Assembly (NCBI RefSeq): GCF_021390155.1 | Contig: NZ_CP089985.1 | Location: 5,157,001-5,221,000, forward strand | DNA length: 64,000 nt | Origin: Pseudomonas sp. HN11 | GTDB lineage: Bacteria > Pseudomonadota > Gammaproteobacteria > Pseudomonadales > Pseudomonadaceae | Direction of reading: 5' to 3' | Shown here: positions 1-64,000 of the stretch, one piece after another | Position numbering within the stretch: position 1 is the first letter of the stretch | Layout: every line of letters starts with the position of its first letter | The notes under the pieces: model-generated | Databases searched by the model: none | What the model was told of the DNA's origin: nothing | What the model saw: the letters and a program-made list of their open reading frames with translations, nothing else | Made by a program: the position numbers and the translations under genes

Positions 1-1135
1 CGGCCTTCTTGAATTGGCTCTTGAAGCTGCCAGCGCCGGCATTGACTTGCAGGCGCAGGTTCGGCAGTTGGTCGCGAATCTTTTCGCTCAGGGCCAGGGC
101 AGCCAGTTCGGCGGCCTCGCCAAAGGCGCACAGGTACACGTCCACCTGACGGGAGATCTCTTCCGGGACCTGCTCCAGGGTTTCCAGCAGCAGGATCAGC
201 CGCTCGATGCCCATGGCGAAGCCCACGCCCGTGGTCGGCTTGCCGCCCATCTGCTCGACCAGGCCGTCGTAGCGGCCACCGGCACACACGGTGCCCTGGG
301 CACCGAGTTTGTCGGTGACCCACTCGAACACGGTCTTGCTGTAGTAGTCGAGACCACGTACCAGCTTGGTGTTGATCACGAACGGAATGTCAGCCGCCTC
401 CAGACGAGCCTTGAGGCCCTCGAAATGGATGCGGGATTCGTCGTCCAGGTAGTCGGCCATTTTCGGCGCATTGACCAGCACGGCCTGGGTATCGGCGTTC
501 TTGGTATCGAGGACGCGCAATGGGTTGGTCTTCAGACGGCGCTGGCTGTCTTCGTCCAACTTGTCCAGATGGGCGGACAGGTACTCGACCAGGGCCACTT
601 TGTAGCGGCCGCGGGATTCGCTGGTGCCCAGGCTGTTGAGTTCAAGCTTGACCGCGTCGCGGATGCCCAGCAGGCCCCACAGGCGCCAGGTCAGCACGAT
701 CAGCTCGGCGTCGATGTCCGGACCGTCGAGATTGAACACTTCCAGGCCGATCTGGTGAAACTGGCGATAACGGCCTTTCTGTGGACGTTCGTGACGGAAC
801 ATCGGACCGATGTACCACAATTTCTGCGGCTGGCCAGCACCGGTGAGGCCATGCTCAAGCACGGCGCGCACACAGGCCGCGGTGCCTTCCGGACGCAGGG
901 TCAGGGAGTCGCCGTTGCGGTCTTCAAAGGTGTACATCTCTTTTTCGACGATGTCGGTCACTTCACCGATGGAGCGCTTGAACAGCTCGGTGAACTCAAC
1001 GATCGGCATGCGGATCTGCTTATAACCGTAGTTATCCAGCAGGCGCGCGACAGTGCCCTCGAAATAGCGCCACAGCGGCGTCTGTTCCGGCAGGATGTCG
1101 TTCATGCCACGAATGGCTTGCAGAGACTTGCTCAC
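1..1135 (-). CDS. hisS: Histidyl-tRNA synthetase (3' end outside window)
   Basis: Class II aminoacyl-tRNA synthetase that charges tRNA-His in the cytoplasm. The reading frame runs off the left edge, so only about 378 N-terminal residues are seen. Translation begins at a GTG ([18 protein letters not shown]), the start used by Pseudomonas homologues. Class II motif 2 ([16 protein letters not shown]) and the histidine-specific blocks [15 protein letters not shown] and [14 protein letters not shown] are visible, followed by [14 protein letters not shown] (motif 3). The gene lies 21 bp downstream of ispG on the same strand, the usual Pseudomonas order, and is probably co-transcribed with it. No defect is seen in the visible part. 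Confidence 0.97.
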
Positions 1136-1156
1136 ATCAAATCCTTAAATTCGTTC

Positions 1157-2266
1157 TTAGCCGCGCGCGATCAGCGCTGCGTCAGCCGCGACCTTCTCGG
1201 CCGCTTTCTCGCGGATCAGCTTTTCCAGCTCATCCACCAGATTGTCATTCGTCAACTTCTGTGACGGCTTGCCGTCGATGTAGATCAGGTTCGGCGTGCC
1301 ACCGGTCAGCCCCACATGGGCTTCTTTGGCTTCACCGGGCCCGTTGACCACACAACCGATCACCGCAACATCCAGCGGCACCAGCAGGTCTTCGAGGCGC
1401 AATTCCAAGTCGTTCATGGTTTTCACCACGTCGAAGTTCTGCCGCGAGCAGCTCGGGCAGGCAATGAAATTGATACCACGAGAACGCAAACGCAGGGATT
1501 TGAGAATGTCGTAACCGACTTTCACTTCCTCTACAGGGTCTGCTGCCAGCGAGATGCGGATAGTATCGCCAATTCCTTCGGCGAGCAGCATACCGAGACC
1601 CACCGCAGATTTCACTGTGCCTGAGCGTAAACCGCCGGCTTCGGTGATACCCAGGTGCAACGGCTGCACGATTTCCTTGGCCAGCAGGCGGTAGGCTTCT
1701 ACTGCCATGAACACGTCCGAAGCCTTTACGCTGACCTTGAAGTCCTGGAAATTCAGGCGTTCGAGGTGTTCAACGTGGCGCAGCGCCGATTCAACCAGTG
1801 CCGCCGGGGTAGGCTCGCCGTATTTCTTTTGCAGGTCTTTTTCCAGGGAACCGGCGTTGACGCCGATGCGGATTGGAATGCCGCGATCGCGAGCCGCATC
1901 AACCACCGCGCGTACACGGTCTTCACGACCGATGTTGCCCGGGTTAATACGCAGGCAGTCCACACCCAACTCGGCCACCCGCAGTGCGATCTTGTAGTCG
2001 AAGTGAATGTCGGCAACCAGCGGCACCTTGACCAATTGCTTGATGCGACCAAAGGCTTCGGCAGCGTCCATGTCTGGCACGGAGACGCGCACGATGTCCA
2101 CGCCAGCAGCTTCCAGACGATTGATCTGGGCAACGGTGGCGGCCACGTCATTGGTGTCGCTGTTGGTCATGCTCTGGACGGCGATGGGGGCGTCGCCACC
2201 CACCGGCACCGAGCCGACCCAGATCTTGCGCGATACGCGACGTTTGATTGGAGATTCGCCGTGCAT
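1157..2266 (-). CDS. ispG: 4-hydroxy-3-methylbut-2-en-1-yl diphosphate synthase IspG (GcpE)
   Basis: Penultimate enzyme of the MEP isoprenoid pathway; it reduces MEcPP to HMBPP with a [4Fe-4S] cluster and electrons from flavodoxin or ferredoxin. The 369-residue protein has the normal bacterial length. The N-terminal TIM barrel begins near [12 protein letters not shown], and the C-terminal cluster-binding segment has the conserved [14 protein letters not shown] and [13 protein letters not shown] blocks that supply the three cysteine ligands. It starts 2 bp after the rodZ stop codon, so it is very likely translated from the pilW-rodZ-ispG-hisS transcript. The cluster it needs would come from the isc operon encoded at 5.7-11.3 kb. 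Confidence 0.97.
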
Positions 2267-2268
2267 GA

Positions 2269-3252
2269 CTATTGTCCCAACTTCAGGCGAGCGGTCTCGC
2301 CAGTGGTGAACGGCGCTACGTCCACAGGCTGGCCGTTGTAGGCCACTTGCGCGCCACGGGCGAAGCCCAGACGCAGCGTCAAAGGAGGCTTGCCGCCCTG
2401 GTCAAGCGTATCTCCCTTACGCTTCAGACCGCTAAACAGCACTTTGCCATTGCCATCGGTGACCTGCGTCCAGCAGTCAGCGATGAAGGTAATCTGTAAG
2501 CGGCCATCACCGGCGATCAACGCCGGGGTGGTGGGCGGCGAAATCGCAGGGGCAGCAGGAGCGGCTGGAGCCGGAGTTGCTAGCGTCTGCGCTGGGGCGG
2601 CCGGAGTGTGAGCCGGGGCAGCAGGCGTTGCAGGAGCCGGGACAGCAGCGGTCGCGGCTGGTGCGGTTTCCGGTGCTGCTGGCTGCTCAGTGGCAACCGG
2701 TGCCTCAGGCACGGCCTGGCCTTCGGCAACGGCCTGGTCTTCCGGCTCGTCCAGCGGATGAATCTGGGTGGTGCCGTCGGCGCTTTCGACTTCGACGTGC
2801 TCCATGGCGTTGCTGGTCAGGTCCTTGGTGCGCTGGGAGGTCTGGTCTTGCCACCAGACAAAACCACCGCCAATGACTGCGATCAACAGCAACAGGCTAA
2901 CTATTCGCAAAATCGTGTGGGAAACCCGCACCGGTTCTTCGATGCGACCCAGGCCATGTACATTGCTGCCTTGGGAGTCGGTGCCGGTGAACTGGTCAAA
3001 TTCCTGGACCAATACGGCTTGGTCAATGCCCAGCAACTTGGCATAGGCACGTATATAGCCGCGGGCAAAGGTGTGCCCAGGCAGCTTATCGAACGCGCCG
3101 GCTTCAAGATTGCCCAGGGAGGTGGTGGTCAAATTGAGCTTGAGGGCCACTTCCGCCAGCGACCAACCATTGCTTTCGCGGGCCTGGCGCAAGGTGTCGC
3201 CTGGGTTTACGCGATTAGCTGCTACAACTTCCGGGTGCGCCGCTTTCATCAT
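2269..3252 (-). CDS. rodZ: RodZ-like helix-turn-helix/transmembrane cell-shape protein
   Basis: Probable RodZ, a bitopic membrane protein that links the MreB cytoskeleton to the elongasome. Visible domains: a cytoplasmic Xre-type HTH (about residues 18-85, [19 protein letters not shown]), one transmembrane segment (about 113-133, [14 protein letters not shown]), a long Pro/Ala-rich linker (about 170-240) and a C-terminal DUF4115 beta domain. Two tandem ATGs overlap the pilW stop (ATGATGA). The first is only 2 nt from a GGAG, the second has better spacing, so the true start may be 3249. Translational coupling to pilW is implied. The P/A repeats may vary in length between strains. Confidence 0.9.
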
Positions 3253-4007
3253 TGCTCCGACAGGTATTGCTGATATTCCGGCGTACCGGGATAGAGTCGT
3301 TCGAGTTGCTGGCCAAAACGTGCGGCCGTGTCGCGTTCTTCATGAACCGTCGCCAGGCGCACACCGAGCAATAGACTACGTGCATTTTGCCCGCTGAGCA
3401 GGCTAAAACGCTCGTAATAGTCACGTGCCGGCACATAATGCCTGTCATCAAAGGATATCTCAGCCATTTCGAGCAATGCCCGAGGCTGCCGACCATTCAA
3501 ATGCAGGGCTTTTTCCAGTTGCTGGCGCGCGTTATCGCGTTGACCGAGGCGCATCGAGGTGACACCAAGGTTCTCGAACACCCGCGAACGTTCAGGATAG
3601 AGGGTATCAGCGCTGGCCTGCTGAAAGTAAAGGGCGGCCTGGTCGTAACGTTTCTGCTCGAACAGGAAGCTGCCGTAATTGTTCAGCAGCCGAGGGTCGG
3701 CAGGACGGGAGGCCAGGGCCTTGTGGAAATACTGTTCGGCCAATTCAGGCTCAGCCTGGGCCTGGAATACCAGGGCCAGTGCGCCATTGGCGTCGGCATC
3801 GTCGCTGTCCAGCTCCAAGGCTTTCTTCAACGGCACCTTGGCCTGCTCGCTCATGCCTTGTTGCAGGTAACCCAAGCCCAGTTGCACATAGGCAACCCGC
3901 GCCTCGTCACGGCCTTTACCGGTTTGCAAAGGGCTCTCAGGACCCGATGAAACACAACCGGCCGCAAGACCGGTAACAAGCAAAAGCGGCGCAAGGCGCA
4001 AGGGCAT
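3249..4007 (-). CDS. pilW: Type IV pilus biogenesis/stability lipoprotein PilW (PilF)
   Basis: Outer-membrane pilotin that helps the PilQ secretin assemble; called PilF in P. aeruginosa. The 252-residue product has a lipoprotein signal peptide with lipobox (LVTGLAAGC, lipidated Cys about residue 18). Tandem tetratricopeptide repeats follow (for example YVQLGLGYLQQGMSEQAKVPLKKAL and later copies) and fill most of the mature protein. The gene overlaps the downstream rodZ by 4 bp and sits 12 bp after rlmN, which is the conserved rlmN-pilW-rodZ-ispG order. Length and repeats match the family. Confidence 0.94.
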   Translation of the reverse strand: MPLRLAPLLLVTGLAAGCVSSGPESPLQTGKGRDEARVAYVQLGLGYLQQGMSEQAKVPLKKALELDSDDADANGALALVFQAQAEPELAEQYFHKALASRPADPRLLNNYGSFLFEQKRYDQAALYFQQASADTLYPERSRVFENLGVTSMRLGQRDNARQQLEKALHLNGRQPRALLEMAEISFDDRHYVPARDYYERFSLLSGQNARSLLLGVRLATVHEERDTAARFGQQLERLYPGTPEYQQYLSEQ

Positions 4008-4019
4008 AGAGATCCTCTC

Positions 4020-5168
4020 TCAGATTCGATTCACAGCAATCAGCGGTAAATCGTCGGCGGCGCTTACTTCGCGTCCGGCGATATAACGTTCGCTGCGGCG
4101 GGTGCGGTCCATCACCTGCCCTACCAATTGGCCACAGGCGGCGTCGATGTCTTCACCACGGGTGGTGCGGACGGTGACGTTGTAACCGGCCTGGTGCAGT
4201 TGATCCTGGAAACGGCGGATGGCGTTGTTGCTCGGTCGCTCGTACCCAGAATGTGGAAACGGGTTAAACGGAATCAGGTTGATCTTGCACGGGGTGTTCT
4301 TGAGCAACTCGATCATCTCGACCGCGTGTTCGACCTTGTCGTTGATGTCCTTGAGCAGGGTGTACTCAATGGTCAACACACGTTTCTCGCCCAAAGTTGC
4401 CATGTAACGCTGGCAAGATTCGAGCAGCATCTTAAGCGGATACTTCTTGTTGATCGGCACCAATTGGTTACGCAATGCGTCATTGGGCGCGTGCAGCGAC
4501 AACGCCAGGGAGACGTCGATGTGCTTGGCCAGCTCATCGATCATCGGTACCACGCCGGAGGTCGACAGGGTCACACGGCGCTTGGAGATGCCGTAGCCCA
4601 GGTCGTCCATCATCAAATGCATGGCCGAAATGACATTATCGAAGTTCAGCAGCGGCTCACCCATGCCCATCATCACCACGTTGGTGATGGCACGGTCGAC
4701 GGTCGCCGGGACGCTGCCAAAGGATTTGTTGGCAATCCACACTTGGCCGATCACTTCGGCGGCGGTGAGGTTGCTATTGAAGCCTTGCTTGCCGGTGGAG
4801 CAGAAACTGCAGTCCAGGGCACAGCCTGCCTGGGACGAAACGCACAAGGTGCCGCGTTTGCCCTGGGGAATGTACACGGTCTCGACGCAGCTGCCGGACG
4901 CCACACGCACCACCCACTTACGGGTGCCGTCGCTGGAGATGTCCTCGCTGACCACTTCGGGACCACGGACCTCAGCAATGGCCTTGAGCTTGTCGCGCAG
5001 GGCCTTGCTGACGTTCGTCATGGCGTCGAAATCGTCGACGCCAAAGTGGTGAATCCATTTCATTACCTGACCGGCACGGAAACGCTTCTCCCCGATTGAG
5101 TCGAAGAATTTCTCCATTTCCGGCTGGGTCAAACCCAGCAGGTTGGTTTTTACAGTCGATGTCGTCAT
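4020..5168 (-). CDS. rlmN: Dual-specificity 23S rRNA/tRNA adenine-C2 methyltransferase RlmN
   Basis: Radical-SAM methyltransferase that makes m2A2503 in 23S rRNA and m2A37 in some tRNAs. In 382 residues the CxxxCxxC motif binding the catalytic [4Fe-4S] cluster is visible ([11 protein letters not shown]). The N-terminal substrate-recognition domain ([19 protein letters not shown]) and the C-terminal CGQLVG block, containing one of the two catalytic cysteines, are also present. It is the first gene of the rlmN-pilW-rodZ-ispG-hisS series and is separated from ndk by 29 bp, so ndk may contribute transcripts. Nothing is missing compared with family members. Confidence 0.97.
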
Positions 5169-5197
5169 GGATTCACCCTCACTCTTTAAGCCGATGC

Positions 5198-5623
5198 TTA
5201 GCGAGCGGTTACTTCAGTAGCGGCGAAGAAGTACGAGATTTCGCGAGCAGCAGCAGCTTCGGAGTCCGAACCGTGTACAGCGTTGGCGTCGATGGACTCA
5301 GCGAAGTCAGCACGGATAGTGCCAGCAGCTGCTTCTTTAGGGTTGGTAGCGCCCATCAGCTCACGGTTCAGAGCGATAGCGTTTTCGCCTTCCAGCACCT
5401 GAACAACAACAGGACCGGAGATCATGAAGGAGACCAGGTCGCCGAAGAAGCCACGAGCGCTGTGCTCAGCGTAGAAGCCTTCAGCTTCAGCCTTGGACAG
5501 TTGCTTGAGTTTCGAAGCTACAACCTTCAGGCCGGCTTTTTCGAAACGAGTGGTGATCTCGCCGATGACGTTTTTTGCAACAGCGTCAGGCTTGATGATG
5601 GAGAAAGTACGTTGAACAGCCAT
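5198..5623 (-). CDS. ndk: Nucleoside diphosphate kinase
   Basis: Cytoplasmic enzyme that balances NTP pools by transferring the gamma phosphate through a phosphohistidine. The 141-residue protein has the family start ([18 protein letters not shown]) and the catalytic histidine motif near residue 117 ([16 protein letters not shown]). Length and end are typical for proteobacterial Ndk. A rho-independent terminator lies immediately upstream, between iscX and ndk, so ndk has its own promoter in the short interval rather than being the last isc gene. Confidence 0.98.
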
Positions 5624-5651
5624 GGTGTAACTCCAGAAACGGTAATTTACG

Positions 5652-5682
5652 AAAAATTAAACCCGCGAATTATACGCGGGTT
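5652..5682 (-). terminator. Terminator of the isc operon
   Basis: On the minus strand an 8-bp GC-rich stem (AACCCGCG / CGCGGGTT, 7-nt loop) is followed by TAATTTTT. It lies 34 bp after the iscX stop and before ndk, so it should end the iscR-to-iscX transcript. Confidence 0.8.
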
Positions 5683-5715
5683 ATTGGGTATTGCCTAACT
5701 GCGTAAAGGGAGGCG

Positions 5716-5916
5716 TCAGTCCTGTTCTTCTTTCCAGGCAGTCTGGATAGCCTCCAGAACCTTCTCACCGCCGCGATCACGCTCATCTTCGAACCCTGGC
5801 AACGCCATGACCATGTCACGCAAAGCTACAAAGTTCAGGGAGTAAGGATCCAGATCCGGGTTGGCATCAGCCAACAGGATAGCGATCTCTTGCACATCAA
5901 CCCATTTAAGACTCAT
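5716..5916 (-). CDS. iscX: Fe-S cluster assembly protein IscX
   Basis: Small acidic protein (66 residues) that binds IscS and is thought to regulate cluster assembly. The sequence MSLKWVDVQEIAILLADA...DLDPYSLNFVALRD matches the family over its full length. A longer upstream reading frame exists, but this ATG (ends at 5916) gives the conserved N-terminus and sits 14 bp after fdx. It is the last gene of the isc operon. The acidic PGFEDERDRGGEKVLEAIQ tail is the IscS-facing surface in homologues. Confidence 0.95.
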   Translation of the reverse strand: MSLKWVDVQEIAILLADANPDLDPYSLNFVALRDMVMALPGFEDERDRGGEKVLEAIQTAWKEEQD

Positions 5917-5930
5917 GACACTTCCTTGAA

Positions 5931-6272
5931 TCAATGCGGCGCTTCGGCAGCATGGTTGAGGGAATATTTCGGAATTTCGACGGTGATGTCTTCCGTCCCG
6001 ACCTTTGCTTGACAGCTTAGACGCGAAGTCGCTTCCAGGCCCCACGCGCGGTCAAGGAAGTCCTCTTCCAGCTCGTCAGCCTCTTCAAGGCTGTTGAAGC
6101 CCTCGCGTATGACGCAGTGGCACGTGGTGCAAGCGCACACTCCGCCGCAGGCGCTTTCGATCTCGATGTGGTTGTCATGGGCAACTTCGAGGATGGACTT
6201 GCCGGTCTCAGCCTCCACGACCATACCGTCCGGGCAATGCTCGGCGTGTGGCAGAAAAATGACCTGCGGCAT
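5931..6272 (-). CDS. fdx: ISC-system [2Fe-2S] ferredoxin
   Basis: Adrenodoxin-type ferredoxin that supplies electrons for Fe-S cluster assembly on IscU. In 113 residues the four cluster ligands expected for this family are present at Cys42, Cys48, Cys51 and Cys87, with additional cysteines at 46 and 53 (CGGVCACTTCHC). The gene is 3 bp after hscA and 14 bp before iscX, so it is an internal member of the operon. Length and ligand spacing are typical of Fdx rather than of plant-type ferredoxins. Confidence 0.97.
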   Translation of the reverse strand: MPQVIFLPHAEHCPDGMVVEAETGKSILEVAHDNHIEIESACGGVCACTTCHCVIREGFNSLEEADELEEDFLDRAWGLEATSRLSCQAKVGTEDITVEIPKYSLNHAAEAPH

Positions 6273-6275
6273 TAA

Positions 6276-8138
6276 TTATTCCTCGATTTCATTCAGGTTG
6301 CGTCCCGCCAGGGCGGCTTTGACCGTCTGGTCCATACGACGGGCGGCAAAGGCATCGGTCACTTGCGACAGGCGCTTGGTCTGTTGCTCGATGGCATAAC
6401 CATCGTCGCCTTTCATCAATTCGGCCAACTCCTGCATCTGCAGATCGATGACCATACGTTCCTCGGCATCCAACAGGCGCTCGCCGTCAGCGTCCAGGGC
6501 GCCCTGTACTGCTTCGAGCAAACGCTGGGCGTCGACTTGCTGCTCACGCAATACACGGGCGACCTTGTCGTCACCGGCATATTGGAACGAGTCCTTGAGC
6601 ATCTTGGCGATTTCGCCGTCGGTAAGACCGTAGGACGGCTTGACCTGGATGCTGGCTTCAACGCCCGAGGCCAGCTCGCGCGCAGCAACACTCAGCAAGC
6701 CGTCGGCGTCGACCTGGAAGGTCACACGGATCTTCGCCGCACCCGCGACCATCGCCGGAATGCCGCGCAATTCGAAGCGCGCCAGGGAGCGGCAGTCGCT
6801 GATCAGCTCGCGCTCACCTTGCAGCACGTGGATCATCATGGCCGTCTGGCCATCCTTATAAGTGGTGAAGTCCTGGGCGCGGGCGACAGGGATGGTGGTG
6901 TTGCGTGGAATCACCTTCTCCATCAAGCCGCCCATGGTTTCCAGGCCGAGGGACAGCGGAATCACGTCGAGCAGCAGCAACTCGCCACCGTCGCGCTTGT
7001 TGCCAGCCAGGGTATCGGCCTGGATCGCGGCGCCGATGGCGACCACTTGATCCGGGTCGATTTCAGTCAGTGGCTGGCGACCGAAGGCTTCGGCGACGGC
7101 TTCACGAACGCGCGGCACGCGGGTGGACCCACCGACCATGACCACGGCACCGACATCTTCCAGTTCGATACCGGAATCACGCACGGCACGGCGGCAGGCT
7201 TTCAGACTGCGGGCAACCATCGGTTCGATCAACGCATCGAAGGCTTCGCGGGTCAGCTGGGCCGACCAAGTGCCGTAAGAAACTTCAACAGTTGCGGCAT
7301 CCGTCAGCGCTTCTTTAGCGGCACAGGCAGTTTGCAGCAGATTGCGCTGCGCGCCAGGATCCAGATCGGCCGACAAGCCGGCGCCGCTGATGATCCAACC
7401 CGCGATGGCGTGGTCGAAGTCATCGCCGCCCAGGGCGCTGTCGCCGCCGGTCGCGAGCACTTCGAAGACACCGCCGGTCAGGCGCAAGATCGAAATATCA
7501 AAGGTGCCGCCGCCCAGGTCGTAAATCGCAACCAGGCCCTCTGCATGCTGGTCCAGGCCATAAGCCACGGCCGCTGCCGTCGGCTCGTTGAGCAGGCGCA
7601 GCACGTTCAGGCCGGCGAGTTTCGCCGCGTCCTTGGTGGCTTGACGTTGCGCGTCATCGAAATAGGCCGGAACGGTGATCACCGCACCGACCAGTTCGCC
7701 GCCCAGGGTTTTTTCCGCGCGCTGGCGCAGCACCTTGAGAATATCGGCCGACACTTCCACCGGACTTTTCGGGCCCTGGATGGTCTCGATGAACGGCATG
7801 TGGGATTCACCACCGACAAAGCGGTACGGCAGCTGGTCACCCAATTGCTTGACGTCAGACAGACCACGCCCCATCAAGCGCTTGACCGACAGCACGGTAT
7901 TCAAAGGATCGGTAGACGCCGCCAGCTTCGCCGACTCACCGACTTCGGTGCGGTCGGCGTGATAACGCACGGCAGACGGCAGGATCACCTGGCCGTCAGC
8001 GTCGGGCAACGGCTCGGACAGGCCGCTGCGCAAGGCAGCGACCAGGGAATTGGTGGTGCCCAGGTCAATCCCGACCGCCAGGCGACGCTGGTGCGGTTGA
8101 GGGCTTTGGCCGGGTTCGGCGATTTGCAGTAGGGCCAT
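6276..8138 (-). CDS. hscA: Fe-S assembly Hsp70 chaperone HscA
   Basis: Specialised Hsp70 that, with HscB, drives release of clusters from IscU by recognising its LPPVK segment. The 620-residue protein has the Hsp70 ATPase signatures ([12 protein letters not shown] near residue 24, [12 protein letters not shown], and [14 protein letters not shown]). A C-terminal peptide-binding and lid region runs from about residue 400. An N-terminal extension before the ATPase ([18 protein letters not shown]) is normal for HscA and distinguishes it from DnaK. It is preceded by hscB (53-bp gap) and followed after 3 bp by fdx. Confidence 0.97.
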
Positions 8139-8191
8139 GGTAATCAGGTCTTATCTGTCTATCAGGCGTGCATCACGGGCAGCACACTGGG

Positions 8192-8713
8192 TTAATCGTC
8201 GAGGCGCTCTTCTAGCTGGCGCACTTCGTAGGTGAGCTTGTCGAGGAACTGCATGCGCCGCATCAGGCGTTCAGCCTGCTCACGTTGCGCCGCATCATCC
8301 CAACAGGCTGCGAAGCTTTCGTTGAGCTCGTCCTGGGCCGTTTTCAGACGACGCTTGAAGACTGCGACGCCAGCCAGATCGGCTTCGTCCTGCAAGTCTT
8401 CGAGCTCCTCGCGCCAATGCATCTGCTGCATCAGAAAGTCCGGGTCGTGAACCGTAACTTCCAGCGGCAACTCCCCACCGTTCATCGCGAGTAGGTAACG
8501 CGCGCGCTTCGGAGGGTTTTTGAGGGTCTGATAGGCTTCGTTGAGGCTGGCCGAACGCTCCAAGGCCAGGCGTTGCTCACGCTCGGAAGCGTCAGCGAAG
8601 CGGTCCGGATGCACGCCACGCGCCAATTCTCGGTAGCGCGTGGCAAGCTGCTCAAGGTCCAGGCGAAAACTCGGCTGCAGCTCGAATAAAGCGAAATGAC
8701 AAGGAGTACCCAC
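8192..8713 (-). CDS. hscB: Co-chaperone HscB (J-domain protein)
   Basis: J-domain partner that delivers IscU to HscA and stimulates its ATPase. I chose the GTG at 8713 because it gives the conserved N-terminus ([15 protein letters not shown]) and a 173-residue protein. The longer frame from 8752 would overlap iscA and adds non-conserved residues. The J-domain HPD motif is present (GVHPDRF, about residue 33). The C-terminal helical IscU-binding domain follows from about residue 90. The gene begins 8 bp after the iscA stop. Confidence 0.94.
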
Positions 8714-8721
8714 GAATAGCC

Positions 8722-9045
8722 TCAGATGTTGAAGCTTTCGCCGCAGCCACATTCACCGCGCACGTTGGGGTTGTTGAACTTGAAGCCTTCGTTCAACCCT
8801 TCCTTGACGAAATCGAGTTCGGTGCCGTCCAGGTAGGTCAGGCTTTTAGGGTCAATGATCACTTTCTCGCCGTGACTTTCGAACACCTGGTCTTCCGCCA
8901 CCACCTCGTCGACAAACTCCAGCACGTAGGCAAGGCCGGAACAGCCTGTAGTGCGAACACCCAGACGAATCCCCTCACCTTTCCCGCGCCCATTCAGGGA
9001 GCGGCGAATGTGCTGCGCAGCCGCTTCTGTCATGCTGATAGCCAT
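8722..9045 (-). CDS. iscA: A-type Fe-S carrier IscA
   Basis: Cluster carrier that receives Fe-S clusters and hands them to apo-proteins. The ATG at 9045 gives the usual 107-residue protein ([13 protein letters not shown]). The reading frame extends 8 codons further upstream but without family support. The three conserved cysteines are at residues 35, 99 and 101 (TTGCSGLAY and [11 protein letters not shown]). It is placed between iscU and hscB, as in the canonical order. Confidence 0.96.
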
Positions 9046-9073
9046 CGTTGACTCCTTACTCGTCGCCAAATGC

Positions 9074-9460
9074 TTAGATCAAGCCTTTCTTCTGCTTGTA
9101 GTCGCGAACAGCCGCCTTGATGGCGTCTTCTGCGAGTACCGAACAGTGGATTTTCACGGGCGGCAGGGCCAGTTCTTCGGCCAGCTGGGTGTTGCTGATA
9201 GTGACAGCCTCATCCAGGGTCTTGCCTTTCATCCATTCGGTTGCCAGGGAGCTGGAGGCGATGGCCGAACCGCAGCCGTAGGTCTTGAACTTGGCGTCTT
9301 CGATGACGCCGTTGTCGTTGACCTTGATCTGCAGGCGCATTACATCGCCGCACGCCGGGGCGCCGACCATGCCGGTGCCGACATCCGGGTCTTCCGCGTC
9401 CATCTTGCCGACGTTACGCGGGTTTTCGTAGTGGTCGATGACCTTTTCGCTGTAAGCCAT
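9074..9460 (-). CDS. iscU: Fe-S cluster scaffold IscU
   Basis: Scaffold on which IscS-derived sulfur and iron are assembled. All active-site residues are visible in 128 residues: Cys37 and Asp39 (PACGDVM), Cys63 (YGCGSAIA), and His105/Cys106 (KIHCSVLAE). The HscA-recognition motif LPPVK precedes them. The N-terminus [18 protein letters not shown] is essentially the family consensus. The 99-bp gap to iscS is unusually long for this tight operon and contains a strong stem-loop, described separately. Confidence 0.98.
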
Positions 9461-9498
9461 GGTACTGAATCCTCACTCATCAGGGCCGCTCTGGAACC

Positions 9499-9536
9499 CT
9501 GTAGAAACGCCTGCGTTTTCCGCCACGTTCCTACAG
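9499..9536 (-). other. Stem-loop in the iscS-iscU intergenic region
   Basis: A near-perfect inverted repeat (CTGTAGAAACG / CGTTCCTACAG, one bulged base) encloses a smaller GC-rich hairpin. It lies in the 99 bp between the iscS stop and iscU start. There is no T-run, so it is not an intrinsic terminator. It may be an RNA processing or stability element separating iscRS from the rest of the operon; that role is inference. Confidence 0.5.
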
Positions 9537-9559
9537 AGCTTGGGTGGCGGCTTCTATAG

Positions 9560-10774
9560 TTAGTGTGCCGCCCACTCGATCTTGGAAATATCGACACCGT
9601 CTTTGTACATGTCCCACAGCGGCGACAGAACGCGCAGCTTGTTGACGGCTTCGCAGACTTTCTGCGCGGCGTAGTCGACTTGTTCTTCGGTGGTAAAGCG
9701 GCCGAACGTAAAGCGGATCGAGCTGTGTGCCAGTTCGTCGTTGCGGCCCAAGGCGCGCAGTACGTACGAAGGCTCAAGGGACGCCGAGGTGCAGGCCGAA
9801 CCGGACGAAACGGCCAGGTCCTTGAGCGCCATGATCAGCGACTCGCCCTCAACATAGTTGAAGCTCAAATTCAGGTTGTGCGGTACACGGGCGGTCATGC
9901 TGCCGTTGATGTACAGCTCTTCAAGGTTCTCGACCTGCTTGTAGAAGCGATCGCTGAGTGCCTTGATACGGATGTTCTCGGCAGCCATGTCTTCCTTGGC
10001 TACGCGGAAGGCTTCGCCCATGCCGACGATCTGGTGGGTCGCCAGGGTGCCCGAACGCATGCCGCGCTCGTGACCGCCGCCGTGCATGGTGGCTTCGATG
10101 CGCACGCGTGGCTTGCGGCTCACGTACAGAGCGCCGATGCCTTTAGGGCCGTAGGTCTTGTGGGCGGAGAACGACATCAGGTCGACTTTCAGCTTCGACA
10201 GGTCGATATCGACCTTGCCGGTGGACTGAGCAGCGTCGACGTGCAGCAGAATGCCTTTCGAGCGGGTCAGTTCGCCGATGGCCTCGATGTCGTTGATGGT
10301 GCCGATTTCATTGTTCACGTGGATCACGGAAACCAGGATGGTGTCTTCACGCAGCGCGGCTTCAATCATGGCCGGGGTGACGATACCGTCGGTGGTGGGC
10401 TCGAGGTAGGTAACCTCGAAACCTTCACGCTCCAGTTGGCGCATGGTGTCGAGGACAGCCTTGTGCTCAATCTTGGTGGTGATCAGGTGCTTGCCCTTGG
10501 TCGCGTAGAAATGCGCCGCGCCCTTGATTGCCAGGTTGTCGGACTCGGTGGCACCGGAGGTCCAGACGATTTCCCGTGGATCGGCGTTGACCAGGTCGGC
10601 GACTTGGCGACGAGCGTTCTCGACCGCTTCCTCGGCTTTCCAGCCGAATACGTGGGAACGGGAGGCCGGGTTGCCGAAGTTTCCGTCAACCAGCAGGCAT
10701 TCGCTCATCTTTTGCGCGACACGCGGATCAACCGGGGTGGTCGCTGAATAATCAAGGTAAATCGGCAATTTCAT
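9560..10774 (-). CDS. iscS: Cysteine desulfurase IscS
   Basis: PLP enzyme that takes sulfur from L-cysteine for Fe-S clusters, thiolated tRNA and other uses. The 404-residue protein begins [20 protein letters not shown] after a good ribosome-binding site (GGAG, 6-7 nt). The PLP-binding lysine lies in [12 protein letters not shown], and the mobile-loop catalytic cysteine in [14 protein letters not shown], as expected for group I desulfurases. It is the second gene of the operon, 50 bp after iscR. Confidence 0.98.
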
Positions 10775-10824
10775 GGACTTTCTCCTAAATCAGGCTGGCT
10801 GGCGTGCCGTTAGCTCTTCGGCTG

Positions 10825-11316
10825 TTACTCGACGGCGGACGCTTCGATCTTGTCCAGACGCGGCGCCTTGGTGTTGCAACGGCGCTGGTCCTGACGCTGG
10901 GCTACTTCTTGCACCTCACGGCGAGTCACAAGATCAGCCAAGCTGATACCACTCAAAAACTCGTGGATCTGCAGGCTCAAGTCACACCACAGGTGGTGTG
11001 TCAGGCAGGTGTCGCCGGCGTGGCAGTCACCCAGGCCCTGGCATTTGGTGGCGTCGACGGATTCGTTGACCGCGTCGATCACCTGGGCTACCTGGATACC
11101 CTGCATGTCGCGGGACAACTGATAGCCACCACCTGGCCCACGCACACTGGAAACCAGGTTGCTACGGCGCAGCTTGGCGAACAGTTGCTCGAGATAGGAC
11201 AGGGAAATGCCTTGGCGCTCGGAGATATCGGCCAGGGACACCGGCCCAGTTTGCGCGTGCAAAGCCAGGTCGAGCATGGCAGTCACCGCGTATCGGCCTT
11301 TTGTAGTCAGTCTCAT
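10825..11316 (-). CDS. iscR: Fe-S-responsive transcriptional regulator IscR
   Basis: Rrf2-family winged-helix repressor that senses Fe-S status through a [2Fe-2S] cluster and represses its own operon in the holo form. The start at 11316 gives the canonical [19 protein letters not shown] and a 163-residue protein; upstream in-frame codons cover the promoter and are not coding. The three cluster cysteines are in [13 protein letters not shown], followed by the histidine ligand (LTHHLW). It heads the iscRSUA-hscBA-fdx-iscX operon. A matching operator lies 42-66 bp upstream. Confidence 0.97.
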
Positions 11317-11349
11317 GGACAAGTACCAAGGTGTTTCAGAATGTGGGCA

Positions 11350-11382
11350 AGTATGCGATTCCCGAGTATTTAAGTCAACTAT
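11350..11382 (-). promoter_or_regulatory. iscR promoter with type 1 IscR operator
   Basis: On the minus strand, ATAGTTGACTTAAATACTCG plus GGAAT (11358-11382) closely matches the type 1 IscR site of E. coli iscR. It overlaps a -35 (TTGACT, 11373-11378) spaced 17 bp from a -10 (CATACT, 11350-11355). Binding of holo-IscR here would block RNA polymerase, giving feedback control of the operon. Confidence 0.75.
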
Positions 11383-11502
11383 AAGACCCACTACTTTAGT
11401 CAGGATTACCCGTAAAAAGGGCGCGCGAATCATAGCAGGATGGGGTGGGGACGAACAGCAGGAACAAGCCCAACGCCCGATCTCAAGACTAACGGAGATC
11501 AA

Positions 11503-11592
11503 TGTGGGAGTGGGCTTGCTCTCGAAAGCGGTGATTCAGTCGATATATTTGGTGACTGACATGCCGTATTCGCGAGCAAGCCCGCTCCCACA
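11503..11592. repeat. REPIN (paired inverted REP elements)
   Basis: A 90-bp unit whose ends TGTGGGAGTGGGCTTGCT and AGCAAGCCCGCTCCCACA are inverted repeats around a spacer containing GGTGACTGACA. It sits between iscR and cysE. A second 90-bp copy of the same architecture lies at 58318-58407. Confidence 0.85.
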
Positions 11593-11617
11593 GGGATTTT
11601 GCAGTGAGCCTTAGGCT

Positions 11618-12400
11618 TTAGCTCGCCTTGGTGGCGGTTTCATCCTTGATTTCGGCGAAGTCTTCTTCGCGCAGCTCTGGTAGATCCTTCGCACAGTAGG
11701 GGCTGCCCAAGTCCTTCAGCGCGCCACACATACCGTCCAACTTGCCATCTACTGCCTGCAGGTGATCCAGCAACTGGCCGATTGCTCGCGCCACCGGATC
11801 AGGCATGTCTTCGCTGACGCCATAGGCATCGAAGCCGATTTTCTCGGCCATGGCCTTGCGCTTGGCTTCTTGCTCGTCGCCGACTTCCGGCTTGACGATG
11901 ATCCGGCCAGGAATACCGACAACCGTTGCGCCCGGCGGCACAGCCTTGGTCACCACCGCGTTGGAGCCGACCTTGGCGCCAGCGCCGACCGTGAACGGAC
12001 CGAGTACCTTGGCGCCCGCCCCTACCACCACGCCATCACCCAGTGTCGGGTGACGCTTGCCTTTGTTCCAGCTGGTGCCACCCAAGGTCACGCCTTGATA
12101 GAGCGTCACGTCATCGCCGATCTCGGCAGTCTCGCCAATCACGATACCCATGCCATGGTCGATGAAGAAGCGGCGGCCCACCTTAGCACCTGGATGAATC
12201 TCGATCCCGGTCAACCAACGACCGAAGTTCGACACCAGCCGCGCCAGCCATTTCCAGCCCATACCCCACAAGGCGCCGGACAGGCGATGGATCCAGATCG
12301 CATGCATGCCCGGGTAGCAGGTCAGCACTTCAAAGGCGTTGCGCGCCGCCGGGTCACGGTGGAAAACACTCTGGATATCTTCTCGCAAACGCTCGAACAT
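11618..12400 (-). CDS. cysE: Serine O-acetyltransferase
   Basis: Makes O-acetylserine from serine and acetyl-CoA, the first step of cysteine synthesis. The 260-residue protein has the N-terminal helical domain ([19 protein letters not shown]). It is followed by a left-handed beta-helix of hexapeptide repeats containing [27 protein letters not shown] and [18 protein letters not shown], with the catalytic His/Asp region. The long C-terminal tail (residues 185-260) is typical of the Pseudomonas/Azotobacter form placed beside isc or nif genes. It starts 2 bp after trmJ and precedes iscR, so the pair supplies cysteine for IscS. Confidence 0.96.
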
Positions 12401-12402
12401 TT

Positions 12403-13173
12403 TTAATCCTTCCGCTTAAGAAGCTCGCCACGGGCCGCTTTCTGGGTTTCCGTGAGGATGCCACGCAATATATTCATTTCTGCCCGGCTGACCGCGCTGC
12501 GTCCGTAAAGGCGACGCAGGCGCGCCATCAAGTGCCGTGGTTTTTCCGGATCGAGGAATTCGATGGCCACCAAGGTTTGCTCCAGGTGCTCATAAAACCG
12601 TTCCAGCTCGTCCATGGTGGCCAGTTCGCCACTTTTGGTCGAGGCTACCTCGTCCTTCTCCACTTTGCTTGGCTGACCTTGTGCAGCCAGCCAGGCCATG
12701 CGCACTTCGTAGGTCAACACCTGCACCGCGGCCCCGAGGTTCAGCGAGCTGAACTCGGGGTCTGATGGGATGTGCACGTGGTAATGACATCGCTGCAGCT
12801 CTTCATTGGTCAGGCCGGAGTCTTCACGACCAAACACCAAGGCGATTTCAGCGCCGCCGGCGGCCTCTTCCACCACTTTAGTGCTGCATTCGCGCGGATC
12901 CAGCAGCGGCCAGGGGATGCGACGGTCGCGGGCGCTGGTACCGAGCACCAGGTTGCAGCCGACCAAGGCGTCTTCCAAAGTAGCGACGACCTGGGCTTTT
13001 TCAAGGAGGTCATTGGCGCCGGACGCGCGGGCATCGGCCTCGTGGTGCGGGAACACGCGCGGGTCGACCAGCACCAGGCGCGTCAGCCCCATGTTTTTCA
13101 TGGCTCGCGCCACCCCACCGATGTTGCCGGGATGACTGGTATTGACCAAGACGACACGAATGTTTTGCAGCAA
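12403..13173 (-). CDS. trmJ: tRNA (cytidine/uridine-2'-O-)-methyltransferase TrmJ
   Basis: SPOUT-class methyltransferase that modifies the ribose at tRNA position 32. The 256-residue protein shows the SpoU/TrmH-type motifs: [19 protein letters not shown] (motif 1), [15 protein letters not shown] (motif 2) and [19 protein letters not shown] (motif 3), which form the SAM-binding trefoil knot. A C-terminal extension (residues 165-256) is characteristic of TrmJ. It is divergent from suhB, as in other Pseudomonas genomes, and is followed 2 bp later by cysE. Confidence 0.95.
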
Positions 13174-13318
13174 GGGAGGCGCTCTCGGACACGGGAAAGG
13201 GGAGCAAATCTTACAGAACAGCCTAAGGTTATGCCATGAAAGCTAACGTCGTCCTTCACCTGAAGAAAGTTTCTGCTAAACTGCTCGGCTTTCTTTAACA
13301 ACCTTAGGTGACCTATCC

Positions 13319-14134
13319 ATGCAGCCCATGCTGAATATCGCGCTGCGCGCCGCCCGCAGCGCCAGTGAATTGATCTTCCGCTCCATCGAGCGCCTGGATA
13401 CCATCAAGGTCGACGAAAAAGACGCCAAGGATTATGTATCCGAGGTGGATCGCGCCGCCGAACAGAAAATCATCGACGCTCTGCGCAAGGCCTACCCTAC
13501 CCACGGCATTCTCGGCGAAGAAACCGGCCTGCATAAAGGCAGTGGCGAAGGCGAAGATTACCTGTGGATCATCGACCCACTGGATGGCACCACCAACTTC
13601 CTGCGTGGCATCCCGCACTTTGCCGTGAGCATCGCGTGCAAATACCGTGGTCGCCTGGAACACGCCGTGGTTCTGGACCCAGTCCGTCAGGAAGAATTCA
13701 CCGCCAGCCGTGGCCGTGGTGCTCAACTGAATGGTCGCCGCCTGCGCGTCAGCGGTCGCACCAGCCTGGACGGCGCCCTGCTGGGTACCGGCTTCCCGTT
13801 TCGTGATGACCAGATGGATAACCTGGAAAACTACCTGGGCATGTTCCGCGCCCTGGTTGGCCAGACTGCCGGCATCCGTCGCGCGGGTGCTGCGAGCCTG
13901 GACCTGGCTTATGTGGCTGCCGGTCGTTTCGATGCGTTCTGGGAGTCAGGCCTGTCCGAGTGGGACATGGCTGCAGGGGCGCTGCTGATCCAGGAAGCGG
14001 GCGGCTTGGTAAGCGATTTCACCGGCGGTCACGACTTCCTTGAGAAAGGCCACGTGGTTGCCGGCAACACCAAATGCTTCAAGGCAGTCCTGACGGCGAT
14101 CCAGCCTCACTTGCCGGCCTCGCTGAAGCGTTAA
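13319..14134 (+). CDS. suhB: Inositol-1-monophosphatase SuhB
   Basis: Mg2+-dependent phosphatase of the inositol monophosphatase family. In gamma-proteobacteria SuhB also joins the rRNA antitermination complex and in Pseudomonas influences virulence regulation. The metal-binding motifs are complete in 271 residues: GEETGL, IDPLDGTTNFLRG and SEWDMAAGALL. It is the only plus-strand gene in the first 21 kb, divergent from trmJ with a 145-bp promoter region. It ends at a strong bidirectional terminator. Confidence 0.96.
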   Translation: MQPMLNIALRAARSASELIFRSIERLDTIKVDEKDAKDYVSEVDRAAEQKIIDALRKAYPTHGILGEETGLHKGSGEGEDYLWIIDPLDGTTNFLRGIPHFAVSIACKYRGRLEHAVVLDPVRQEEFTASRGRGAQLNGRRLRVSGRTSLDGALLGTGFPFRDDQMDNLENYLGMFRALVGQTAGIRRAGAASLDLAYVAAGRFDAFWESGLSEWDMAAGALLIQEAGGLVSDFTGGHDFLEKGHVVAGNTKCFKAVLTAIQPHLPASLKR

Positions 14135-14146
14135 GCGAGCGAGCAC

Positions 14147-14177
14147 AAAAAAAGCACCCCTCGGGGGTGCTTTTTTT
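14147..14177. terminator. Bidirectional terminator between suhB and the glycine-zipper gene
   Basis: The hairpin AGCACCCC-TCG-GGGGTGCT is flanked by seven A on the left and seven T on the right, so it works for both converging transcripts. Confidence 0.9.
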
Positions 14178-14193
14178 ATGCCTGTAGAACCGG

Positions 14194-14736
14194 TTACTGC
14201 TGGTTCTGGCCCAGGATCAGTCGACCTTCTTTGTCGACTGGAATCTGGCTGCCAGGGTCGCGCTCCATACGCACGGAGCCTTCCTTACCGTCCAGGTTGT
14301 AACGCACGTCATACCCGACAACCTTGTCACTGATGTCGTTGACGGTGTTACAGCGGGTTTGCGTGGTGGTGTAGGTATCGCGGTTCTGCATGCCTTCCTG
14401 AACCTTGTTACCGGCATAACCACCACCGACCGCACCGGCCACCGTGGCCAGCTTCTTACCGTTACCACCACCGATCTGGTTGCCCAGCAAGCCACCCGCC
14501 AGGGCACCTACGACCGTACCGGCGATTTGATGCTGATCCTGCACTGGACGCTGCCGAGTCACGGTGACGTCCTTGCAAACCTCGCGTGGAGTTTTGATCT
14601 GGGTTTTCACCGGCTGCACTGCCAGCACTTGCGCATACTCAGGGCCGCTTTTTACCAGGCTGTAGGTGGCAACAGCACCCCCGGCAGTCACACCGACAGC
14701 ACCCAATACCGCACCAACCAGTAACGACTTGTTCAC
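14194..14736 (-). CDS. Glycine-zipper 2TM-domain envelope protein
   Basis: Probable cell-envelope protein of the SlyB/RickA glycine-zipper type; function unknown. I chose the GTG at 14736 because it has a perfect AGGAGG six bases upstream; upstream ATGs lack this. The 180-residue product has an N-terminal hydrophobic segment (SLLVGAVLGAVGVTAGGAVA) acting as signal or anchor. A glycine-zipper pair follows in the middle (IAGTVVGALAGGLLGNQIGG and ATVAGAVGGGYAGN). A conserved soluble tail contains YDVRYNLDGKEGSVRMERDPG. It stands alone between two terminators. Confidence 0.85.
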   Translation of the reverse strand: MNKSLLVGAVLGAVGVTAGGAVATYSLVKSGPEYAQVLAVQPVKTQIKTPREVCKDVTVTRQRPVQDQHQIAGTVVGALAGGLLGNQIGGGNGKKLATVAGAVGGGYAGNKVQEGMQNRDTYTTTQTRCNTVNDISDKVVGYDVRYNLDGKEGSVRMERDPGSQIPVDKEGRLILGQNQQ

Positions 14737-14800
14737 GTTGAACCTCCTGACCATCACAAGCGGACTGAAACGTCCGCGCTATACCCAGCCTTGGAGCAAA

Positions 14801-14836
14801 AAAAAAGGCGCGAGTTCAATACTCGCGCCTTTCTTG
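14801..14836. terminator. Terminator downstream of secF
   Basis: The stem GGCGCGAGT / ACTCGCGCC (14807-14829, 5-nt loop) has nine A on its left, giving a U-run on the minus strand. It lies 32 bp after the secF stop and ends the yajC-secD-secF transcript. Confidence 0.88.
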
Positions 14837-14860
14837 TAACAGCGGATCGACAAACACCCC

Positions 14861-15775
14861 TCAAGGGCGGTCGTCGACCTCCTTGCCCGTCGCCGCAGGA
14901 GGGATCAGGTCTTCGCTGTTGAGGTTCAGCCAGATCAGCACCACGTTGGCGATATAGATCGACGAGTAGGTGCCCGCCAGAACGCCGATGAACAGCGCCA
15001 GGGAGAAGCCCCACAGGTTGTCGCCACCGAAGATCATCAGTGCTGCAATCGCCAGCAAAGTGGAGATCGACGTGGCCATGGTCCGCAGCAGGGTTTGGGT
15101 GGTGGAAATGTTGATGTTCTCGATCAACGATGCCTTGCGCAGCACACGGAAGTTCTCGCGAACCCGGTCGAATACCACGATGGTGTCGTTGAGGGAGTAA
15201 CCAATGATTGCCAGCACCGCCGCCAGCACGGTCAGATCGAAAGTAATCTGGAAATACGCCAGGATACCCACGGTCACGATCACGTCGTGGATCAGCGACA
15301 CAATGGCGCCGACACCAAACTTCCACTGAAAGCGGAACGCCAGGTAGATCATGATGCCGACCAGTGCCATCAGCATGCCGAGGCCGCCTTGGTCACGCAG
15401 CTCCTCACCTACTTGCGGACCTACGAACTCGACGCGCTTGACCGACGCCGGGTTGTCGCCACCGACTTTCTGCAAGGCGTCGGCTACCTGGTGACCCAGC
15501 TGCGGGTCTTCGCCCGGCATACGCACGAGCAGATCGGTGGTGGCACCGAAGCTCTGCACCACGGCTTCGTGGTAACCGGCCTTGACCAGCTCGCCACGCA
15601 CCAGGGTAACGTCGGCCGGTTTCTCATAGGTCAGCTCGATAAGCGTACCGCCGGTGAAGTCCAGACCGTAGTTCAGACCCTTATGGAACCAGCTGAACAA
15701 CGCCAGAACGGTAAGGAGCACAGTGACGCCGAACGCAATGTTGCGAACGCCCATGAAGTTGATTGTACGTAACAT
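14861..15775 (-). CDS. secF: Protein translocase subunit SecF
   Basis: Inner-membrane RND-like partner of SecD that uses the proton gradient to help release and pull proteins across SecYEG. The 304-residue protein has TM1 near residues 12-30, the periplasmic P4 domain containing YGLDFTGGTLIELTYEKP, and a C-terminal group of five TM segments. These include the SecD/SecF signature YSLNDTIVVFDRVREN, which carries the key acidic residue. It follows secD after 9 bp. Confidence 0.97.
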   Translation of the reverse strand: MLRTINFMGVRNIAFGVTVLLTVLALFSWFHKGLNYGLDFTGGTLIELTYEKPADVTLVRGELVKAGYHEAVVQSFGATTDLLVRMPGEDPQLGHQVADALQKVGGDNPASVKRVEFVGPQVGEELRDQGGLGMLMALVGIMIYLAFRFQWKFGVGAIVSLIHDVIVTVGILAYFQITFDLTVLAAVLAIIGYSLNDTIVVFDRVRENFRVLRKASLIENINISTTQTLLRTMATSISTLLAIAALMIFGGDNLWGFSLALFIGVLAGTYSSIYIANVVLIWLNLNSEDLIPPAATGKEVDDRP

Positions 15776-15784
15776 GGCAGCCCC

Positions 15785-17653
15785 TTAAATCCACAACTTC
15801 TTGAAGTCACGCCCGCCATAGATCAGGTTGACCATTGCGCGGGTCACCATGATGGCCGTGAACATCGAGGTAAAGATACCGAGGGACATGGTCACCGCAA
15901 AGCCCTTGACCGGGCCCGTACCCATGGCAAAGAGAATCCCACCCACCAGCAAAGTGGTCAGGTTGGAGTCGAGAATCGCGGTAAATGCCCGGCCGAAGCC
16001 TTCGTTGATTGCACGTTGTACGGTCATGCCATTGGCGATCTCTTCACGAATCCGCGAGAAGATCAGCACGTTGGCGTCTACCGCCATCCCCATGGTCAGC
16101 ACGATACCGGCGATACCTGGCAAGGTCAGCGTAGCACCCAGCAGCGACATCAGCGCCAGCAGCATGACCATGTTGCCCGCCAGCGCCACAGTGGCAATGA
16201 CGCCGAAGAAACGGTAGATGGCAATGATGAACAGCGATACGAACAGCATGCCCCACAAGGCTGCGTCGACACCCTTGGTGATGTTGTCGGCACCCAGGCT
16301 CGGGCCAATGGTACGCTCTTCAGCGAAGTACATCGGAGCAGCCAAACCACCGGCACGCAACAGCAGCGCCAGTTCCGAGGATTCGCCCTGGCCGTTCAGG
16401 CCAGTGATGCGGAATTGAGCACCCAGCGGCGACTGGATGGTCGCCAGGCTGATGATTTTCTTCTCTTCCTTGAAAGTCTGTACCGGCACGTCTTTCTCGA
16501 CGCCGTTGATCATCTGCTTGGTGTAGGTGGTCACCGGGCGTTGCTCGATGAAGATTACCGCCATGCTGCGACCGACGTTGCTGCGCGTGGCGCGGCTCAT
16601 CAGTTCGCCGCCGTGTCCATCCAGGCGGATGTTCACTTCAGGCGTACCGTGCTCGCCGAAACCAGCCTTGGCATCCGTTACCTGATCACCCGTGATGATC
16701 AAGCCACGCTCGATCAACGCAGGAGGACGGTTACCTTCGCGGAATTCGAACTCTTCGGAAGTCGCACGGGTAGCACCCGGTTCAGCCGCGAGGCGGAATT
16801 CCAGGTTGGCGGTTTTACCCAGGATACGCTTGGCTTCAGCGGTGTCCTGCACGCCCGGCAGTTCTACCACGATACGGTTGGCACCCTGGCGCTGAACGAT
16901 CGGCTCTGCTACACCCAGCTCGTTGACGCGGTTACGTACCGTGGTCAAGTTCTGCTTGATGGAGTATTCGCGGATTTCCGCGATTTTGGCCGGACTCATG
17001 GCCAGACGCAGTACAGCCTGGCCATTGAGGTCAGCCGGTACGATGTCGAAATCGTTGAAGTTCTTGCGGATCAGCGCACGGGCCTGCTCGCGGGAAGCTT
17101 CGTCAGAGAAGCCCAGCTGGATGGCACCGTTGAGCTGCGGCAGGCTGCGATAACGCAGGCGCTCTTTACGCAGCAGGCTCTTCACGTCGCCTTCGTAGAC
17201 TTTCAGGCGAGCGTCGAGGGCTTTGTCCATGTCGACTTCCAGCAGGAAGTGCACACCACCGGACAAGTCCAGACCCAGCTTCATCGGGTGCGCGCCAATG
17301 CTGCGCAGCCATTTTGGCGTGGTCTGTGCCAGGTTGAGCGCGACAACGTAGTCGTCACCCAAGGCCTTGCGTACGACGTCTTTGGCCGGCAATTGGTCTT
17401 CTTGCTTGGTCAGGCGCAACAAGCCGCCTTTCGCATCAGCCGCCAATGTTGCCGCTTTGACCTGGATACCCGCGTCAACGAGCGCTTTGCTCGCGCGTTC
17501 CAGATCAGCCTGATTGACCTGCAGCGAAGTGCTGGCGCCAGTGATCTGGATCGCCGGGTCGTCAGGATAAAGATTGGGAGCGGAATAAATAAAACCGATC
17601 GCCAGCACCGCCAGGATCAGTACGTATTTCCACAGAGGGTATTTGTTCAGCAT
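15785..17653 (-). CDS. secD: Protein translocase subunit SecD
   Basis: Large partner of SecF in Sec-dependent export. I used the ATG at 17653 (MLNKYPLWKYVLIL); a GTG lies directly before it. The 622-residue protein has TM1 at residues 8-24 and the long periplasmic P1 region (about 30-430) with LGLDLSGGVHFLLEVD. Five C-terminal TM segments include GIVLTMGMAVDANVLIFSR, where the conserved Asp lies. The gene is within yajC-secD-secF, the standard order. Confidence 0.96.
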   Translation of the reverse strand: MLNKYPLWKYVLILAVLAIGFIYSAPNLYPDDPAIQITGASTSLQVNQADLERASKALVDAGIQVKAATLAADAKGGLLRLTKQEDQLPAKDVVRKALGDDYVVALNLAQTTPKWLRSIGAHPMKLGLDLSGGVHFLLEVDMDKALDARLKVYEGDVKSLLRKERLRYRSLPQLNGAIQLGFSDEASREQARALIRKNFNDFDIVPADLNGQAVLRLAMSPAKIAEIREYSIKQNLTTVRNRVNELGVAEPIVQRQGANRIVVELPGVQDTAEAKRILGKTANLEFRLAAEPGATRATSEEFEFREGNRPPALIERGLIITGDQVTDAKAGFGEHGTPEVNIRLDGHGGELMSRATRSNVGRSMAVIFIEQRPVTTYTKQMINGVEKDVPVQTFKEEKKIISLATIQSPLGAQFRITGLNGQGESSELALLLRAGGLAAPMYFAEERTIGPSLGADNITKGVDAALWGMLFVSLFIIAIYRFFGVIATVALAGNMVMLLALMSLLGATLTLPGIAGIVLTMGMAVDANVLIFSRIREEIANGMTVQRAINEGFGRAFTAILDSNLTTLLVGGILFAMGTGPVKGFAVTMSLGIFTSMFTAIMVTRAMVNLIYGGRDFKKLWI

Positions 17654-17715
17654 CACGCCGCCCGCTTATAACGCGGGGCGCCTTGCGCGCCCCGTCGATT
17701 GGTAAAGGTTGTTAC

Positions 17716-18054
17716 TCAGATCGCTTTGAGCGTGCCTTTTGGCAGCGTGGCGGCGATGGCGCCCTTCTGGAACTTCATTTCTACGGTGTCGGAGACTTCC
17801 AGCACCACGAAAGCATCGGACACCTTGGTGATCTTGCCGGCGATACCGCCGGTGGTCACAACTTCGTCACCTTTTTGCAGGCTGCCGAGCAGGTTCTTCT
17901 GCTCTTTGGCGCGCTTGGCCTGTGGACGCCAGATCATCAAGTAGAAGATGACCAGGAAGCCGACCAGGAAAATCCACTCGAAACCACCGCCCATAGGACC
18001 GGCAGCGGCAGGCGCAGCGGCATCCGCCATGGCGTTAGAGATAAAAAAGCTCAT
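17716..18054 (-). CDS. yajC: Sec translocon accessory subunit YajC
   Basis: Small single-span membrane protein found in a complex with SecDF. In 112 residues there is one TM segment (FEWIFLVGFLVIFYLMIW, about 27-44) followed by the conserved cytoplasmic basic stretch RPQAKRAKEQKNLL. The Sm-like domain is GDEVVTTGGIAGKITKV. The alanine-rich N-terminal 25 residues are normal for Pseudomonas. It starts 43 bp after tgt and precedes secD by 62 bp. Confidence 0.95.
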   Translation of the reverse strand: MSFFISNAMADAAAPAAAGPMGGGFEWIFLVGFLVIFYLMIWRPQAKRAKEQKNLLGSLQKGDEVVTTGGIAGKITKVSDAFVVLEVSDTVEMKFQKGAIAATLPKGTLKAI

Positions 18055-18097
18055 TTAGCACTCCAGTTGCAAATAGTGAATCTTAGGGTCGGAAAAC

Positions 18098-20268
<2,171 letters not shown>

Positions 20269-20376
20269 GATGGGGTTCGTCTAGCAGGGCCGGGAAGTCT
20301 AGCGGAAATAGTGAAAATTGACCATGAAACGTGATTGACCAACGGTAATCTCATCTCTATACTTCGCCGCCATTGA

Positions 20377-20461
20377 GCCCTGATGGCGGAATTGGTAGAC
20401 GCGGCGGATTCAAAATCCGTTTTCGAAAGGAGTGGGAGTTCGAGTCTCCCTCGGGGCACCA
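20377..20461 (+). tRNA. tRNA-Leu (anticodon CAA)
   Basis: An 85-nt class II tRNA with a 7-bp acceptor stem (GCCCTGA / TCGGGGC), a D-arm containing GGTAGAC, an anticodon loop TTCAAAA giving CAA (reads UUG), a long variable arm, the T-arm GGTTCGAGTC-like segment GAGTTCGAGTC, and an encoded 3' CCA. It marks the boundary between core genes and the accessory region to its right. I found no duplicate of its 3' end further along, so no attachment site is claimed. Confidence 0.95.
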
Positions 20462-20469
20462 TCTTAAAA

Positions 20470-20499
20470 AAAGACCTTGAAATTCAAGGTCTTTTTTTT
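20470..20499 (+). terminator. Terminator of tRNA-Leu
   Basis: The inverted repeat AAGACCTTGAA / TTCAAGGTCTT is followed by a T-run and begins 9 bp after the CCA end. Confidence 0.9.
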
Positions 20500-20571
20500 C
20501 GCCTGTAGAAAAGTGGATGGCCCGCTGATTCCTCGCTCACCGCCCACTACCAGCCTGAAACACAATCCAAA

Positions 20572-20610
20572 TGTGGGAGCTGGCTTGCCTGCGAAGACGC
20601 CAGCCCAAAC
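20572..20610. repeat. Single degenerate REP element
   Basis: Contains TGTGGGAGCTGGCTTGCCTG followed by CGAAGACGCCAGCC. It resembles one half of the REPIN units in this window but lacks the inverted partner. Confidence 0.5.
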
Positions 20611-20627
20611 ACCCTCAAACGACCTGC

Positions 20628-20935
20628 CTACACTCCCGCCGAATCATCCTCCTCCATCACCCCATTCGACAACATCCCATTCGCCAAATCATCCACCACC
20701 GCCTTCGCCATTTCCCCCAAATAATGCGCCGCCCAGGCAAAACGATCCGCGCCCGTATCCATCGCTGCATCCAATGCCAGCATTTTTGAACAGTGGAGAA
20801 GCTCGGAAGCATGCTCCAGGGCATCACGGATAGGCACGCCGGAATTGACGCGGAATAGGCGGTGGAGGTTGGGCTGTTTGCCGCAGGTGGAAAGGTGATG
20901 ACGCCGAGGGTTTTGTTGAGGGGTGGGTTGATCAT
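20628..20935 (-). pseudogene. DUF3077 family protein, frameshifted near codon 15
   Basis: DUF3077 proteins are small helical proteins of unknown function common in Pseudomonas. The ATG at 20935 has a perfect GGGAGG 6 bases upstream and reads MINPPLNKTLGVITF before leaving frame. The conserved body (STCGKQPNLHRLFRVNSG, GVPIRDALEHASELL, WAAHYLGEMAKAVVDD) continues in the +1 register to the stop at 20628. One missing T in the ACCTTTCCACC stretch would join them into a protein of about 100 residues. An in-frame GTG at 20942 could make a variant with a different N-terminus. The upstream ORF overlaps this start by ATGA. Either the gene is broken or this is a sequencing slip. Confidence 0.7.
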
Positions 20936-21006
20936 TGGGCACCTCCCAGGTGGGTGGAGGTACAGAGTGGGAAATTGCGAGGGTACGACCTGTCAGAAAC
21001 GCTCAT
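20932..21006 (-). CDS. Putative 24-residue leader peptide coupled to the DUF3077 gene
   Basis: A 25-codon ORF (starts MSVSDRSYPRNFPLC, ends GGAQ-stop) has a TAGGAG ribosome-binding site 8 bases upstream. Its TGA overlaps the DUF3077 ATG (ATGA), so ribosomes finishing here could restart on DUF3077. This mirrors icd upstream of ant in phages P1 and P7. Five bases of its Shine-Dalgarno are complementary to a loop of the C4-like RNA just upstream. No protein family is recognised, and its job may only be translational coupling. Not experimentally known here; inferred from layout. Confidence 0.5.
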   Translation of the reverse strand: MSVSDRSYPRNFPLCTSTHLGGAQ

Positions 21007-21060
21007 GGCTTTAGCTCCTAATGTCGAGAAGCTGCCACATTCGTTATCAGGCGAAAGGGT

Positions 21061-21135
21061 GGCAGCTGTGCGCAGGCTGATAAACCGGGACAATAGGAAC
21101 CCGGCAGGCCCGAAGGCCTCCCGCGCACAGCCGCC
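21061..21135 (-). ncRNA. C4-like antisense RNA element
   Basis: On the minus strand a 13-bp outer stem (GGCGGCTGTGCGC / GCGCACAGCTGCC, one G-U) encloses two hairpins: AGGCC-TTCG-GGCCT and CCGGG-(TTCCTATTGT)-CCCGG, followed by unpaired TTATCAG. This clover-like fold resembles the C4 antisense RNA family of phages P1/P7 and prophages. Its two exposed segments, CCTATTGT (21090-21097) and TTATCAG (21077-21083), are complementary to 21195-21202 and 21211-21217 upstream, and in part to the leader ORF translation start downstream. The family assignment is from memory and needs a covariance-model search. Confidence 0.6.
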
Positions 21136-21155
21136 ATAACACGGATGTGCGGACG

Positions 21156-21188
21156 CAAAAAAAGCGTCGGCATGGTGCTGGAGACGCT
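21156..21188 (-). terminator. Intrinsic terminator directly upstream of the C4-like RNA
   Basis: On the minus strand AGCGTC / GACGCT (21163-21188, 14-nt loop) is followed by seven T. It lies between the upstream C4-complementary segment (21195-21217) and the C4-like RNA, an arrangement that suggests attenuation. Confidence 0.6.
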
Positions 21189-21337
21189 TGAGCGCCTATT
21201 GTTCCACGGGTTATCAGGCCCGGTCACTGAATTTGCAGTGACGGTGGGAAAGTAGCTCAGAAGCGTGTGGTTCTAAAAGCTGGGATCTGTGGCGAGAAGT
21301 TTCCGATAGACAGGCTGAGGGTATCAATTCAAACAAA

Positions 21338-21730
21338 ATCGTAAGCGGTGTCGCCGATGAGGCGCTCCGGCTTGATGTCGAACTGCGCTTCGACCCGATC
21401 GATCATCGTTTTGGTGCTCTCGACTTCTGCGGTTCGATGAGCCGGTGTGGACTCCACATCCATGATCACGCCGTGCTCGGTATCGATCAGATAATTCGTG
21501 GAGTAAGCGTAGAAAGCAGGGCCGCCTGGAGCAGCCGTCGGCGGGCCTGAGGATCCGTCAGCGACAGGCGTTTCGGTAGCGTTTCTGCCAAAGCCTCCTC
21601 ATCGAGGCCTTCAAGGTACTCACGCACGGCGCGAGTGCTCAGGGCTGGATCGCTCCAGTTGATCTGTTCATCACCCGGTACGCCGCGCTGCCGACTCGCA
21701 TCCGCCTTGATGATGCTGGCGTCCACGGCA
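21338..21730 (-). pseudogene. Remnant of an IS1182-like transposase
   Basis: An internal piece of a DDE transposase: VDASIIKADASRQRGVPGDE and DPALSTRAVREYLEGLDEE, then after a one-base loss near 21540 the frame continues as YSTNYLIDTEHGVIMDVES and TKTMIDRVEAQFDIKPERL up to GDTAY. Both ends of the gene are gone. An IS3-family element is inserted about 20 bp upstream of the recognisable part. This is decayed and certainly inactive. Confidence 0.75.
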
Positions 21731-21751
21731 ATCGACCAGAAGCGGTCATTC

Positions 21752-23026
<1,275 letters not shown>

Positions 23027-23109
23027 CCTTAAGAACAAAGTTTCATGGACAGTTAAAGTAAGTATGCGGACTAAAAACTTAGAGGTTTCCCAACCAGATA
23101 AGGGGAAGA

Positions 23110-23859
23110 ATGGACGTCGACTCTGAAACTGAAGATAAGAAGAGCCCCACATGGAACATCGGATTGACGGGGGAACTCGTCACTGCGGTATTCGGCGCGG
23201 CGCAGTGGAAGAAGGCGCACCCTAGCGTAAGGTCCATGACGGACAGGCCTGAGTTCTGCCGCTACCACTACCACGAAGCCTTGGACATGATGAGTGCATA
23301 TATCGAATCCAAACTGAAGGAGACAGGCTTGTGGGGTGTCTACGAGGACTACGATGAGTTTAGTTACCTAATGCTGAAGATCAGGGCGAATATCACTGCC
23401 TTCGTCCAGAGTTTGCACGCCGTGGCGGATACTTGTTCTCACATGCTCTATTACTCTCTGGCGCTGGATAGACTCCCAACTCCCTTGAAGGAACGAGACA
23501 TTTATGCCAACAAAGTCCTCAAGCTCTTGGAGCAGCAACGTGATGACGGATATCCCGAGTACGGCAAGCTCTGTAAATTGTTCCGCGAGATTACAACTGC
23601 CGATGACTACAAGTACCTTAATGCCCTGACTAATACTTCAAAGCACCGCAGCATCGTCCGCTCAGAACTTAACGAGGATGCCACCGGCAGGCGGGAAGAA
23701 AAGTGGATTCTGTTCTTGGAATCGTTTTGGTACGCAGGAGAGTTTTTTGAAAAAACCAACGCTCGCGAGTTCATGCGGAAAGAGCATGACCGTATTCAGC
23801 ATCTGACCGTAAACATTGGTGTGGAACTAAACGATGTCTTGAAGAAGCTCCAACCTTGA
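23110..23859 (+). CDS. Hypothetical helical protein
   Basis: I do not recognise this 249-residue protein. It looks soluble and mostly helical, with no signal peptide or membrane segment. It is rich in charged and aromatic residues. A central helix pair (LMLKIRANITAFVQSLHAVA) is followed by a conserved-looking LNALTNTSKHRSIVRSEL around residues 170-187, whose KHR block recalls HEPN-like or other defence-associated helical proteins; this likeness is weak. A purine-rich AAGGGGAAG precedes the ATG. It stands alone between the IS3 element and the ATPase/DUF4276 pair, with an A+T content somewhat above the core genes. Its island position suggests acquired DNA. Confidence 0.6.
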   Translation: MDVDSETEDKKSPTWNIGLTGELVTAVFGAAQWKKAHPSVRSMTDRPEFCRYHYHEALDMMSAYIESKLKETGLWGVYEDYDEFSYLMLKIRANITAFVQSLHAVADTCSHMLYYSLALDRLPTPLKERDIYANKVLKLLEQQRDDGYPEYGKLCKLFREITTADDYKYLNALTNTSKHRSIVRSELNEDATGRREEKWILFLESFWYAGEFFEKTNAREFMRKEHDRIQHLTVNIGVELNDVLKKLQP

Positions 23860-24270
23860 CGCCCACAATCCAGGCCATTGAAAAAATTCGGTAAAAAGTC
23901 TATACGACAGCGGCCGTATGCCCACCATGACTGTATGACCGAAGCCATTCCGAAGCCGTCATTGAAGAAAAAATACTAACCGGCTGCTTCTCGCCGATAG
24001 CCACCTTGAGGAAACAGCGTTAATCGCTGCGCGCGTTTCCCAATTCAGCCTCCCACGCTGCGACCTACGCGATAACCTCCTGATCCACACCGATATGCGG
24101 GGTTGCGTGACTGCAACAGTCGCGCTGGTATAAGGCAGTAAAGATTAACGTTAGGATGACCCTATCAACCGGCAAGCCAGAATGCAAAATCAATGGCAAA
24201 ATCCCCCACAGCTATCAACGACAGCGGCTTTGGACTCAACGAGCAGCGCCGCTAAAGGAATCAAGCAGCA
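23860..24270. other. Non-coding stretch upstream of the ATPase gene
   Basis: About 410 bp with no convincing gene. A short open frame reading LLLADSHLEETALIAARVS and onward (about 24 kb) has no start or family support. The promoter of the downstream ATPase/DUF4276 pair should lie here, but I could not pick one with confidence. Confidence 0.4.
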
Positions 24271-25398
24271 ATGAGCACAAAGAACCCGATCAGCCGGCTC
24301 ACCATCAAAGGCTTCAAGTCCATCAAAAGCCTTGAAGACTTGCATCTGGGCAGCCTGAACGTGCTGCTGGGTGCCAACGGTGCGGGCAAGAGCAGCTTCG
24401 TTTCTTACTTTCGCATGCTCAGCGAAATGATGGATTTGCGTCTTAAAAAGTGGACGACCCAACAAGGCTCGGCGGACCGAATTGTCAGCTTCGGCGTCAA
24501 GGAAACTCAGCAGATCAGTTCCTATGTCCATTTTGGCTTGAACGGCTATGAGTTCGAGTTGGAACCGACCGTGGACGGTGACTTTGTTTTTTCCAATGAA
24601 CGGCTCTTTTTTGACGGCCCCATGTATGGCTCCGAGTGGATTCCACTGGGCTCCGGGCATCAGGAGACCAAGCTTAAAAAAGCCTACGACATCAAACAGT
24701 TCCAAGCCCCCTACAAAAACAATGTTGTAGCGTACTGCTACGAATCGATTTCCAGCTGGAAGGTTTTCCACTTCCACGACACCAGCGAAACCGCGAGCGT
24801 CAAACGCTACGGACCGGCTCATATCGACGACTATCTCCGTCCAGACGCGTCGAACCTGGCGGCCTATCTGCACCGCTTAGCCACCGAGACGCCTGAGGTC
24901 TATGACCAGATCCGAAAGACGATCCAACTGGCGATTCCGTTCTTCGACGACTTTGTGCTCAAGCCTGTGCGACTGGACACCCAGGAAGAATTGATCAACC
25001 TGCAATGGCGTCAGAAGGACAGCGACTACACCTTCTGGCCGAGCCAGCTCTCGGACGGTTCGATCCGTTTCATCTGCTTGGTAACCGCCCTGCTCCAGCC
25101 TGACCCGCCATCGACCATCATCATTGATGAGCCGGAACTCGGCCTGCATCCCTACGCCATCACCCTACTGGGTTCAATGCTGCGATCAGCCTCCACCCGA
25201 ATGCAGGTGATTGTCTCAACGCAGTCAGTGCCTCTGGTGAATGAATTCTCAATCGATGACCTGATCATCGTCGAGCGGGAAAAAGGTGCGACCGTCTTCA
25301 AGCGCCTTGACGAAGAAGCCTTCGAAACATGGCTGGACGATTATTCGGTAGGTGAGCTGTGGGAGAAAAACATTCTGGGCGGGAGGCCGCGTAAATGA
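24271..25398 (+). CDS. AAA/SMC-type ATPase of a putative two-gene defence module
   Basis: A 375-residue ATPase of the AAA_21/OLD-like class. Walker A is GANGAGKSS (residues 34-42) after the start ISRLTIKGFKSIKSL. An ABC-signature-like block is SQLSDGSIRF (258-267), Walker B is STIIIDEPELGLHP (281-294), and the switch region is VIVSTQSV (313-320). The middle (about 60-240) is the variable insertion typical of this class. The DUF4276 gene overlaps its end by 4 bp, so the two are translated together. ATPases of this type paired with TOPRIM-like partners act in abortive phage defence (PARIS, AbiL-like and OLD systems). That role here is inference from architecture and location. Confidence 0.8.
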   Translation: MSTKNPISRLTIKGFKSIKSLEDLHLGSLNVLLGANGAGKSSFVSYFRMLSEMMDLRLKKWTTQQGSADRIVSFGVKETQQISSYVHFGLNGYEFELEPTVDGDFVFSNERLFFDGPMYGSEWIPLGSGHQETKLKKAYDIKQFQAPYKNNVVAYCYESISSWKVFHFHDTSETASVKRYGPAHIDDYLRPDASNLAAYLHRLATETPEVYDQIRKTIQLAIPFFDDFVLKPVRLDTQEELINLQWRQKDSDYTFWPSQLSDGSIRFICLVTALLQPDPPSTIIIDEPELGLHPYAITLLGSMLRSASTRMQVIVSTQSVPLVNEFSIDDLIIVEREKGATVFKRLDEEAFETWLDDYSVGELWEKNILGGRPRK

Positions 25399-26060
25399 TT
25401 CGAGTCCACGTCATCTGCGAGGGCCAGACAGAAGAAATGTTCATCAATGAGGTATTAGCGGATGCTTTCCAGCACAAGGGTATTTATCTGATGCCCGCGC
25501 TGATTGGTAAACCCGGCCACAAAGGCGGCAACTTTCGCTTCGAGCGCTTGCTGACTGACGTAGAGAAACGCCTCCTTGGCGACCGCCAAGCTTACTGCAC
25601 CACATTCTTCGACTTCTATGGCCTGCCCGAGGAGTTTCCTGGCAAAACAAATGCCGCCGGCAAAAACACCATGGATGAAAAAGCTGATTGCTTGCTTGAT
25701 GCCATGGTGAAGAGGCTCACAAACAAACTCGGCGATGACGCCATGCGCCGATTCATTCCCTATGTGCAGATGTACGAATTCGAAGGCTTGCTTTTCAGTT
25801 GCCCGAGACGGCTAGCGGTCGGGATCAACCAGCCAATTCTTGAAGAACGGTTTGTGCAAATACGAAACGAATTTGAAAGCCCGGAAACAATCAACAACAG
25901 TCCAATGACTGCGCCAAGCAAAAGGCTTCAGAAGCTCTACGCTGGCTATGACAAGCCACTGCATGGTTCTCTCGCCGCGATTGAGATCGGCCTGCCGATC
26001 ATCCGCGAGCAATGCACTCGGTTCGATGCCTGGATCAGGCAGTTGGAATCATTGGAGTAG
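25395..26060 (+). CDS. DUF4276 (TOPRIM-like) putative effector
   Basis: A 221-residue protein of the DUF4276 type, overlapping the ATPase gene by 4 bp (ATGA). The N-terminus VHVICEGQTEEMFINEVL carries E9-G-x-T-E13, resembling TOPRIM motif I. TTFFDFYGLPEEF provides Asp73. VQMYEFEGLLFSCP gives Glu128 and Glu130. These could form a metal-dependent nuclease-like site, but catalysis is not proven for the family. The gene ends 19 bp before an extended inverted repeat. With its neighbour it forms a compact module resembling ATPase + TOPRIM anti-phage pairs. Confidence 0.78.
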   Translation: MIRVHVICEGQTEEMFINEVLADAFQHKGIYLMPALIGKPGHKGGNFRFERLLTDVEKRLLGDRQAYCTTFFDFYGLPEEFPGKTNAAGKNTMDEKADCLLDAMVKRLTNKLGDDAMRRFIPYVQMYEFEGLLFSCPRRLAVGINQPILEERFVQIRNEFESPETINNSPMTAPSKRLQKLYAGYDKPLHGSLAAIEIGLPIIREQCTRFDAWIRQLESLE

Positions 26061-26079
26061 AACAGCGAGCCTCGAATAT

Positions 26080-26127
26080 GTTGAAACCCGACCGCCCTTG
26101 CCGAGCGGTTGGTGAGTTTGTTTCAAC
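26080..26127. repeat. Long imperfect hairpin after the ATPase/DUF4276 pair
   Basis: The outer arms GTTGAAAC / GTTTCAAC and the inner arms CCGACCGC / GCGGTTGG (with G-U pairs) can form a 48-nt hairpin. No T-run follows, so it could be a weak terminator, a recombination footprint or a stability element. Confidence 0.45.
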
Positions 26128-26279
26128 AGCGTGATCGTTGGAGCATGGCCAATTGACTTCATTCCTTGGGCAGATGACATTACGGGCGCGCGATCCAACC
26201 GGGTCACACTATTGGGTCTTTTTTTTCCTGTGCAGAACAGTGATCATCGCCCTCCCCAAAAGTCCCAAGAACCGAAACC

Positions 26280-26609
26280 ATGGAATTGACGCTGGAAGCG
26301 GTTGCGCTCTTTGCACTGAAAATCGCGCACGAGACGGACGGCGGCAGCCCGGTTTTGCGGGATGATCCGGTGATGGATGGTTATGAGCGGGAAATGTTTG
26401 GGTTATTGGTGCGGCAGCGGGATCTGGCCGTTATACAATCCAAACTCGCGGAATGTGTCGATCAAGCACTCGAGGCATTGGGCGGGGTCGATACGGTGAT
26501 GGGCCGCGAGCTGCAACGGTTGGCAAGTGACGTGCAAAACACTGCTCAGTTGGATGAGCTGCGCGGGCCACTGACCAACCTGAAGGACTACCTGAAAGCC
26601 ATCCTGTAA
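26280..26609 (+). CDS. Hypothetical protein, 109 residues
   Basis: I do not recognise this protein. It is predicted helical and acidic (MELTLEAVALFALKIAHETD...LRDDPVMDGYEREMFGLLV) with no signal peptide or membrane segment. The ribosome-binding site is weak, and the start may lie a little further in. Its codon use is normal for the genome and it is convergent with the LysE gene, 5 bp away. Without homologues in hand it could be a conserved Pseudomonas orphan. Confidence 0.55.
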   Translation: MELTLEAVALFALKIAHETDGGSPVLRDDPVMDGYEREMFGLLVRQRDLAVIQSKLAECVDQALEALGGVDTVMGRELQRLASDVQNTAQLDELRGPLTNLKDYLKAIL

Positions 26610-26614
26610 GGCGC

Positions 26615-27250
26615 CTACCGCCGTTCTTCCACCGCCATCCGCACCGCCAGTCCCATCAGCACCGAGCCCATCAGCCAGCGCTGCACCACCTGCCAACCCG
26701 GCCGGGTGACGAAAAACACCGCGATCGCCCCCGCCATCGTGGCAATCATCGCGTTGACGCTCACGCTGATGAAAATCTGCGTAAAGCCCAGCACCAGGGA
26801 TTGCGCCAGCACACTGCCATGGCCATTCGGGTCGATGAACTGGGGCAGCAACGACAAATACATCACCGCCACCTTGGGGTTGAGCAGGTTGGTCACCAAA
26901 CCCATGGTGAACAGCTTGCGCGGGCTGTCCATGGGCAAGTCCCGCACCTGGAATGGCGAGCGCCCGCCCGGCCGTATGGCCTGCCAAGCCATGTAGGCCA
27001 GGTACAACGCACCGCCGAAGCGCAGCGCGTCATAGGCAAACGGCACTGCCATGACCAAGGCCGTGATCCCCAACGCCGCGCACACCATGTAGACCAAAAA
27101 ACCCAACGCCACGCCACCCAGGGAAATCAGCCCCGCCGTGCGCCCCTGGCAAATCGATCGAGAGATGAGGTAAATCATGTTCGGCCCGGGCGTGAGCACC
27201 ATGCCGAGCGAGATGAGCGCATAGGCCAGCCAGCTGGACACTTCAGGCAT
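26615..27250 (-). CDS. LysE/RhtB-family amino-acid exporter
   Basis: Inner-membrane exporter of the LysE superfamily, generally for amino acids or derivatives; substrate unknown. I chose the ATG at 27250 (MPEVSSWLAYALISLGM), which has AAGGAG seven bases upstream; the longer frame to 27319 has no such site. The 211-residue protein has about six hydrophobic segments, the family signature GMVLTPGPNMIYLISRS near the N-terminus, and LVTNLLNPKVAVMYLSLLPQFI in the middle. It stands alone, divergent from the PH-domain gene. Confidence 0.9.
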   Translation of the reverse strand: MPEVSSWLAYALISLGMVLTPGPNMIYLISRSICQGRTAGLISLGGVALGFLVYMVCAALGITALVMAVPFAYDALRFGGALYLAYMAWQAIRPGGRSPFQVRDLPMDSPRKLFTMGLVTNLLNPKVAVMYLSLLPQFIDPNGHGSVLAQSLVLGFTQIFISVSVNAMIATMAGAIAVFFVTRPGWQVVQRWLMGSVLMGLAVRMAVEERR

Positions 27251-27391
27251 TGTTCGGCTCCTTGGTCGTTTTTCTGTCGACGTGAAACATTTGGCCAACG
27301 TTGTAGGCTTGGATGCCATGGTAGGGCGTTCAAAATGCGCGCGTTAGATACAGATCCGCGAGTAAAACGGCATACACCCAAGAGGCAGGAC

Positions 27392-27763
27392 ATGATCGAC
27401 TTCAACAACAAAGGCTTCTTCAAGCTCAAGCAAAACAACGAATACGCCGAACGCGTCGCCGCCCTGCTGCTGGACGGCGAAGAAGTGATCGACGCGTACA
27501 AGGCCATGCGCGACGGCGTGGTGTTCACCACCAAGCGCATCATCGCGGTGAACGTGCAGGGGATTACCGGGAGCAAGAAGGACTTCACGTCGCTGCCATA
27601 TAAAAACATCGTGGCGTATTCGGTGGAGACATCCGGGACGTTTGATCTGGACTCGGAGCTGGAGATTTACTTTTCATCGCTGGGCAAAGTGAAATTCGAA
27701 TTTACCGGCAAAACCTCGATTGTGGAAATCTCGCGGTTGATTTCCAAACATCTGCTGACCTGA
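27392..27763 (+). CDS. Bacterial PH-domain protein
   Basis: A 123-residue protein made of one bacterial pleckstrin-homology-like fold (bPH, PF08000 type). Typical strands and motif: GEEVIDAYKAMRDGVVFTTK, RIIAVNVQGITGSKKDFTS, LPYKNIVAYSVETSG, then a C-terminal helix. A purine-rich GGCAGGA precedes the ATG. Homologues are widespread small cytosolic proteins of unknown function. It is followed by a REP element, which marks the end of the transcript. Confidence 0.85.
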   Translation: MIDFNNKGFFKLKQNNEYAERVAALLLDGEEVIDAYKAMRDGVVFTTKRIIAVNVQGITGSKKDFTSLPYKNIVAYSVETSGTFDLDSELEIYFSSLGKVKFEFTGKTSIVEISRLISKHLLT

Positions 27764-27801
27764 TCGGCAGGCCGTCGCTGACTGCCTGAACCCCAATCAA
27801 A

Positions 27802-27843
27802 GTGTGGGAGGGGGCCTGCCCCCGATGGGGCCCCCTCCCACAC
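27802..27843. repeat. REP-like palindrome
   Basis: GTGTGGGAGGGGGCC and its inverse complement GGCCCCCTCCCACAC around a short loop; a variant of the GTGGGAGC family, just after the PH-domain gene. Confidence 0.75.
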
Positions 27844-28003
27844 CATCAAACTACAGTCTTAAACCCCAAGGCGCTCAAACGCTCGCCTTCTAGAGCGCTG
27901 ACAACCTGTTGCCTTTTCCCACGCCAGCCATCGAACAAAGCCAATACCTCCCATCGCTCCACCTTCGTAGGCTCACCTCCTCGCACAAGGAAGTGAGCCC
28001 GTC

Positions 28004-29158
28004 ATGCCAGAACGCTTTTACCCACCCACCGAAGAAGAGTTACGCAAACGACGCATCCTGACGCCGCAGCCGTCGCGGGTTCCGTATTCACCGGCTGTTG
28101 ATTTTTTCGAGCCATCCCCTGCCCCAGCCCCCACGCTGGCCAGACCTCCCGGTTGCGTCTTCATGAAGCCATGCCAACTGCCTGATGGCATCACTCATTA
28201 TTTCAACCCGGCCGGGTATGTGCCGTTGGAGCTGATCAAGGAATACGGCCACTTAAGCCTGCTGGGTGGGCGTGAGGTGGACAGCAGGGGCGGGGTTGCC
28301 TTGCGCAAGATCGGCGGCAGCACATTGCCCGCTGGCTTGGGTCAGTTGGCGTTGCGGTCGGCGGTTTGGGAGTCGGCGGCCACTGCTGTTGGATCGGTCG
28401 CCGGTGGCCTGCTGACGGGATTGGTGGCGCTGGCCTGGCCGTCCGAGCTGGGTGATAGCGCGCTCTACAGCGAGGAGCAGTTGCGTTCAATGCAACAGGC
28501 GCGGTCGCAGATGCGGTTACATATCGAGCAACGGGCGGACGGCACGCTCAAGGGGTATGGGTTTTACACGGGCAACCATGCCGATTGGCAAATGATTGAT
28601 GTGGTGCAGTTCCAAAACCGTGGCGATCAGTTTGTGGCGGATCTGGATGAAGGTGTAGAGCTGATCTGGACGCCCGCCGTTGATCCCAGTGACACGCTGG
28701 GGATTCCGCCATTGGAGGCTGCGCCACAAGCGCCGGTGATCTGGATTTATCCGCCGACGGAGAAGGCCGCGCAGATTCTGGTGAACCCGATTTATCCACC
28801 GGAGTATCGGGATTTTATTCTGGTGTTCCCGGTGGAGTCGGGGGTTCGGCCGCTTTATGTGGTTGTCAGTGTCAAGGCCGGGGATCACAAGTACCACAAG
28901 GCACCTAATACTGAACAAATAACCGGCTTTTCAGGCCTGATCAAAGCAAAACCCATGACTCCCAGACAGGGTGGTGCCGGGTTGAGGGAGCGTTGGATTG
29001 AGGAAAAAGGCCGGAGAGTCTATGAGTGGGACTCTCAACATGGGGAATTGGAAGTTTATCTAGCAAGTGATGGGAGCCATCTGGGTGCGTTCAGCCACGT
29101 AACCGGCGAGCAGCTAAAAGGACCGAAGAAAAAGCGAAATATCAGAAAATACCTGTGA
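28004..29158 (+). CDS. Colicin E3-type rRNase bacteriocin (S-type pyocin domain)
   Basis: Toxin that should cut 16S rRNA at the decoding site of competitor cells. The last ~90 residues closely match the colicin E3 cytotoxic domain: GLRERWIEEKGRRVYEWDSQ and HGELEVYLASDG, ending KKKRNIRKYL. The E3 catalytic set Asp/His/Glu/Arg is conserved with the same spacing as D343, H346, E350 and R378. Residues about 145-300 are an S-type pyocin (translocation) domain. The N-terminus has a Pro-rich linker (30-50) and a glycine-rich hydrophobic stretch (125-143). At 384 residues it is shorter than classical colicins or pyocins and lacks an obvious long receptor-binding coiled coil, so the delivery route is unclear. 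Its immunity gene follows after 7 bp. Confidence 0.92.
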   Translation: MPERFYPPTEEELRKRRILTPQPSRVPYSPAVDFFEPSPAPAPTLARPPGCVFMKPCQLPDGITHYFNPAGYVPLELIKEYGHLSLLGGREVDSRGGVALRKIGGSTLPAGLGQLALRSAVWESAATAVGSVAGGLLTGLVALAWPSELGDSALYSEEQLRSMQQARSQMRLHIEQRADGTLKGYGFYTGNHADWQMIDVVQFQNRGDQFVADLDEGVELIWTPAVDPSDTLGIPPLEAAPQAPVIWIYPPTEKAAQILVNPIYPPEYRDFILVFPVESGVRPLYVVVSVKAGDHKYHKAPNTEQITGFSGLIKAKPMTPRQGGAGLRERWIEEKGRRVYEWDSQHGELEVYLASDGSHLGAFSHVTGEQLKGPKKKRNIRKYL

Positions 29159-29165
29159 GGGCTAC

Positions 29166-29423
29166 ATGGGACTAAAAGTGAGATTGGAATGGTTCGACAG
29201 AACCACAGAGCAGCTACGTGGAGCGGAGGAGTCGGCAGACCTAAGAGACGACTACTCGGTTATTTCCGAGCTTGGGCTGTCGCCAGCCGAGGACATCAAT
29301 AACGGCATGTTTGAACTGCGCCGGGAGTGGCTAGCACTGATACAGACACACTTCTCTCATGAAATTGCTCTGTCAGAAAGCGATTACTTCATCGCGTTTG
29401 ATTACGAAGATACAAACGAATAA
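29166..29423 (+). CDS. Colicin E3/cloacin-type immunity protein
   Basis: An 85-residue acidic protein that should bind and block the upstream rRNase. MGLKVRLEWFDRTTEQLRG and the block INNGMFELRREWLALIQTHF, with YFIAFDYED at the end, follow colicin E3 immunity (ImmE3) along the whole length. GAGG five bases before the ATG gives strong initiation, and only 7 bp separate it from the toxin stop, so both are made from one message. Specificity for the upstream toxin is inferred from adjacency. Confidence 0.92.
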   Translation: MGLKVRLEWFDRTTEQLRGAEESADLRDDYSVISELGLSPAEDINNGMFELRREWLALIQTHFSHEIALSESDYFIAFDYEDTNE

Positions 29424-29447
29424 CACAAACTTCGAGAATTCAGCTTC

Positions 29448-30071
29448 ATGCGTAGACTGTCACTCACAAACAAAAAACTCCGCAACATCCCTAGACACCT
29501 CAGAGCCCTAACCCGCTGGGCAGACAGCTTCGAAGGCTGCTTTTACGAAGAGTTATCGTCGCCACCGGACTATGTAGATTTAAGAATCCCAGTTATTGAA
29601 AACCTTGTCGAAGGTAAACAAACTACACCAGACATTCAGACGCATTGCGCTCAACAGTTGATTAACGTAGCAGGCCACCTATTTAAAGCCCGGCCAGACG
29701 ATGCCCCTGAGTGCTGGATTGTCGCATGCATCATGGTCCCGGACATGTTCTCAAGCCGAGTCTGTGTCTACACCGACAAAGGCCGCTACCTCGGTCACAC
29801 CCAACCCTTTGACTATGAGTACTTCCGTCAAATCCGCATCACCGGTCGAAGCCTGGCTTGCGAATGGGGCTTGGTGGTTCCTCCAGGCCTACACGAAGTT
29901 GGCTTTCACTTCATCCACGAGGACGAAGAAGGAAACATCTTCGAATCAGAGCATTGGTACTTCGGTGAAGTCAGCACGACCGATGACGACCCTGACGCAG
30001 GGCGCTGGAAGTATCAAACCTTCAGGTCCTTCCAAGCGCAGCATCCGCATTTGTTTGGTCCGTCCATTTAA
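29448..30071 (+). CDS. DUF3916 domain protein
   Basis: A 207-residue soluble protein resembling the DUF3916 family (RRLSLTNKKLRNIPRHLRAL, CWIVACIMVPDMFSSRVCV, HWYFGEVSTTDDDPDAGRW). Function unknown. It is placed between two cloacin-type immunity genes, 24 bp after the first, with A+T-richer codons like the immunity genes. It may be an accessory or second immunity protein for another toxin once carried here; that is only inference. No signal peptide or membrane segment is visible. Confidence 0.65.
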   Translation: MRRLSLTNKKLRNIPRHLRALTRWADSFEGCFYEELSSPPDYVDLRIPVIENLVEGKQTTPDIQTHCAQQLINVAGHLFKARPDDAPECWIVACIMVPDMFSSRVCVYTDKGRYLGHTQPFDYEYFRQIRITGRSLACEWGLVVPPGLHEVGFHFIHEDEEGNIFESEHWYFGEVSTTDDDPDAGRWKYQTFRSFQAQHPHLFGPSI

Positions 30072-30177
30072 CCCGCATTTATCTCACTCTCCGTCCCGGA
30101 ACAACATCAGGTTTCCCAGTTGTGTCCTCACTAAAACTATCGCAATTACCGACAGAGAGGGGCGTCCAAAAATAGTG

Positions 30178-30459
30178 ATGAAAATCAGACTACGATGGTA
30201 CGAAAAGCACAGCAACGACTTGAAAGCGGATGAGTACTCAGCGGATATCGCAGACCCAGACAGTGTTTTTGAAGCATTGGACTTAGGCGAAGAGGCCGCA
30301 ATATATGCCGACGTATTCAACGTGCTGCCGAGTTGGATAACGATTATTCAGCCGTACTTTCAGCACACGATCGAACCCGACCGCCTCGACTATCAGATTT
30401 CCTTTCGCTATCAAGGCGCCTGGCCACCTCCGCCAAAGCAACTCAAAAAGGCGTCTTGA
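30178..30459 (+). CDS. Second cloacin-type immunity protein (divergent copy)
   Basis: A 93-residue protein with the same plan as the first immunity protein: MKIRLRWYEKHSNDLKADEY, an acidic middle, PSWITIIQPYFQHTIE and DYQISFRYQG, plus a Pro-rich tail. The two immunity proteins share only part of their residues, so this is an old duplication or an import specific to another E3-type toxin. No cognate toxin gene is next to it. The ATG at 30178 is directly preceded by a GTG; its ribosome-binding site is poor. Confidence 0.8.
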   Translation: MKIRLRWYEKHSNDLKADEYSADIADPDSVFEALDLGEEAAIYADVFNVLPSWITIIQPYFQHTIEPDRLDYQISFRYQGAWPPPPKQLKKAS

Positions 30460-30603
30460 TGCAATGCAAAAGCCTCTCCTCTACCGCTCAGTCAACACCC
30501 GAACCCATGGCGTGCGCCACGGCAGTTGTCGCGCCTACCGATATGAGCGGTACACCAAAGGCGAAAAAGACAAACCATCAAATCGCGGTTCGATGCACAG
30601 CTC

Positions 30604-31170
30604 TCAACCCGACTTAACCCCACTCCCCGCCTCAGCCACCGGTACCCGATTTGCCGGGTCCGTCACGTCATACACATGCTGCTCACACCCCGAACCCTTG
30701 AATTGGAATTCCACCAGATACACTTTTGCCTTCTCCGGGCTGAACGTATTCATCTCCGGCCCGCAGGTGTAGTAGTAACCAGTACGGGTGTCGTTCGCGT
30801 AACCCGATACAGTGAGTTTCTTGCCGGGGTCGGCCTGGATTTCCAGTTGTGGGAAACGCTTGAAGCCCGCACTGGCCACGGTCTGGTTGAGCTTGGCGAT
30901 CCAGTTCAAGACCTTGCCTTCGCCGATGTCCATCACCGTGCCGAGGGCTTCCATGCGTGAGTCGGGGTCGCCTTCGCGACTGATCGAGAAGTCGACGGCG
31001 GGGGTGCCGCCACTGGACTTCATAATGACTTTGGCATGTTCCGCATCCACAGCCACGGTTTTCTGGCGAAACTGAATGCCGTCCTTGAACAGGCTGGATG
31101 ATGAGTCGCGTTGGTTGGATTGGCAGGCGCCCAGGGCCAGAGCGAGGGAGAGCAACGCGATTGGCTTCAC
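30604..31170 (-). CDS. Hypothetical lipoprotein
   Basis: A 188-residue predicted lipoprotein: signal peptide MKPIALLSLALALGAC with lipobox LGAC and the lipidated Cys at residue 16. The mature part is soluble and mixed alpha/beta, with a cysteine pair (YYYTCGPEMNTF and GSGCEQHVYDV) that could form a disulfide in the periplasm. No family recognised. It converges with the immunity genes and is followed downstream by non-coding DNA. Codon use matches the core genome. Confidence 0.75.
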   Translation of the reverse strand: MKPIALLSLALALGACQSNQRDSSSSLFKDGIQFRQKTVAVDAEHAKVIMKSSGGTPAVDFSISREGDPDSRMEALGTVMDIGEGKVLNWIAKLNQTVASAGFKRFPQLEIQADPGKKLTVSGYANDTRTGYYYTCGPEMNTFSPEKAKVYLVEFQFKGSGCEQHVYDVTDPANRVPVAEAGSGVKSG

Positions 31171-31237
31171 GGGGGATATCCTTATCGAATGAGGGTGATG
31201 AAGAGACTAGGGCTCACAGGGAATGTTCCAAACCTTG

Positions 31238-33286
31238 TCACCTGTCAATTTTGCGCAGTTTGCCGCCTGAAACCGACTGCGCCACGGCCAATTGTTCCTC
31301 GAAGCTGAAACCCGAAAGCTCGTAGAACAAACTCCGCACTGGCTGAGCCTGTTCGCCACGCAGGGGGTACCTGTGCAGCCGAGGCTGGGCCATGGCCCGG
31401 AGAACCCTGATCAAGGCCGGATTCGCAGCATAACCTGCGAACTCACGCTGTGCGCCTTCGACATCGCTATATAAGGCATAGCCGTAGTCGTAAGCGGTAT
31501 CAGAGTCCGAACGTCCTCCAAACCGAACTTCGCCATCCTTGAGAAAATGCCTGAGCAAGTGAGCGTCCAGAATGGGCACGTCGTCACATGCAAAACCGGC
31601 GTGGTAAGGACCACTGACGATCACCAGCGGCAGCACAGTGACTTCGGACGCGTCACTGAGGTGTGGAAAATACTGGCTGCAAAATACCCCCAGTCCTTGC
31701 TGAATATGCTGGGCTTTTCGCCGCGCCTGGCGGGCTTTATGGGTGACGCCATTGTTATCGGAAAAATCGTTGTGGTAATCCAGCGGTGTTATCGGTGCTC
31801 GACGACTGCGCAGTTCACACACCACCAGCAGACTGCCAAACGAGAACACAAGGTCGATCTCCTCGACAACGTTGGACGTTCCTCTGAACTTCACCGCCCC
31901 CAACCATGTCAAGCCCGCCATGATCGGGTTGGTTCTGCGACAATCTTCCAACACCGCGAGCAGGTAACGTTCAAACAGTCGTCCGCGTTGCTTCCCTTTG
32001 GGGTCGATGATGTTGAGCCAGATATCAAAATTCCTGGAGATGCTGGCCGTCAACGGCGCACTGATCGGAATCAGTACGTCTTCATCCACCTTCACCAACG
32101 GTCGCGACCACAGGTCGTGCTGCAGGCTCTTGGCCTCGTAAACGAGCAGATCAATGGCCGCGTTTACCTGGTCAAACGCAAGCCCCGTGCACTCAGCAAG
32201 CCGCACGACCAGGGTGTTACGGGAAAACCTCGGACACAGCTTGAGCAGATCTTCCCACTGCCGAGGCGCAGGCATCTGACCATAGTGCTCTTTAAGTTGA
32301 GCCGCGATCACCGAAAGGTGCAGCCAGATATGCAGCAGGTTTTGGCACTCGGTGCTTTTTACAGCCGGGTCGGGAGAGGCGTCGAACAACGGATGCAGGT
32401 ACTCGTCGATCATGTAATACGGCGATAGATACGCATAAAGCGCGGCTGTCTGGACGCTGTCGCTTAATTCAGACCAGTTGCCGATCGACAACACGTCAGT
32501 GTCGACGCATTGGATATAGCGCTGCCACCCGAGCCGGGGCACATAGGTTTGGCGACCCTGACGAATGTCATTGGAAATTCTCAGACCGTTGGTGCCGTTG
32601 TGGTGATCACGGCGGTATTCATAAATCACTTTGACCAGATCCAGATGCTCCGACGCAGAGGAGAGCAGTACGCCTTTGGAATCGGCAAAAAACTCCATGC
32701 CGCCGTACAACAACTCTTGCCATATTTTTTTGAAACTATGGGTCAGTTGAACCAGGTCGCTTTCATAGGCAAAAAAATTGATAGCGCTGAGCATATGCGG
32801 GCAATTGTCGGGGAACAGCACACGCAGGTCATGGCGGTTTTGATACAGATCCCAGATCGGCCCGCAGAGCGAATCCAGCCGCAGCATATTGAGGTGATCC
32901 GGTGGCAGGCCGGATTCACCGTTGGTCAATGAAGAACGGAATGAAAGGTGCTCTTCAAGGGATGCTGTCGGGTTGGCCTTGACGGCCTGCAGGGCCTCGG
33001 CGGCCATTGCGCAGAAGAAGTGATTGGCCGACCCGATATGCGCGCTGATCAGCGCGTCATACGTCAGCGGCTCATTTGCACTGAACGAATAGTGCAGACG
33101 GCTGCTCTTCACCCGTTGAAATTGGGTGTTCAGCCAGCGTGCGCCCTCCAAAAAGCCTCTTTCGATGCTGTGTCCTGGATAAAGCGCCTGGTACTTCACA
33201 ATCCAATCGTTGATGTCGAACTCGTCGAGCATCGCGGGATGTGCCAGTTGTTTGTTGCGGGCGAGCTTGAGCAGTTGCCGGTCCAT
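31238..33286 (-). CDS. Orphan 682-residue protein with PD-(D/E)XK-like region
   Basis: I do not recognise a named family. Residues 1-430 look helical and lack membrane segments or a signal peptide. Residues about 430-535 have a nuclease-like pattern: E439 in GKQRGRLFERYLLAV, D478 in VVEEIDLVFSFG, E491-L-R493 in LLVVCELRSRR, then a basic helix (KARQARRKAQHIQQ). This recalls the PD-(D/E)XK fold with Arg in place of the usual Lys. The C-terminal 140 residues contain a further alpha/beta segment. It is a single gene between a lipoprotein and a cytochrome c, in accessory surroundings. A role in DNA or RNA processing or defence is possible but unproven. Confidence 0.6.
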   Translation of the reverse strand: MDRQLLKLARNKQLAHPAMLDEFDINDWIVKYQALYPGHSIERGFLEGARWLNTQFQRVKSSRLHYSFSANEPLTYDALISAHIGSANHFFCAMAAEALQAVKANPTASLEEHLSFRSSLTNGESGLPPDHLNMLRLDSLCGPIWDLYQNRHDLRVLFPDNCPHMLSAINFFAYESDLVQLTHSFKKIWQELLYGGMEFFADSKGVLLSSASEHLDLVKVIYEYRRDHHNGTNGLRISNDIRQGRQTYVPRLGWQRYIQCVDTDVLSIGNWSELSDSVQTAALYAYLSPYYMIDEYLHPLFDASPDPAVKSTECQNLLHIWLHLSVIAAQLKEHYGQMPAPRQWEDLLKLCPRFSRNTLVVRLAECTGLAFDQVNAAIDLLVYEAKSLQHDLWSRPLVKVDEDVLIPISAPLTASISRNFDIWLNIIDPKGKQRGRLFERYLLAVLEDCRRTNPIMAGLTWLGAVKFRGTSNVVEEIDLVFSFGSLLVVCELRSRRAPITPLDYHNDFSDNNGVTHKARQARRKAQHIQQGLGVFCSQYFPHLSDASEVTVLPLVIVSGPYHAGFACDDVPILDAHLLRHFLKDGEVRFGGRSDSDTAYDYGYALYSDVEGAQREFAGYAANPALIRVLRAMAQPRLHRYPLRGEQAQPVRSLFYELSGFSFEEQLAVAQSVSGGKLRKIDR

Positions 33287-33338
33287 CAGCGTGCCTCTGG
33301 GTTTTGTAAGGTGAAGCCCGGGCTTCGATCAACACACA

Positions 33339-33713
33339 TCACTTGGGCTGGAAGGTTTCCAGATACGCCAGAATGTTTTCAATCTTCTCCTGGTCACTGA
33401 TGCCCCAGAAGATCATCCGCGTCCCACTCACCACCTTCTTCGGCGCCTCGATATAGGCCGCGAGCTTGTCGCGGGTCCAGATCACACCGGAGTTTTTCAT
33501 TGCGTCGGAATACTGGTAGTCGGTGGTAGTGCCGGCGGGCCGGCCGATGATGCCGTTAAGTTCCGGGCCGAAGCCACCGCGGGCGCCTTCACCGATGCTG
33601 TGGCAGCCGCCGCAGGTCTTGGTGAAGAGCTTGCCGCCCGCTTCGGCATCGCCGGCCGCAAAGGCGGGGCTTGCGTTGAGGACCAGGACGAGGGTTAACA
33701 AGGCGTACTTCAT
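33339..33713 (-). CDS. Class I c-type cytochrome
   Basis: A small periplasmic monoheme cytochrome. The ATG at 33713 gives a clean signal peptide (MKYALLTLVLVLNASPAFA, cleavage after AFA) and a mature protein of about 105 residues; an ATG four codons upstream is also in frame. The heme-binding CxxCH is in TKTCGGCHSIGEG, and Met in GTRMIFWGI is placed to be the second axial ligand, as in cytochrome c2/c550 types. It could pass electrons to a c-type oxidase or dehydrogenase; no partner is encoded beside it. Confidence 0.9.
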   Translation of the reverse strand: MKYALLTLVLVLNASPAFAAGDAEAGGKLFTKTCGGCHSIGEGARGGFGPELNGIIGRPAGTTTDYQYSDAMKNSGVIWTRDKLAAYIEAPKKVVSGTRMIFWGISDQEKIENILAYLETFQPK

Positions 33714-33938
33714 GGACGGTTCCACTGCAGGTGTAGCGGTGATTATGCCTGTTTGTCAGGAATGCATGCCCATCCAGATCACGGTTTCGGACCAGGCGGT
33801 GGCCACTGGGTTCAACCACCCGGCAATGCGCACCTTAGCCCTCTAAAACGACCATCCATCGCCTTGAACACTTCCAATCGAACCTATCCAGACAAGTTCC
33901 ACTCCACCTCTATGAACCCTGATGGTGGAGTATGGATC

Positions 33939-34319
33939 ATGGCTCAGCCATCGATTTTGGTATTGGAAGACGACGAAATCATTCGGGCGTTGATGGTGGA
34001 TGTGCTGGAAGATTTCGGCGCGGTGGTGACGTCGTTTCCTTCGGCGGATGAAGGGATGATTTACCTGGAACGGGGCGATGACCCGGTTGACTTGATTGTC
34101 AGTGACATTCAAATGCCCGGTTTGCTGAATGGCTACGACTTGAGCAAAGTGGTGGCGCATCGCTGGCCGACGGTGCCGGTGGTGTTGACATCGGGCAATA
34201 CCAAACTGGCGGCGCAATTGGGGGGGTCGGTGCGATTCCTGCCCAAACCGTGGAGCACCGAACATTTGATTGAATGTGTGCAGACGGCGCTGACTCAGCA
34301 GGGTTTATACATGCATTGA
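33939..34319 (+). CDS. Single-domain response regulator
   Basis: A CheY-like receiver with no output domain, 126 residues. The start at 33939 (MAQPSILVLEDDE) has TGGAG eight bases upstream; the open frame extends further but without family support. The acidic pocket is D11/D12, the phosphoacceptor Asp56 in DLIVSDIQMPG, and the conserved Lys in RFLPKPW. It lies about 200 bp before bphO on the same strand, so it could take phosphate from the BphP kinase. In other pseudomonads the BphP-linked regulator usually lies downstream, so this pairing is a guess. Confidence 0.88.
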   Translation: MAQPSILVLEDDEIIRALMVDVLEDFGAVVTSFPSADEGMIYLERGDDPVDLIVSDIQMPGLLNGYDLSKVVAHRWPTVPVVLTSGNTKLAAQLGGSVRFLPKPWSTEHLIECVQTALTQQGLYMH

Positions 34320-34514
34320 TAGCGTCGCGACATCACTTAAACCGAACTTCGCGCAATGCGCTGTGGTCATTATTGACGCAAGGAGCGACTTTTTTGATCC
34401 GTCGGTCAGCCTTTTCGCCTTGCGCGCACAGATGAAGGCTCTGAGGTGTGTAGAATCGTCGCCCATTTCCACGCGTCATTCATGGCCGAGAGGCCCACAG
34501 TTCGAGCTTATTGA

Positions 34515-35129
34515 ATGCATTCACAGGCCCATGACGTCGGTGCGCCCTCATTGCTGGAAGCGTTGCGCACAGGCACCGCCCTGCTGCATGTAGCGTTGGA
34601 AAAGCGCCTGCCGTTTTTCTCTGAGCGCCTCGATGCCGACTGGTATAGGCGCTTGCTCCAGGCGTATTACGGCTTTTATAGGCAGGTGGAGTCAGTGCTG
34701 CATGACAGTGGCTTGATTCCCGATGGATACGATGGCGCGTTGCGCGTGAAAACTCCCACGCTGGTGCATGACCTCTACGCGTTGGGCCTGGATGATCACA
34801 CCATCAACAACCTGCCCCGTTGCTTCGAGCTCCCGACGTTAGATACCCCCGCTGCTTGCCTTGGCGCGCTTTATGTCCTCGAAGGCGCGACCTTGGGCGG
34901 CCAAGTGCTGCGCCGCGAAATGGTCCAGCGCCTGGGCGTAACTGCCGAGAACGGCGGTGCCTTTCTCAATATCTATGGCGTAGAAACCGGCCGGCGCTGG
35001 AAAGACTTTCTTGATTACCTGGGTGACCAGCCACTGGATGCGACGGCGAAACAGCGCGCCGTGGAGGCCGCTCGTTCGACATTTCGCTGCTTTGAGCAAT
35101 GGCTCGACAGCCAGGAGGTACTGCTATGA
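34515..35129 (+). CDS. bphO: Biliverdin-producing heme oxygenase BphO
   Basis: Opens heme to biliverdin, the chromophore of the phytochrome encoded next. The 204-residue all-helical protein belongs to the bacterial HemO/BphO family: LRTGTALLHVALEKRLPFF places His25 as the probable proximal heme ligand, and LYVLEGATLGGQVLRREM is the distal helix with the flexible glycine-rich stretch. The stop overlaps the bphP start (ATGA), giving coupled translation, as in the bphOP operons of other pseudomonads. Confidence 0.95.
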   Translation: MHSQAHDVGAPSLLEALRTGTALLHVALEKRLPFFSERLDADWYRRLLQAYYGFYRQVESVLHDSGLIPDGYDGALRVKTPTLVHDLYALGLDDHTINNLPRCFELPTLDTPAACLGALYVLEGATLGGQVLRREMVQRLGVTAENGGAFLNIYGVETGRRWKDFLDYLGDQPLDATAKQRAVEAARSTFRCFEQWLDSQEVLL

Positions 35130-37369
35130 AACCCGAAGATTTTGAAGAGCTGCTTGCCAACTGTGCCGACGAGCCCATCCGCTTCCCAGGGGCGATCCAA
35201 CCTCACGGTGTGTTGCTGACACTGTCAGAGCCGGAGCTGAATATCATCCAGGTCAGCGCCAACATCGGCACGTTGTTCGGACACGCACCCGAGACGCTAC
35301 TGGGCGAGCCGCTGCACACGCTGATCGGCTCCGAACACGCGAAGGCCGTGCAGACGATGGCGGAGCACAATACGTTCTTCGACGCACCGCGGCTGCACGT
35401 CACCCTCAACGGCGCGGAGTTCGAAGGCCTGCTACACCGCCATCAGAATGTACTGGTGCTGGAGTTCGAACCTCGCCTCCAGGATTTCCGCCCACGGGCA
35501 CTGAATGGTCGCACCAGCGACCTTGGCAAAATGCTGCAACGCTTGCAGTCGGCGAAAACCCTGCAAGCGCTGTATGAAATCAGCGTGACCGAAATCCAGG
35601 CCATGACCGGCTACGACCGCGTACTGATCTATCGTTTCGAAGAGGAAGGCCATGGCCAGGTGATCGCCGAAGCGTCAGCGCCGTCCATGGAACTGTTCAA
35701 CGGGCTGTTCTTCCCTGCGTCCGACATCCCCGAGCAGGCCCGCGAGCTGTATCGCACCAACTGGCTGCGCATCATCCCGAATGCAGCCTATGAGCCGGTG
35801 CCCCTGCTACCCAAGCTGCGCCCGGACACCGGCCTACCGTTGGACTTGAGCTTCGCCACACTGCGCAGCGTGTCGCCGATTCACTGCCAGTACATGCAGA
35901 ACATGGGCGTGCTGTCGTCCATGAGCATCTCGCTGATGAAGGGCGACAAACTCTGGGGCCTGATCAGCTGCGGTAACCGCGAACCGCTGCTGGTGCCCAA
36001 TGACCTGCGCACGGCCTGCCAGACCATCGGCCAGGTGCTGTCGTTGCAGATCAGCGCCATGGAAGCACTGGACCTGAGCCGTCAACGCGAGGAGAAAATC
36101 GAGGCCCTGGCCCGCCTGGATAAGGCCATGAAAGCGTCGGAAGAAAACGTGTTCGACGGCCTGGCCCAGCAACCGCAATTGCTGATGGACCTGACCCTGT
36201 CCGACGGCGTGGCAATCATCGAAGACAAGCAACTGCACCGCTACGGCAACTGCCCGGAACCGGCGCAGATCCGTGCGCTGCACAAGTGGTTGCAGGAAGG
36301 CGGCGAGCCGGTGTTTTCCAGTCATAACCTGGCCTCGGTCTACCCGCCGGCCGCCGAGTTCCAGCAGGTCGCCAGCGGCGTGTTAGCCATGAGCTTGCCC
36401 AAGCCTGTGGATAACGGCGTGCTGTGGTTTCGTCCGGAAGTCAAACAGAATATCAATTGGAGCGGTGACCCGAAAAAGCCGCTGGACCTGGAAAATTCCG
36501 ACGCAGGTCTGCGCCTTCGCCCACGCACCTCGTTTGAAATCTGGAAGGTGGAAATGGCCGGTATCTCCACCAAGTGGAGCCATGGCGATCGCTTTGCCGC
36601 CAATGACTTGCGGCGCTCGGCTCTGGAAAACGACCTGGCCCGCCAAGTGCTGCGCGAACAACAGGCCGTGCGCGCCCGTGATGAGCTGGTGGCGGTGGTG
36701 TCCCACGACCTGCGCAACCCGATGACGGTCATCTCGATGCTGTGCGGCATGATGCAGAAGGCCTTCAGCTCCGAAGGCCCACATACATCGCGGCGTATTT
36801 CTTCGGCCATCGACACCATGCAGCAGGCCGCCGGGCGCATGAACGTGTTGCTGGAAGATTTGCTCGACACTTCAAAAATCGAGGCCGGGCGTTATGTGGT
36901 CAAGCCGGTGGCGCTGGACGTAAGCCAGATGTTCGACGAGGCCTACTCATTGCTCGCGCCGCTGGCAATGGAAAAAGGCATCGACCTGTCGTTCAACGCC
37001 GAACCGGGCCTGCAGATCAATGCTGACCCGGAGCGTCTGTTCCAGGTGCTGTCGAACCTGATTGGCAACGCCATTAAGTTCACGCCGCGGCAGGGCAATA
37101 TCGGTATCAGCGCTATGAGTAATGGCGAGGAGATTGTGTTTGCGGTGCGTGACTCGGGCGACGGCATTGCCCCGGAGCAACTGCCCCACGTATTTGATCG
37201 TTACTGGACACAGGCGGAAAACAACCCGACCGGCAGTGGACTGGGGCTGTACATCACGCAAGGTATCGTTCACGCCCACGGTGGCAAGATCGTTGCTGAA
37301 AGTGAAGTGGGGCGTGGCAGTGAGTTTCGGTTTACGGTGCCAAAGGTGATTGAAGTCTCACACACCTGA
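35126..37369 (+). CDS. bphP: Bacteriophytochrome histidine kinase BphP
   Basis: Red/far-red light sensor kinase, 747 residues from the ATG at 35126, which has AGGAGG seven bases upstream; the longer frame overlaps bphO. The PAS domain carries the biliverdin-binding Cys13 (LLANCADEPIRF). The GAF domain has PASDIPEQAR (200-202 DIP) and SPIHCQYMQNMGV. The PHY tongue contains the PRxSF motif (PRTSFEIW, 466-473). HisKA has His527 (VVSHDLRNPM), and the ATPase domain shows NLIGNAIKFTP, DSGDGI and GSGLGLYI. All residues needed for light sensing and autophosphorylation are seen. It is coupled to bphO. Confidence 0.96.
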   Translation: MKPEDFEELLANCADEPIRFPGAIQPHGVLLTLSEPELNIIQVSANIGTLFGHAPETLLGEPLHTLIGSEHAKAVQTMAEHNTFFDAPRLHVTLNGAEFEGLLHRHQNVLVLEFEPRLQDFRPRALNGRTSDLGKMLQRLQSAKTLQALYEISVTEIQAMTGYDRVLIYRFEEEGHGQVIAEASAPSMELFNGLFFPASDIPEQARELYRTNWLRIIPNAAYEPVPLLPKLRPDTGLPLDLSFATLRSVSPIHCQYMQNMGVLSSMSISLMKGDKLWGLISCGNREPLLVPNDLRTACQTIGQVLSLQISAMEALDLSRQREEKIEALARLDKAMKASEENVFDGLAQQPQLLMDLTLSDGVAIIEDKQLHRYGNCPEPAQIRALHKWLQEGGEPVFSSHNLASVYPPAAEFQQVASGVLAMSLPKPVDNGVLWFRPEVKQNINWSGDPKKPLDLENSDAGLRLRPRTSFEIWKVEMAGISTKWSHGDRFAANDLRRSALENDLARQVLREQQAVRARDELVAVVSHDLRNPMTVISMLCGMMQKAFSSEGPHTSRRISSAIDTMQQAAGRMNVLLEDLLDTSKIEAGRYVVKPVALDVSQMFDEAYSLLAPLAMEKGIDLSFNAEPGLQINADPERLFQVLSNLIGNAIKFTPRQGNIGISAMSNGEEIVFAVRDSGDGIAPEQLPHVFDRYWTQAENNPTGSGLGLYITQGIVHAHGGKIVAESEVGRGSEFRFTVPKVIEVSHT

Positions 37370-37400
37370 CTGATCGTCTCTGCTGGAAGACCGGTTTTTT

Positions 37401-37438
37401 GTGGTGAGCGGGCTCACCACGAGATCCCCGCTTGCCAC
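37401..37438. repeat. REP-like palindrome after bphP
   Basis: A perfect inverted repeat GTGGTGAG-CGGG-CTCACCAC (37401-37420) followed by GAGATCCCCGCTTGCCAC; a different, GTGGnnAG-type REP variant. It lies 31 bp after the bphP stop and after a T-run. Confidence 0.6.
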
Positions 37439-37456
37439 GTTAAACCGGCAACACCA

Positions 37457-37790
37457 CTACGGCCCTAACCCGCCCCCCTGGCGCTCGCCCATGGTGAGGG
37501 TACCGCCATGTTCCAGCACAATCTTTCGGGCGGTCGAAAGCCCCAGCCCGACACCACCCGAGCTTTGGTTGCGTGAGCCCTCAAGGCGATAGAACGGCAG
37601 GAACACCTGCTCGCGATACTCAACGGGAATGCCCGGCCCCACGAATCACCACCTCACCATTGTTCTGCTGCAACTCGATCTGCGGCGCCGCGCCGTAGTG
37701 AATCGCGTTGTCCATCAGGTTGGTCATCATCGCAAGGACATCATTGAGCTTGCAACTCACCTGATCATGGCCGAGGAGCGCAGCGCCTGG
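37457..37790 (-). pseudogene. Remnant of a sensor histidine kinase (ATPase domain)
   Basis: Only the C-terminal ATPase part is left. One frame gives DVLAMMTNLMDNAIHYGAAP and QIELQQNNGEVVIRGAG, then the frame shifts to GPGIPVEYREQVFLPFYRLE and VGLGLSTARKIVLEHGGTL, ending near 37457. N, G1 and G2 boxes are recognisable but split over two frames, and the sensor and HisKA portions are absent. Clearly non-functional; perhaps the relic of a two-component system deleted here. Confidence 0.75.
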
Positions 37791-37867
37791 TATTGCGCTC
37801 TGTTAACAAAACGCCGACATTCTCTGGGTTACCCTTTTGGTTTTACCCTGTGTGAGTTCCTGCCTTC

Positions 37868-39766
37868 ATGCCTCAACCCGAAATACTGCCCACCGTGATT
37901 GCCGGCCCGATATTGCGGCGACTGGAGCCACAGCGCCTGGTCATATGGCTGGTGGGAAGTCGTACCCTGACGTTGTCATTGAGGTTGCAATTACCCCAAG
38001 CTGAGACCCAAGACATCCGCATTGGCGCAGAACACTGCCAAACCGTGCCCGTCGGGCGTCACGCGTTCATTCACCTGATCGACATTCGGCTGCCTCAGCC
38101 TCTCCCCCAGAATGTAGTCATCGGCTACGACTTGCGGGTCGACGATATCGGCATCGCCGACTGGGCTCCACATCTGCTGTATGCCAATACCCACTGCCCA
38201 AGTTTCGTATTGCACAGCCGCATCCATCAGTTGGTACACGGCTCATGTCGCAAACCCCATCACAGTGCCGACGAAGGACTGCTGTGTGTCGACCGCTTGC
38301 TGGCCGACGCGTGCACCCCGGCAGAACGCCCCGCCCTGCTGATGATGAGTGGCGATCAGGTCTACGCCGACGATGTGGCCGGACCGATGCTGCGGGCGAT
38401 ACATGCATTGATCACCCGCTTGGGCCTGTTCGATGAATACCTCGAGGGTGCCGTGGTCGACGACAGTGCCAGTCTCTACGGGCATAGCGCCAGCTATTAC
38501 CATCGCGCCGATCTGCTGCCAGCGCTGGACAGTAATGAGACCCTGCGCGAACGCTTCTTTGGCGGTGTAAAAAAACCTATCTTCACCAGTAGTACCGCCG
38601 ACAACCATCTGGTGACCTTCGCTGAAGTCATCGCGATGTACTTGCTGGTGTGGTCGCCCACGCCCTGGGCATTGATCACGCCGGAACCGCCACAATTGAG
38701 CGTGGAAAGACAACAGCGCTACGCTCGCGAGCAGGTGCAGATCGACCGGTTCCGCGACGGACTGCCGGGTGCTGCGCGGGTCTTCGCCCACCTCTCTACC
38801 TTGATGATCTTTGACGATCACGACATCACCGACGACTGGAACCTCAGCGCCCAATGGGAAGAGACCGCCTACGGCCACCCCTTCTCCAAGCGCATCATCG
38901 GCAACGCCCTGCTGGCTTACCTGCTGTGCCAAGGTTGGGGTAACCAACCGGATGCGTTTGACGAGCTGATCGACCAAACCCAAACGCTCACTGCTCAGGC
39001 CCAGGCCAACCACCTGAATGCAGCCGCGCAGGATGAATTGCTCGAAACGTTGCTCAGATTCCAACGCTGGCATTACGTGCTGCCCACCACCCCCGCGTTG
39101 GTGGTGCTCGACACCCGCACTCGACGTTGGCGCAGCGAGTTCACCCTCAAGCAACCTTCCGGCTTGCTGGACTGGGAAGCCTTGAGCGAACTGCAGCAGG
39201 AACTGCTCGACCACCCCTCGGCCATCATCGTCTCGCCCGCACCGATCTTTGGCGTGAAATTGATCGAGACAGTACAGAAGATTTTCAGCTGGTGCGGCCA
39301 CCCCTTGCTGGTGGACGCAGAGAACTGGATGGCCCATCGCGGCGCTGCCCAGGTGATCCTCAATATCTTCCGTCACTCACGTACCCCGGGGAACTACGTG
39401 ATCCTCTCGGGTGATGTGCACTACTCGTTCGTCTATGAAGTGCTGATCCGCCACCGCAATGCCGGTCCCAGGATCTGGCAGATTACCAGCAGCGGTATCA
39501 AGAACGAATTCCCACCGCGATTACTGGAGTGGTTCGACCGCCTAAACCGCTGGTTCTATTCGCCCCGCTCGCCGCTCAACTGGTTTACGCGCCGTCGCAC
39601 CATGCAGGTGGTGCCACATATTCCGGAGCATGCTGAAGCGGGAGAACGGTTGTGGAATTCGGCAGGGATCGGCCAGGTGTTTTTTAACGAGCAGGGCCAG
39701 CCTGAGGCAATTTACCAGCACAACGCGGATGGGAAACCGCAGACGAAAATGATCGCACCAGAATAA
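37868..39766 (+). CDS. PhoD-like alkaline phosphatase D family protein
   Basis: A 632-residue metallophosphatase of the PhoD superfamily. Metal-binding blocks are visible: LLMMSGDQVYADDVAGPM, LMIFDDHDITDDWNLS and YVILSGDVHYSF, the order seen in PhoD. An N-terminal beta-rich domain (about 1-110) precedes the catalytic domain. No signal peptide or Tat motif is apparent (MPQPEILPTVIAGPILRR), so unlike secreted PhoD it may be cytoplasmic. Homologues of this length occur in Pseudomonas as uncharacterised phosphatases. The substrate is unknown. Confidence 0.82.
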   Translation: MPQPEILPTVIAGPILRRLEPQRLVIWLVGSRTLTLSLRLQLPQAETQDIRIGAEHCQTVPVGRHAFIHLIDIRLPQPLPQNVVIGYDLRVDDIGIADWAPHLLYANTHCPSFVLHSRIHQLVHGSCRKPHHSADEGLLCVDRLLADACTPAERPALLMMSGDQVYADDVAGPMLRAIHALITRLGLFDEYLEGAVVDDSASLYGHSASYYHRADLLPALDSNETLRERFFGGVKKPIFTSSTADNHLVTFAEVIAMYLLVWSPTPWALITPEPPQLSVERQQRYAREQVQIDRFRDGLPGAARVFAHLSTLMIFDDHDITDDWNLSAQWEETAYGHPFSKRIIGNALLAYLLCQGWGNQPDAFDELIDQTQTLTAQAQANHLNAAAQDELLETLLRFQRWHYVLPTTPALVVLDTRTRRWRSEFTLKQPSGLLDWEALSELQQELLDHPSAIIVSPAPIFGVKLIETVQKIFSWCGHPLLVDAENWMAHRGAAQVILNIFRHSRTPGNYVILSGDVHYSFVYEVLIRHRNAGPRIWQITSSGIKNEFPPRLLEWFDRLNRWFYSPRSPLNWFTRRRTMQVVPHIPEHAEAGERLWNSAGIGQVFFNEQGQPEAIYQHNADGKPQTKMIAPE

Positions 39767-39906
39767 TAGCTAATCGCTATCAGTCTTTGATCGTACATTT
39801 GACCTGTTCAAAGCACCCCAGTGCTGTTGTACAGTAGCGCCAGCCACGGAGTATGGGCGTCAACAACGGCAGGCCTCGAACACCTGCTCGTGCAAGGAAA
39901 GCGCAG

Positions 39907-40920
39907 ATGAACGATGCCTCCGACAATAACTCCTTAAAGCAAGATTTCTCTCACTTCAACGCTGACATGCTGCACACCATTCTGGAGCTGGTCAGCGACG
40001 GAATATGGGATTGGAACGCCAATACCGGGTTCGTCTACCGCAACCCAGGCTGGTACGAAATGCTGGGCTATCACCGCCATGCGCTGGAGAACAGCGTATT
40101 CACCTGGGAGAACGTGATCCATCGGGATGACTACCCTCGGGTGATGAAGCTGTTTGACGACTACATCCACCGCCGTGCCCCTCACTATCAAGCTGAATAC
40201 CGTTGCCGCAAAAAAGATGGCAGCTACTTGTGGATCGAAGACCGGGGCTACGTGATTGAGCGCAATGCTGACGGCTCGGTCGCGCGCATGGTGGGTGCCC
40301 ACCGCAATATAGACCTACGCAAAAGCTCCGTCGAACAGTTAGAGCGGCGCAACCAGTCCCTTGAAGCACTGGTGGCGGAGCGCACACGCGAGCTGTCGCG
40401 GGTCAACCAGCAGTTGCAGCTGCAGCTGGACGAGAATCGCTCTCTGGCTGAAAGGGACGCCTTGACCCTCGTCGCCAATCGCTACCGCCTGGAAAAATTC
40501 CTGCTGGAAGAATGCGACCGCGCCCAGCGCTTTCGTCTGCCGCTGTCTCTTGTTGCGATGGACGTTGATGACTTCAAATCGATCAATGACCGATACGGTC
40601 ACGGGGTGGGCGATCAGACGCTGGTGCAGGCGGTTAAATGCCTGCAAAGCTGTATCCGCCCTGATGACCTGCTGGCCCGATGGGGTGGCGATGAGTTTGT
40701 GCTGGTACTGCCCAGAACCTCGCTGGAGATCGCAAAAACAATGGCGGCGAGTATCCGTCTGAAGTTGAAGAACAGCCCGCACAGGGACGACTTCAAGGTC
40801 ACCCTGAGCCTGGGTGTGGCCGAGCGTCAAACCGATGAAGCCCCCGCTGCCTTGATAGCGCGTGCCGATCAAGCGCTGTATCGCGCCAAGGCGGCGGGGA
40901 AGGATGGCGTGTCCGAATAA
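39907..40920 (+). CDS. PAS-GGDEF diguanylate cyclase
   Basis: Makes c-di-GMP. The ATG at 39907 (MNDASDNNSLKQDFS) follows AAGGA at nine bases; the frame opens 18 codons earlier without support. The 337-residue protein has an N-terminal PAS domain (about 20-135; DGIWDWNANTGFVYRNPGWY) with PAC, a coiled coil (QLERRNQSLEALVAERTREL), and a GGDEF domain whose active site is RWGGDEF. RPDD five residues before it matches the RxxD inhibitory site, so product feedback is expected. No membrane segment: a soluble sensor enzyme. Confidence 0.93.
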   Translation: MNDASDNNSLKQDFSHFNADMLHTILELVSDGIWDWNANTGFVYRNPGWYEMLGYHRHALENSVFTWENVIHRDDYPRVMKLFDDYIHRRAPHYQAEYRCRKKDGSYLWIEDRGYVIERNADGSVARMVGAHRNIDLRKSSVEQLERRNQSLEALVAERTRELSRVNQQLQLQLDENRSLAERDALTLVANRYRLEKFLLEECDRAQRFRLPLSLVAMDVDDFKSINDRYGHGVGDQTLVQAVKCLQSCIRPDDLLARWGGDEFVLVLPRTSLEIAKTMAASIRLKLKNSPHRDDFKVTLSLGVAERQTDEAPAALIARADQALYRAKAAGKDGVSE

Positions 40921-40929
40921 CACCCCAGC

Positions 40930-41187
40930 GTGTTATCGAATCGGCGGCGCGTACTGGATGCCACCATTGTTCCACAGCGCGTTGAGCCCGCGCTTGATCT
41001 TCAGCACGCTGCCCTGGCCGAAGAACTGGCCCAGGGCAGTTTGATGATGCCATGGGACTACGCAATGCCGAGCAGCGGCGCGTACTTTATCGCGCATGCC
41101 GAACATGCCGGCGAGCCTCCCAAAGCGCAGGCATTCCTGAACAGGATGGTGGAGTGCACCGGCGCACATCCCGACTTTCAGTCATGA
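40930..41187 (+). pseudogene. Patchwork of gene remnants (LysR-type and solute-binding-protein tails)
   Basis: The plus strand (about 41012-41187) encodes LAEELAQGSLMMPWDYAMPS and FLNRMVECTGAHPDFQS, which look like the C-terminus of a LysR-type regulator's effector domain. The minus strand (40936-41005) encodes KIKRGLNALWNNGGIQYAPP followed by a stop, like the end of a periplasmic amino-acid-binding protein. Neither has a start region. Both are probably fragments left by deletions. The family calls are tentative. Confidence 0.45.
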
Positions 41188-41270
41188 CCCGGCGACTTTA
41201 TTTCGTTTGCGACAAGGGCGGGCGCCCGGCTTAGATAAAAACAAGTCCGCCACTGCCGAGTCCTCGATTC

Positions 41271-42524
41271 ATGAGCCGCGAAACCATTAGCCAGTCGATT
41301 TCCATCGTTCACCCCATCAGCCTCAGCCACGGTAAAAACGCCGAGGTCTGGGACACCTCGGGCAAACGCTATATCGATTTTGTCGGCGGTATTGGGGTGC
41401 TCAACCTCGGGCATTGCCACCCCGGCGTGGTCGAGGCGATTCGTGACCAGGCGACCAAACTGACCCACTACGCGTTCAATGCCGCACCTCACGCGCCCTA
41501 TATCGAGCTGATGGATCGCCTTACCGCGTTTATCCCGGTGGACTACCCGGTCAGCGGCATGCTCACCAACAGCGGCGCGGAGGCGGCGGAAAACGCGCTG
41601 AAGATCGTGCGCGGCGCCACCGGCCGCACGGCGGTGATCGCGTTTGACGGCGCGTTCCATGGCCGCACCCTGGCCACGCTCAACCTCAATGGCAAGGTCG
41701 CGCCCTACAAGCAAAAGGTCGGTGTACTACCAGGGCCCGTGTATCACCTGCCCTACCCCAGTGCCGATAACGGCGTAACCTGCGCCGAGGCGCTGAAGGC
41801 TATGGAGCGTCTGTTCAACGTAGAAATCGACGTCAACGATGTAGCCTGTTTCATCATCGAACCTGTACAGGGTGAGGGGGGATTTCTCGCACTGGATATC
41901 GAGTTCGCCCAAGCACTAAGGCGTTTTTGCGATGAGCACAACATCCTGCTGATTGCCGATGAAATCCAATCCGGCTTTGGCCGTACCGGCCAGCGCTTTG
42001 CCTTCTCGCGCCTGGGGATCGAACCGGACCTGATCCTGCTGGGTAAAAGCATCGCTGGCGGTGTACCGCTGGGCGCGGTCGTTGGACGCAAGACACTGAT
42101 GGACAACCTGCCCAAAGGCGGCCTGGGCGGCACCTACTCTGGTAACCCTATTGCCTGCGCCGCAGCATTGGCAACTCTCGATGCGATGACCGATGAACAC
42201 CTGGAAACCTGGGGTTCACAACAGGAAGAAGCCATCGTCAGCCGTTATCAAACCTGGCGCGCGCAGGGCCTGTCGCCTTACCTCGGGCACCTGACCGGCG
42301 TAGGCGCCATGCGCGGTATCGAGCTGACTAACGCGGACGGCACGCCTGCCCCCCGGCAACTGGCGCAACTGCTGGAGCTGGCGCGCAACGCCGGCCTGCT
42401 GCTGATGCCCAGTGGCAAGTCGCGGCATATCATCCGCTTGCTGGCACCGCTGACCACCGAGCCTGCGGTACTGGAGGAAGGCTTGGATATCCTGGAAGCC
42501 TGCTTCAAACAGCTCATCGCTTAA
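41271..42524 (+). CDS. Class III PLP aminotransferase (GABA/2-aminoadipate type)
   Basis: A 417-residue omega-amino acid:2-oxoglutarate type aminotransferase. Family features: the N-terminal GKRYIDFVGGIGVLNLGHCH, a cofactor pocket GMLTNSGAEAAENALKIVR, LLIADEIQSGFGRTGQRF (Asp pairing with PLP nitrogen) and the Schiff-base lysine in LILLGKSIAGGVPLGAV. It resembles GabT and DavT and the Pseudomonas lysine-pathway 2-aminoadipate transaminase more than ornithine enzymes, but the substrate cannot be fixed from sequence alone. It is monocistronic, with no catabolic partner beside it. Confidence 0.88.
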   Translation: MSRETISQSISIVHPISLSHGKNAEVWDTSGKRYIDFVGGIGVLNLGHCHPGVVEAIRDQATKLTHYAFNAAPHAPYIELMDRLTAFIPVDYPVSGMLTNSGAEAAENALKIVRGATGRTAVIAFDGAFHGRTLATLNLNGKVAPYKQKVGVLPGPVYHLPYPSADNGVTCAEALKAMERLFNVEIDVNDVACFIIEPVQGEGGFLALDIEFAQALRRFCDEHNILLIADEIQSGFGRTGQRFAFSRLGIEPDLILLGKSIAGGVPLGAVVGRKTLMDNLPKGGLGGTYSGNPIACAAALATLDAMTDEHLETWGSQQEEAIVSRYQTWRAQGLSPYLGHLTGVGAMRGIELTNADGTPAPRQLAQLLELARNAGLLLMPSGKSRHIIRLLAPLTTEPAVLEEGLDILEACFKQLIA

Positions 42525-42636
42525 GAAACGGCCGGACAAATTGATGGGGGCAGAGTGCTGCCTTGACCTGACCTCCCTCCCCCCTGAAAATGCCCGACGC
42601 TTTTTTGTCCTCGTTTACTGAAGTAGTGAAATTTCA

Positions 42637-43356
42637 ATGTCCGATTCTTACACCGAAACATCCGCCGCCGAAGAATCCGTAGTCGCCTTGCACTCAAAAG
42701 CCGAATACGAAAACGCCATCAATCTTTCACAGCATGTGCCCGCCGCTAAAATCATCAGTGAGATGGTGCTGGACGCGTTCCACACGTCCAAGGAAAGCGA
42801 CCAGATCCGCGAGCTGCGCGTGGCTATCCGTCAGGCCCATGATGCTTTCGACGACGACAAGGCCTATGACCTGATGGGTCAGCTCAAGCAACTCAAGGAT
42901 GCCGAGGCCGCTGATAACGCTGCCCTGGAAAACCTGAGCAGCCAGTTTTCCATTAGCCGCATCCTGTCCAGCTTCAAGGACGACCCCGAGTTCCAGGAAC
43001 TGGTCTACGGCCTGGCATTGAAAGTGCTGAACCAGAGCCACCAGGCCATCAGCAACCCGAGTGCCGGCAAGAACAAGGCGTCACGGCCCAAGAAAGAAGC
43101 CGAAGTGTTTGTGATCAGCAAGGATGGCATCAGCGTCACCCTGCCGCTGCGCACGCCACGTTCGAAGCTGAACGTCGACCGTGAGGCGTTCGAGTTCCTG
43201 GGCTTCAGCTTTGTGGGTGAAGGGGATGAGGCGGAATTGGAAGTCGAGAGCTTCGTAGATAACTCCGGTGCCGAGCAACCGTTGAGCCGCAAGAGCGTGA
43301 TTACTGCGTTGCAGCAGCAGAGTGCGTTCGATGGGTACAGCATCGCGCAGCAGTAA
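42637..43356 (+). CDS. Hypothetical acidic protein, 239 residues
   Basis: Not recognised. No signal peptide or membrane segment. The first 130 residues are helical and acidic (SDSYTETSAAEESVVALHSK, then KIISEMVLDAFHTSKESDQI). A short basic linker follows (SAGKNKASRPKKEAE), and then a C-terminal domain beginning VFVISKDGISVTLPLRTPRS that looks like an alpha/beta module. The layout (acidic helices, basic linker, small domain) might suit a nucleoid or nucleic-acid contact, but this is a guess. It is flanked by promoter-like A+T-rich DNA and, downstream, a REP element. Confidence 0.6.
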   Translation: MSDSYTETSAAEESVVALHSKAEYENAINLSQHVPAAKIISEMVLDAFHTSKESDQIRELRVAIRQAHDAFDDDKAYDLMGQLKQLKDAEAADNAALENLSSQFSISRILSSFKDDPEFQELVYGLALKVLNQSHQAISNPSAGKNKASRPKKEAEVFVISKDGISVTLPLRTPRSKLNVDREAFEFLGFSFVGEGDEAELEVESFVDNSGAEQPLSRKSVITALQQQSAFDGYSIAQQ

Positions 43357-43386
43357 CCCATTACCAGCAGCACTGCTGAAACCCTA

Positions 43387-43408
43387 GTGGGAGCGGGCTT
43401 GCTCCCAC
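43387..43408. repeat. REP palindrome
   Basis: GTGGGAGC-GGGCTT-GCTCCCAC, a single copy between two convergent genes. Confidence 0.8.
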
Positions 43409-43425
43409 ATTTGTTCTGCGTCGCA

Positions 43426-44511
43426 TCAACTGACCTGTGCCGCAAACACCTCGCGAAACCGCGCCATCTCGCGCTTATCCCCCACCGTCACCCGCACCCA
43501 CTGCGGCCAGCCTTTGAACACCCGGCCGATCATCACGCCTTGCGCTGCAAGCCTCTCGATCACCTGCTCCGCCGGTTGCCTCACGTCGATCATGAAGCAG
43601 TTGGCCTGGGAGGCCGTGCAACTGAAACCGCGCCCCTTCAACCAGGCCACGGTTTCATCACGCAACTGATTGTTGAGGGCCTTGCGTTGTGGCAACAGCT
43701 TCACGTCTTCCAGGCTGGCGAGGCCGCCGAGCAAGGTGGTGCCGGCCGGGACATTGTCGCCGCCAAACACGGCCAGGCTTTCCAGCAACGCTGGATGGCC
43801 GATCGCCAAGCCCAGGCGGGCGCCAGCCATGCCGTATATTTTCGAGAACGTGCGCAGCACCAGCAGGTCGTCGTGATCCTTGACCCAACTGACCACACTG
43901 GGCACATCGGCGAAATCGATGTAGGCCTCGTCCACCACCAGCACGCTGCCTTTGGGTTTGTCCGCTAATGCCTGGCGGATGGCGTCGACGGGCGTAACGG
44001 TGCCAGTGGGGTTGTTGGGGTTGCACAGGTAGAGCATGCCGGCCTGTGGATCGGCGGTGAGCATGGCCGGGATGTCGTGGGCGTGGTCAGCGTTGAGGCT
44101 GACTTGCTGCACCGGCGTCTTGTTCGCCTGCGCGGCCTGGCGCGGCACTTCGTAGGACGGCGCGGCCATCACCAGCCCGCGGGTTTCACTGGTAAATGCC
44201 AGCACCGCATAACGCAAGGCGGCCATGGAGCCGGCAAACACTGCCACCTGTTCTTCGGCAATGCCCTGCTGCTGGGCAAACAATCCGGCCAGGGCGTACA
44301 TGTGGTTGTAGGGATAACGCCCGGACGTCGCGATGCCACGCTGCATCGCTTCACGGGCGGCCTGGGAGGGCCCGTAGGGGCTTTCGTTGTAGTTGAGCAG
44401 TACCTTGTCGGCCTTGGTCGGCGGTGGGCTGGCGACGGCCCAATCCAGGCGTCCCAACAATGGCAGGGCCGCGCCCAGGGCGAGAAGGGAGCGACGACTA
44501 ACGCTGACCAT
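43426..44511 (-). CDS. HisC-like class I/II aminotransferase with Tat-type signal
   Basis: A 361-residue PLP enzyme resembling histidinol-phosphate aminotransferase: LLNYNESPYGPSQAAREAMQ, YLCNPNNPTGTVTPVDAI, VVDEAYIDF and the PLP lysine in RTFSKIYGMAGARLGL. The start at 44511 has AAGGAG seven bases upstream and yields a twin-arginine signal, SRRSLLALGAALPLLG, ending near AVASPPP. Export of a folded PLP enzyme by Tat is unusual for an aminotransferase, so the substrate is probably periplasmic or the enzyme is not the biosynthetic HisC. It stands alone, convergent with nothing, and upstream of it lies the cyoE terminator. Confidence 0.85.
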   Translation of the reverse strand: MVSVSRRSLLALGAALPLLGRLDWAVASPPPTKADKVLLNYNESPYGPSQAAREAMQRGIATSGRYPYNHMYALAGLFAQQQGIAEEQVAVFAGSMAALRYAVLAFTSETRGLVMAAPSYEVPRQAAQANKTPVQQVSLNADHAHDIPAMLTADPQAGMLYLCNPNNPTGTVTPVDAIRQALADKPKGSVLVVDEAYIDFADVPSVVSWVKDHDDLLVLRTFSKIYGMAGARLGLAIGHPALLESLAVFGGDNVPAGTTLLGGLASLEDVKLLPQRKALNNQLRDETVAWLKGRGFSCTASQANCFMIDVRQPAEQVIERLAAQGVMIGRVFKGWPQWVRVTVGDKREMARFREVFAAQVS

Positions 44512-44604
44512 ATGGCAACTCCTTGTAGACGGGTAATGGATTCGCACAGCTCGTACAGAGGGGTATGACGAGAAACATGCCCGCGAATTTAAAACCACGC
44601 CCAA

Positions 44605-44643
44605 GAAAAAGCCCCGCGCTTCTCTCGAAGGCGGGGCTTTTTC
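44605..44643. terminator. Terminator downstream of cyoE
   Basis: The stem AAAAGCCCCGC / GCGGGGCTTTT with a 13-nt loop has a run of A on the left and T on the right. It lies 14 bp after the cyoE stop and works on the minus strand for cyoABCDE. Confidence 0.9.
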
Positions 44644-44656
44644 ACTGCGGGACCAC

Positions 44657-45544
44657 TCAGTGAGCGTAGGTCAGCAACAGCTCTTTCGGCACTTGGAAAT
44701 CCAGGGACATCATCACGCTCAGCGCGGTGATGGTGAAGATCGAGAACACGAACAGCTTGCGTGCCCAGACGGTGTCGTCCACCGCCTTGTAGCCGGTCCA
44801 GGCCATGTACAACCAGTACATGCCCATGGCGGCGGCGACGGCAAGGTAACTCATGCCGGCGTAGCCACTGAAGGTCAACATCAAGGTCGCCACGAGGAAG
44901 GCCAGGATGTACAGCAGGATGTGTTTCTTGGCGACCTGGATGCCACGCTTGACCGGCAGGACCGGAATCGACGCAGCCAGGTAGTCATTGAAGCGGAAAA
45001 TCGCGATGGCGTAGGAATGCGGCATCTGCCACAGGCTGAACATCACCAGTAGCGTCAGCGCGGCCATATCGAAGCTATTGGTTACAGCCACATAACCAAT
45101 CACCGGCGGCATCGCCCCCGACAGGCTGCCCACCAGCGTGCCGTGAACCGACTTGCGCTTGAGGTACAGGCTGTAGAGGCCGACGTAGATGACAAAACCG
45201 ATCACGGCAAACAGTGCCGCCAACGGGTTGGCCACTTTGTACAACAACGCCACACCGGCAACACCCAGGACGGTCGCATAGATCAGTGCCAGCTTCAGGG
45301 AGATAAGGCCCTGGACCAGCACGCGATTCTTGGTGCGCTCCATCTTGATATCGATGTCACGGTCAATGCAGTTGTTGAACACACATCCGGAAGCTACCAC
45401 CAGGGAAGTGCCGATCATTGCAGCCAGGAAGATGGCCAGATCGACATGTCCCTTGGAGGCCAGGAAGAAACCGCCCGCCACAGAAAGCACGTTACCGAAA
45501 ATGATCCCCGGTTTGGTGATTTGGATAAAGTGCTTAAGCGACAT
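44657..45544 (-). CDS. cyoE: Protoheme IX farnesyltransferase CyoE
   Basis: UbiA-family prenyltransferase that converts heme b to heme o for the bo3 oxidase. The 295-residue membrane protein has about nine hydrophobic segments and the Asp-rich prenyl-diphosphate motif [15 protein letters not shown], with a second acidic loop later in the protein. Last gene of cyoABCDE, 11 bp after cyoD. Confidence 0.97.
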
Positions 45545-45555
45545 CGGGTCTTACC

Positions 45556-45897
45556 TCACTTCGCCATCATGAACGTATGGATGCTGAACATGATCCATAT
45601 CGACAGGCCAACCAGCAGTACGATTACGATCCCTGCGAACACGAACGCAACCACGTTGTCGCGCTGCTCCTTGGAACGATCCAGGTGCAGGAAGTACACC
45701 AGGTGGACCAGCACCTGAATCACCGCGAACGCCAGGACGATCATCAAGGTGATCGACTTCGGCAGGGTCGGGTACATCACCAGACCGAACGGGATGAGCG
45801 TCAGGATTACCGACAGGATGAAGCCGATGGCGTACGACTTAACGCTGCCGTGGCTCGCATCATGGCTGTCATGGTCATGGGAGTGTGCATTAGCCAT
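45556..45897 (-). CDS. cyoD: Cytochrome bo3 oxidase subunit IV
   Basis: Small assembly/stability subunit of the quinol oxidase with three TM segments (SYAIGFILSVILTLIPFGLV, ITLMIVLAFAVIQVLVHLVY, VVAFVFAGIVIVLLVGLSIW). It has a His/Asp-rich cytoplasmic N-terminus (HSHDHDSHDASHG). 113 residues, normal length. It overlaps the cyoC stop by one base, which implies coupled translation. Confidence 0.96.
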   Translation of the reverse strand: MANAHSHDHDSHDASHGSVKSYAIGFILSVILTLIPFGLVMYPTLPKSITLMIVLAFAVIQVLVHLVYFLHLDRSKEQRDNVVAFVFAGIVIVLLVGLSIWIMFSIHTFMMAK

Positions 45898-46523
45898 TAC
45901 AGAGTCCCCATCAGGTAAACAACGGTGAAGACGCAGATCCAGACCACGTCCAGGAAGTGCCAGAACAGGCTCAGGCAGCTCAGGCGAGTCTTGTTGGTGT
46001 TGGTCAGGCCGTGTTTATTGACCTGATACATCATCACCGCCATCCACAGCAGGCCGGCTGTTACGTGCAGACCGTGGGTGCCTACCAGCGTAAAGAACGC
46101 AGACAGGAAGCCACTACGGTGCGGGCCGTAGCCTTCGGAGATCAGCAGGTGGAACTCGTTGATCTCCATGCCGATGAAGCCCAGGCCGAACAGGAAGGTC
46201 AGTGCCAACCAGCTCAGTACGCCTTTCTTGTTGCCCTTGTAGAAGGCCAACATGGCGAAGCCGTAGGTGATCGAACTGAACAACAGCAAGGCGGTTTCGC
46301 CGAGCACGTAAGGCAGTTCGAAGATGTCGTGGCCCGACGGGCCACCCGCTACGTTGTTTACCAGTACCGCGTACACCGCGAAGATCGACGCAAACAAGAT
46401 GCAGTCGGTCATCAGGTAGAGCCAGAAACCGAAAACGGTCATCGGCCCCGAGTCGTGGTGATGGTCATCGTGCCCATGGTCATCGACATGGGCGTGTCCA
46501 GCATTGGTCACTAAGTTCGACAT
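45897..46523 (-). CDS. cyoC: Cytochrome bo3 oxidase subunit III
   Basis: Heme-copper oxidase subunit III of the CyoC type, 208 residues with five TM segments after a His-rich N-terminus ([15 protein letters not shown]). Family blocks [20 protein letters not shown] and [16 protein letters not shown] are present. It follows cyoB after 3 bp. Confidence 0.97.
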
Positions 46524-46526
46524 GGT

Positions 46527-48545
46527 TTAAGCCTGTTCCAACGAGGTTTCTACACGGTTGGCCGGAATCTTCTTCTCGGCTACCAGGCGAGCGTGCTGCT
46601 CGGCTTCGATGCGTTCGATCGTTTCGACCGGCACCATGTAGCCTTGATCATCACGGGCAGCGTGAATGATGAAGTAACCGATAGTGCCCACCAGGCTCGC
46701 GATTGCCAGCCACCAGATGTGCCAGATCATCGCGAAACCGAACACGGTCAACAGCGCGCCCATCACTACGCCAGTGGCAGTGTTGTTTGGCATGTGGATC
46801 GGTTCGTAGTGCTTAGGACGCTGGTACGCAGTACCGTCTTCCTTGGCTTCGGTGAACGCATCAATGGTGTTCGCAGTAGGGATCACGGCGAAGTTGTAGA
46901 ACGGTGGTGGCGACGAGGTCGACCATTCCAGGGTGTGGCCATTCCATGGGTCACCGGATTCGCAAGCGTTCTGCTTACGGTCACGGACACTCACGTACAG
47001 CTGGATCAGCTGGCAGGCGATACCTACCGCGATCATCACCGCACCGAACATGGCGACGTACAGGTACGGCACCCACTCAGGGTTGGTAGTGGCGTTCAGA
47101 CGACGGGTCATGCCCATGAAACCCAGTGCGTAGAGCGGCATGAACGCGACGAAGAAGCCCGAGATCCAGAACCAGAATGCAGCCTTGCCCCAGCCTTCGT
47201 GCAGCTTGAAGCCGAACGCTTTCGGGAAGTAGAAGCTGAAGCCAGCGATGTAACCGAAGACAGCACCACCGATGATCACGTTGTGGAAGTGAGCGATCAC
47301 GAACAGGCTGTTGTGCAGCACGAAGTCAGCACCCGGGATGGCCAGCAGTACGCCGGTCATGCCGCCGATGGCGAAGGTCACCATGAAGCCCAGGGTCCAC
47401 AGCACCTGGCTGGTCATGCGCAGACGGCCGTGGTAGATGGTGAACAGCCAGTTGAATAGCTTTACCCCCGTCGGGATGGAAATCAGCATCGTCGCCAGGC
47501 CGAAGAAGGCGTTGACGCTGGCCCCCGAACCCATGGTGAAGAAGTGGTGCAGCCACACCATGAAGCCCAGTACCGAGATTGCGCCCGATGCGTAGACCAT
47601 CGAGTGGTGACCGAACAGGCGCTTGCCGGTAAAGGTCGAGATCACTTCGGAGAAGATACCGAACGCTGGCAGGATCAGGATGTACACCTCAGGGTGACCC
47701 CATGCCCAGAACAGGTTCACGTACATCATTGGATTGCCACCAAGTTCATTGGTGAAAATGTGGAAATCCAGGTAACGGTCAAGCGACAGCAGCGCCATGG
47801 TAGCGGCCAGGATCGGGAACGATGCCACGATCAGTACGTTTGCCCAGGTGCAGGTCCAGGTGAAGATCGGCATGTCCATCAGTTTCATGCCAGGGGCGCG
47901 CATTTTCAGGACGGTGGCCAGGAAGTTGACCCCCGTCAATGTCGTCCCGAGCCCTGATAACTGTAGGGCCCAGATATAGTAGTCCACACCCACGCCAGGG
48001 CTGTATTGCAGGCCCGACAATGGCGGATACGCAACCCAACCGGTCTTGGCGAATTCGCCGACGCCCAGGGACACGTTGATCAGCACCACGCCGGAAACCA
48101 GCAGCCAGAAGCTCAGGGAGTTCAGGAACGGGTAGGCAACGTCACGGGCACCGATCTGCAGCGGCAAGGCAAGGTTCATCAGGCCGGTGAAGAATGGCAT
48201 CGCCATGAAGATAATCATGATCACACCGTGAGCGGTGAAGATCTGGTCATAGTGTTCAGGTGGCAGGTAGCCAGGCGAACCCTCGGTGGCCATGGCCAAC
48301 TGGGTACGCATCATGATGGCGTCGGCAAAACCACGCAGCAGCATGACCATGGCAACGATGACGTACATGACGCCGATTTTCTTGTGGTCGACCGACGTCA
48401 GCCACTCGGTCCACAGGTAGGACCATTTCTTGAAATAGGTGATACCCGCTACGAGTGCCAGACCACCCAGCGCGATCATGGCGATGGTCACCATTACGAT
48501 CGGCTCGTGGAACGGGACCGCATCCCAACTTAATTTACCAAACAT
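46527..48545 (-). CDS. cyoB: Cytochrome bo3 ubiquinol oxidase subunit I
   Basis: Catalytic subunit that reduces O2 to water and pumps protons. It carries heme b, heme o3 and CuB. In 672 residues the CuB-ligand motif [14 protein letters not shown] (His-Tyr pair), the HH pair in [12 protein letters not shown], and the heme ligands in [13 protein letters not shown] are visible. There are about 15 TM segments, as in E. coli CyoB, including the extra C-terminal ones. It starts 3 bp after cyoA. Confidence 0.98.
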
Positions 48546-48548
48546 CGT

Positions 48549-49490
48549 TTACTCCTCTGCCCCAGCAGTTGAATGCGAGCCCGTGTCAGAACCTTCAACC
48601 GCGGCCACTTCTTTCTTCTCGTGCTTGACCGGCTTGCCTGGCTTCATACCTTCGTACTTGTCGACGATTTTCTGAAACAGGTTCGGCTCATACGCGGAGT
48701 ACAGGGCGACTGGGTTGTTCTGGCTTGGTTTGGTCAGGGCGTCGTATTCAGCTTGATCAAGCTGTTTAGGTGCGGCCTTGACTTCGGCTACCCAGGCGTT
48801 GAAACCTTCCTGGCTCGTCGAGATCGCTTTGAATTTCATGCCGGTGAAGCCAGCGCCGCTGTAGTTTGCGGAGATGCCTTCCATTTCAGCTTTTTCGTTG
48901 GCAATCAGGTGCAGGCGGGTTTGCATGCCTGCCATCGCGTAGATCTGGCCGCCCAGGGCCGGGATGAAGAACGAGTTCATCACGGCATCGGAGGTGATCC
49001 GGAAGTTCAGCGGGGTGTTTTCCGGGAACTGGATCTCGTTGACCGTGGCGATACCCAGGTCCGGGTAGATGAACAGCCACTTCCAATCCAGCGCGACCAC
49101 TTCGATGTTGATCGGCTTGACGTCGGACTCCAGCGGACGGTACGGGTCCAGCTCGTGGGTCGACTTGTAGGTGATGTAACCCAGGGCGATGATGATGAGG
49201 ATCGGCACCAGCCACACCGCGATTTCGATCTTGGTGGAATGCGACCACTTAGGCGCGTAGGTAGCGCTGGTGTTCGACGCGCGGTATTTCCAGGCGAAGG
49301 CGAAGGTCATGATGATCACAGGGACCACGACCAGCAGCATCAGCAGGGTGGCGGTGATGATCAGGTTTCGTTGATCCAGACCGATCTGTCCTTTTGGGTC
49401 CATCAAGGTCCACTTGCAGCCTCCCAGCATTAACATCATGCCAAGCAGCGGCAAAAAGCCTAGTAATCGGGGGTACCTGTTTTTACTCAT
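48549..49490 (-). CDS. cyoA: Cytochrome bo3 ubiquinol oxidase subunit II
   Basis: Lipoprotein subunit II without a CuA site, as expected for a quinol oxidase. The ATG at 49490 (MSKNRYPRLLGFLPLLGM) gives a 313-residue protein with lipobox LGGC. Two TM segments follow (about 45-68 and 88-108), then the periplasmic cupredoxin domain (DWKWLFIYPDLGIATVNEIQ) and the COX_ARM tail with PSQNNPVALYSAYEPNLF. A longer frame to 49544 has no ribosome-binding site advantage. First gene of cyoABCDE. Confidence 0.96.
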   Translation of the reverse strand: MSKNRYPRLLGFLPLLGMMLMLGGCKWTLMDPKGQIGLDQRNLIITATLLMLLVVVPVIIMTFAFAWKYRASNTSATYAPKWSHSTKIEIAVWLVPILIIIALGYITYKSTHELDPYRPLESDVKPINIEVVALDWKWLFIYPDLGIATVNEIQFPENTPLNFRITSDAVMNSFFIPALGGQIYAMAGMQTRLHLIANEKAEMEGISANYSGAGFTGMKFKAISTSQEGFNAWVAEVKAAPKQLDQAEYDALTKPSQNNPVALYSAYEPNLFQKIVDKYEGMKPGKPVKHEKKEVAAVEGSDTGSHSTAGAEE

Positions 49491-50228
49491 CTCACGACCT
49501 CTAAAGCAGCTTGCGCAATGCAGTTGGGTTTTGATCGCCAACACTTCACCCTGCCAAGGGTTGGCATTTCTCTTCGATTGAATAAGAGCCTGCCCATCGC
49601 GCCATAAAGAGGCGTTTCACGGACCTGCGGTGAGTTCTTATTCGATTTCGTGGTTAAAGGCCTTGTTACAGACCAATTCCATTTGGTGCGGATAGTTGAA
49701 AGGCTGTCGGAACCTTGGGGTCGCACAGAGCCATCCATCTGCCCCTCGACCGCTCCAGCGCTCAAATATTGAACAGCACCGGACATTCAGTGCGGGCGAT
49801 TGTAGTTAGCTAGCGTTGTATAAACCATGTCTTATAAAGAAATAATTTTTATCGATTACAGCAATAATCCTTCACCAATATTGCAAAGGTTCGCGATCTT
49901 ATCGCGTTAGATTCTCAACAAAAACCACAAAAATTGCAGTGTTATAGGGCAATCCATCGCAACCCTTACGGCCTGTAAGGACAAGCCAAAGCGATGCAAG
50001 CCCCCATAAAACAAGGCATTCGGACACCATGCATTTGCTGGCATGGCCTGAGGTTCGTGGAAGCGCCAGAACCATGAACTGACAGCACATCTTGACTGTT
50101 TTATGCAAATTTAAGCGGTCACTCTGCGGGCCAGAAACGTCCTGCGGCCGCTTCCGTGTGACAACATGTCGCACACTGCGCGCACCTGAAATTGTCCGGC
50201 GTCACGTTCTGTTCACAAATCCCTACAA
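49491..50228 (-). promoter_or_regulatory. Long regulatory region upstream of cyoA
   Basis: About 740 bp without a supported gene. The stretch at 49800-49920 is strongly A+T-rich, unlike its surroundings, and fits a promoter/regulator zone for the cyo operon. A possible -10 is TATACA (minus strand, about 49818). I could not find a convincing Anr/Fnr palindrome. A 91-residue minus-strand frame (49899-50174) has no start site or family support. Confidence 0.45.
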
Positions 50229-50229
50229 G

Positions 50230-50271
50230 CAAAAACGCCCCGGTCCTCCCTCAAGAAAAACCGGGGCGTTG
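50230..50271 (-). terminator. Terminator downstream of dsbB
   Basis: The stem AACGCCCCGGT / ACCGGGGCGTT (50234-50270) has a U-run on the minus strand and lies 12 bp after the dsbB stop. Confidence 0.88.
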
Positions 50272-50282
50272 CAAGGATGGGC

Positions 50283-50789
50283 TCAGGCTTTGCGCTGGCG
50301 ATTCCGGTAAATGCCCAACGGCACCAGGATCACGGTCAGTACAAACGCGACCAGCGCCCACTGTGCCAGGGACAGGCCCAGCACGGGCGGATACGGGGTA
50401 CTGCAGAAGCCATCGACCTGAAAGCCCAGGGGGAACACCTTGGCCAGTGGCAGGTCATCGACGATCGGTTGCAGCACATCAATGCCGCAGCTGACCTGTG
50501 GATAAAACTGGGTGTACACGTGGTGGCCGGCGGCTGCCACGCCGCCAAGGGCGCTGAGTATCACCAGCCCTTCGAAAAACGTGAGCGCCCCTTTGGTGCG
50601 CATGGCCGCGCCGATGAACGCGAAGATCGCGATCAGCAACAAGGCGTAGCGTTGCAGGATGCACAGCGGGCATGGTGCCTCGCCCAGCACCACCTGCATG
50701 TACAGTGCACCGCCGATCAGCGCCAGGCAGATGATGCCCAGCAACACCAGAAAGCGCCGCTCCCTGCCTAAACGCAATTCGTCACTCAT
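50283..50789 (-). CDS. dsbB: Disulfide bond formation protein DsbB
   Basis: Inner-membrane oxidase that re-oxidises DsbA and passes electrons to quinone. The start at 50789 (MSDELRLGRERRFLVLLG) gives 168 residues with four TM segments. The first catalytic pair is in EAPCPLCILQR and the second pair is spread over PQVSCGIDVLQ and GFCSTPYPP; all four essential cysteines are present. Between cyo and hmp its electrons would enter the same quinol pool used by CyoABCD. Confidence 0.94.
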   Translation of the reverse strand: MSDELRLGRERRFLVLLGIICLALIGGALYMQVVLGEAPCPLCILQRYALLLIAIFAFIGAAMRTKGALTFFEGLVILSALGGVAAAGHHVYTQFYPQVSCGIDVLQPIVDDLPLAKVFPLGFQVDGFCSTPYPPVLGLSLAQWALVAFVLTVILVPLGIYRNRQRKA

Positions 50790-50895
50790 TTCCGGTTCCC
50801 TTTGTTTGGTTGTGCCAATGGCCGCAAGTTTACACACAGGGAGTGGTTTAAACAGAGAGGGGTTAACGGGGGATTAATCTGAGAAATAGATAAGC

Positions 50896-50925
50896 AAATG
50901 TGGGAGCAAGCCCGCTCCCACATTT
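50896..50925. repeat. REP palindrome beside the hmp stop
   Basis: AAATGTGGGAGC-AAGCCC-GCTCCCACATTT, a perfect 12-bp inverted repeat 10 bp after the hmp stop codon. It may also act as a terminator for hmp. Confidence 0.82.
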
Positions 50926-50934
50926 TTGAGCGTG

Positions 50935-52116
50935 TTACTCCAGGGCGGCGGCGGGGCCGAAGAACTCGTAATGGCTTTGCTTCGCGGGTACACCCAAGGC
51001 CTTGAGGTGACGCTTGATCGCGCCCATGAAGCCTTTAGGCCCGAGGAAGTAAGCGTCAATGTCGCGTTGCTCGGGCAACCAGGCGGCCAGTTGCTCCTGG
51101 CTCAGCAGGCCGACCTTGTCCGCTGCCGGGCTCACGCCATCATCTTCGGCGTAGCAATAGAAGCGCTTGAGCTGCGGGTGCTTCGCCGCCAGGGCATCCA
51201 CCCAATCACGGAACGCATGCACCCCGCCATTACGGGCGCAGTGGATGAAGTGCACAGGTCGCTCGGTGGCCAGGGCGGCCTCCAGCATCGGCAAGGTCGG
51301 CGTAATACCCACCCCACCGCTAATCAGCACCAACGGTTTGTCGCTGGCCGCCAGGGTGAATTCACCCGAAGGTGGGAACAGGTCGATGGTCGCCCCCACA
51401 TGCATCTGGTCATGCAAGTAATTGGACACCCTCCCACCGGCTTCGCGCTTGACGCTGATGCGGTACAGGCCAGCATCGGTCAGGGCTGACAAGGAATAGT
51501 TGCGGCGTACTTCCTCGCCATCCAGTACCAACTTCATGCCGATGTATTGGCCCGGTGCAGCGGCGAGGATCGGACCATTGTCCACGGGTGCAAAGTAGAA
51601 GGAGATGATCTCGTCGCTCTCCTCCACGCGCTTGACCAGCAGGAACGGTCGCGCCCCCCGCCAGCCACCAGGGGCCAGGGCTTTCTCTTCATAGATGGCC
51701 GCCTCGGCGCTGATCAGGATATCCGCCAGTTGGCCGTAGGCCGCGCCCCAGGCACTCATCACCTCAGGGGTCGCGATCTCGCTGCCCAGCACTTCGGAAA
51801 TCGCGCGCAGCAGGCAGGCGCCGACGATCGGGTAATGCTCCGGCAGAATCTGCAGGGCCACGTGCTTGTTGATGATCTTGGCCACCAGGTCACCCAGTTG
51901 GTCCAACTGGTCGATATGCCGCGCGTACATCAACACGCCGTTTGCCAGGGCGCGGGGCTGGTCGCCGCTGGCTTGGTGGGCCTGATTGAACAGCGGGCGA
52001 ACTTCCGGGTACTCGCAAAGCATCATGCGGTAGAAATGGGTGATCAGCGCTTCGCCGCCGCTTTCCAGCAGGGGCACGGTGGATTTGACGATGGCACGGT
52101 CTTGGGCATTCAGCAT
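50935..52116 (-). CDS. hmp: Flavohemoglobin / nitric oxide dioxygenase
   Basis: Oxidises NO to nitrate using O2 and NAD(P)H; also called Fhp in Pseudomonas. The 393-residue protein has an N-terminal globin domain with the proximal heme ligand His85 (IINKHVALQI). An FAD-binding domain follows (VRRNYSLSA, about 205-213), then an NAD-binding domain (LISGGVGITPTLPMLEAAL). It is transcribed divergently from norR; the 146-bp gap holds NorR boxes and a sigma-54-like promoter, so NO induction through NorR is expected. Confidence 0.97.
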   Translation of the reverse strand: MLNAQDRAIVKSTVPLLESGGEALITHFYRMMLCEYPEVRPLFNQAHQASGDQPRALANGVLMYARHIDQLDQLGDLVAKIINKHVALQILPEHYPIVGACLLRAISEVLGSEIATPEVMSAWGAAYGQLADILISAEAAIYEEKALAPGGWRGARPFLLVKRVEESDEIISFYFAPVDNGPILAAAPGQYIGMKLVLDGEEVRRNYSLSALTDAGLYRISVKREAGGRVSNYLHDQMHVGATIDLFPPSGEFTLAASDKPLVLISGGVGITPTLPMLEAALATERPVHFIHCARNGGVHAFRDWVDALAAKHPQLKRFYCYAEDDGVSPAADKVGLLSQEQLAAWLPEQRDIDAYFLGPKGFMGAIKRHLKALGVPAKQSHYEFFGPAAALE

Positions 52117-52153
52117 GGGAGCCTCCTGGGCTTCTTTATCGATTGCCTTACCT

Positions 52154-52171
52154 ACTCAGTATTCGTGCCAA
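52154..52171 (-). promoter_or_regulatory. Sigma-54-like promoter of hmp
   Basis: On the minus strand TTGGCACGAATACTGAGT fits the -24/-12 layout: TGGCACG is a perfect -24 element, ten bases separate GG from GA where consensus has GC. It is about 40 bp upstream of the hmp start and 45-100 bp downstream of the NorR boxes, the right place for enhancer-driven activation. The -12 part is degenerate. Confidence 0.55.
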
Positions 52172-52211
52172 CTAATAAAACGTTTAATTTCAATTGCTTG
52201 ATTAAAATGTA

Positions 52212-52267
52212 GTCAATATGACTTCCTACACCGTATAGTCATAAGGACTACAAGGAGTCATTATGAC
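52212..52267. promoter_or_regulatory. Three NorR binding boxes (GT-N7-AC)
   Basis: GTCAATATGAC (52212-52222), GTCATAAGGAC (52238-52248) and GTCATTATGAC (52257-52267) each match the GT-N7-AC core recognised by NorR in E. coli, where three sites also activate one promoter. The third overlaps the norR start codon, suggesting autoregulation. Confidence 0.7.
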
Positions 52268-53786
52268 TGCGCATTCGCTGCTCACCACCCTGCTGCCCCT
52301 GGTCGCCGACCTGTCCCGTGAACTGCCCGAAGGCGAGCGTTACCGCCGCCTGTTGCAAGCCATGCGCGCCCTGCTGCCCTGTGACGCCGCCGCGCTGTTG
52401 CGCCTGGACGGTGAATGGCTGGTGCCGCTGGCCGTAGACGGTTTGAGCGCCGACACCCTGGGCAGACGTTTCAAGGTCAGCGAACACCCGCGTTTCGCCG
52501 TGTTGCTGAGCAGCGCCGGCCCCACGCGGTTTGACAGTGACAGCGAATTGCCCGACCCCTACGACGGCTTGGTCGATGGATTACACGGACATCTGGAAGT
52601 CCACGATTGCATGGGGTGTCCCCTGTTCGTCGACGATCAGCCTTGGGGCCTGCTGACCCTGGACGCCCTCGACACCGAACGCTTCGAGCGCGTGGAACTG
52701 GATGCCCTGCAAGCCTTCGCCAGCCTCGCCGCCGCCACCGTCAATGTAGCCGAACGCATCGAACACCTGACCCTGCGCGCCGAAATCTACCGCGAAGCCA
52801 GCGGCCAGCAGCACAAGGAAATGATCGGCCAGAGCAAACCCCACAAGCGCTTAGTGGAAGAGATCAAGCTGGTGGGCGGCAGTGACCTCACCGTGCTGAT
52901 CACCGGCGAAACCGGCGTTGGTAAAGAACTGGTGGCCCAGGCCATCCACGCTGCCTCAACGCGTGCGGATAAACCGCTGATCAGCCTCAATTGCGCCGCC
53001 CTGCCGGAAACCCTGGTGGAAAGCGAGCTGTTTGGCCATGTGCGCGGGGCCTTTACCGGCGCGTTGAACGAACGTCGCGGCAAGTTCGAACTGGCCAATG
53101 GCGGCACGTTGTTTCTCGATGAAGTGGGCGAACTGTCGTTGACCGTGCAGGCCAAGTTGCTGCGGGTGCTGCAAAGTGGTCAGTTGCAACGCCTGGGCTC
53201 GGACAAGGAACACCAAGTGGATGTGCGCCTGATCGCCGCCACCAACCGCGACCTCGCCGATGAAGTGCGCAATGGCCGCTACCGCGCCGACTTCTATCAC
53301 CGCCTCAGCGTGTACCCGCTGCAAGTACCGGCGCTGCGCGAGCGCGGGCGCGATGTATTGCTGCTGGCCGGTTTCTTCCTCGAACAGAACCGCTCACGCA
53401 TGGGCCTGGGCAGCCTGCGCCTGACCAGCGATGCCCAGGCGGCACTGCTGGCCTATAACTGGCCGGGTAACGTGAGAGAACTGGAGCATTTGATCGGACG
53501 CAGCGCGCTCAAAGCCTTGGGGAACTGTCGCGAGCGTCCGAAAATTCTCAGCTTGAATGCCCAGGACCTGGACTTGCCCGATGTCAGCATACCGCTGATC
53601 GAGGAGCCAACCGACGTGGTAACCGTCGTGACCGGCGACCTGCGTCAAGTCACCGAACAGTATCAGCGCCAGGTGATCAGCGCCTGCCTGGAGCGCCATC
53701 AGCACAACTGGGCCAGCGCTGCCCGCGAACTCGGCCTGGACCGCGCCAACCTCGGGCGGATGGCCAAGCGTTTAGGGTTGAAGTAA
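52263..53786 (+). CDS. norR: NO-responsive sigma-54 activator NorR (FhpR)
   Basis: Enhancer-binding protein that senses NO at a mononuclear iron in its GAF domain. The 507 residues comprise a GAF domain (1-175), an AAA+ domain with Walker A GETGVGKE and sigma-54-contact loop GAFTGA, and a C-terminal Fis-type HTH (NWASAARELGLDRANLGR). Residues R77, D98, D101, H114, C116 and D134 line up with the proposed iron-site residues of E. coli NorR. AAGGAG five bases upstream supports the start. It overlaps the convergent EamA gene by 15 bp. Its target is very likely the divergent hmp rather than a nitric oxide reductase. Confidence 0.95.
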   Translation: MTAHSLLTTLLPLVADLSRELPEGERYRRLLQAMRALLPCDAAALLRLDGEWLVPLAVDGLSADTLGRRFKVSEHPRFAVLLSSAGPTRFDSDSELPDPYDGLVDGLHGHLEVHDCMGCPLFVDDQPWGLLTLDALDTERFERVELDALQAFASLAAATVNVAERIEHLTLRAEIYREASGQQHKEMIGQSKPHKRLVEEIKLVGGSDLTVLITGETGVGKELVAQAIHAASTRADKPLISLNCAALPETLVESELFGHVRGAFTGALNERRGKFELANGGTLFLDEVGELSLTVQAKLLRVLQSGQLQRLGSDKEHQVDVRLIAATNRDLADEVRNGRYRADFYHRLSVYPLQVPALRERGRDVLLLAGFFLEQNRSRMGLGSLRLTSDAQAALLAYNWPGNVRELEHLIGRSALKALGNCRERPKILSLNAQDLDLPDVSIPLIEEPTDVVTVVTGDLRQVTEQYQRQVISACLERHQHNWASAARELGLDRANLGRMAKRLGLK

Positions 53787-54680
53787 GGCTTTCTCGGCGG
53801 CGGCAGGTGCTGGCTTGGGCTTGCGAAACACCAACACATTGCCCAGCATCACCAGCACCAACCCCGCCAACGCCGGTGCCGTCCACTGGTAGCCTTCGGC
53901 AAACGCCGACACATTCAGCGCCACCACCGGGAACAGCACCGTGCAATACGCGGCGCGCTCCGGCCCCATACGCCCGACCAGGGTCAGATACGCGGTAAAG
54001 CCGATGACCGAACCAGGGATCACCAAGTACCACAGGGCGCCGATGTACCGCGCGCTCCAGTCCATTTCAAAGGGAATCGCGCGCAACACACAATAGGTCG
54101 CCAGCATCAACGAACCATACAACATGCCCCAGGCATTAGTGGTCAACGGCCTCAGTCCGGCCTTCTGTTGCAGGCTCGATAGCATATTGCCAGCTGAGAA
54201 ACACATCGTCCCCAGCAACGCCAATCCCAAGCCGAGCAAGGTCTGCGGGCTCGCGGTATGCCCCACCAGTTCCGGCCAGAACAGCAGGCCCAAGCCCGTC
54301 AAGCCCAGCCCGCCGCCCATTAACACATTACGTGCAACACGCTGGCCGAAAAACACCCGGGCATTCAGCGCATTCCACAGCGTCGCCGTGGAAAACACCA
54401 CCGCCACCAACCCGCTGGGGATCCATTGACTGGCCGTCAGGAAACACATGAAATTCACGCAAAACAGGCACAGCCCCTGGGCCAGACAGATCAAATGCCC
54501 GCGCCGGCTCATCACCTGCAACTTGCGACTCACCAGCAACAGCGCAAACAGCACCAGCGCCGCCAGGCCAAAGCGATAGACGATGGACACCGGAATCGCC
54601 ACCACGCCCAGCTGCCATTTAAGGGCGATCCAGGTGGTGCCCCAGATCAGCACGGTGAGTAAATACAGGGAAAGGTTCAT
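53772..54680 (-). CDS. EamA/DMT-family transporter
   Basis: Inner-membrane exporter of the drug/metabolite transporter superfamily; substrate unknown. The ATG at 54680 (MNLSLYLLTVLIWGTTWIAL) has GGAG six bases upstream and gives 302 residues with ten hydrophobic segments in two EamA repeats. Upstream in-frame codons cover the divergent araC promoter and are not coding. Its stop lies inside the end of norR (15-bp tail-to-tail overlap). The divergent AraC regulator 138 bp away probably controls it. Confidence 0.9.
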   Translation of the reverse strand: MNLSLYLLTVLIWGTTWIALKWQLGVVAIPVSIVYRFGLAALVLFALLLVSRKLQVMSRRGHLICLAQGLCLFCVNFMCFLTASQWIPSGLVAVVFSTATLWNALNARVFFGQRVARNVLMGGGLGLTGLGLLFWPELVGHTASPQTLLGLGLALLGTMCFSAGNMLSSLQQKAGLRPLTTNAWGMLYGSLMLATYCVLRAIPFEMDWSARYIGALWYLVIPGSVIGFTAYLTLVGRMGPERAAYCTVLFPVVALNVSAFAEGYQWTAPALAGLVLVMLGNVLVFRKPKPAPAAAEKALLQP

Positions 54681-54818
54681 AGCGGGCTCCATCGATTGAG
54701 CCCCAGTGTGGCCTACGATCGCTGGCGCGCTCTTGCACAATCTTGCGCTTTTGTCGGGCGGTGGGCTCACAGCATTCCCCGCGCGGAGTAGGATGCAAGG
54801 CGTCCGAGAGTACGAACC

Positions 54819-55694
54819 ATGCCTGATCTGGAATCCCTGCAAGTCTTTCAAGCCCTTAACCGCTCGCCCAATGCACGCCTCGAAGCCTGCGCCGAGCTCG
54901 GTGACGGCTTGTCTGCAGCCTTGTGGAGCAACCATCACGATGCTCAGGATTACCAGGCACCCAGTCATCACACCTTGTCCTGCTATATCGGCGGCGGCAC
55001 CGGCACGTTTCGGCGTGACCAGCCCGGCACCAAGGGTGGGCCTGACAAGTTGTGCATCCTGCCCGCCGAGCATCAGTCGGCCTGGGTGATCAACGGCGAA
55101 ATCCGCTTGGCTCACGTGTATTTCAGCCCGGAGCAGTTCGCTTTAGGCTGCGTCACCCTGCTCGACCGCGAACCGCGCACTCTGCAACTGCGCGAAAGCA
55201 CCTTCCTGGAAGACGCCAGCCAGGCCCGGCGCTTTCACCAGTTGAGCGCACTGAACTGGCACGAGCCCGCCGAGCGCTTGCTGACCAGCAGCCTGGCCCA
55301 TGAAATGCTCAGCCACACCCTGCTCAGCCAGGTCGGCGCCCGCGACGGATTACGCTTGAAAGGCGGACTGGCGGCGCATCAGCGACGGCTATTGGTGGAG
55401 TACATCGAGCAGCACCTGGAAGACCCGATCAGCCTGGGCCAATTGGCCGGGATGTGTGCGCTGTCGGAATACCATTTCGCGCGGATGTTCCGCCAGAGCT
55501 TCGGCCTGCCGCCCCATCAATACCTGCTGGCGCGTCGCCTCACCCGCGCCCAGGCCCTGCTGCGCGGTGGCTCGCGGCCCTTGAGTGAAATCGCCTTGAT
55601 GTGCGGTTTCTCCAGCGCCAGCCACTTTACCCATCGCTTGCGCCAGGCCGTGGGCGCTACACCCGGCGAATACCGCCAGGCGTTCTGCGCCTAG
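54819..55694 (+). CDS. AraC-family transcriptional regulator
   Basis: A 291-residue regulator with a divergent N-terminal cupin-like sensing domain (about 1-180) and a typical AraC double HTH (about 195-290: [20 protein letters not shown], then [20 protein letters not shown] and GATPGEYRQ). Divergent from the EamA transporter, a common regulator-exporter layout, so transporter control is likely. Its last codons overlap the convergent luxR-type gene by 4 bp. Confidence 0.92.
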
Positions 55695-58192
55695 GTCATC
55701 AATCCCAGGGTCTTGGCCTTGGCCACTGCTTGCGTACGGCGCTCCACGCCGAGTTTGCTGTGGATACGCCGCGCGTGAGTCTTGACCGTATGCAGGGAGA
55801 TAAACAGGCGATCGGCGATTTCCAGGTTGGAGTTGCCTAGGGCGATCAACTGCAGCACCTCCAGCTCGCGCTGGCTGAGTGGACTCTCTACCGTGCCCGA
55901 AACGGGCGCTTGCGGCTCCATGCCCAGTTCACTCAACAACCCCGGCGAGCGCAAACGCAGCTCGCGGATGGCCTGCTGCACCTGGCAGCGCGCCGCCAAT
56001 TCCAAGCCGGTTTGCAACGAGCGCCGCGCCAGCGCGGAATCACCGACTTGCCAGGCCACTTCGCCCAGTACCAAATGCAGCTCGGTTTCCAGGCAGAGCA
56101 TGCCGCGCTGATGGACGGTATCCAGCAATGCCGTGAGCCGCGCCACGGGTTGATCGGCGCAACCGAGTTTCACTTCAGCCAGCACCAACAGGTACTCCAG
56201 ACGCGGCACCAGTTCCAGGGTGGCCGGCGGTGCCTGTTTGGCCTGGGGCCCATGAAAGTGACGAAGGACGCGGCGCACTGCTTCCACCGTCAGCTCCGCG
56301 CGCCCCTGCTGCAACCAGAAGTGCCCGCTGACCAGCAACAAGACCGCACGGTACACCGTGTCGGGCACCTGACGCTGTTGCATCAGCCGTTCGGCCTCAC
56401 GCAGTTGCACGAAAGCCTGGGCGTAATCGCCACGGTTGGCGGCCAGCAGCGCCAGACCGAGAAAGCCATAAAGCACGCGCTTGTCCTGGCTGTGCAGGCA
56501 CATTTTCAAGCCGGCCTCGAAACACTCGGCGGCCAGGCTGTCCTGCCCCTGACGCAACGCCAGATGCCCACGCCGCAGGGCGATGCGCCCGACCAGGGGC
56601 CCGGCCTTGAGACGCTGCTTGAGCAACATCGCCTGCACATTTTCCAGCAGGCTCTGCGCCCGATAAGGTGCGCCACGCTGCTCCAGCAGTTGCGCGTGAT
56701 CCAACTCCAACAAGGCTTCGAGCAGCAACGAGCCATGGGCACGGGCCAGGCACAAGGCTTCGCGGCTCAGCGCCTGGGCGACATCCAGCTCACCGCGCAG
56801 CAAAGCTTGCTGAGTCAGGCCTGAAAGGCACATCAACCGCGACGTCCAGGCGCTGTCGGGCAAGGCTTGCAGCGCTTCGAGGAAGTGTTCGCGAGAGCGC
56901 TCGGCATCGCCGCCCAGATGCAGCAACCAGCCCCATTGCGCCTGCCAGCGCGCCAGAAGATAGCGTTGTTGCGCCGCCGTTGGTTGCGGCGCGAACCGCG
57001 CCAGTTGATGGATGCATTGCGCGGCCTGTTCGAAGCGCCCGGCGAACAGCAACGCCGCCGTCAATAGCCCGACCAATTGCGCCGAGCCGAGCATCAATTC
57101 ATCGCCCTGCTGTTCATGCAGGCGCAACAACAGCATTGCGTTCTGCTGGCGGAACAGGTCTTCGAAACTGAAGTGCTGCAACAGGCTTACCGCCACTTCA
57201 TATTCTTCGGCAAGCAATGCCTGTTCAAACGCGGCCTGCCAGTCCTGTTCGGCGGTGAACCATTGGCAGGCCCGGCGGTGCCATGAGCGTTTGGCTGGCC
57301 AGGGCTCGTCGCACAGTAAATCGGCGAGTGGCGGAAAGACCTGCAGCCACTCGGTGTCTTCCCAGGGCTGGATAAACGCGCCGAGTGCCTGCAGATCGTG
57401 CAGGTATTGATTACCGTCGCCGAAGCCGAACAGGTGCTCGCACAATCGCGCGTTGAAGCGCGGCAGATGGGCCAGTACGCGCCAGGCCTCGGCCAGTTCG
57501 GGTGGCAAGGTGCTGAACAGTTCGTGTTGCAGGTAATCGAGCAACGTCTTTTGCGGGTGACCGTCCCCCAGCAAGACGATGCGCGCACCGGCACACCAGC
57601 CGGCACTGAACTGCAGCACAGTGTCGACGGACTGTCCTGGCGCATGCGTGAGCAATTGTTGGATCTCGACCGGGCTGAACGCCAAATCGGCGCCGCACTC
57701 CAGCAATTCGTCGTCCAGCAGCAACCGCGGCCAGTTGCACAGCGGGCGACGCCGCGCGCCCAGCCACCAGGTCAGGGCCGGGCTGCTGGCGGTGAACAGG
57801 CGGTCGAGCAAGGCGTCCGTTTCCGGCGCGGGCAAGCGGCAGAAGTCATCGAGGAACACCCACGCCGGCGTCTGCCAACGCGCAAGGTCCGACAGCAGCG
57901 TCGCTTCATCGGTGAACGGCAAACCCAGGTTTTGCGTAAGGCGCCGGCAAAGATCGACGGGGCTCAGGGCAACACCATTGAGCGCCAACCAGTACACCGG
58001 GCACTCCTTGGGTGCCTGCAACGCGCACTCGGCGAGCAACGCACTCTTGCCACTGCCGCCGGGCGCGCACAGCAACTTGACCCTGACCTGCGCCGCCAGC
58101 AACGGCTCGGCCAAGCGTGGGCGCAAAAGATGGTGGGCGGACAGCCGAGGCATGAATCCAGGACGGTCCAGGCAGCGTGTCATGGCGGTCAT
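55691..58192 (-). CDS. MalT-like LuxR-family ATP-dependent regulator
   Basis: An 833-residue STAND-type activator. Near the N-terminus is a P-loop ([17 protein letters not shown], residues 40-56). It is followed by a winged-helix/ATPase region with [10 protein letters not shown] (Walker B-like), a long TPR-like helical superhelix (about 380-750), and a LuxR HTH at the C-terminus ([20 protein letters not shown] and [20 protein letters not shown]). Members act on nearby catabolic or transport genes after binding a ligand. The closest candidates here are the DUF1329/DUF1302 pair downstream on the same strand in the neighbouring block. Confidence 0.9.
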
Positions 58193-58317
58193 TGCTGCAT
58201 CCTGCTTTTTTATTGTTATGCAACGTGGCGCCTACCCTAGTCCTGTGGCCGGCAGTTGTTGAAGAAGTATTCAGCGGGGTGATTTCCGGCCATAAAATTC
58301 AAGGTATCCACACCCAA

Positions 58318-58407
58318 TGTGGGAGCGGGCTTGCTCGCGAAGGCGGTGGATCAGTCTATGAATTCGGTGACTGACACTCCACATTCGCGAGCAAGCCCGC
58401 TCCCACA
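58318..58407. repeat. REPIN (second 90-bp copy)
   Basis: Ends TGTGGGAGCGGGCTTGCTCG and CGAGCAAGCCCGCTCCCACA as inverted repeats around a spacer containing GGTGACTGACA, identical in length (90 bp) and layout to the REPIN at 11503-11592. Confidence 0.88.
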
Positions 58408-58432
58408 TTGGAACTGCATTTTACATCAAGGA

Positions 58433-59791
58433 TCAGCGAACCCCTTCGGCCCTCAATGCGGCCGGGGTGTAGTCCGCCGCCTTGGCGTCGAAGCCGAACA
58501 CGAAGCTGCGCTTCTCCTCGTTCTTCATGCCCAGCGCGATGTAGCGCCCGGCAATGATGTCGTAGAGGGTTTCCACGGTGTAGGCCGGGGTCTGGTGATC
58601 GTAATAGAATTGCGCGTGACCTTCGGCGACACGCCACAGTTGGCCACGGCCATCGTAATGATCCACCAGCGCCACCTGCCAGCTGTCCTCGTCGATGTAC
58701 ATGTGACGCTTGGCGTAGATATGCCGCTCACTCGGCTTGACCGTGCCGACCACTTCCCACACGCGGTGCAGCTCATAGCGGGTCAGGTCCTGATTGATGT
58801 GGCCAGCCTTGATGATGTCGTCGTACTTGAGTGTCGGCTGGTCCAGCTTGTAGCTGTTGTACGGAATGTACATCTCTTTCTTGCCCACCAGCTTCCAGTC
58901 ATAGCGGTCCGGGGCGCCGGAAAACATGTCGAAGTTGTCCGAGGTGCGCAGACCGTCGGAGGCGGTGCCCGGCCCGTCATACGCCACTTGCGGCGCGCGG
59001 CGTACGCGACGCTGGCCGGCATTGTAGATCCACGCCAGACGCGGCTCCTTCACCTGGTCGAGGGTTTCATGCACCAGCAGCACGTTGCCCGCCAGGCGCG
59101 CCGGGGCCGTTACCGACTGCTTGAAGAAGGTCAGCACGTTGGCCGCCTTGGCGGGGTCCATGTCGGGGATCAATTGCGGCACCGCCACTTCCTCTTCAAA
59201 GCGGATCGGCGTGTAGCTACCGTTGGTCTGCGGGGTCGCCTGGGTGATGATGCGGCGCAGGTTGCCACCGTGGTAACGGGTGATGTGGTTCCACAGCACT
59301 TCCACGCCATTCTTCGGAATCGGGAACGCGTAGTAGCGGTTACCGGTGAAACCTTCCAGTCCATTGCCGTCGTTGATCGGCTTGACGTTGAGCGCGCTGC
59401 GCTTGATCGACTCGTAGATCTCCGGCGGCAGGTTGACCGTGCGGTGGCTTGGGTAGACCGGGATCTTGTAGGTCTCGGGGTAGCGCTTGAACATCGCCAC
59501 CTGGCCGTCGGAGAGTTTGTCCTTGTATTTGTCGACGGTGGCCGCAGTGATCACGAACAGCGGTTTTTCACCGGCGAACGGGTCGGCGAGGAAGCCTTTG
59601 CTGTCCACGGCGCCGGCATTTTTCGGGATGCCACCGGTCCAGGCCGGGATCGAGCCGTCGGCGTTGCCGGCTTTTTCGGCGCCCACTGGAGTCAAGGTGG
59701 TGCCGAGCTTGGCCGCCTCTTCCGGCGACACCGCTGCCATCACGTTAGAGGCCAACAGACTCAGGGCCAACACTGCAATTGTCTTACGCAT
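58433..59791 (-). CDS. DUF1329 periplasmic/outer-membrane protein
   Basis: A 452-residue protein with signal peptide MRKTIAVLALSLLASNVMA (cleavage after MAA-V or nearby) and the DUF1329 fold, related to LolA/LppX-like lipid-handling beta structures. Blocks typical of the family: GSIPAWTGGIPKNAGAVDSK, IPKNGVEVLWNHITRYHGG, YDWKLVGKKEMYIPYNSYKL. It always seems to occur with DUF1302 proteins, and does so here, 26 bp downstream of that gene. Likely involved in moving or processing hydrophobic compounds; exact role unknown. Confidence 0.9.
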   Translation of the reverse strand: MRKTIAVLALSLLASNVMAAVSPEEAAKLGTTLTPVGAEKAGNADGSIPAWTGGIPKNAGAVDSKGFLADPFAGEKPLFVITAATVDKYKDKLSDGQVAMFKRYPETYKIPVYPSHRTVNLPPEIYESIKRSALNVKPINDGNGLEGFTGNRYYAFPIPKNGVEVLWNHITRYHGGNLRRIITQATPQTNGSYTPIRFEEEVAVPQLIPDMDPAKAANVLTFFKQSVTAPARLAGNVLLVHETLDQVKEPRLAWIYNAGQRRVRRAPQVAYDGPGTASDGLRTSDNFDMFSGAPDRYDWKLVGKKEMYIPYNSYKLDQPTLKYDDIIKAGHINQDLTRYELHRVWEVVGTVKPSERHIYAKRHMYIDEDSWQVALVDHYDGRGQLWRVAEGHAQFYYDHQTPAYTVETLYDIIAGRYIALGMKNEEKRSFVFGFDAKAADYTPAALRAEGVR

Positions 59792-59817
59792 GGATGCTTG
59801 TCCTTGTTTAAGCCAGA

Positions 59818-61608
59818 TCAGAAGTTCACGCCGAAGCTGAGGGCGAGAAAGTCGCGGTCGGTCAGGGTGTTGTAGTCGCCGCCGAAGAAGTCGGTGTAAC
59901 TCAGGCTGGCGGTGTAGGTGTTGCGGTAGTCCGCATCCACGCCCGCGCTGATGGCCTTGGCGCCTTTGTTGAACAGGCCGTTGGGACCATAGCCAGCCAC
60001 GTCATGGGACCAGGACAGGTTGGGCTTGAGGTTGATCCCGGCGATCACGTTGTTGTAGTCCAGGATCGCCCGGGCGCGATAACCCCAGGAGGTGGAGGTC
60101 ACAAAACCGTCGGTGTCACCCTGGAAACCGTAGGCGCCGTACACCGAGTCACGGCCGTAACGCAGTTTGGATTTATCTTCCAGGCCCGCGACGTGCACGA
60201 TGGCGGCTTCACCCACCACGGTCAGGCGCTCGGCGCCCAGAACCTGGTCGAAGAACTGTGTCATGGAGCTTTGGATCTGGGTGATTTCCTTGCGGCGGTA
60301 GCCTTTGTTGTCGTCACCGAAGTTGCTGCGGATCGGCGAGGCGGCCTGGCCGGCGACAGGGTTGATCAAGGCCAGGGTCAGGTCGGTCGTATTGAGTTGC
60401 ACCGGAGCATTCGGCCGGTAGCTGATCTCACCGGTCCACGCGGTGCCCGTGGGCAAGGTAGTGGAGAAGCTGGCCCCGAACAGGCGGATGTCTTCCGGGT
60501 AATCCAAGTAGTACTGGCCACGGCCGAGCATAAGGCTCTGGACCAACCCCGCGCCGGAACCGGGCGCGATGGCGTTGGCGGTGCCGGAGATAGCGCCCAG
60601 GGTGGCCAGGCTGGTGTTGTTGGTGATGGTCCCCACCGTTGGCGTTCGGCTGTGATAGTTCATGAAGTACAGGCCGTACTCGGTGTCATCCCCCAGCCAG
60701 CGCAACGCGGCGCCGAACTGGCCGGAATCCCGCGCATCACGGTCGCCGGCGCGACGTACGATCACCCCTTCATTGGTCGCGCCAAATCCTTGGCCGAACG
60801 CCGCCGCCACAGGTTGCAATGGCCTGATCGCCGGGTTGCCGACGGTGTAGTTGTTGGTACAGCCATCCGCCGCCACGTCGCCCCCAAAGAAGGTGCCGCA
60901 GTTATCCAGCACGGTCTGGTCCCACTCCAACTGGTAGAAACCTTCGACGGTCAATTGGTTAGTCAGACTTTGTGAAGCAAATAACATGTTGACCGGAATC
61001 AGCCCTTCCTTGATCTCTGCACCCGGACGGCGGAACGCCGATACATCGATCGGGTTGATGCTGTTGATGGAGTTGCCGATGAAGGTACTTTCGCCCCAGC
61101 TCACCACCTGTTTGCCTGCACGCACGGTGCCCGGCAGGTCACCCAGCGAATAATTGTGGTAGACGAAGGCATCGAGGATCTGCGCACCACTGGATTTGGC
61201 GCCTTCCTTGCGATTGTGGTCGCTGATCGGTTTGAACTCGCGGTCTTCGTCCTTCAGTTCGAAGTCGTACCAGTACTTGCCCCGCACGAACACGCCCGTG
61301 TCGCCGTACTTCAGCTCAAGGTCGTGCAGCCCCTTGAAGATCTTGGAGAAGGTTTCGCCCTTCTTGAAGTTCAAGCGGCCGTCATCACCGGTAGACGCTT
61401 GGCCAGTACCGCCATTGACGGTGCCCACCAGTTTTTTGTCAGCGTCGCGCATGCCCCAACTCGCGCCCACCGACAACGAGGAGTCGAATTGCCCTTCGAT
61501 CTCGCCAATGTTGAACGAAACAGCCTGTGCCTGGGCACAGCAACCCAACGCAACCGCAGCGGCCAGCGCCTGCGGCGTGAAGATGGCGCGCATTGTTGTT
61601 TTTGTCAT
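59818..61608 (-). CDS. DUF1302 outer-membrane channel-like protein
   Basis: A 596-residue protein of the DUF1302 family. The ATG at 61608 (MTKTTMRAIFTPQALAAAVA) follows GGAAG and opens a signal peptide ending near QAQA. The mature part is beta-rich with an aromatic C-terminal end (FLALSFGVNF), as in outer-membrane barrels. A longer frame to 61824 is non-coding promoter DNA. With the DUF1329 gene downstream it forms a two-gene operon; related pairs are linked to lipid, sterol or ester metabolism in pseudomonads. Function inferred from family only. Confidence 0.88.
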   Translation of the reverse strand: MTKTTMRAIFTPQALAAAVALGCCAQAQAVSFNIGEIEGQFDSSLSVGASWGMRDADKKLVGTVNGGTGQASTGDDGRLNFKKGETFSKIFKGLHDLELKYGDTGVFVRGKYWYDFELKDEDREFKPISDHNRKEGAKSSGAQILDAFVYHNYSLGDLPGTVRAGKQVVSWGESTFIGNSINSINPIDVSAFRRPGAEIKEGLIPVNMLFASQSLTNQLTVEGFYQLEWDQTVLDNCGTFFGGDVAADGCTNNYTVGNPAIRPLQPVAAAFGQGFGATNEGVIVRRAGDRDARDSGQFGAALRWLGDDTEYGLYFMNYHSRTPTVGTITNNTSLATLGAISGTANAIAPGSGAGLVQSLMLGRGQYYLDYPEDIRLFGASFSTTLPTGTAWTGEISYRPNAPVQLNTTDLTLALINPVAGQAASPIRSNFGDDNKGYRRKEITQIQSSMTQFFDQVLGAERLTVVGEAAIVHVAGLEDKSKLRYGRDSVYGAYGFQGDTDGFVTSTSWGYRARAILDYNNVIAGINLKPNLSWSHDVAGYGPNGLFNKGAKAISAGVDADYRNTYTASLSYTDFFGGDYNTLTDRDFLALSFGVNF

Positions 61609-62000
61609 GCGTCTTCCCCGGTGAGTGACAGAAGGCCCCACCCTACTGCCGCCCATCGGGAGCGATAAGCGCACCAAGGAGGGATTCGTGTTGTCGCTCA
61701 AAAGGATGACAAGCGCTCTGGCCTGGGCTCGGGGCGCAGGCATGCATTGGGTGGATGGTGGGTTATCAGGGGAATGTATGGAGGGCGCTAAAACTGTTGC
61801 CGATTCAGCAACAGTCCTTGTCACAATTCGGCATTACTCATTTTGTTACAAGCGGCTATTCTTACCGGGCTTTCAGGGCAAATGCCCCGCTTCCCTAACC
61901 GGAAGAAAAGCCAGACTTAAATAGATTGATGCCAGTTTTCAATCTGTTACCGGTGTTCACTGACGTTGATTTATCGCTCCTTGATCCAACGTCTTACTTC
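61609..62000. other. Intergenic region upstream of the DUF1302 gene
   Basis: About 390 bp without a supported gene. It should hold the promoter of DUF1302-DUF1329 (minus) and possibly a plus-strand transcript ending at the orphan terminator at 62001. The plus-strand piece CTTGTCACAATTCGG and TTGTTACAAGCGGC at 61815-61856 is A+T-rich and promoter-like, but no box is certain. Confidence 0.4.
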
Positions 62001-62029
62001 AGCCGCTGCGTTTGCAGCGGCTTTTTTTT
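62001..62029 (+). terminator. Orphan rho-independent terminator on the plus strand
   Basis: The perfect stem AGCCGCTGC-GTT-TGCAGCGGCT-like hairpin (62001-62021) is followed by eight T. No plus-strand gene precedes it for several kb, so it may end a small RNA transcribed from about 61.85-61.95 kb. Confidence 0.7.
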
Positions 62030-62033
62030 GCCA

Positions 62034-62066
62034 GAAATAAAACGGGGCGCTATCGGCGCCCCCGTA
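62034..62066 (-). terminator. Terminator downstream of the SDR gene
   Basis: On the minus strand CGGGGGCGC / GCGCCCCG with a 5-nt loop is followed by TTTTATTT; it starts 25 bp after the stop of the SDR gene. Confidence 0.82.
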
Positions 62067-62091
62067 GGATTCAAGCTTTTTCAAGCAACGA

Positions 62092-63003
62092 TCACAGGCT
62101 ATATCTCTGCAAATTGGCCATCATCTCCTTCAAGGCTTCGATATTGTCCTTGGGGTGCGCGGCCCCTTCGAAGTCGCAAATCTGCTGCCAGTGCGCTGCC
62201 ACGTCATCGGGCGAGAAGCCCGCTTCAGGGTCAAAGCCCACGCCCAGGCTGCGCTCCCAGCGGGTCTTGCCGATCCAGCCGCCGCCCACTTCAAATAATC
62301 CAGAGGTTTCCTGGCACGCTTCGCTGCCCAGGTACACCACCAACGGACTGACCAGTTCCGGCTTGAGGCGCTCGAACACCTGCGGCGGGATCAGGCCTTC
62401 AGTCATGCGCGTGCCGCCGGTGGGAGCGATGGCGTTGACCAGGATGTTGTTTTTGCGCCCTTCCAGCGCCAGGGTGCGGGTGAGGCCATACAGGCCGAGC
62501 TTGGCCATGCCGTAGTTGGACTGGCCGAAATTGCCGTAGATGCCCGAGGTCGACGCGGTGAAGATCACCCGGCCGTAACCTTGTTCGCGCAGATGGGGCC
62601 AGGCGGCGCGGGTGACTTTGTAGGCACCTTCGACATGTACCCGGTAAACCAGGTCCCAGTCGCTGTCGTCCATTTTGTGAAAAGTCTTGTCGCGCAGGAT
62701 ACCGGCGTTATTGACCACTACGTCGATACGGCCGAAAGCATCGAGGGCGTTCTGCACGATCTTGTCACCGTCGGTGACAGATTCATGGTTGGCCTCGGCG
62801 GTGCCACCGGCTTCGCGAATCTCGGCCACCACGCGGTCTGCGGCCGAGGCATTGGCGCCTTCACCTTGGGCGGAGCCACCCAGATCGTTGACCAGCACTT
62901 TGGCGCCATGTTTGGCGAACAGCAGCGCATGGGCCCGGCCCAATCCACCGCCGGCACCGGTGACGATCACGACCTTATCCTGGAACTGCACTGACTCACT
63001 CAT
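62092..63003 (-). CDS. SDR-family (3R)-hydroxyacyl-CoA dehydrogenase-like oxidoreductase
   Basis: A 303-residue short-chain dehydrogenase resembling the N-terminal domain of peroxisomal multifunctional enzyme type 2 (17beta-HSD4). The start at 63003 (MSESVQFQDKVVIVTGAGGG) follows GGAG at six bases. Cofactor motif TGAGGGLGRAHALLFAKHG, NNAGIL, active-site Ser in ASTSGIYGNFGQ and Tyr-x3-Lys in SNYGMAKLGLYG are complete, and the extended C-terminus (WERSLGVGFDPEAGFSPDD) is typical of this subgroup. A role in fatty-acid or steroid side-chain oxidation is likely; it is next to an alpha/beta hydrolase and the DUF1302/1329 pair. Confidence 0.9.
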   Translation of the reverse strand: MSESVQFQDKVVIVTGAGGGLGRAHALLFAKHGAKVLVNDLGGSAQGEGANASAADRVVAEIREAGGTAEANHESVTDGDKIVQNALDAFGRIDVVVNNAGILRDKTFHKMDDSDWDLVYRVHVEGAYKVTRAAWPHLREQGYGRVIFTASTSGIYGNFGQSNYGMAKLGLYGLTRTLALEGRKNNILVNAIAPTGGTRMTEGLIPPQVFERLKPELVSPLVVYLGSEACQETSGLFEVGGGWIGKTRWERSLGVGFDPEAGFSPDDVAAHWQQICDFEGAAHPKDNIEALKEMMANLQRYSL

Positions 63004-63120
63004 ACCGAACTCCAATGGCGACAAGGGGAATGGGTCGAGTGTCATGCACGGGGGCCCTGGTCACAATAAATACGGCCAAGGCTGAATGGTGCTCGATAAG
63101 GCTAGGGGATAATCGTCAGC

Positions 63121-64000
63121 TCAGGAACAGGCCAATCTCGGCGCTGGCTGCCCAATCCGGTCACGAAACGCCAAATAGTGCTTAAGCACCAGCACCGGCG
63201 CCTCGATCTGCGGATAGTGACCGATATTGGCCAGCAGCACCGTGTCGGCGTGGGGCACCAACTCGTGGTAACGCTCCACCATATGCGCGCCGGAGATCGG
63301 GTCAATCTCACCGTCGATCACCCGCAACGGCACGTCATTGTGTTGCATCGCCGCCACCCAGCGTTCACGCAGACGCCGGCGCTGAGGGATATAGGCGATG
63401 AGTTTGTGCAGGATGCGCGTGCCGTCATGACAGTCGATCAGGCTCCAGAAATCATCCAGCGCACTTTCGCTTGGGCGGGTAGTGGGGCCGAAGATCTGGC
63501 TGAAGCTGTTCGCCAGGGCATTGCGCCCGAAGGCACGGCCGATCATCCAGCCCAACGGGCTCAGCAAGAGCTTTTGCACCAGCGCCGGGCGATGGGTTTC
63601 GGGAAACAACCCACCGTTGAGAAACACGCAGCTGGCCATGCGAAAGCGCCCTTCGTAGTGCCGGGCCAGCAGTTCCTGGGCGACGCTGTCACCGTAGTCG
63701 TGTGCCAGCACATGCACCGGCTGCTCCACACGCAGATGGTCCAGCAGTGCTTGCTGTAAATCGGCCTGCTCCAGCAAGCAATAACTGTGATTCAGCGGCT
63801 TGGCCGAGTCGCCGAAACCGAGCATATCGCAGGCAATCACCAGATTGCGCTGGGCCAGGGGCTGCCACAGGTAATGCCAGTCCCAGCTGGCGGTGGGGAA
63901 GCCATGGATCAGCAACAAAGGTTCGCCCTGCCCCGCCGCCCAGTAATGGATGGTGCGGCCGCGAAAGTCGAACGTCTGGCTGCGTTTGCGCCAGGCTCTG
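63121..64000 (-). CDS. Alpha/beta hydrolase (5' end outside window)
   Basis: The frame runs off the right edge; about 293 residues are visible, beginning ...FRGRTIHYWAAGQGEPLLLI. The oxyanion HGFP motif (LLIHGFPTASWDW), a nucleophile elbow LAHDYGDSVAQEL with Asp rather than Ser, and the catalytic His in LANIGHYPQIEAP are seen. An Asp nucleophile points to the haloalkane dehalogenase/epoxide hydrolase branch, although some members of that branch have other roles. It sits 117 bp upstream of the SDR gene on the same strand and may be co-transcribed. Confidence 0.85.
   Translation of the reverse strand, partial: RAWRKRSQTFDFRGRTIHYWAAGQGEPLLLIHGFPTASWDWHYLWQPLAQRNLVIACDMLGFGDSAKPLNHSYCLLEQADLQQALLDHLRVEQPVHVLAHDYGDSVAQELLARHYEGRFRMASCVFLNGGLFPETHRPALVQKLLLSPLGWMIGRAFGRNALANSFSQIFGPTTRPSESALDDFWSLIDCHDGTRILHKLIAYIPQRRRLRERWVAAMQHNDVPLRVIDGEIDPISGAHMVERYHELVPHADTVLLANIGHYPQIEAPVLVLKHYLAFRDRIGQPAPRLACS

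Follow-up and report, generated by a model that had tools for sequence, protein, structure and literature searches.

A probable C4-type antisense switch ahead of a DUF3077 gene in Pseudomonas sp. HN11, one of many such cassettes across Pseudomonas

Organization of the cassette in Pseudomonas sp. HN11

The window analysed here is a stretch of 64,000 nucleotides of contig NZ_CP089985.1 from Pseudomonas sp. HN11. Its minus strand carries, between positions 20600 and 21260, a compact cassette in which a c4-a1b1 element is followed in order by a terminator, a full C4 RNA, a 24-codon open reading frame and a DUF3077 frame (all coordinates of the cassette refer to the minus strand). A preliminary description of this DNA had placed target segments, a terminator and the leader ORF at positions that are correct to within a few bases. 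The Rfam covariance model for the C4 antisense RNA (RF01695), a check that the same description had called for, matches 21055-21141 with 86.9 bits against a cut-off of 45, and the c4-a1b1 target element (RF03163) is also recovered above its cut-off at 21203-21255 (53.8 against 46.7 bits).

Two loops of the C4 RNA, a' (21075-21084) and b' (21088-21100), have complementary segments on both sides of the RNA and in the right order, as had been proposed. Loop a' is complementary to a1 (CCTGATAAC, 21210-21218), which sits in the second hairpin's loop, and a2 (21043-21051) is an identical nonamer (CCTGATAAC). The targets of b' are b1 (GGAACAATAGG, 21195-21205) and b2 (ACATTAGGAGC, 21014-21024). The latter contains the Shine-Dalgarno sequence of the leader ORF and covers its ribosome-binding site ahead of the ATG at 21006, which bears out an overlap of complementarity and ribosome-binding site already seen in the preliminary description.

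An intrinsic terminator is located between the upstream targets and the C4 RNA, again as first described, with its stem and T-run at 21157-21188. The minimum-energy fold has this stem at its end and so shows the terminator; a simple scan with a loop limit of 8 listed instead a stem inside C4. Three segments can be distinguished around this structure, namely segment 1 (21191-21196), which has two bases in common with b1, segment 2 (21183-21188) and segment 3 with the T-run (21157-21168). Segment 2 can partner either segment 1 or segment 3, the two pairings being mutually exclusive, and in HN11 the isolated hairpins have energies of -7.3 (1:2) and -8.8 kcal/mol (2:3).

The leader ORF (20932-21006 including the stop) runs from an ATG at 21004-21006 to a stop at 20932-20934 that overlaps the next ATG as ATGA (20932-20935). 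Together with an internal Shine-Dalgarno sequence this overlap makes up GGAGGTGCCCAATGA (20932-20946), and similar junctions occur in related leaders. The order of a short target RNA, a terminator and then a leader ORF with an AUGA overlap is of the isrK type, and the payload is DUF3077 (PF11275), not an antirepressor gene. A possible -10 element, TACTTT (21249-21254), was placed by hand with TTTAGA 17 nt upstream of it (21272-21277). This candidate is based on a consensus (TTG...TA...T before a GTCGCTG hairpin) drawn from the 73 anchorable non-redundant loci among the 157 surveyed below; a simple promoter scan found no promoter at the HN11 cassette.

Relatives of the locus and the frame of the DUF3077 gene

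A scan of named genomes returned 36 relatives of the DUF3077 gene, every one titled Pseudomonas; many of the species among them are presumably members of the fluorescens complex. C4 was parsed in 29 of the 37 loci with HN11 included (28 of 36 relatives), and eight relatives had none by the search pattern. With targets in the relatives taken as the best duplex within short flanking stretches, loop a' differs between species across the 29 parsed loci and both of its targets change along with it. More specifically, close relatives carry an a' of the TTTATCAG, TTTCTCAG or TTTCCAG type, and the letters of a1 and a2 match accordingly, the TTTCTCAG type making a G-U pair at a1. Loop b' is identical in 20 of the 29 loci, and therefore few loci stand behind the co-variation of b at this locus; the best b1 match is weak or displaced in five parsed loci (L327, L338, L348, L351 and L353). 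An exact piece of a tRNA lies beside the cassette in HN11 and in five of the 28 parsed relatives (L329, L330, L347, L349 and L355), and BLAST of tRNA-Leu and queA against the stretches of 12 relatives, each only about 3 kb long, gave no match.

The succession of C4, leader and DUF3077, for which a survey had been suggested, recurs among these relatives. The leader overlaps DUF3077 by ATGA in 27 of the 29 parsed loci, HN11 among them, and it is 24 codons long in 25 of these 27 (in some loci as counted from an inner ATG) and 22 and 23 codons long in the others. The pN/pS of the leader peptide (codons 2-18) is 0.67, against 0.12 for the DUF3077 domain in the same genomes. Leader length and junction are thus kept while the peptide is loose and the domain tight, which is the profile expected of a coupling device.

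The claim that the stop of the leader overlaps the start of DUF3077 is not supported for the domain in HN11 itself. The ATGA and the internal Shine-Dalgarno sequence are kept at the end of the leader, but the ATG is out of frame with the domain. From position 20935 it opens 92 codons (20657-20935) that start with MINPPLNKTLGVITF and hold only this N-terminal motif, as present in intact relatives, before leaving the domain frame. The DUF3077 domain (PF11275, 100.2 bits against a cut-off of 21) is open in a different frame, with 104 codons from a GTG at 20942 (20628-20942). Relative to intact genes a one-nucleotide frameshift lies within 20886-20899, and Pseudomonas sp. W4I3 (L355) is likewise shifted by one nucleotide there, whereas 28 of the 36 relatives are intact over the aligned part (six are unaligned from the start and L361 has an internal loss). 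Because the ATG of the overlap does not share the frame of the domain, the HN11 copy may be weak, switched off, or using the GTG at 20942.

The HN11 copy could accordingly be a relic in which the RNA elements persist around a broken payload and which is now inactive. The frameshift between N-terminal motif and domain is common to HN11 and W4I3, the promoter scan was negative, insertion-sequence genes adjoin the cassette upstream and eight of the 36 relatives lack C4 by pattern, all of which would suit such decay; the RNA parts of the HN11 cassette nevertheless appear intact. Over 72 codons of the domain frame, 10.5 synonymous and 4.5 nonsynonymous changes separate HN11 from W4I3, and the resulting dN/dS of 0.11 is close to the median of 378 intact pairs (0.09), which suggests that selection acted on the domain through most of the divergence between the two strains. 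Decay of the whole cassette is on this evidence rather unlikely. The frameshifts would be either recent or separate, or else the domain is still made. A DUF3077 pseudogene in furfural-evolved P. putida was restored to frame by a one-base insertion, according to the available portion of PMC9630843, and given that case a DUF3077 gene that slips in and out of frame may be worth considering.

C4 cassettes across Pseudomonas

The HN11 locus is one among many cassettes, a fact that is not visible from the window alone. The HN11 genome contains 14 C4 RNAs, all above the cut-off, together with 17 a1b1 matches (eight above the cut-off) and five DUF3077 and 15 DUF6124 matches, some of these at the same places. 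Among 24 genomes, HN11 included, C4 is found in 17, with 268 copies in total and a maximum of 42 in one genome. A wider set of 119 Pseudomonas genomes, again including HN11, has C4 in 110 (above the cut-off in 109), the median being 13 over all 119; at least 20 copies are present in 45 of these genomes and at least 33 in 16. Outside Pseudomonas, C4 occurs in 19 of 144 genomes of the same order (1-6 copies) and in 5 of 142 genomes of the same class (1-3 copies), and 14 control genomes returned zero C4 in every one of these genome searches.

Genes downstream were surveyed for the best-scoring 157 of the 268 C4s, with all 14 from HN11 included. A DUF6124 or DUF3077 match lies on the strand of the C4 and no more than 800 nt downstream of it in 102 of the 157, and two more have one otherwise arranged nearby. 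Of the 55 listed C4s outside these 102, 53 have an ORF that starts 33-66 nt past C4, a count made without a control; the ORFs behind those 55 include a recurrent family that matches nothing in Pfam, as well as a Bro-N gene and leaders of prophage type. A start with a loosely defined Shine-Dalgarno sequence is located 38-63 nt past C4 in 151 of the 157 listed loci (likewise without a control). The first ORF has at least 62 codons in 120 of the listed loci and is shorter in 31; 24 of the 31 short ORFs overlap an ATG that opens at least 40 codons, and one of these 24 (L024) is an artefact of start choice.

DUF3077 and DUF6124 appear to form a single superfamily, judging by an alignment of the two families (hhalign 98.9%, E 2.6e-17). 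A structural model of a DUF6124 member consists of two helices (pLDDT 87.9, pTM 0.66), and searches of solved structures with the DUF3077 and DUF6124 alignments gave nothing better than E 0.09. A third recurrent small-protein family, of the ALFVDTTVPL...DGCDLLDVI type, is found behind C4 at L022, L032 and other loci, and the two members that were scanned had no Pfam match. At L044 and L045, also in Pseudomonas genomes, C4 precedes a 175-codon ORF, and residues 1-95 of the ORF at L045 match Bro-N.

Within one genome the loops are mostly distinct among the C4s listed. For the nine genomes with at least nine listed C4s, a b' 9-mer is common to between zero and six C4 pairs per genome, with a maximum of 6 of 231.

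Phage-type loci and the origin of the cassettes

A search of viral contigs with the C4 pattern yielded 85 stretches, and the 80 loci examined held 82 matches. Sorted by eye, they include many DUF cassettes and about 25 phage-type operons, in which a1b1, a terminator and C4 are followed by a leader that in most cases has 52 codons, often with ATGA, and by further small ORFs. The genes behind the four phage-type loci scanned match Bro-N (L252), P22_AR_N (L287), Toprim (L260) and a CHC2 zinc finger (L302). The operons at L260 and L302 lead to non-antirepressor genes, the CHC2 zinc finger at L302 being just below the cut-off.

Three phage leaders have counterparts in four long leaders of Pseudomonas genomes, at 56-78% identity, a level reached in 0 of 500 shuffles each. 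The shared operon head and this identity between leaders suggest that the cassettes most likely derive from phage or satellite immunity operons. Kinship of the 24-codon HN11 leader with phage leaders was also considered and is not claimed, since shuffles did equally well in 18, 145 and 43 of 500 cases.

It can be imagined that Pseudomonas copied a phage-type C4 head before small helical proteins, so that up to about forty mostly distinct locks per genome now form a library of phage or satellite sensors. An incoming a1b1-like RNA of a phage or satellite would titrate C4 and the small protein would then hinder the phage; if this is true, each RNA lock would be opened only by the matching RNA of phages or satellites that use similar locks. 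Such a role is improbable, even though an equal operon head stands before Bro-N, P22_AR_N or Toprim genes in viral contigs, long leaders are shared with phages as described above and the b' loops listed per genome are mostly distinct. Words of eight bases common to phage-type and chromosomal b' loops are uncontrolled, and no claim of loop sharing between phage and host is made from them.

The small proteins under linked antisense RNA and the many copies per genome also recall type I toxin-antitoxin systems, in which case C4 would be the RNA antitoxin and the DUF protein the toxin. Some phage-type loci have the same RNA head before an antirepressor, which points to a head for control in general and less to a lock on a toxin, and the toxin-antitoxin reading has a slim chance of being correct.

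Pairing of the loops with their own targets

Each loop was compared with the flanks of all loci in its own genome, for the 11 genomes with at least four listed C4s (150 loci; seven loci in five smaller sets were dropped). Pairing with the own target is far stronger than expected for both loops and both sides, with z values of -18.8 (a', upstream), -10.9 (a', downstream), -11.1 (b', upstream) and -18.9 (b', downstream), and 0 of 2000 permutations reached it in each of the four tests. Four far-flank controls gave |z| of at most 1.0 and four reversed-loop controls at most 1.9, two of the latter leaning in the same direction as the real loops (59 and 95 of 2000). In addition, the stem pairs of 147 distinct C4s are 96-100% standard, with many two-sided changes. 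The preliminary description had staked its interpretation on a match to the C4 model, on covariation in homologous loci and on joint variation of the complementary segments; all three are present, the second in the stems and the third in this permutation test as well as in the 29 parsed loci of HN11 and its closer relatives.

At the HN11 locus itself, b' ranks first of 14 against its own flank on both sides (b1 upstream and b2 downstream), with 15 of 1000 shuffles matching it in each case. Loop a' ranks third and ninth of 14 against its own flanks by energy (51 and 553 of 1000 shuffles) and is unremarkable by energy alone, yet it varies together with its targets in the relatives. These weak a' matches could be taken for chance, or for an ordinary terminator structure without antisense function, but the Rfam scores, the co-variation in relatives and the 150-locus pairing test leave that explanation a negligible probability.

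Four loci of the HN11 genome with DUF6124/DUF3077-type genes (L025, L028, L038 and L040) have an a1b1 element immediately ahead of the start codon, and no C4 was found there. These genes may be remnants, or C4s encoded at other places may control them; control in trans by one of the 14 HN11 C4s was examined and set aside, none being best for both sites.

Proposed mechanism

The reading preferred here, with a probability of about 0.72, is that the HN11 locus is a chromosomal C4-type antisense switch belonging to a Pseudomonas-wide paralogous family and working by the mechanism that follows. The C4 fold, the co-varying targets, the conserved leader length and junction and the alternative segments are supported by sequence; the promoter, transcription, processing, repression, attenuation and the role of the a1b1 RNA are inferred.

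A promoter just upstream of a1b1 would give rise to a single leader transcript. Where this transcript stops at the terminator it would leave a short, IsrK-like a1b1 RNA, and C4 would be excised from the RNA that reads through. Loops a' and b' of C4 would then pair with a2 and b2 and mask the ribosome-binding site ahead of the leader ORF, or in many paralogues that of the DUF gene itself, such that the payload is off by default. On b1, C4 would disturb hairpin 1:2 and free segment 2 for terminator 2:3, and in this way may limit its own read-through. The a1b1 RNA in turn would soak up C4, and when C4 is scarce the leader would be translated and the next start opened through coupling at the ATGA.

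The three-segment attenuator appears to be often present where the terminator is found. The terminator was detected by script in 51 of the 157 listed loci (4 after shuffling and 15 in an upstream control region), or in 48. The alternative 1:2 hairpin is present in 34 of 48 chromosomal T5-terminator loci against 6.2 expected and in all 24 phage-type T5-terminator loci against 1.7 expected, where the expectation comes from shuffling the bases before segment 2 and the phage-type loci were picked by their leader, some being near-identical. Hershko-Shalev and colleagues put forward a similar idea for STnc1160 together with one result that has no simple fit, as far as the consulted part of PMC4825925 relates, and in view of that result an effect of C4 on termination is possible in either direction.

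Comparison with known systems

C4 has been listed in Proteobacteria (Weinberg 2010, accessible in part). With c4-icd-ant of P1 and P7, in the partial accounts available, the cassettes share the C4 fold, the a' and b' loops, two-sided targets, b2 over a ribosome site and a leader that precedes the gene. The payload there is an antirepressor, whereas the Pseudomonas cassettes carry DUF3077 or DUF6124 and are chromosomal and multi-copy. The C4 RNA of P1 and P7 is processed by RNase P to about 77 nt (PMC5320573, accessible part).

A close layout is that of isrK-orf45-anrP in Gifsy-1, which, in the sections of PMC4825925 at hand, has a short RNA ended by a terminator, a read-through mRNA, a downstream processed RNA (STnc1160) that complements the short RNA, and a leader ORF with an AUGA overlap between its stop and the following start codon, the leader peptide being unconserved. 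The preliminary description had taken the combination of this layout with a terminator to be undescribed, a view that is not supported, as in Gifsy-1 the short RNA is followed by a terminator and the AUGA overlap is present; its observation is partly confirmed and its interpretation partly supported. Gifsy-1 differs in its payload, anrP, and the HN11 locus matches the Rfam isrK model (RF01394) at 21157-21242 below the cut-off (46.5 against 50 bits). STnc1160 was likened to P4 CI by its authors in the same sections and may itself be a C4 RNA. Gifsy-1 gives the mechanism proposed above a measured precedent, but translation there is activated by the short RNA (PMC4825925, same sections), which counts against that mechanism.

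P4 CI RNA with seqA and seqC is likewise excised from its own leader and works as an antisense RNA on the termination of transcription, as described in part of PMC4825925. Group 1 of the C4-like sRNAs in Acinetobacter baumannii comprises 21 similar copies in one genome with a variable a' loop, and reads suggest that they are processed; the portion of PMC5320573 available names no linked target gene for them, in contrast to Pseudomonas, where targets and gene adjoin each RNA.

A Pseudomonas-wide family of C4 cassettes, with their own targets and mostly a DUF3077 or DUF6124 payload, is absent from the open literature found. The same search, outside which most subscription papers lay, returned only the unrelated mention in furfural-evolved P. 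putida for DUF3077 and nothing for DUF6124. Many C4 cassettes per genome, each with its own target and gene, would allow antisense specificity, cross-talk and the domestication of phage control to be compared side by side, and they offer a regulatory clue for the DUF3077 and DUF6124 families.

Neighbouring genes in the window

Insertion-sequence genes lie just upstream of the cassette (21487-23026), with HTH_Tnp_1 and rve ORFs at 21792-22124 and 22133-23026 on the plus strand. Within the same stretch a 96-codon ORF on the opposite strand has no Pfam match and resembles a broken transposase. Further along, an AAA ATPase ORF (24271-25398) gives a strong PADLOC match to HEC-01A, a candidate defence system (487.8 bits), and an S-type pyocin-like bacteriocin gene is followed by a cloacin-immunity-like gene at 28004-30459.
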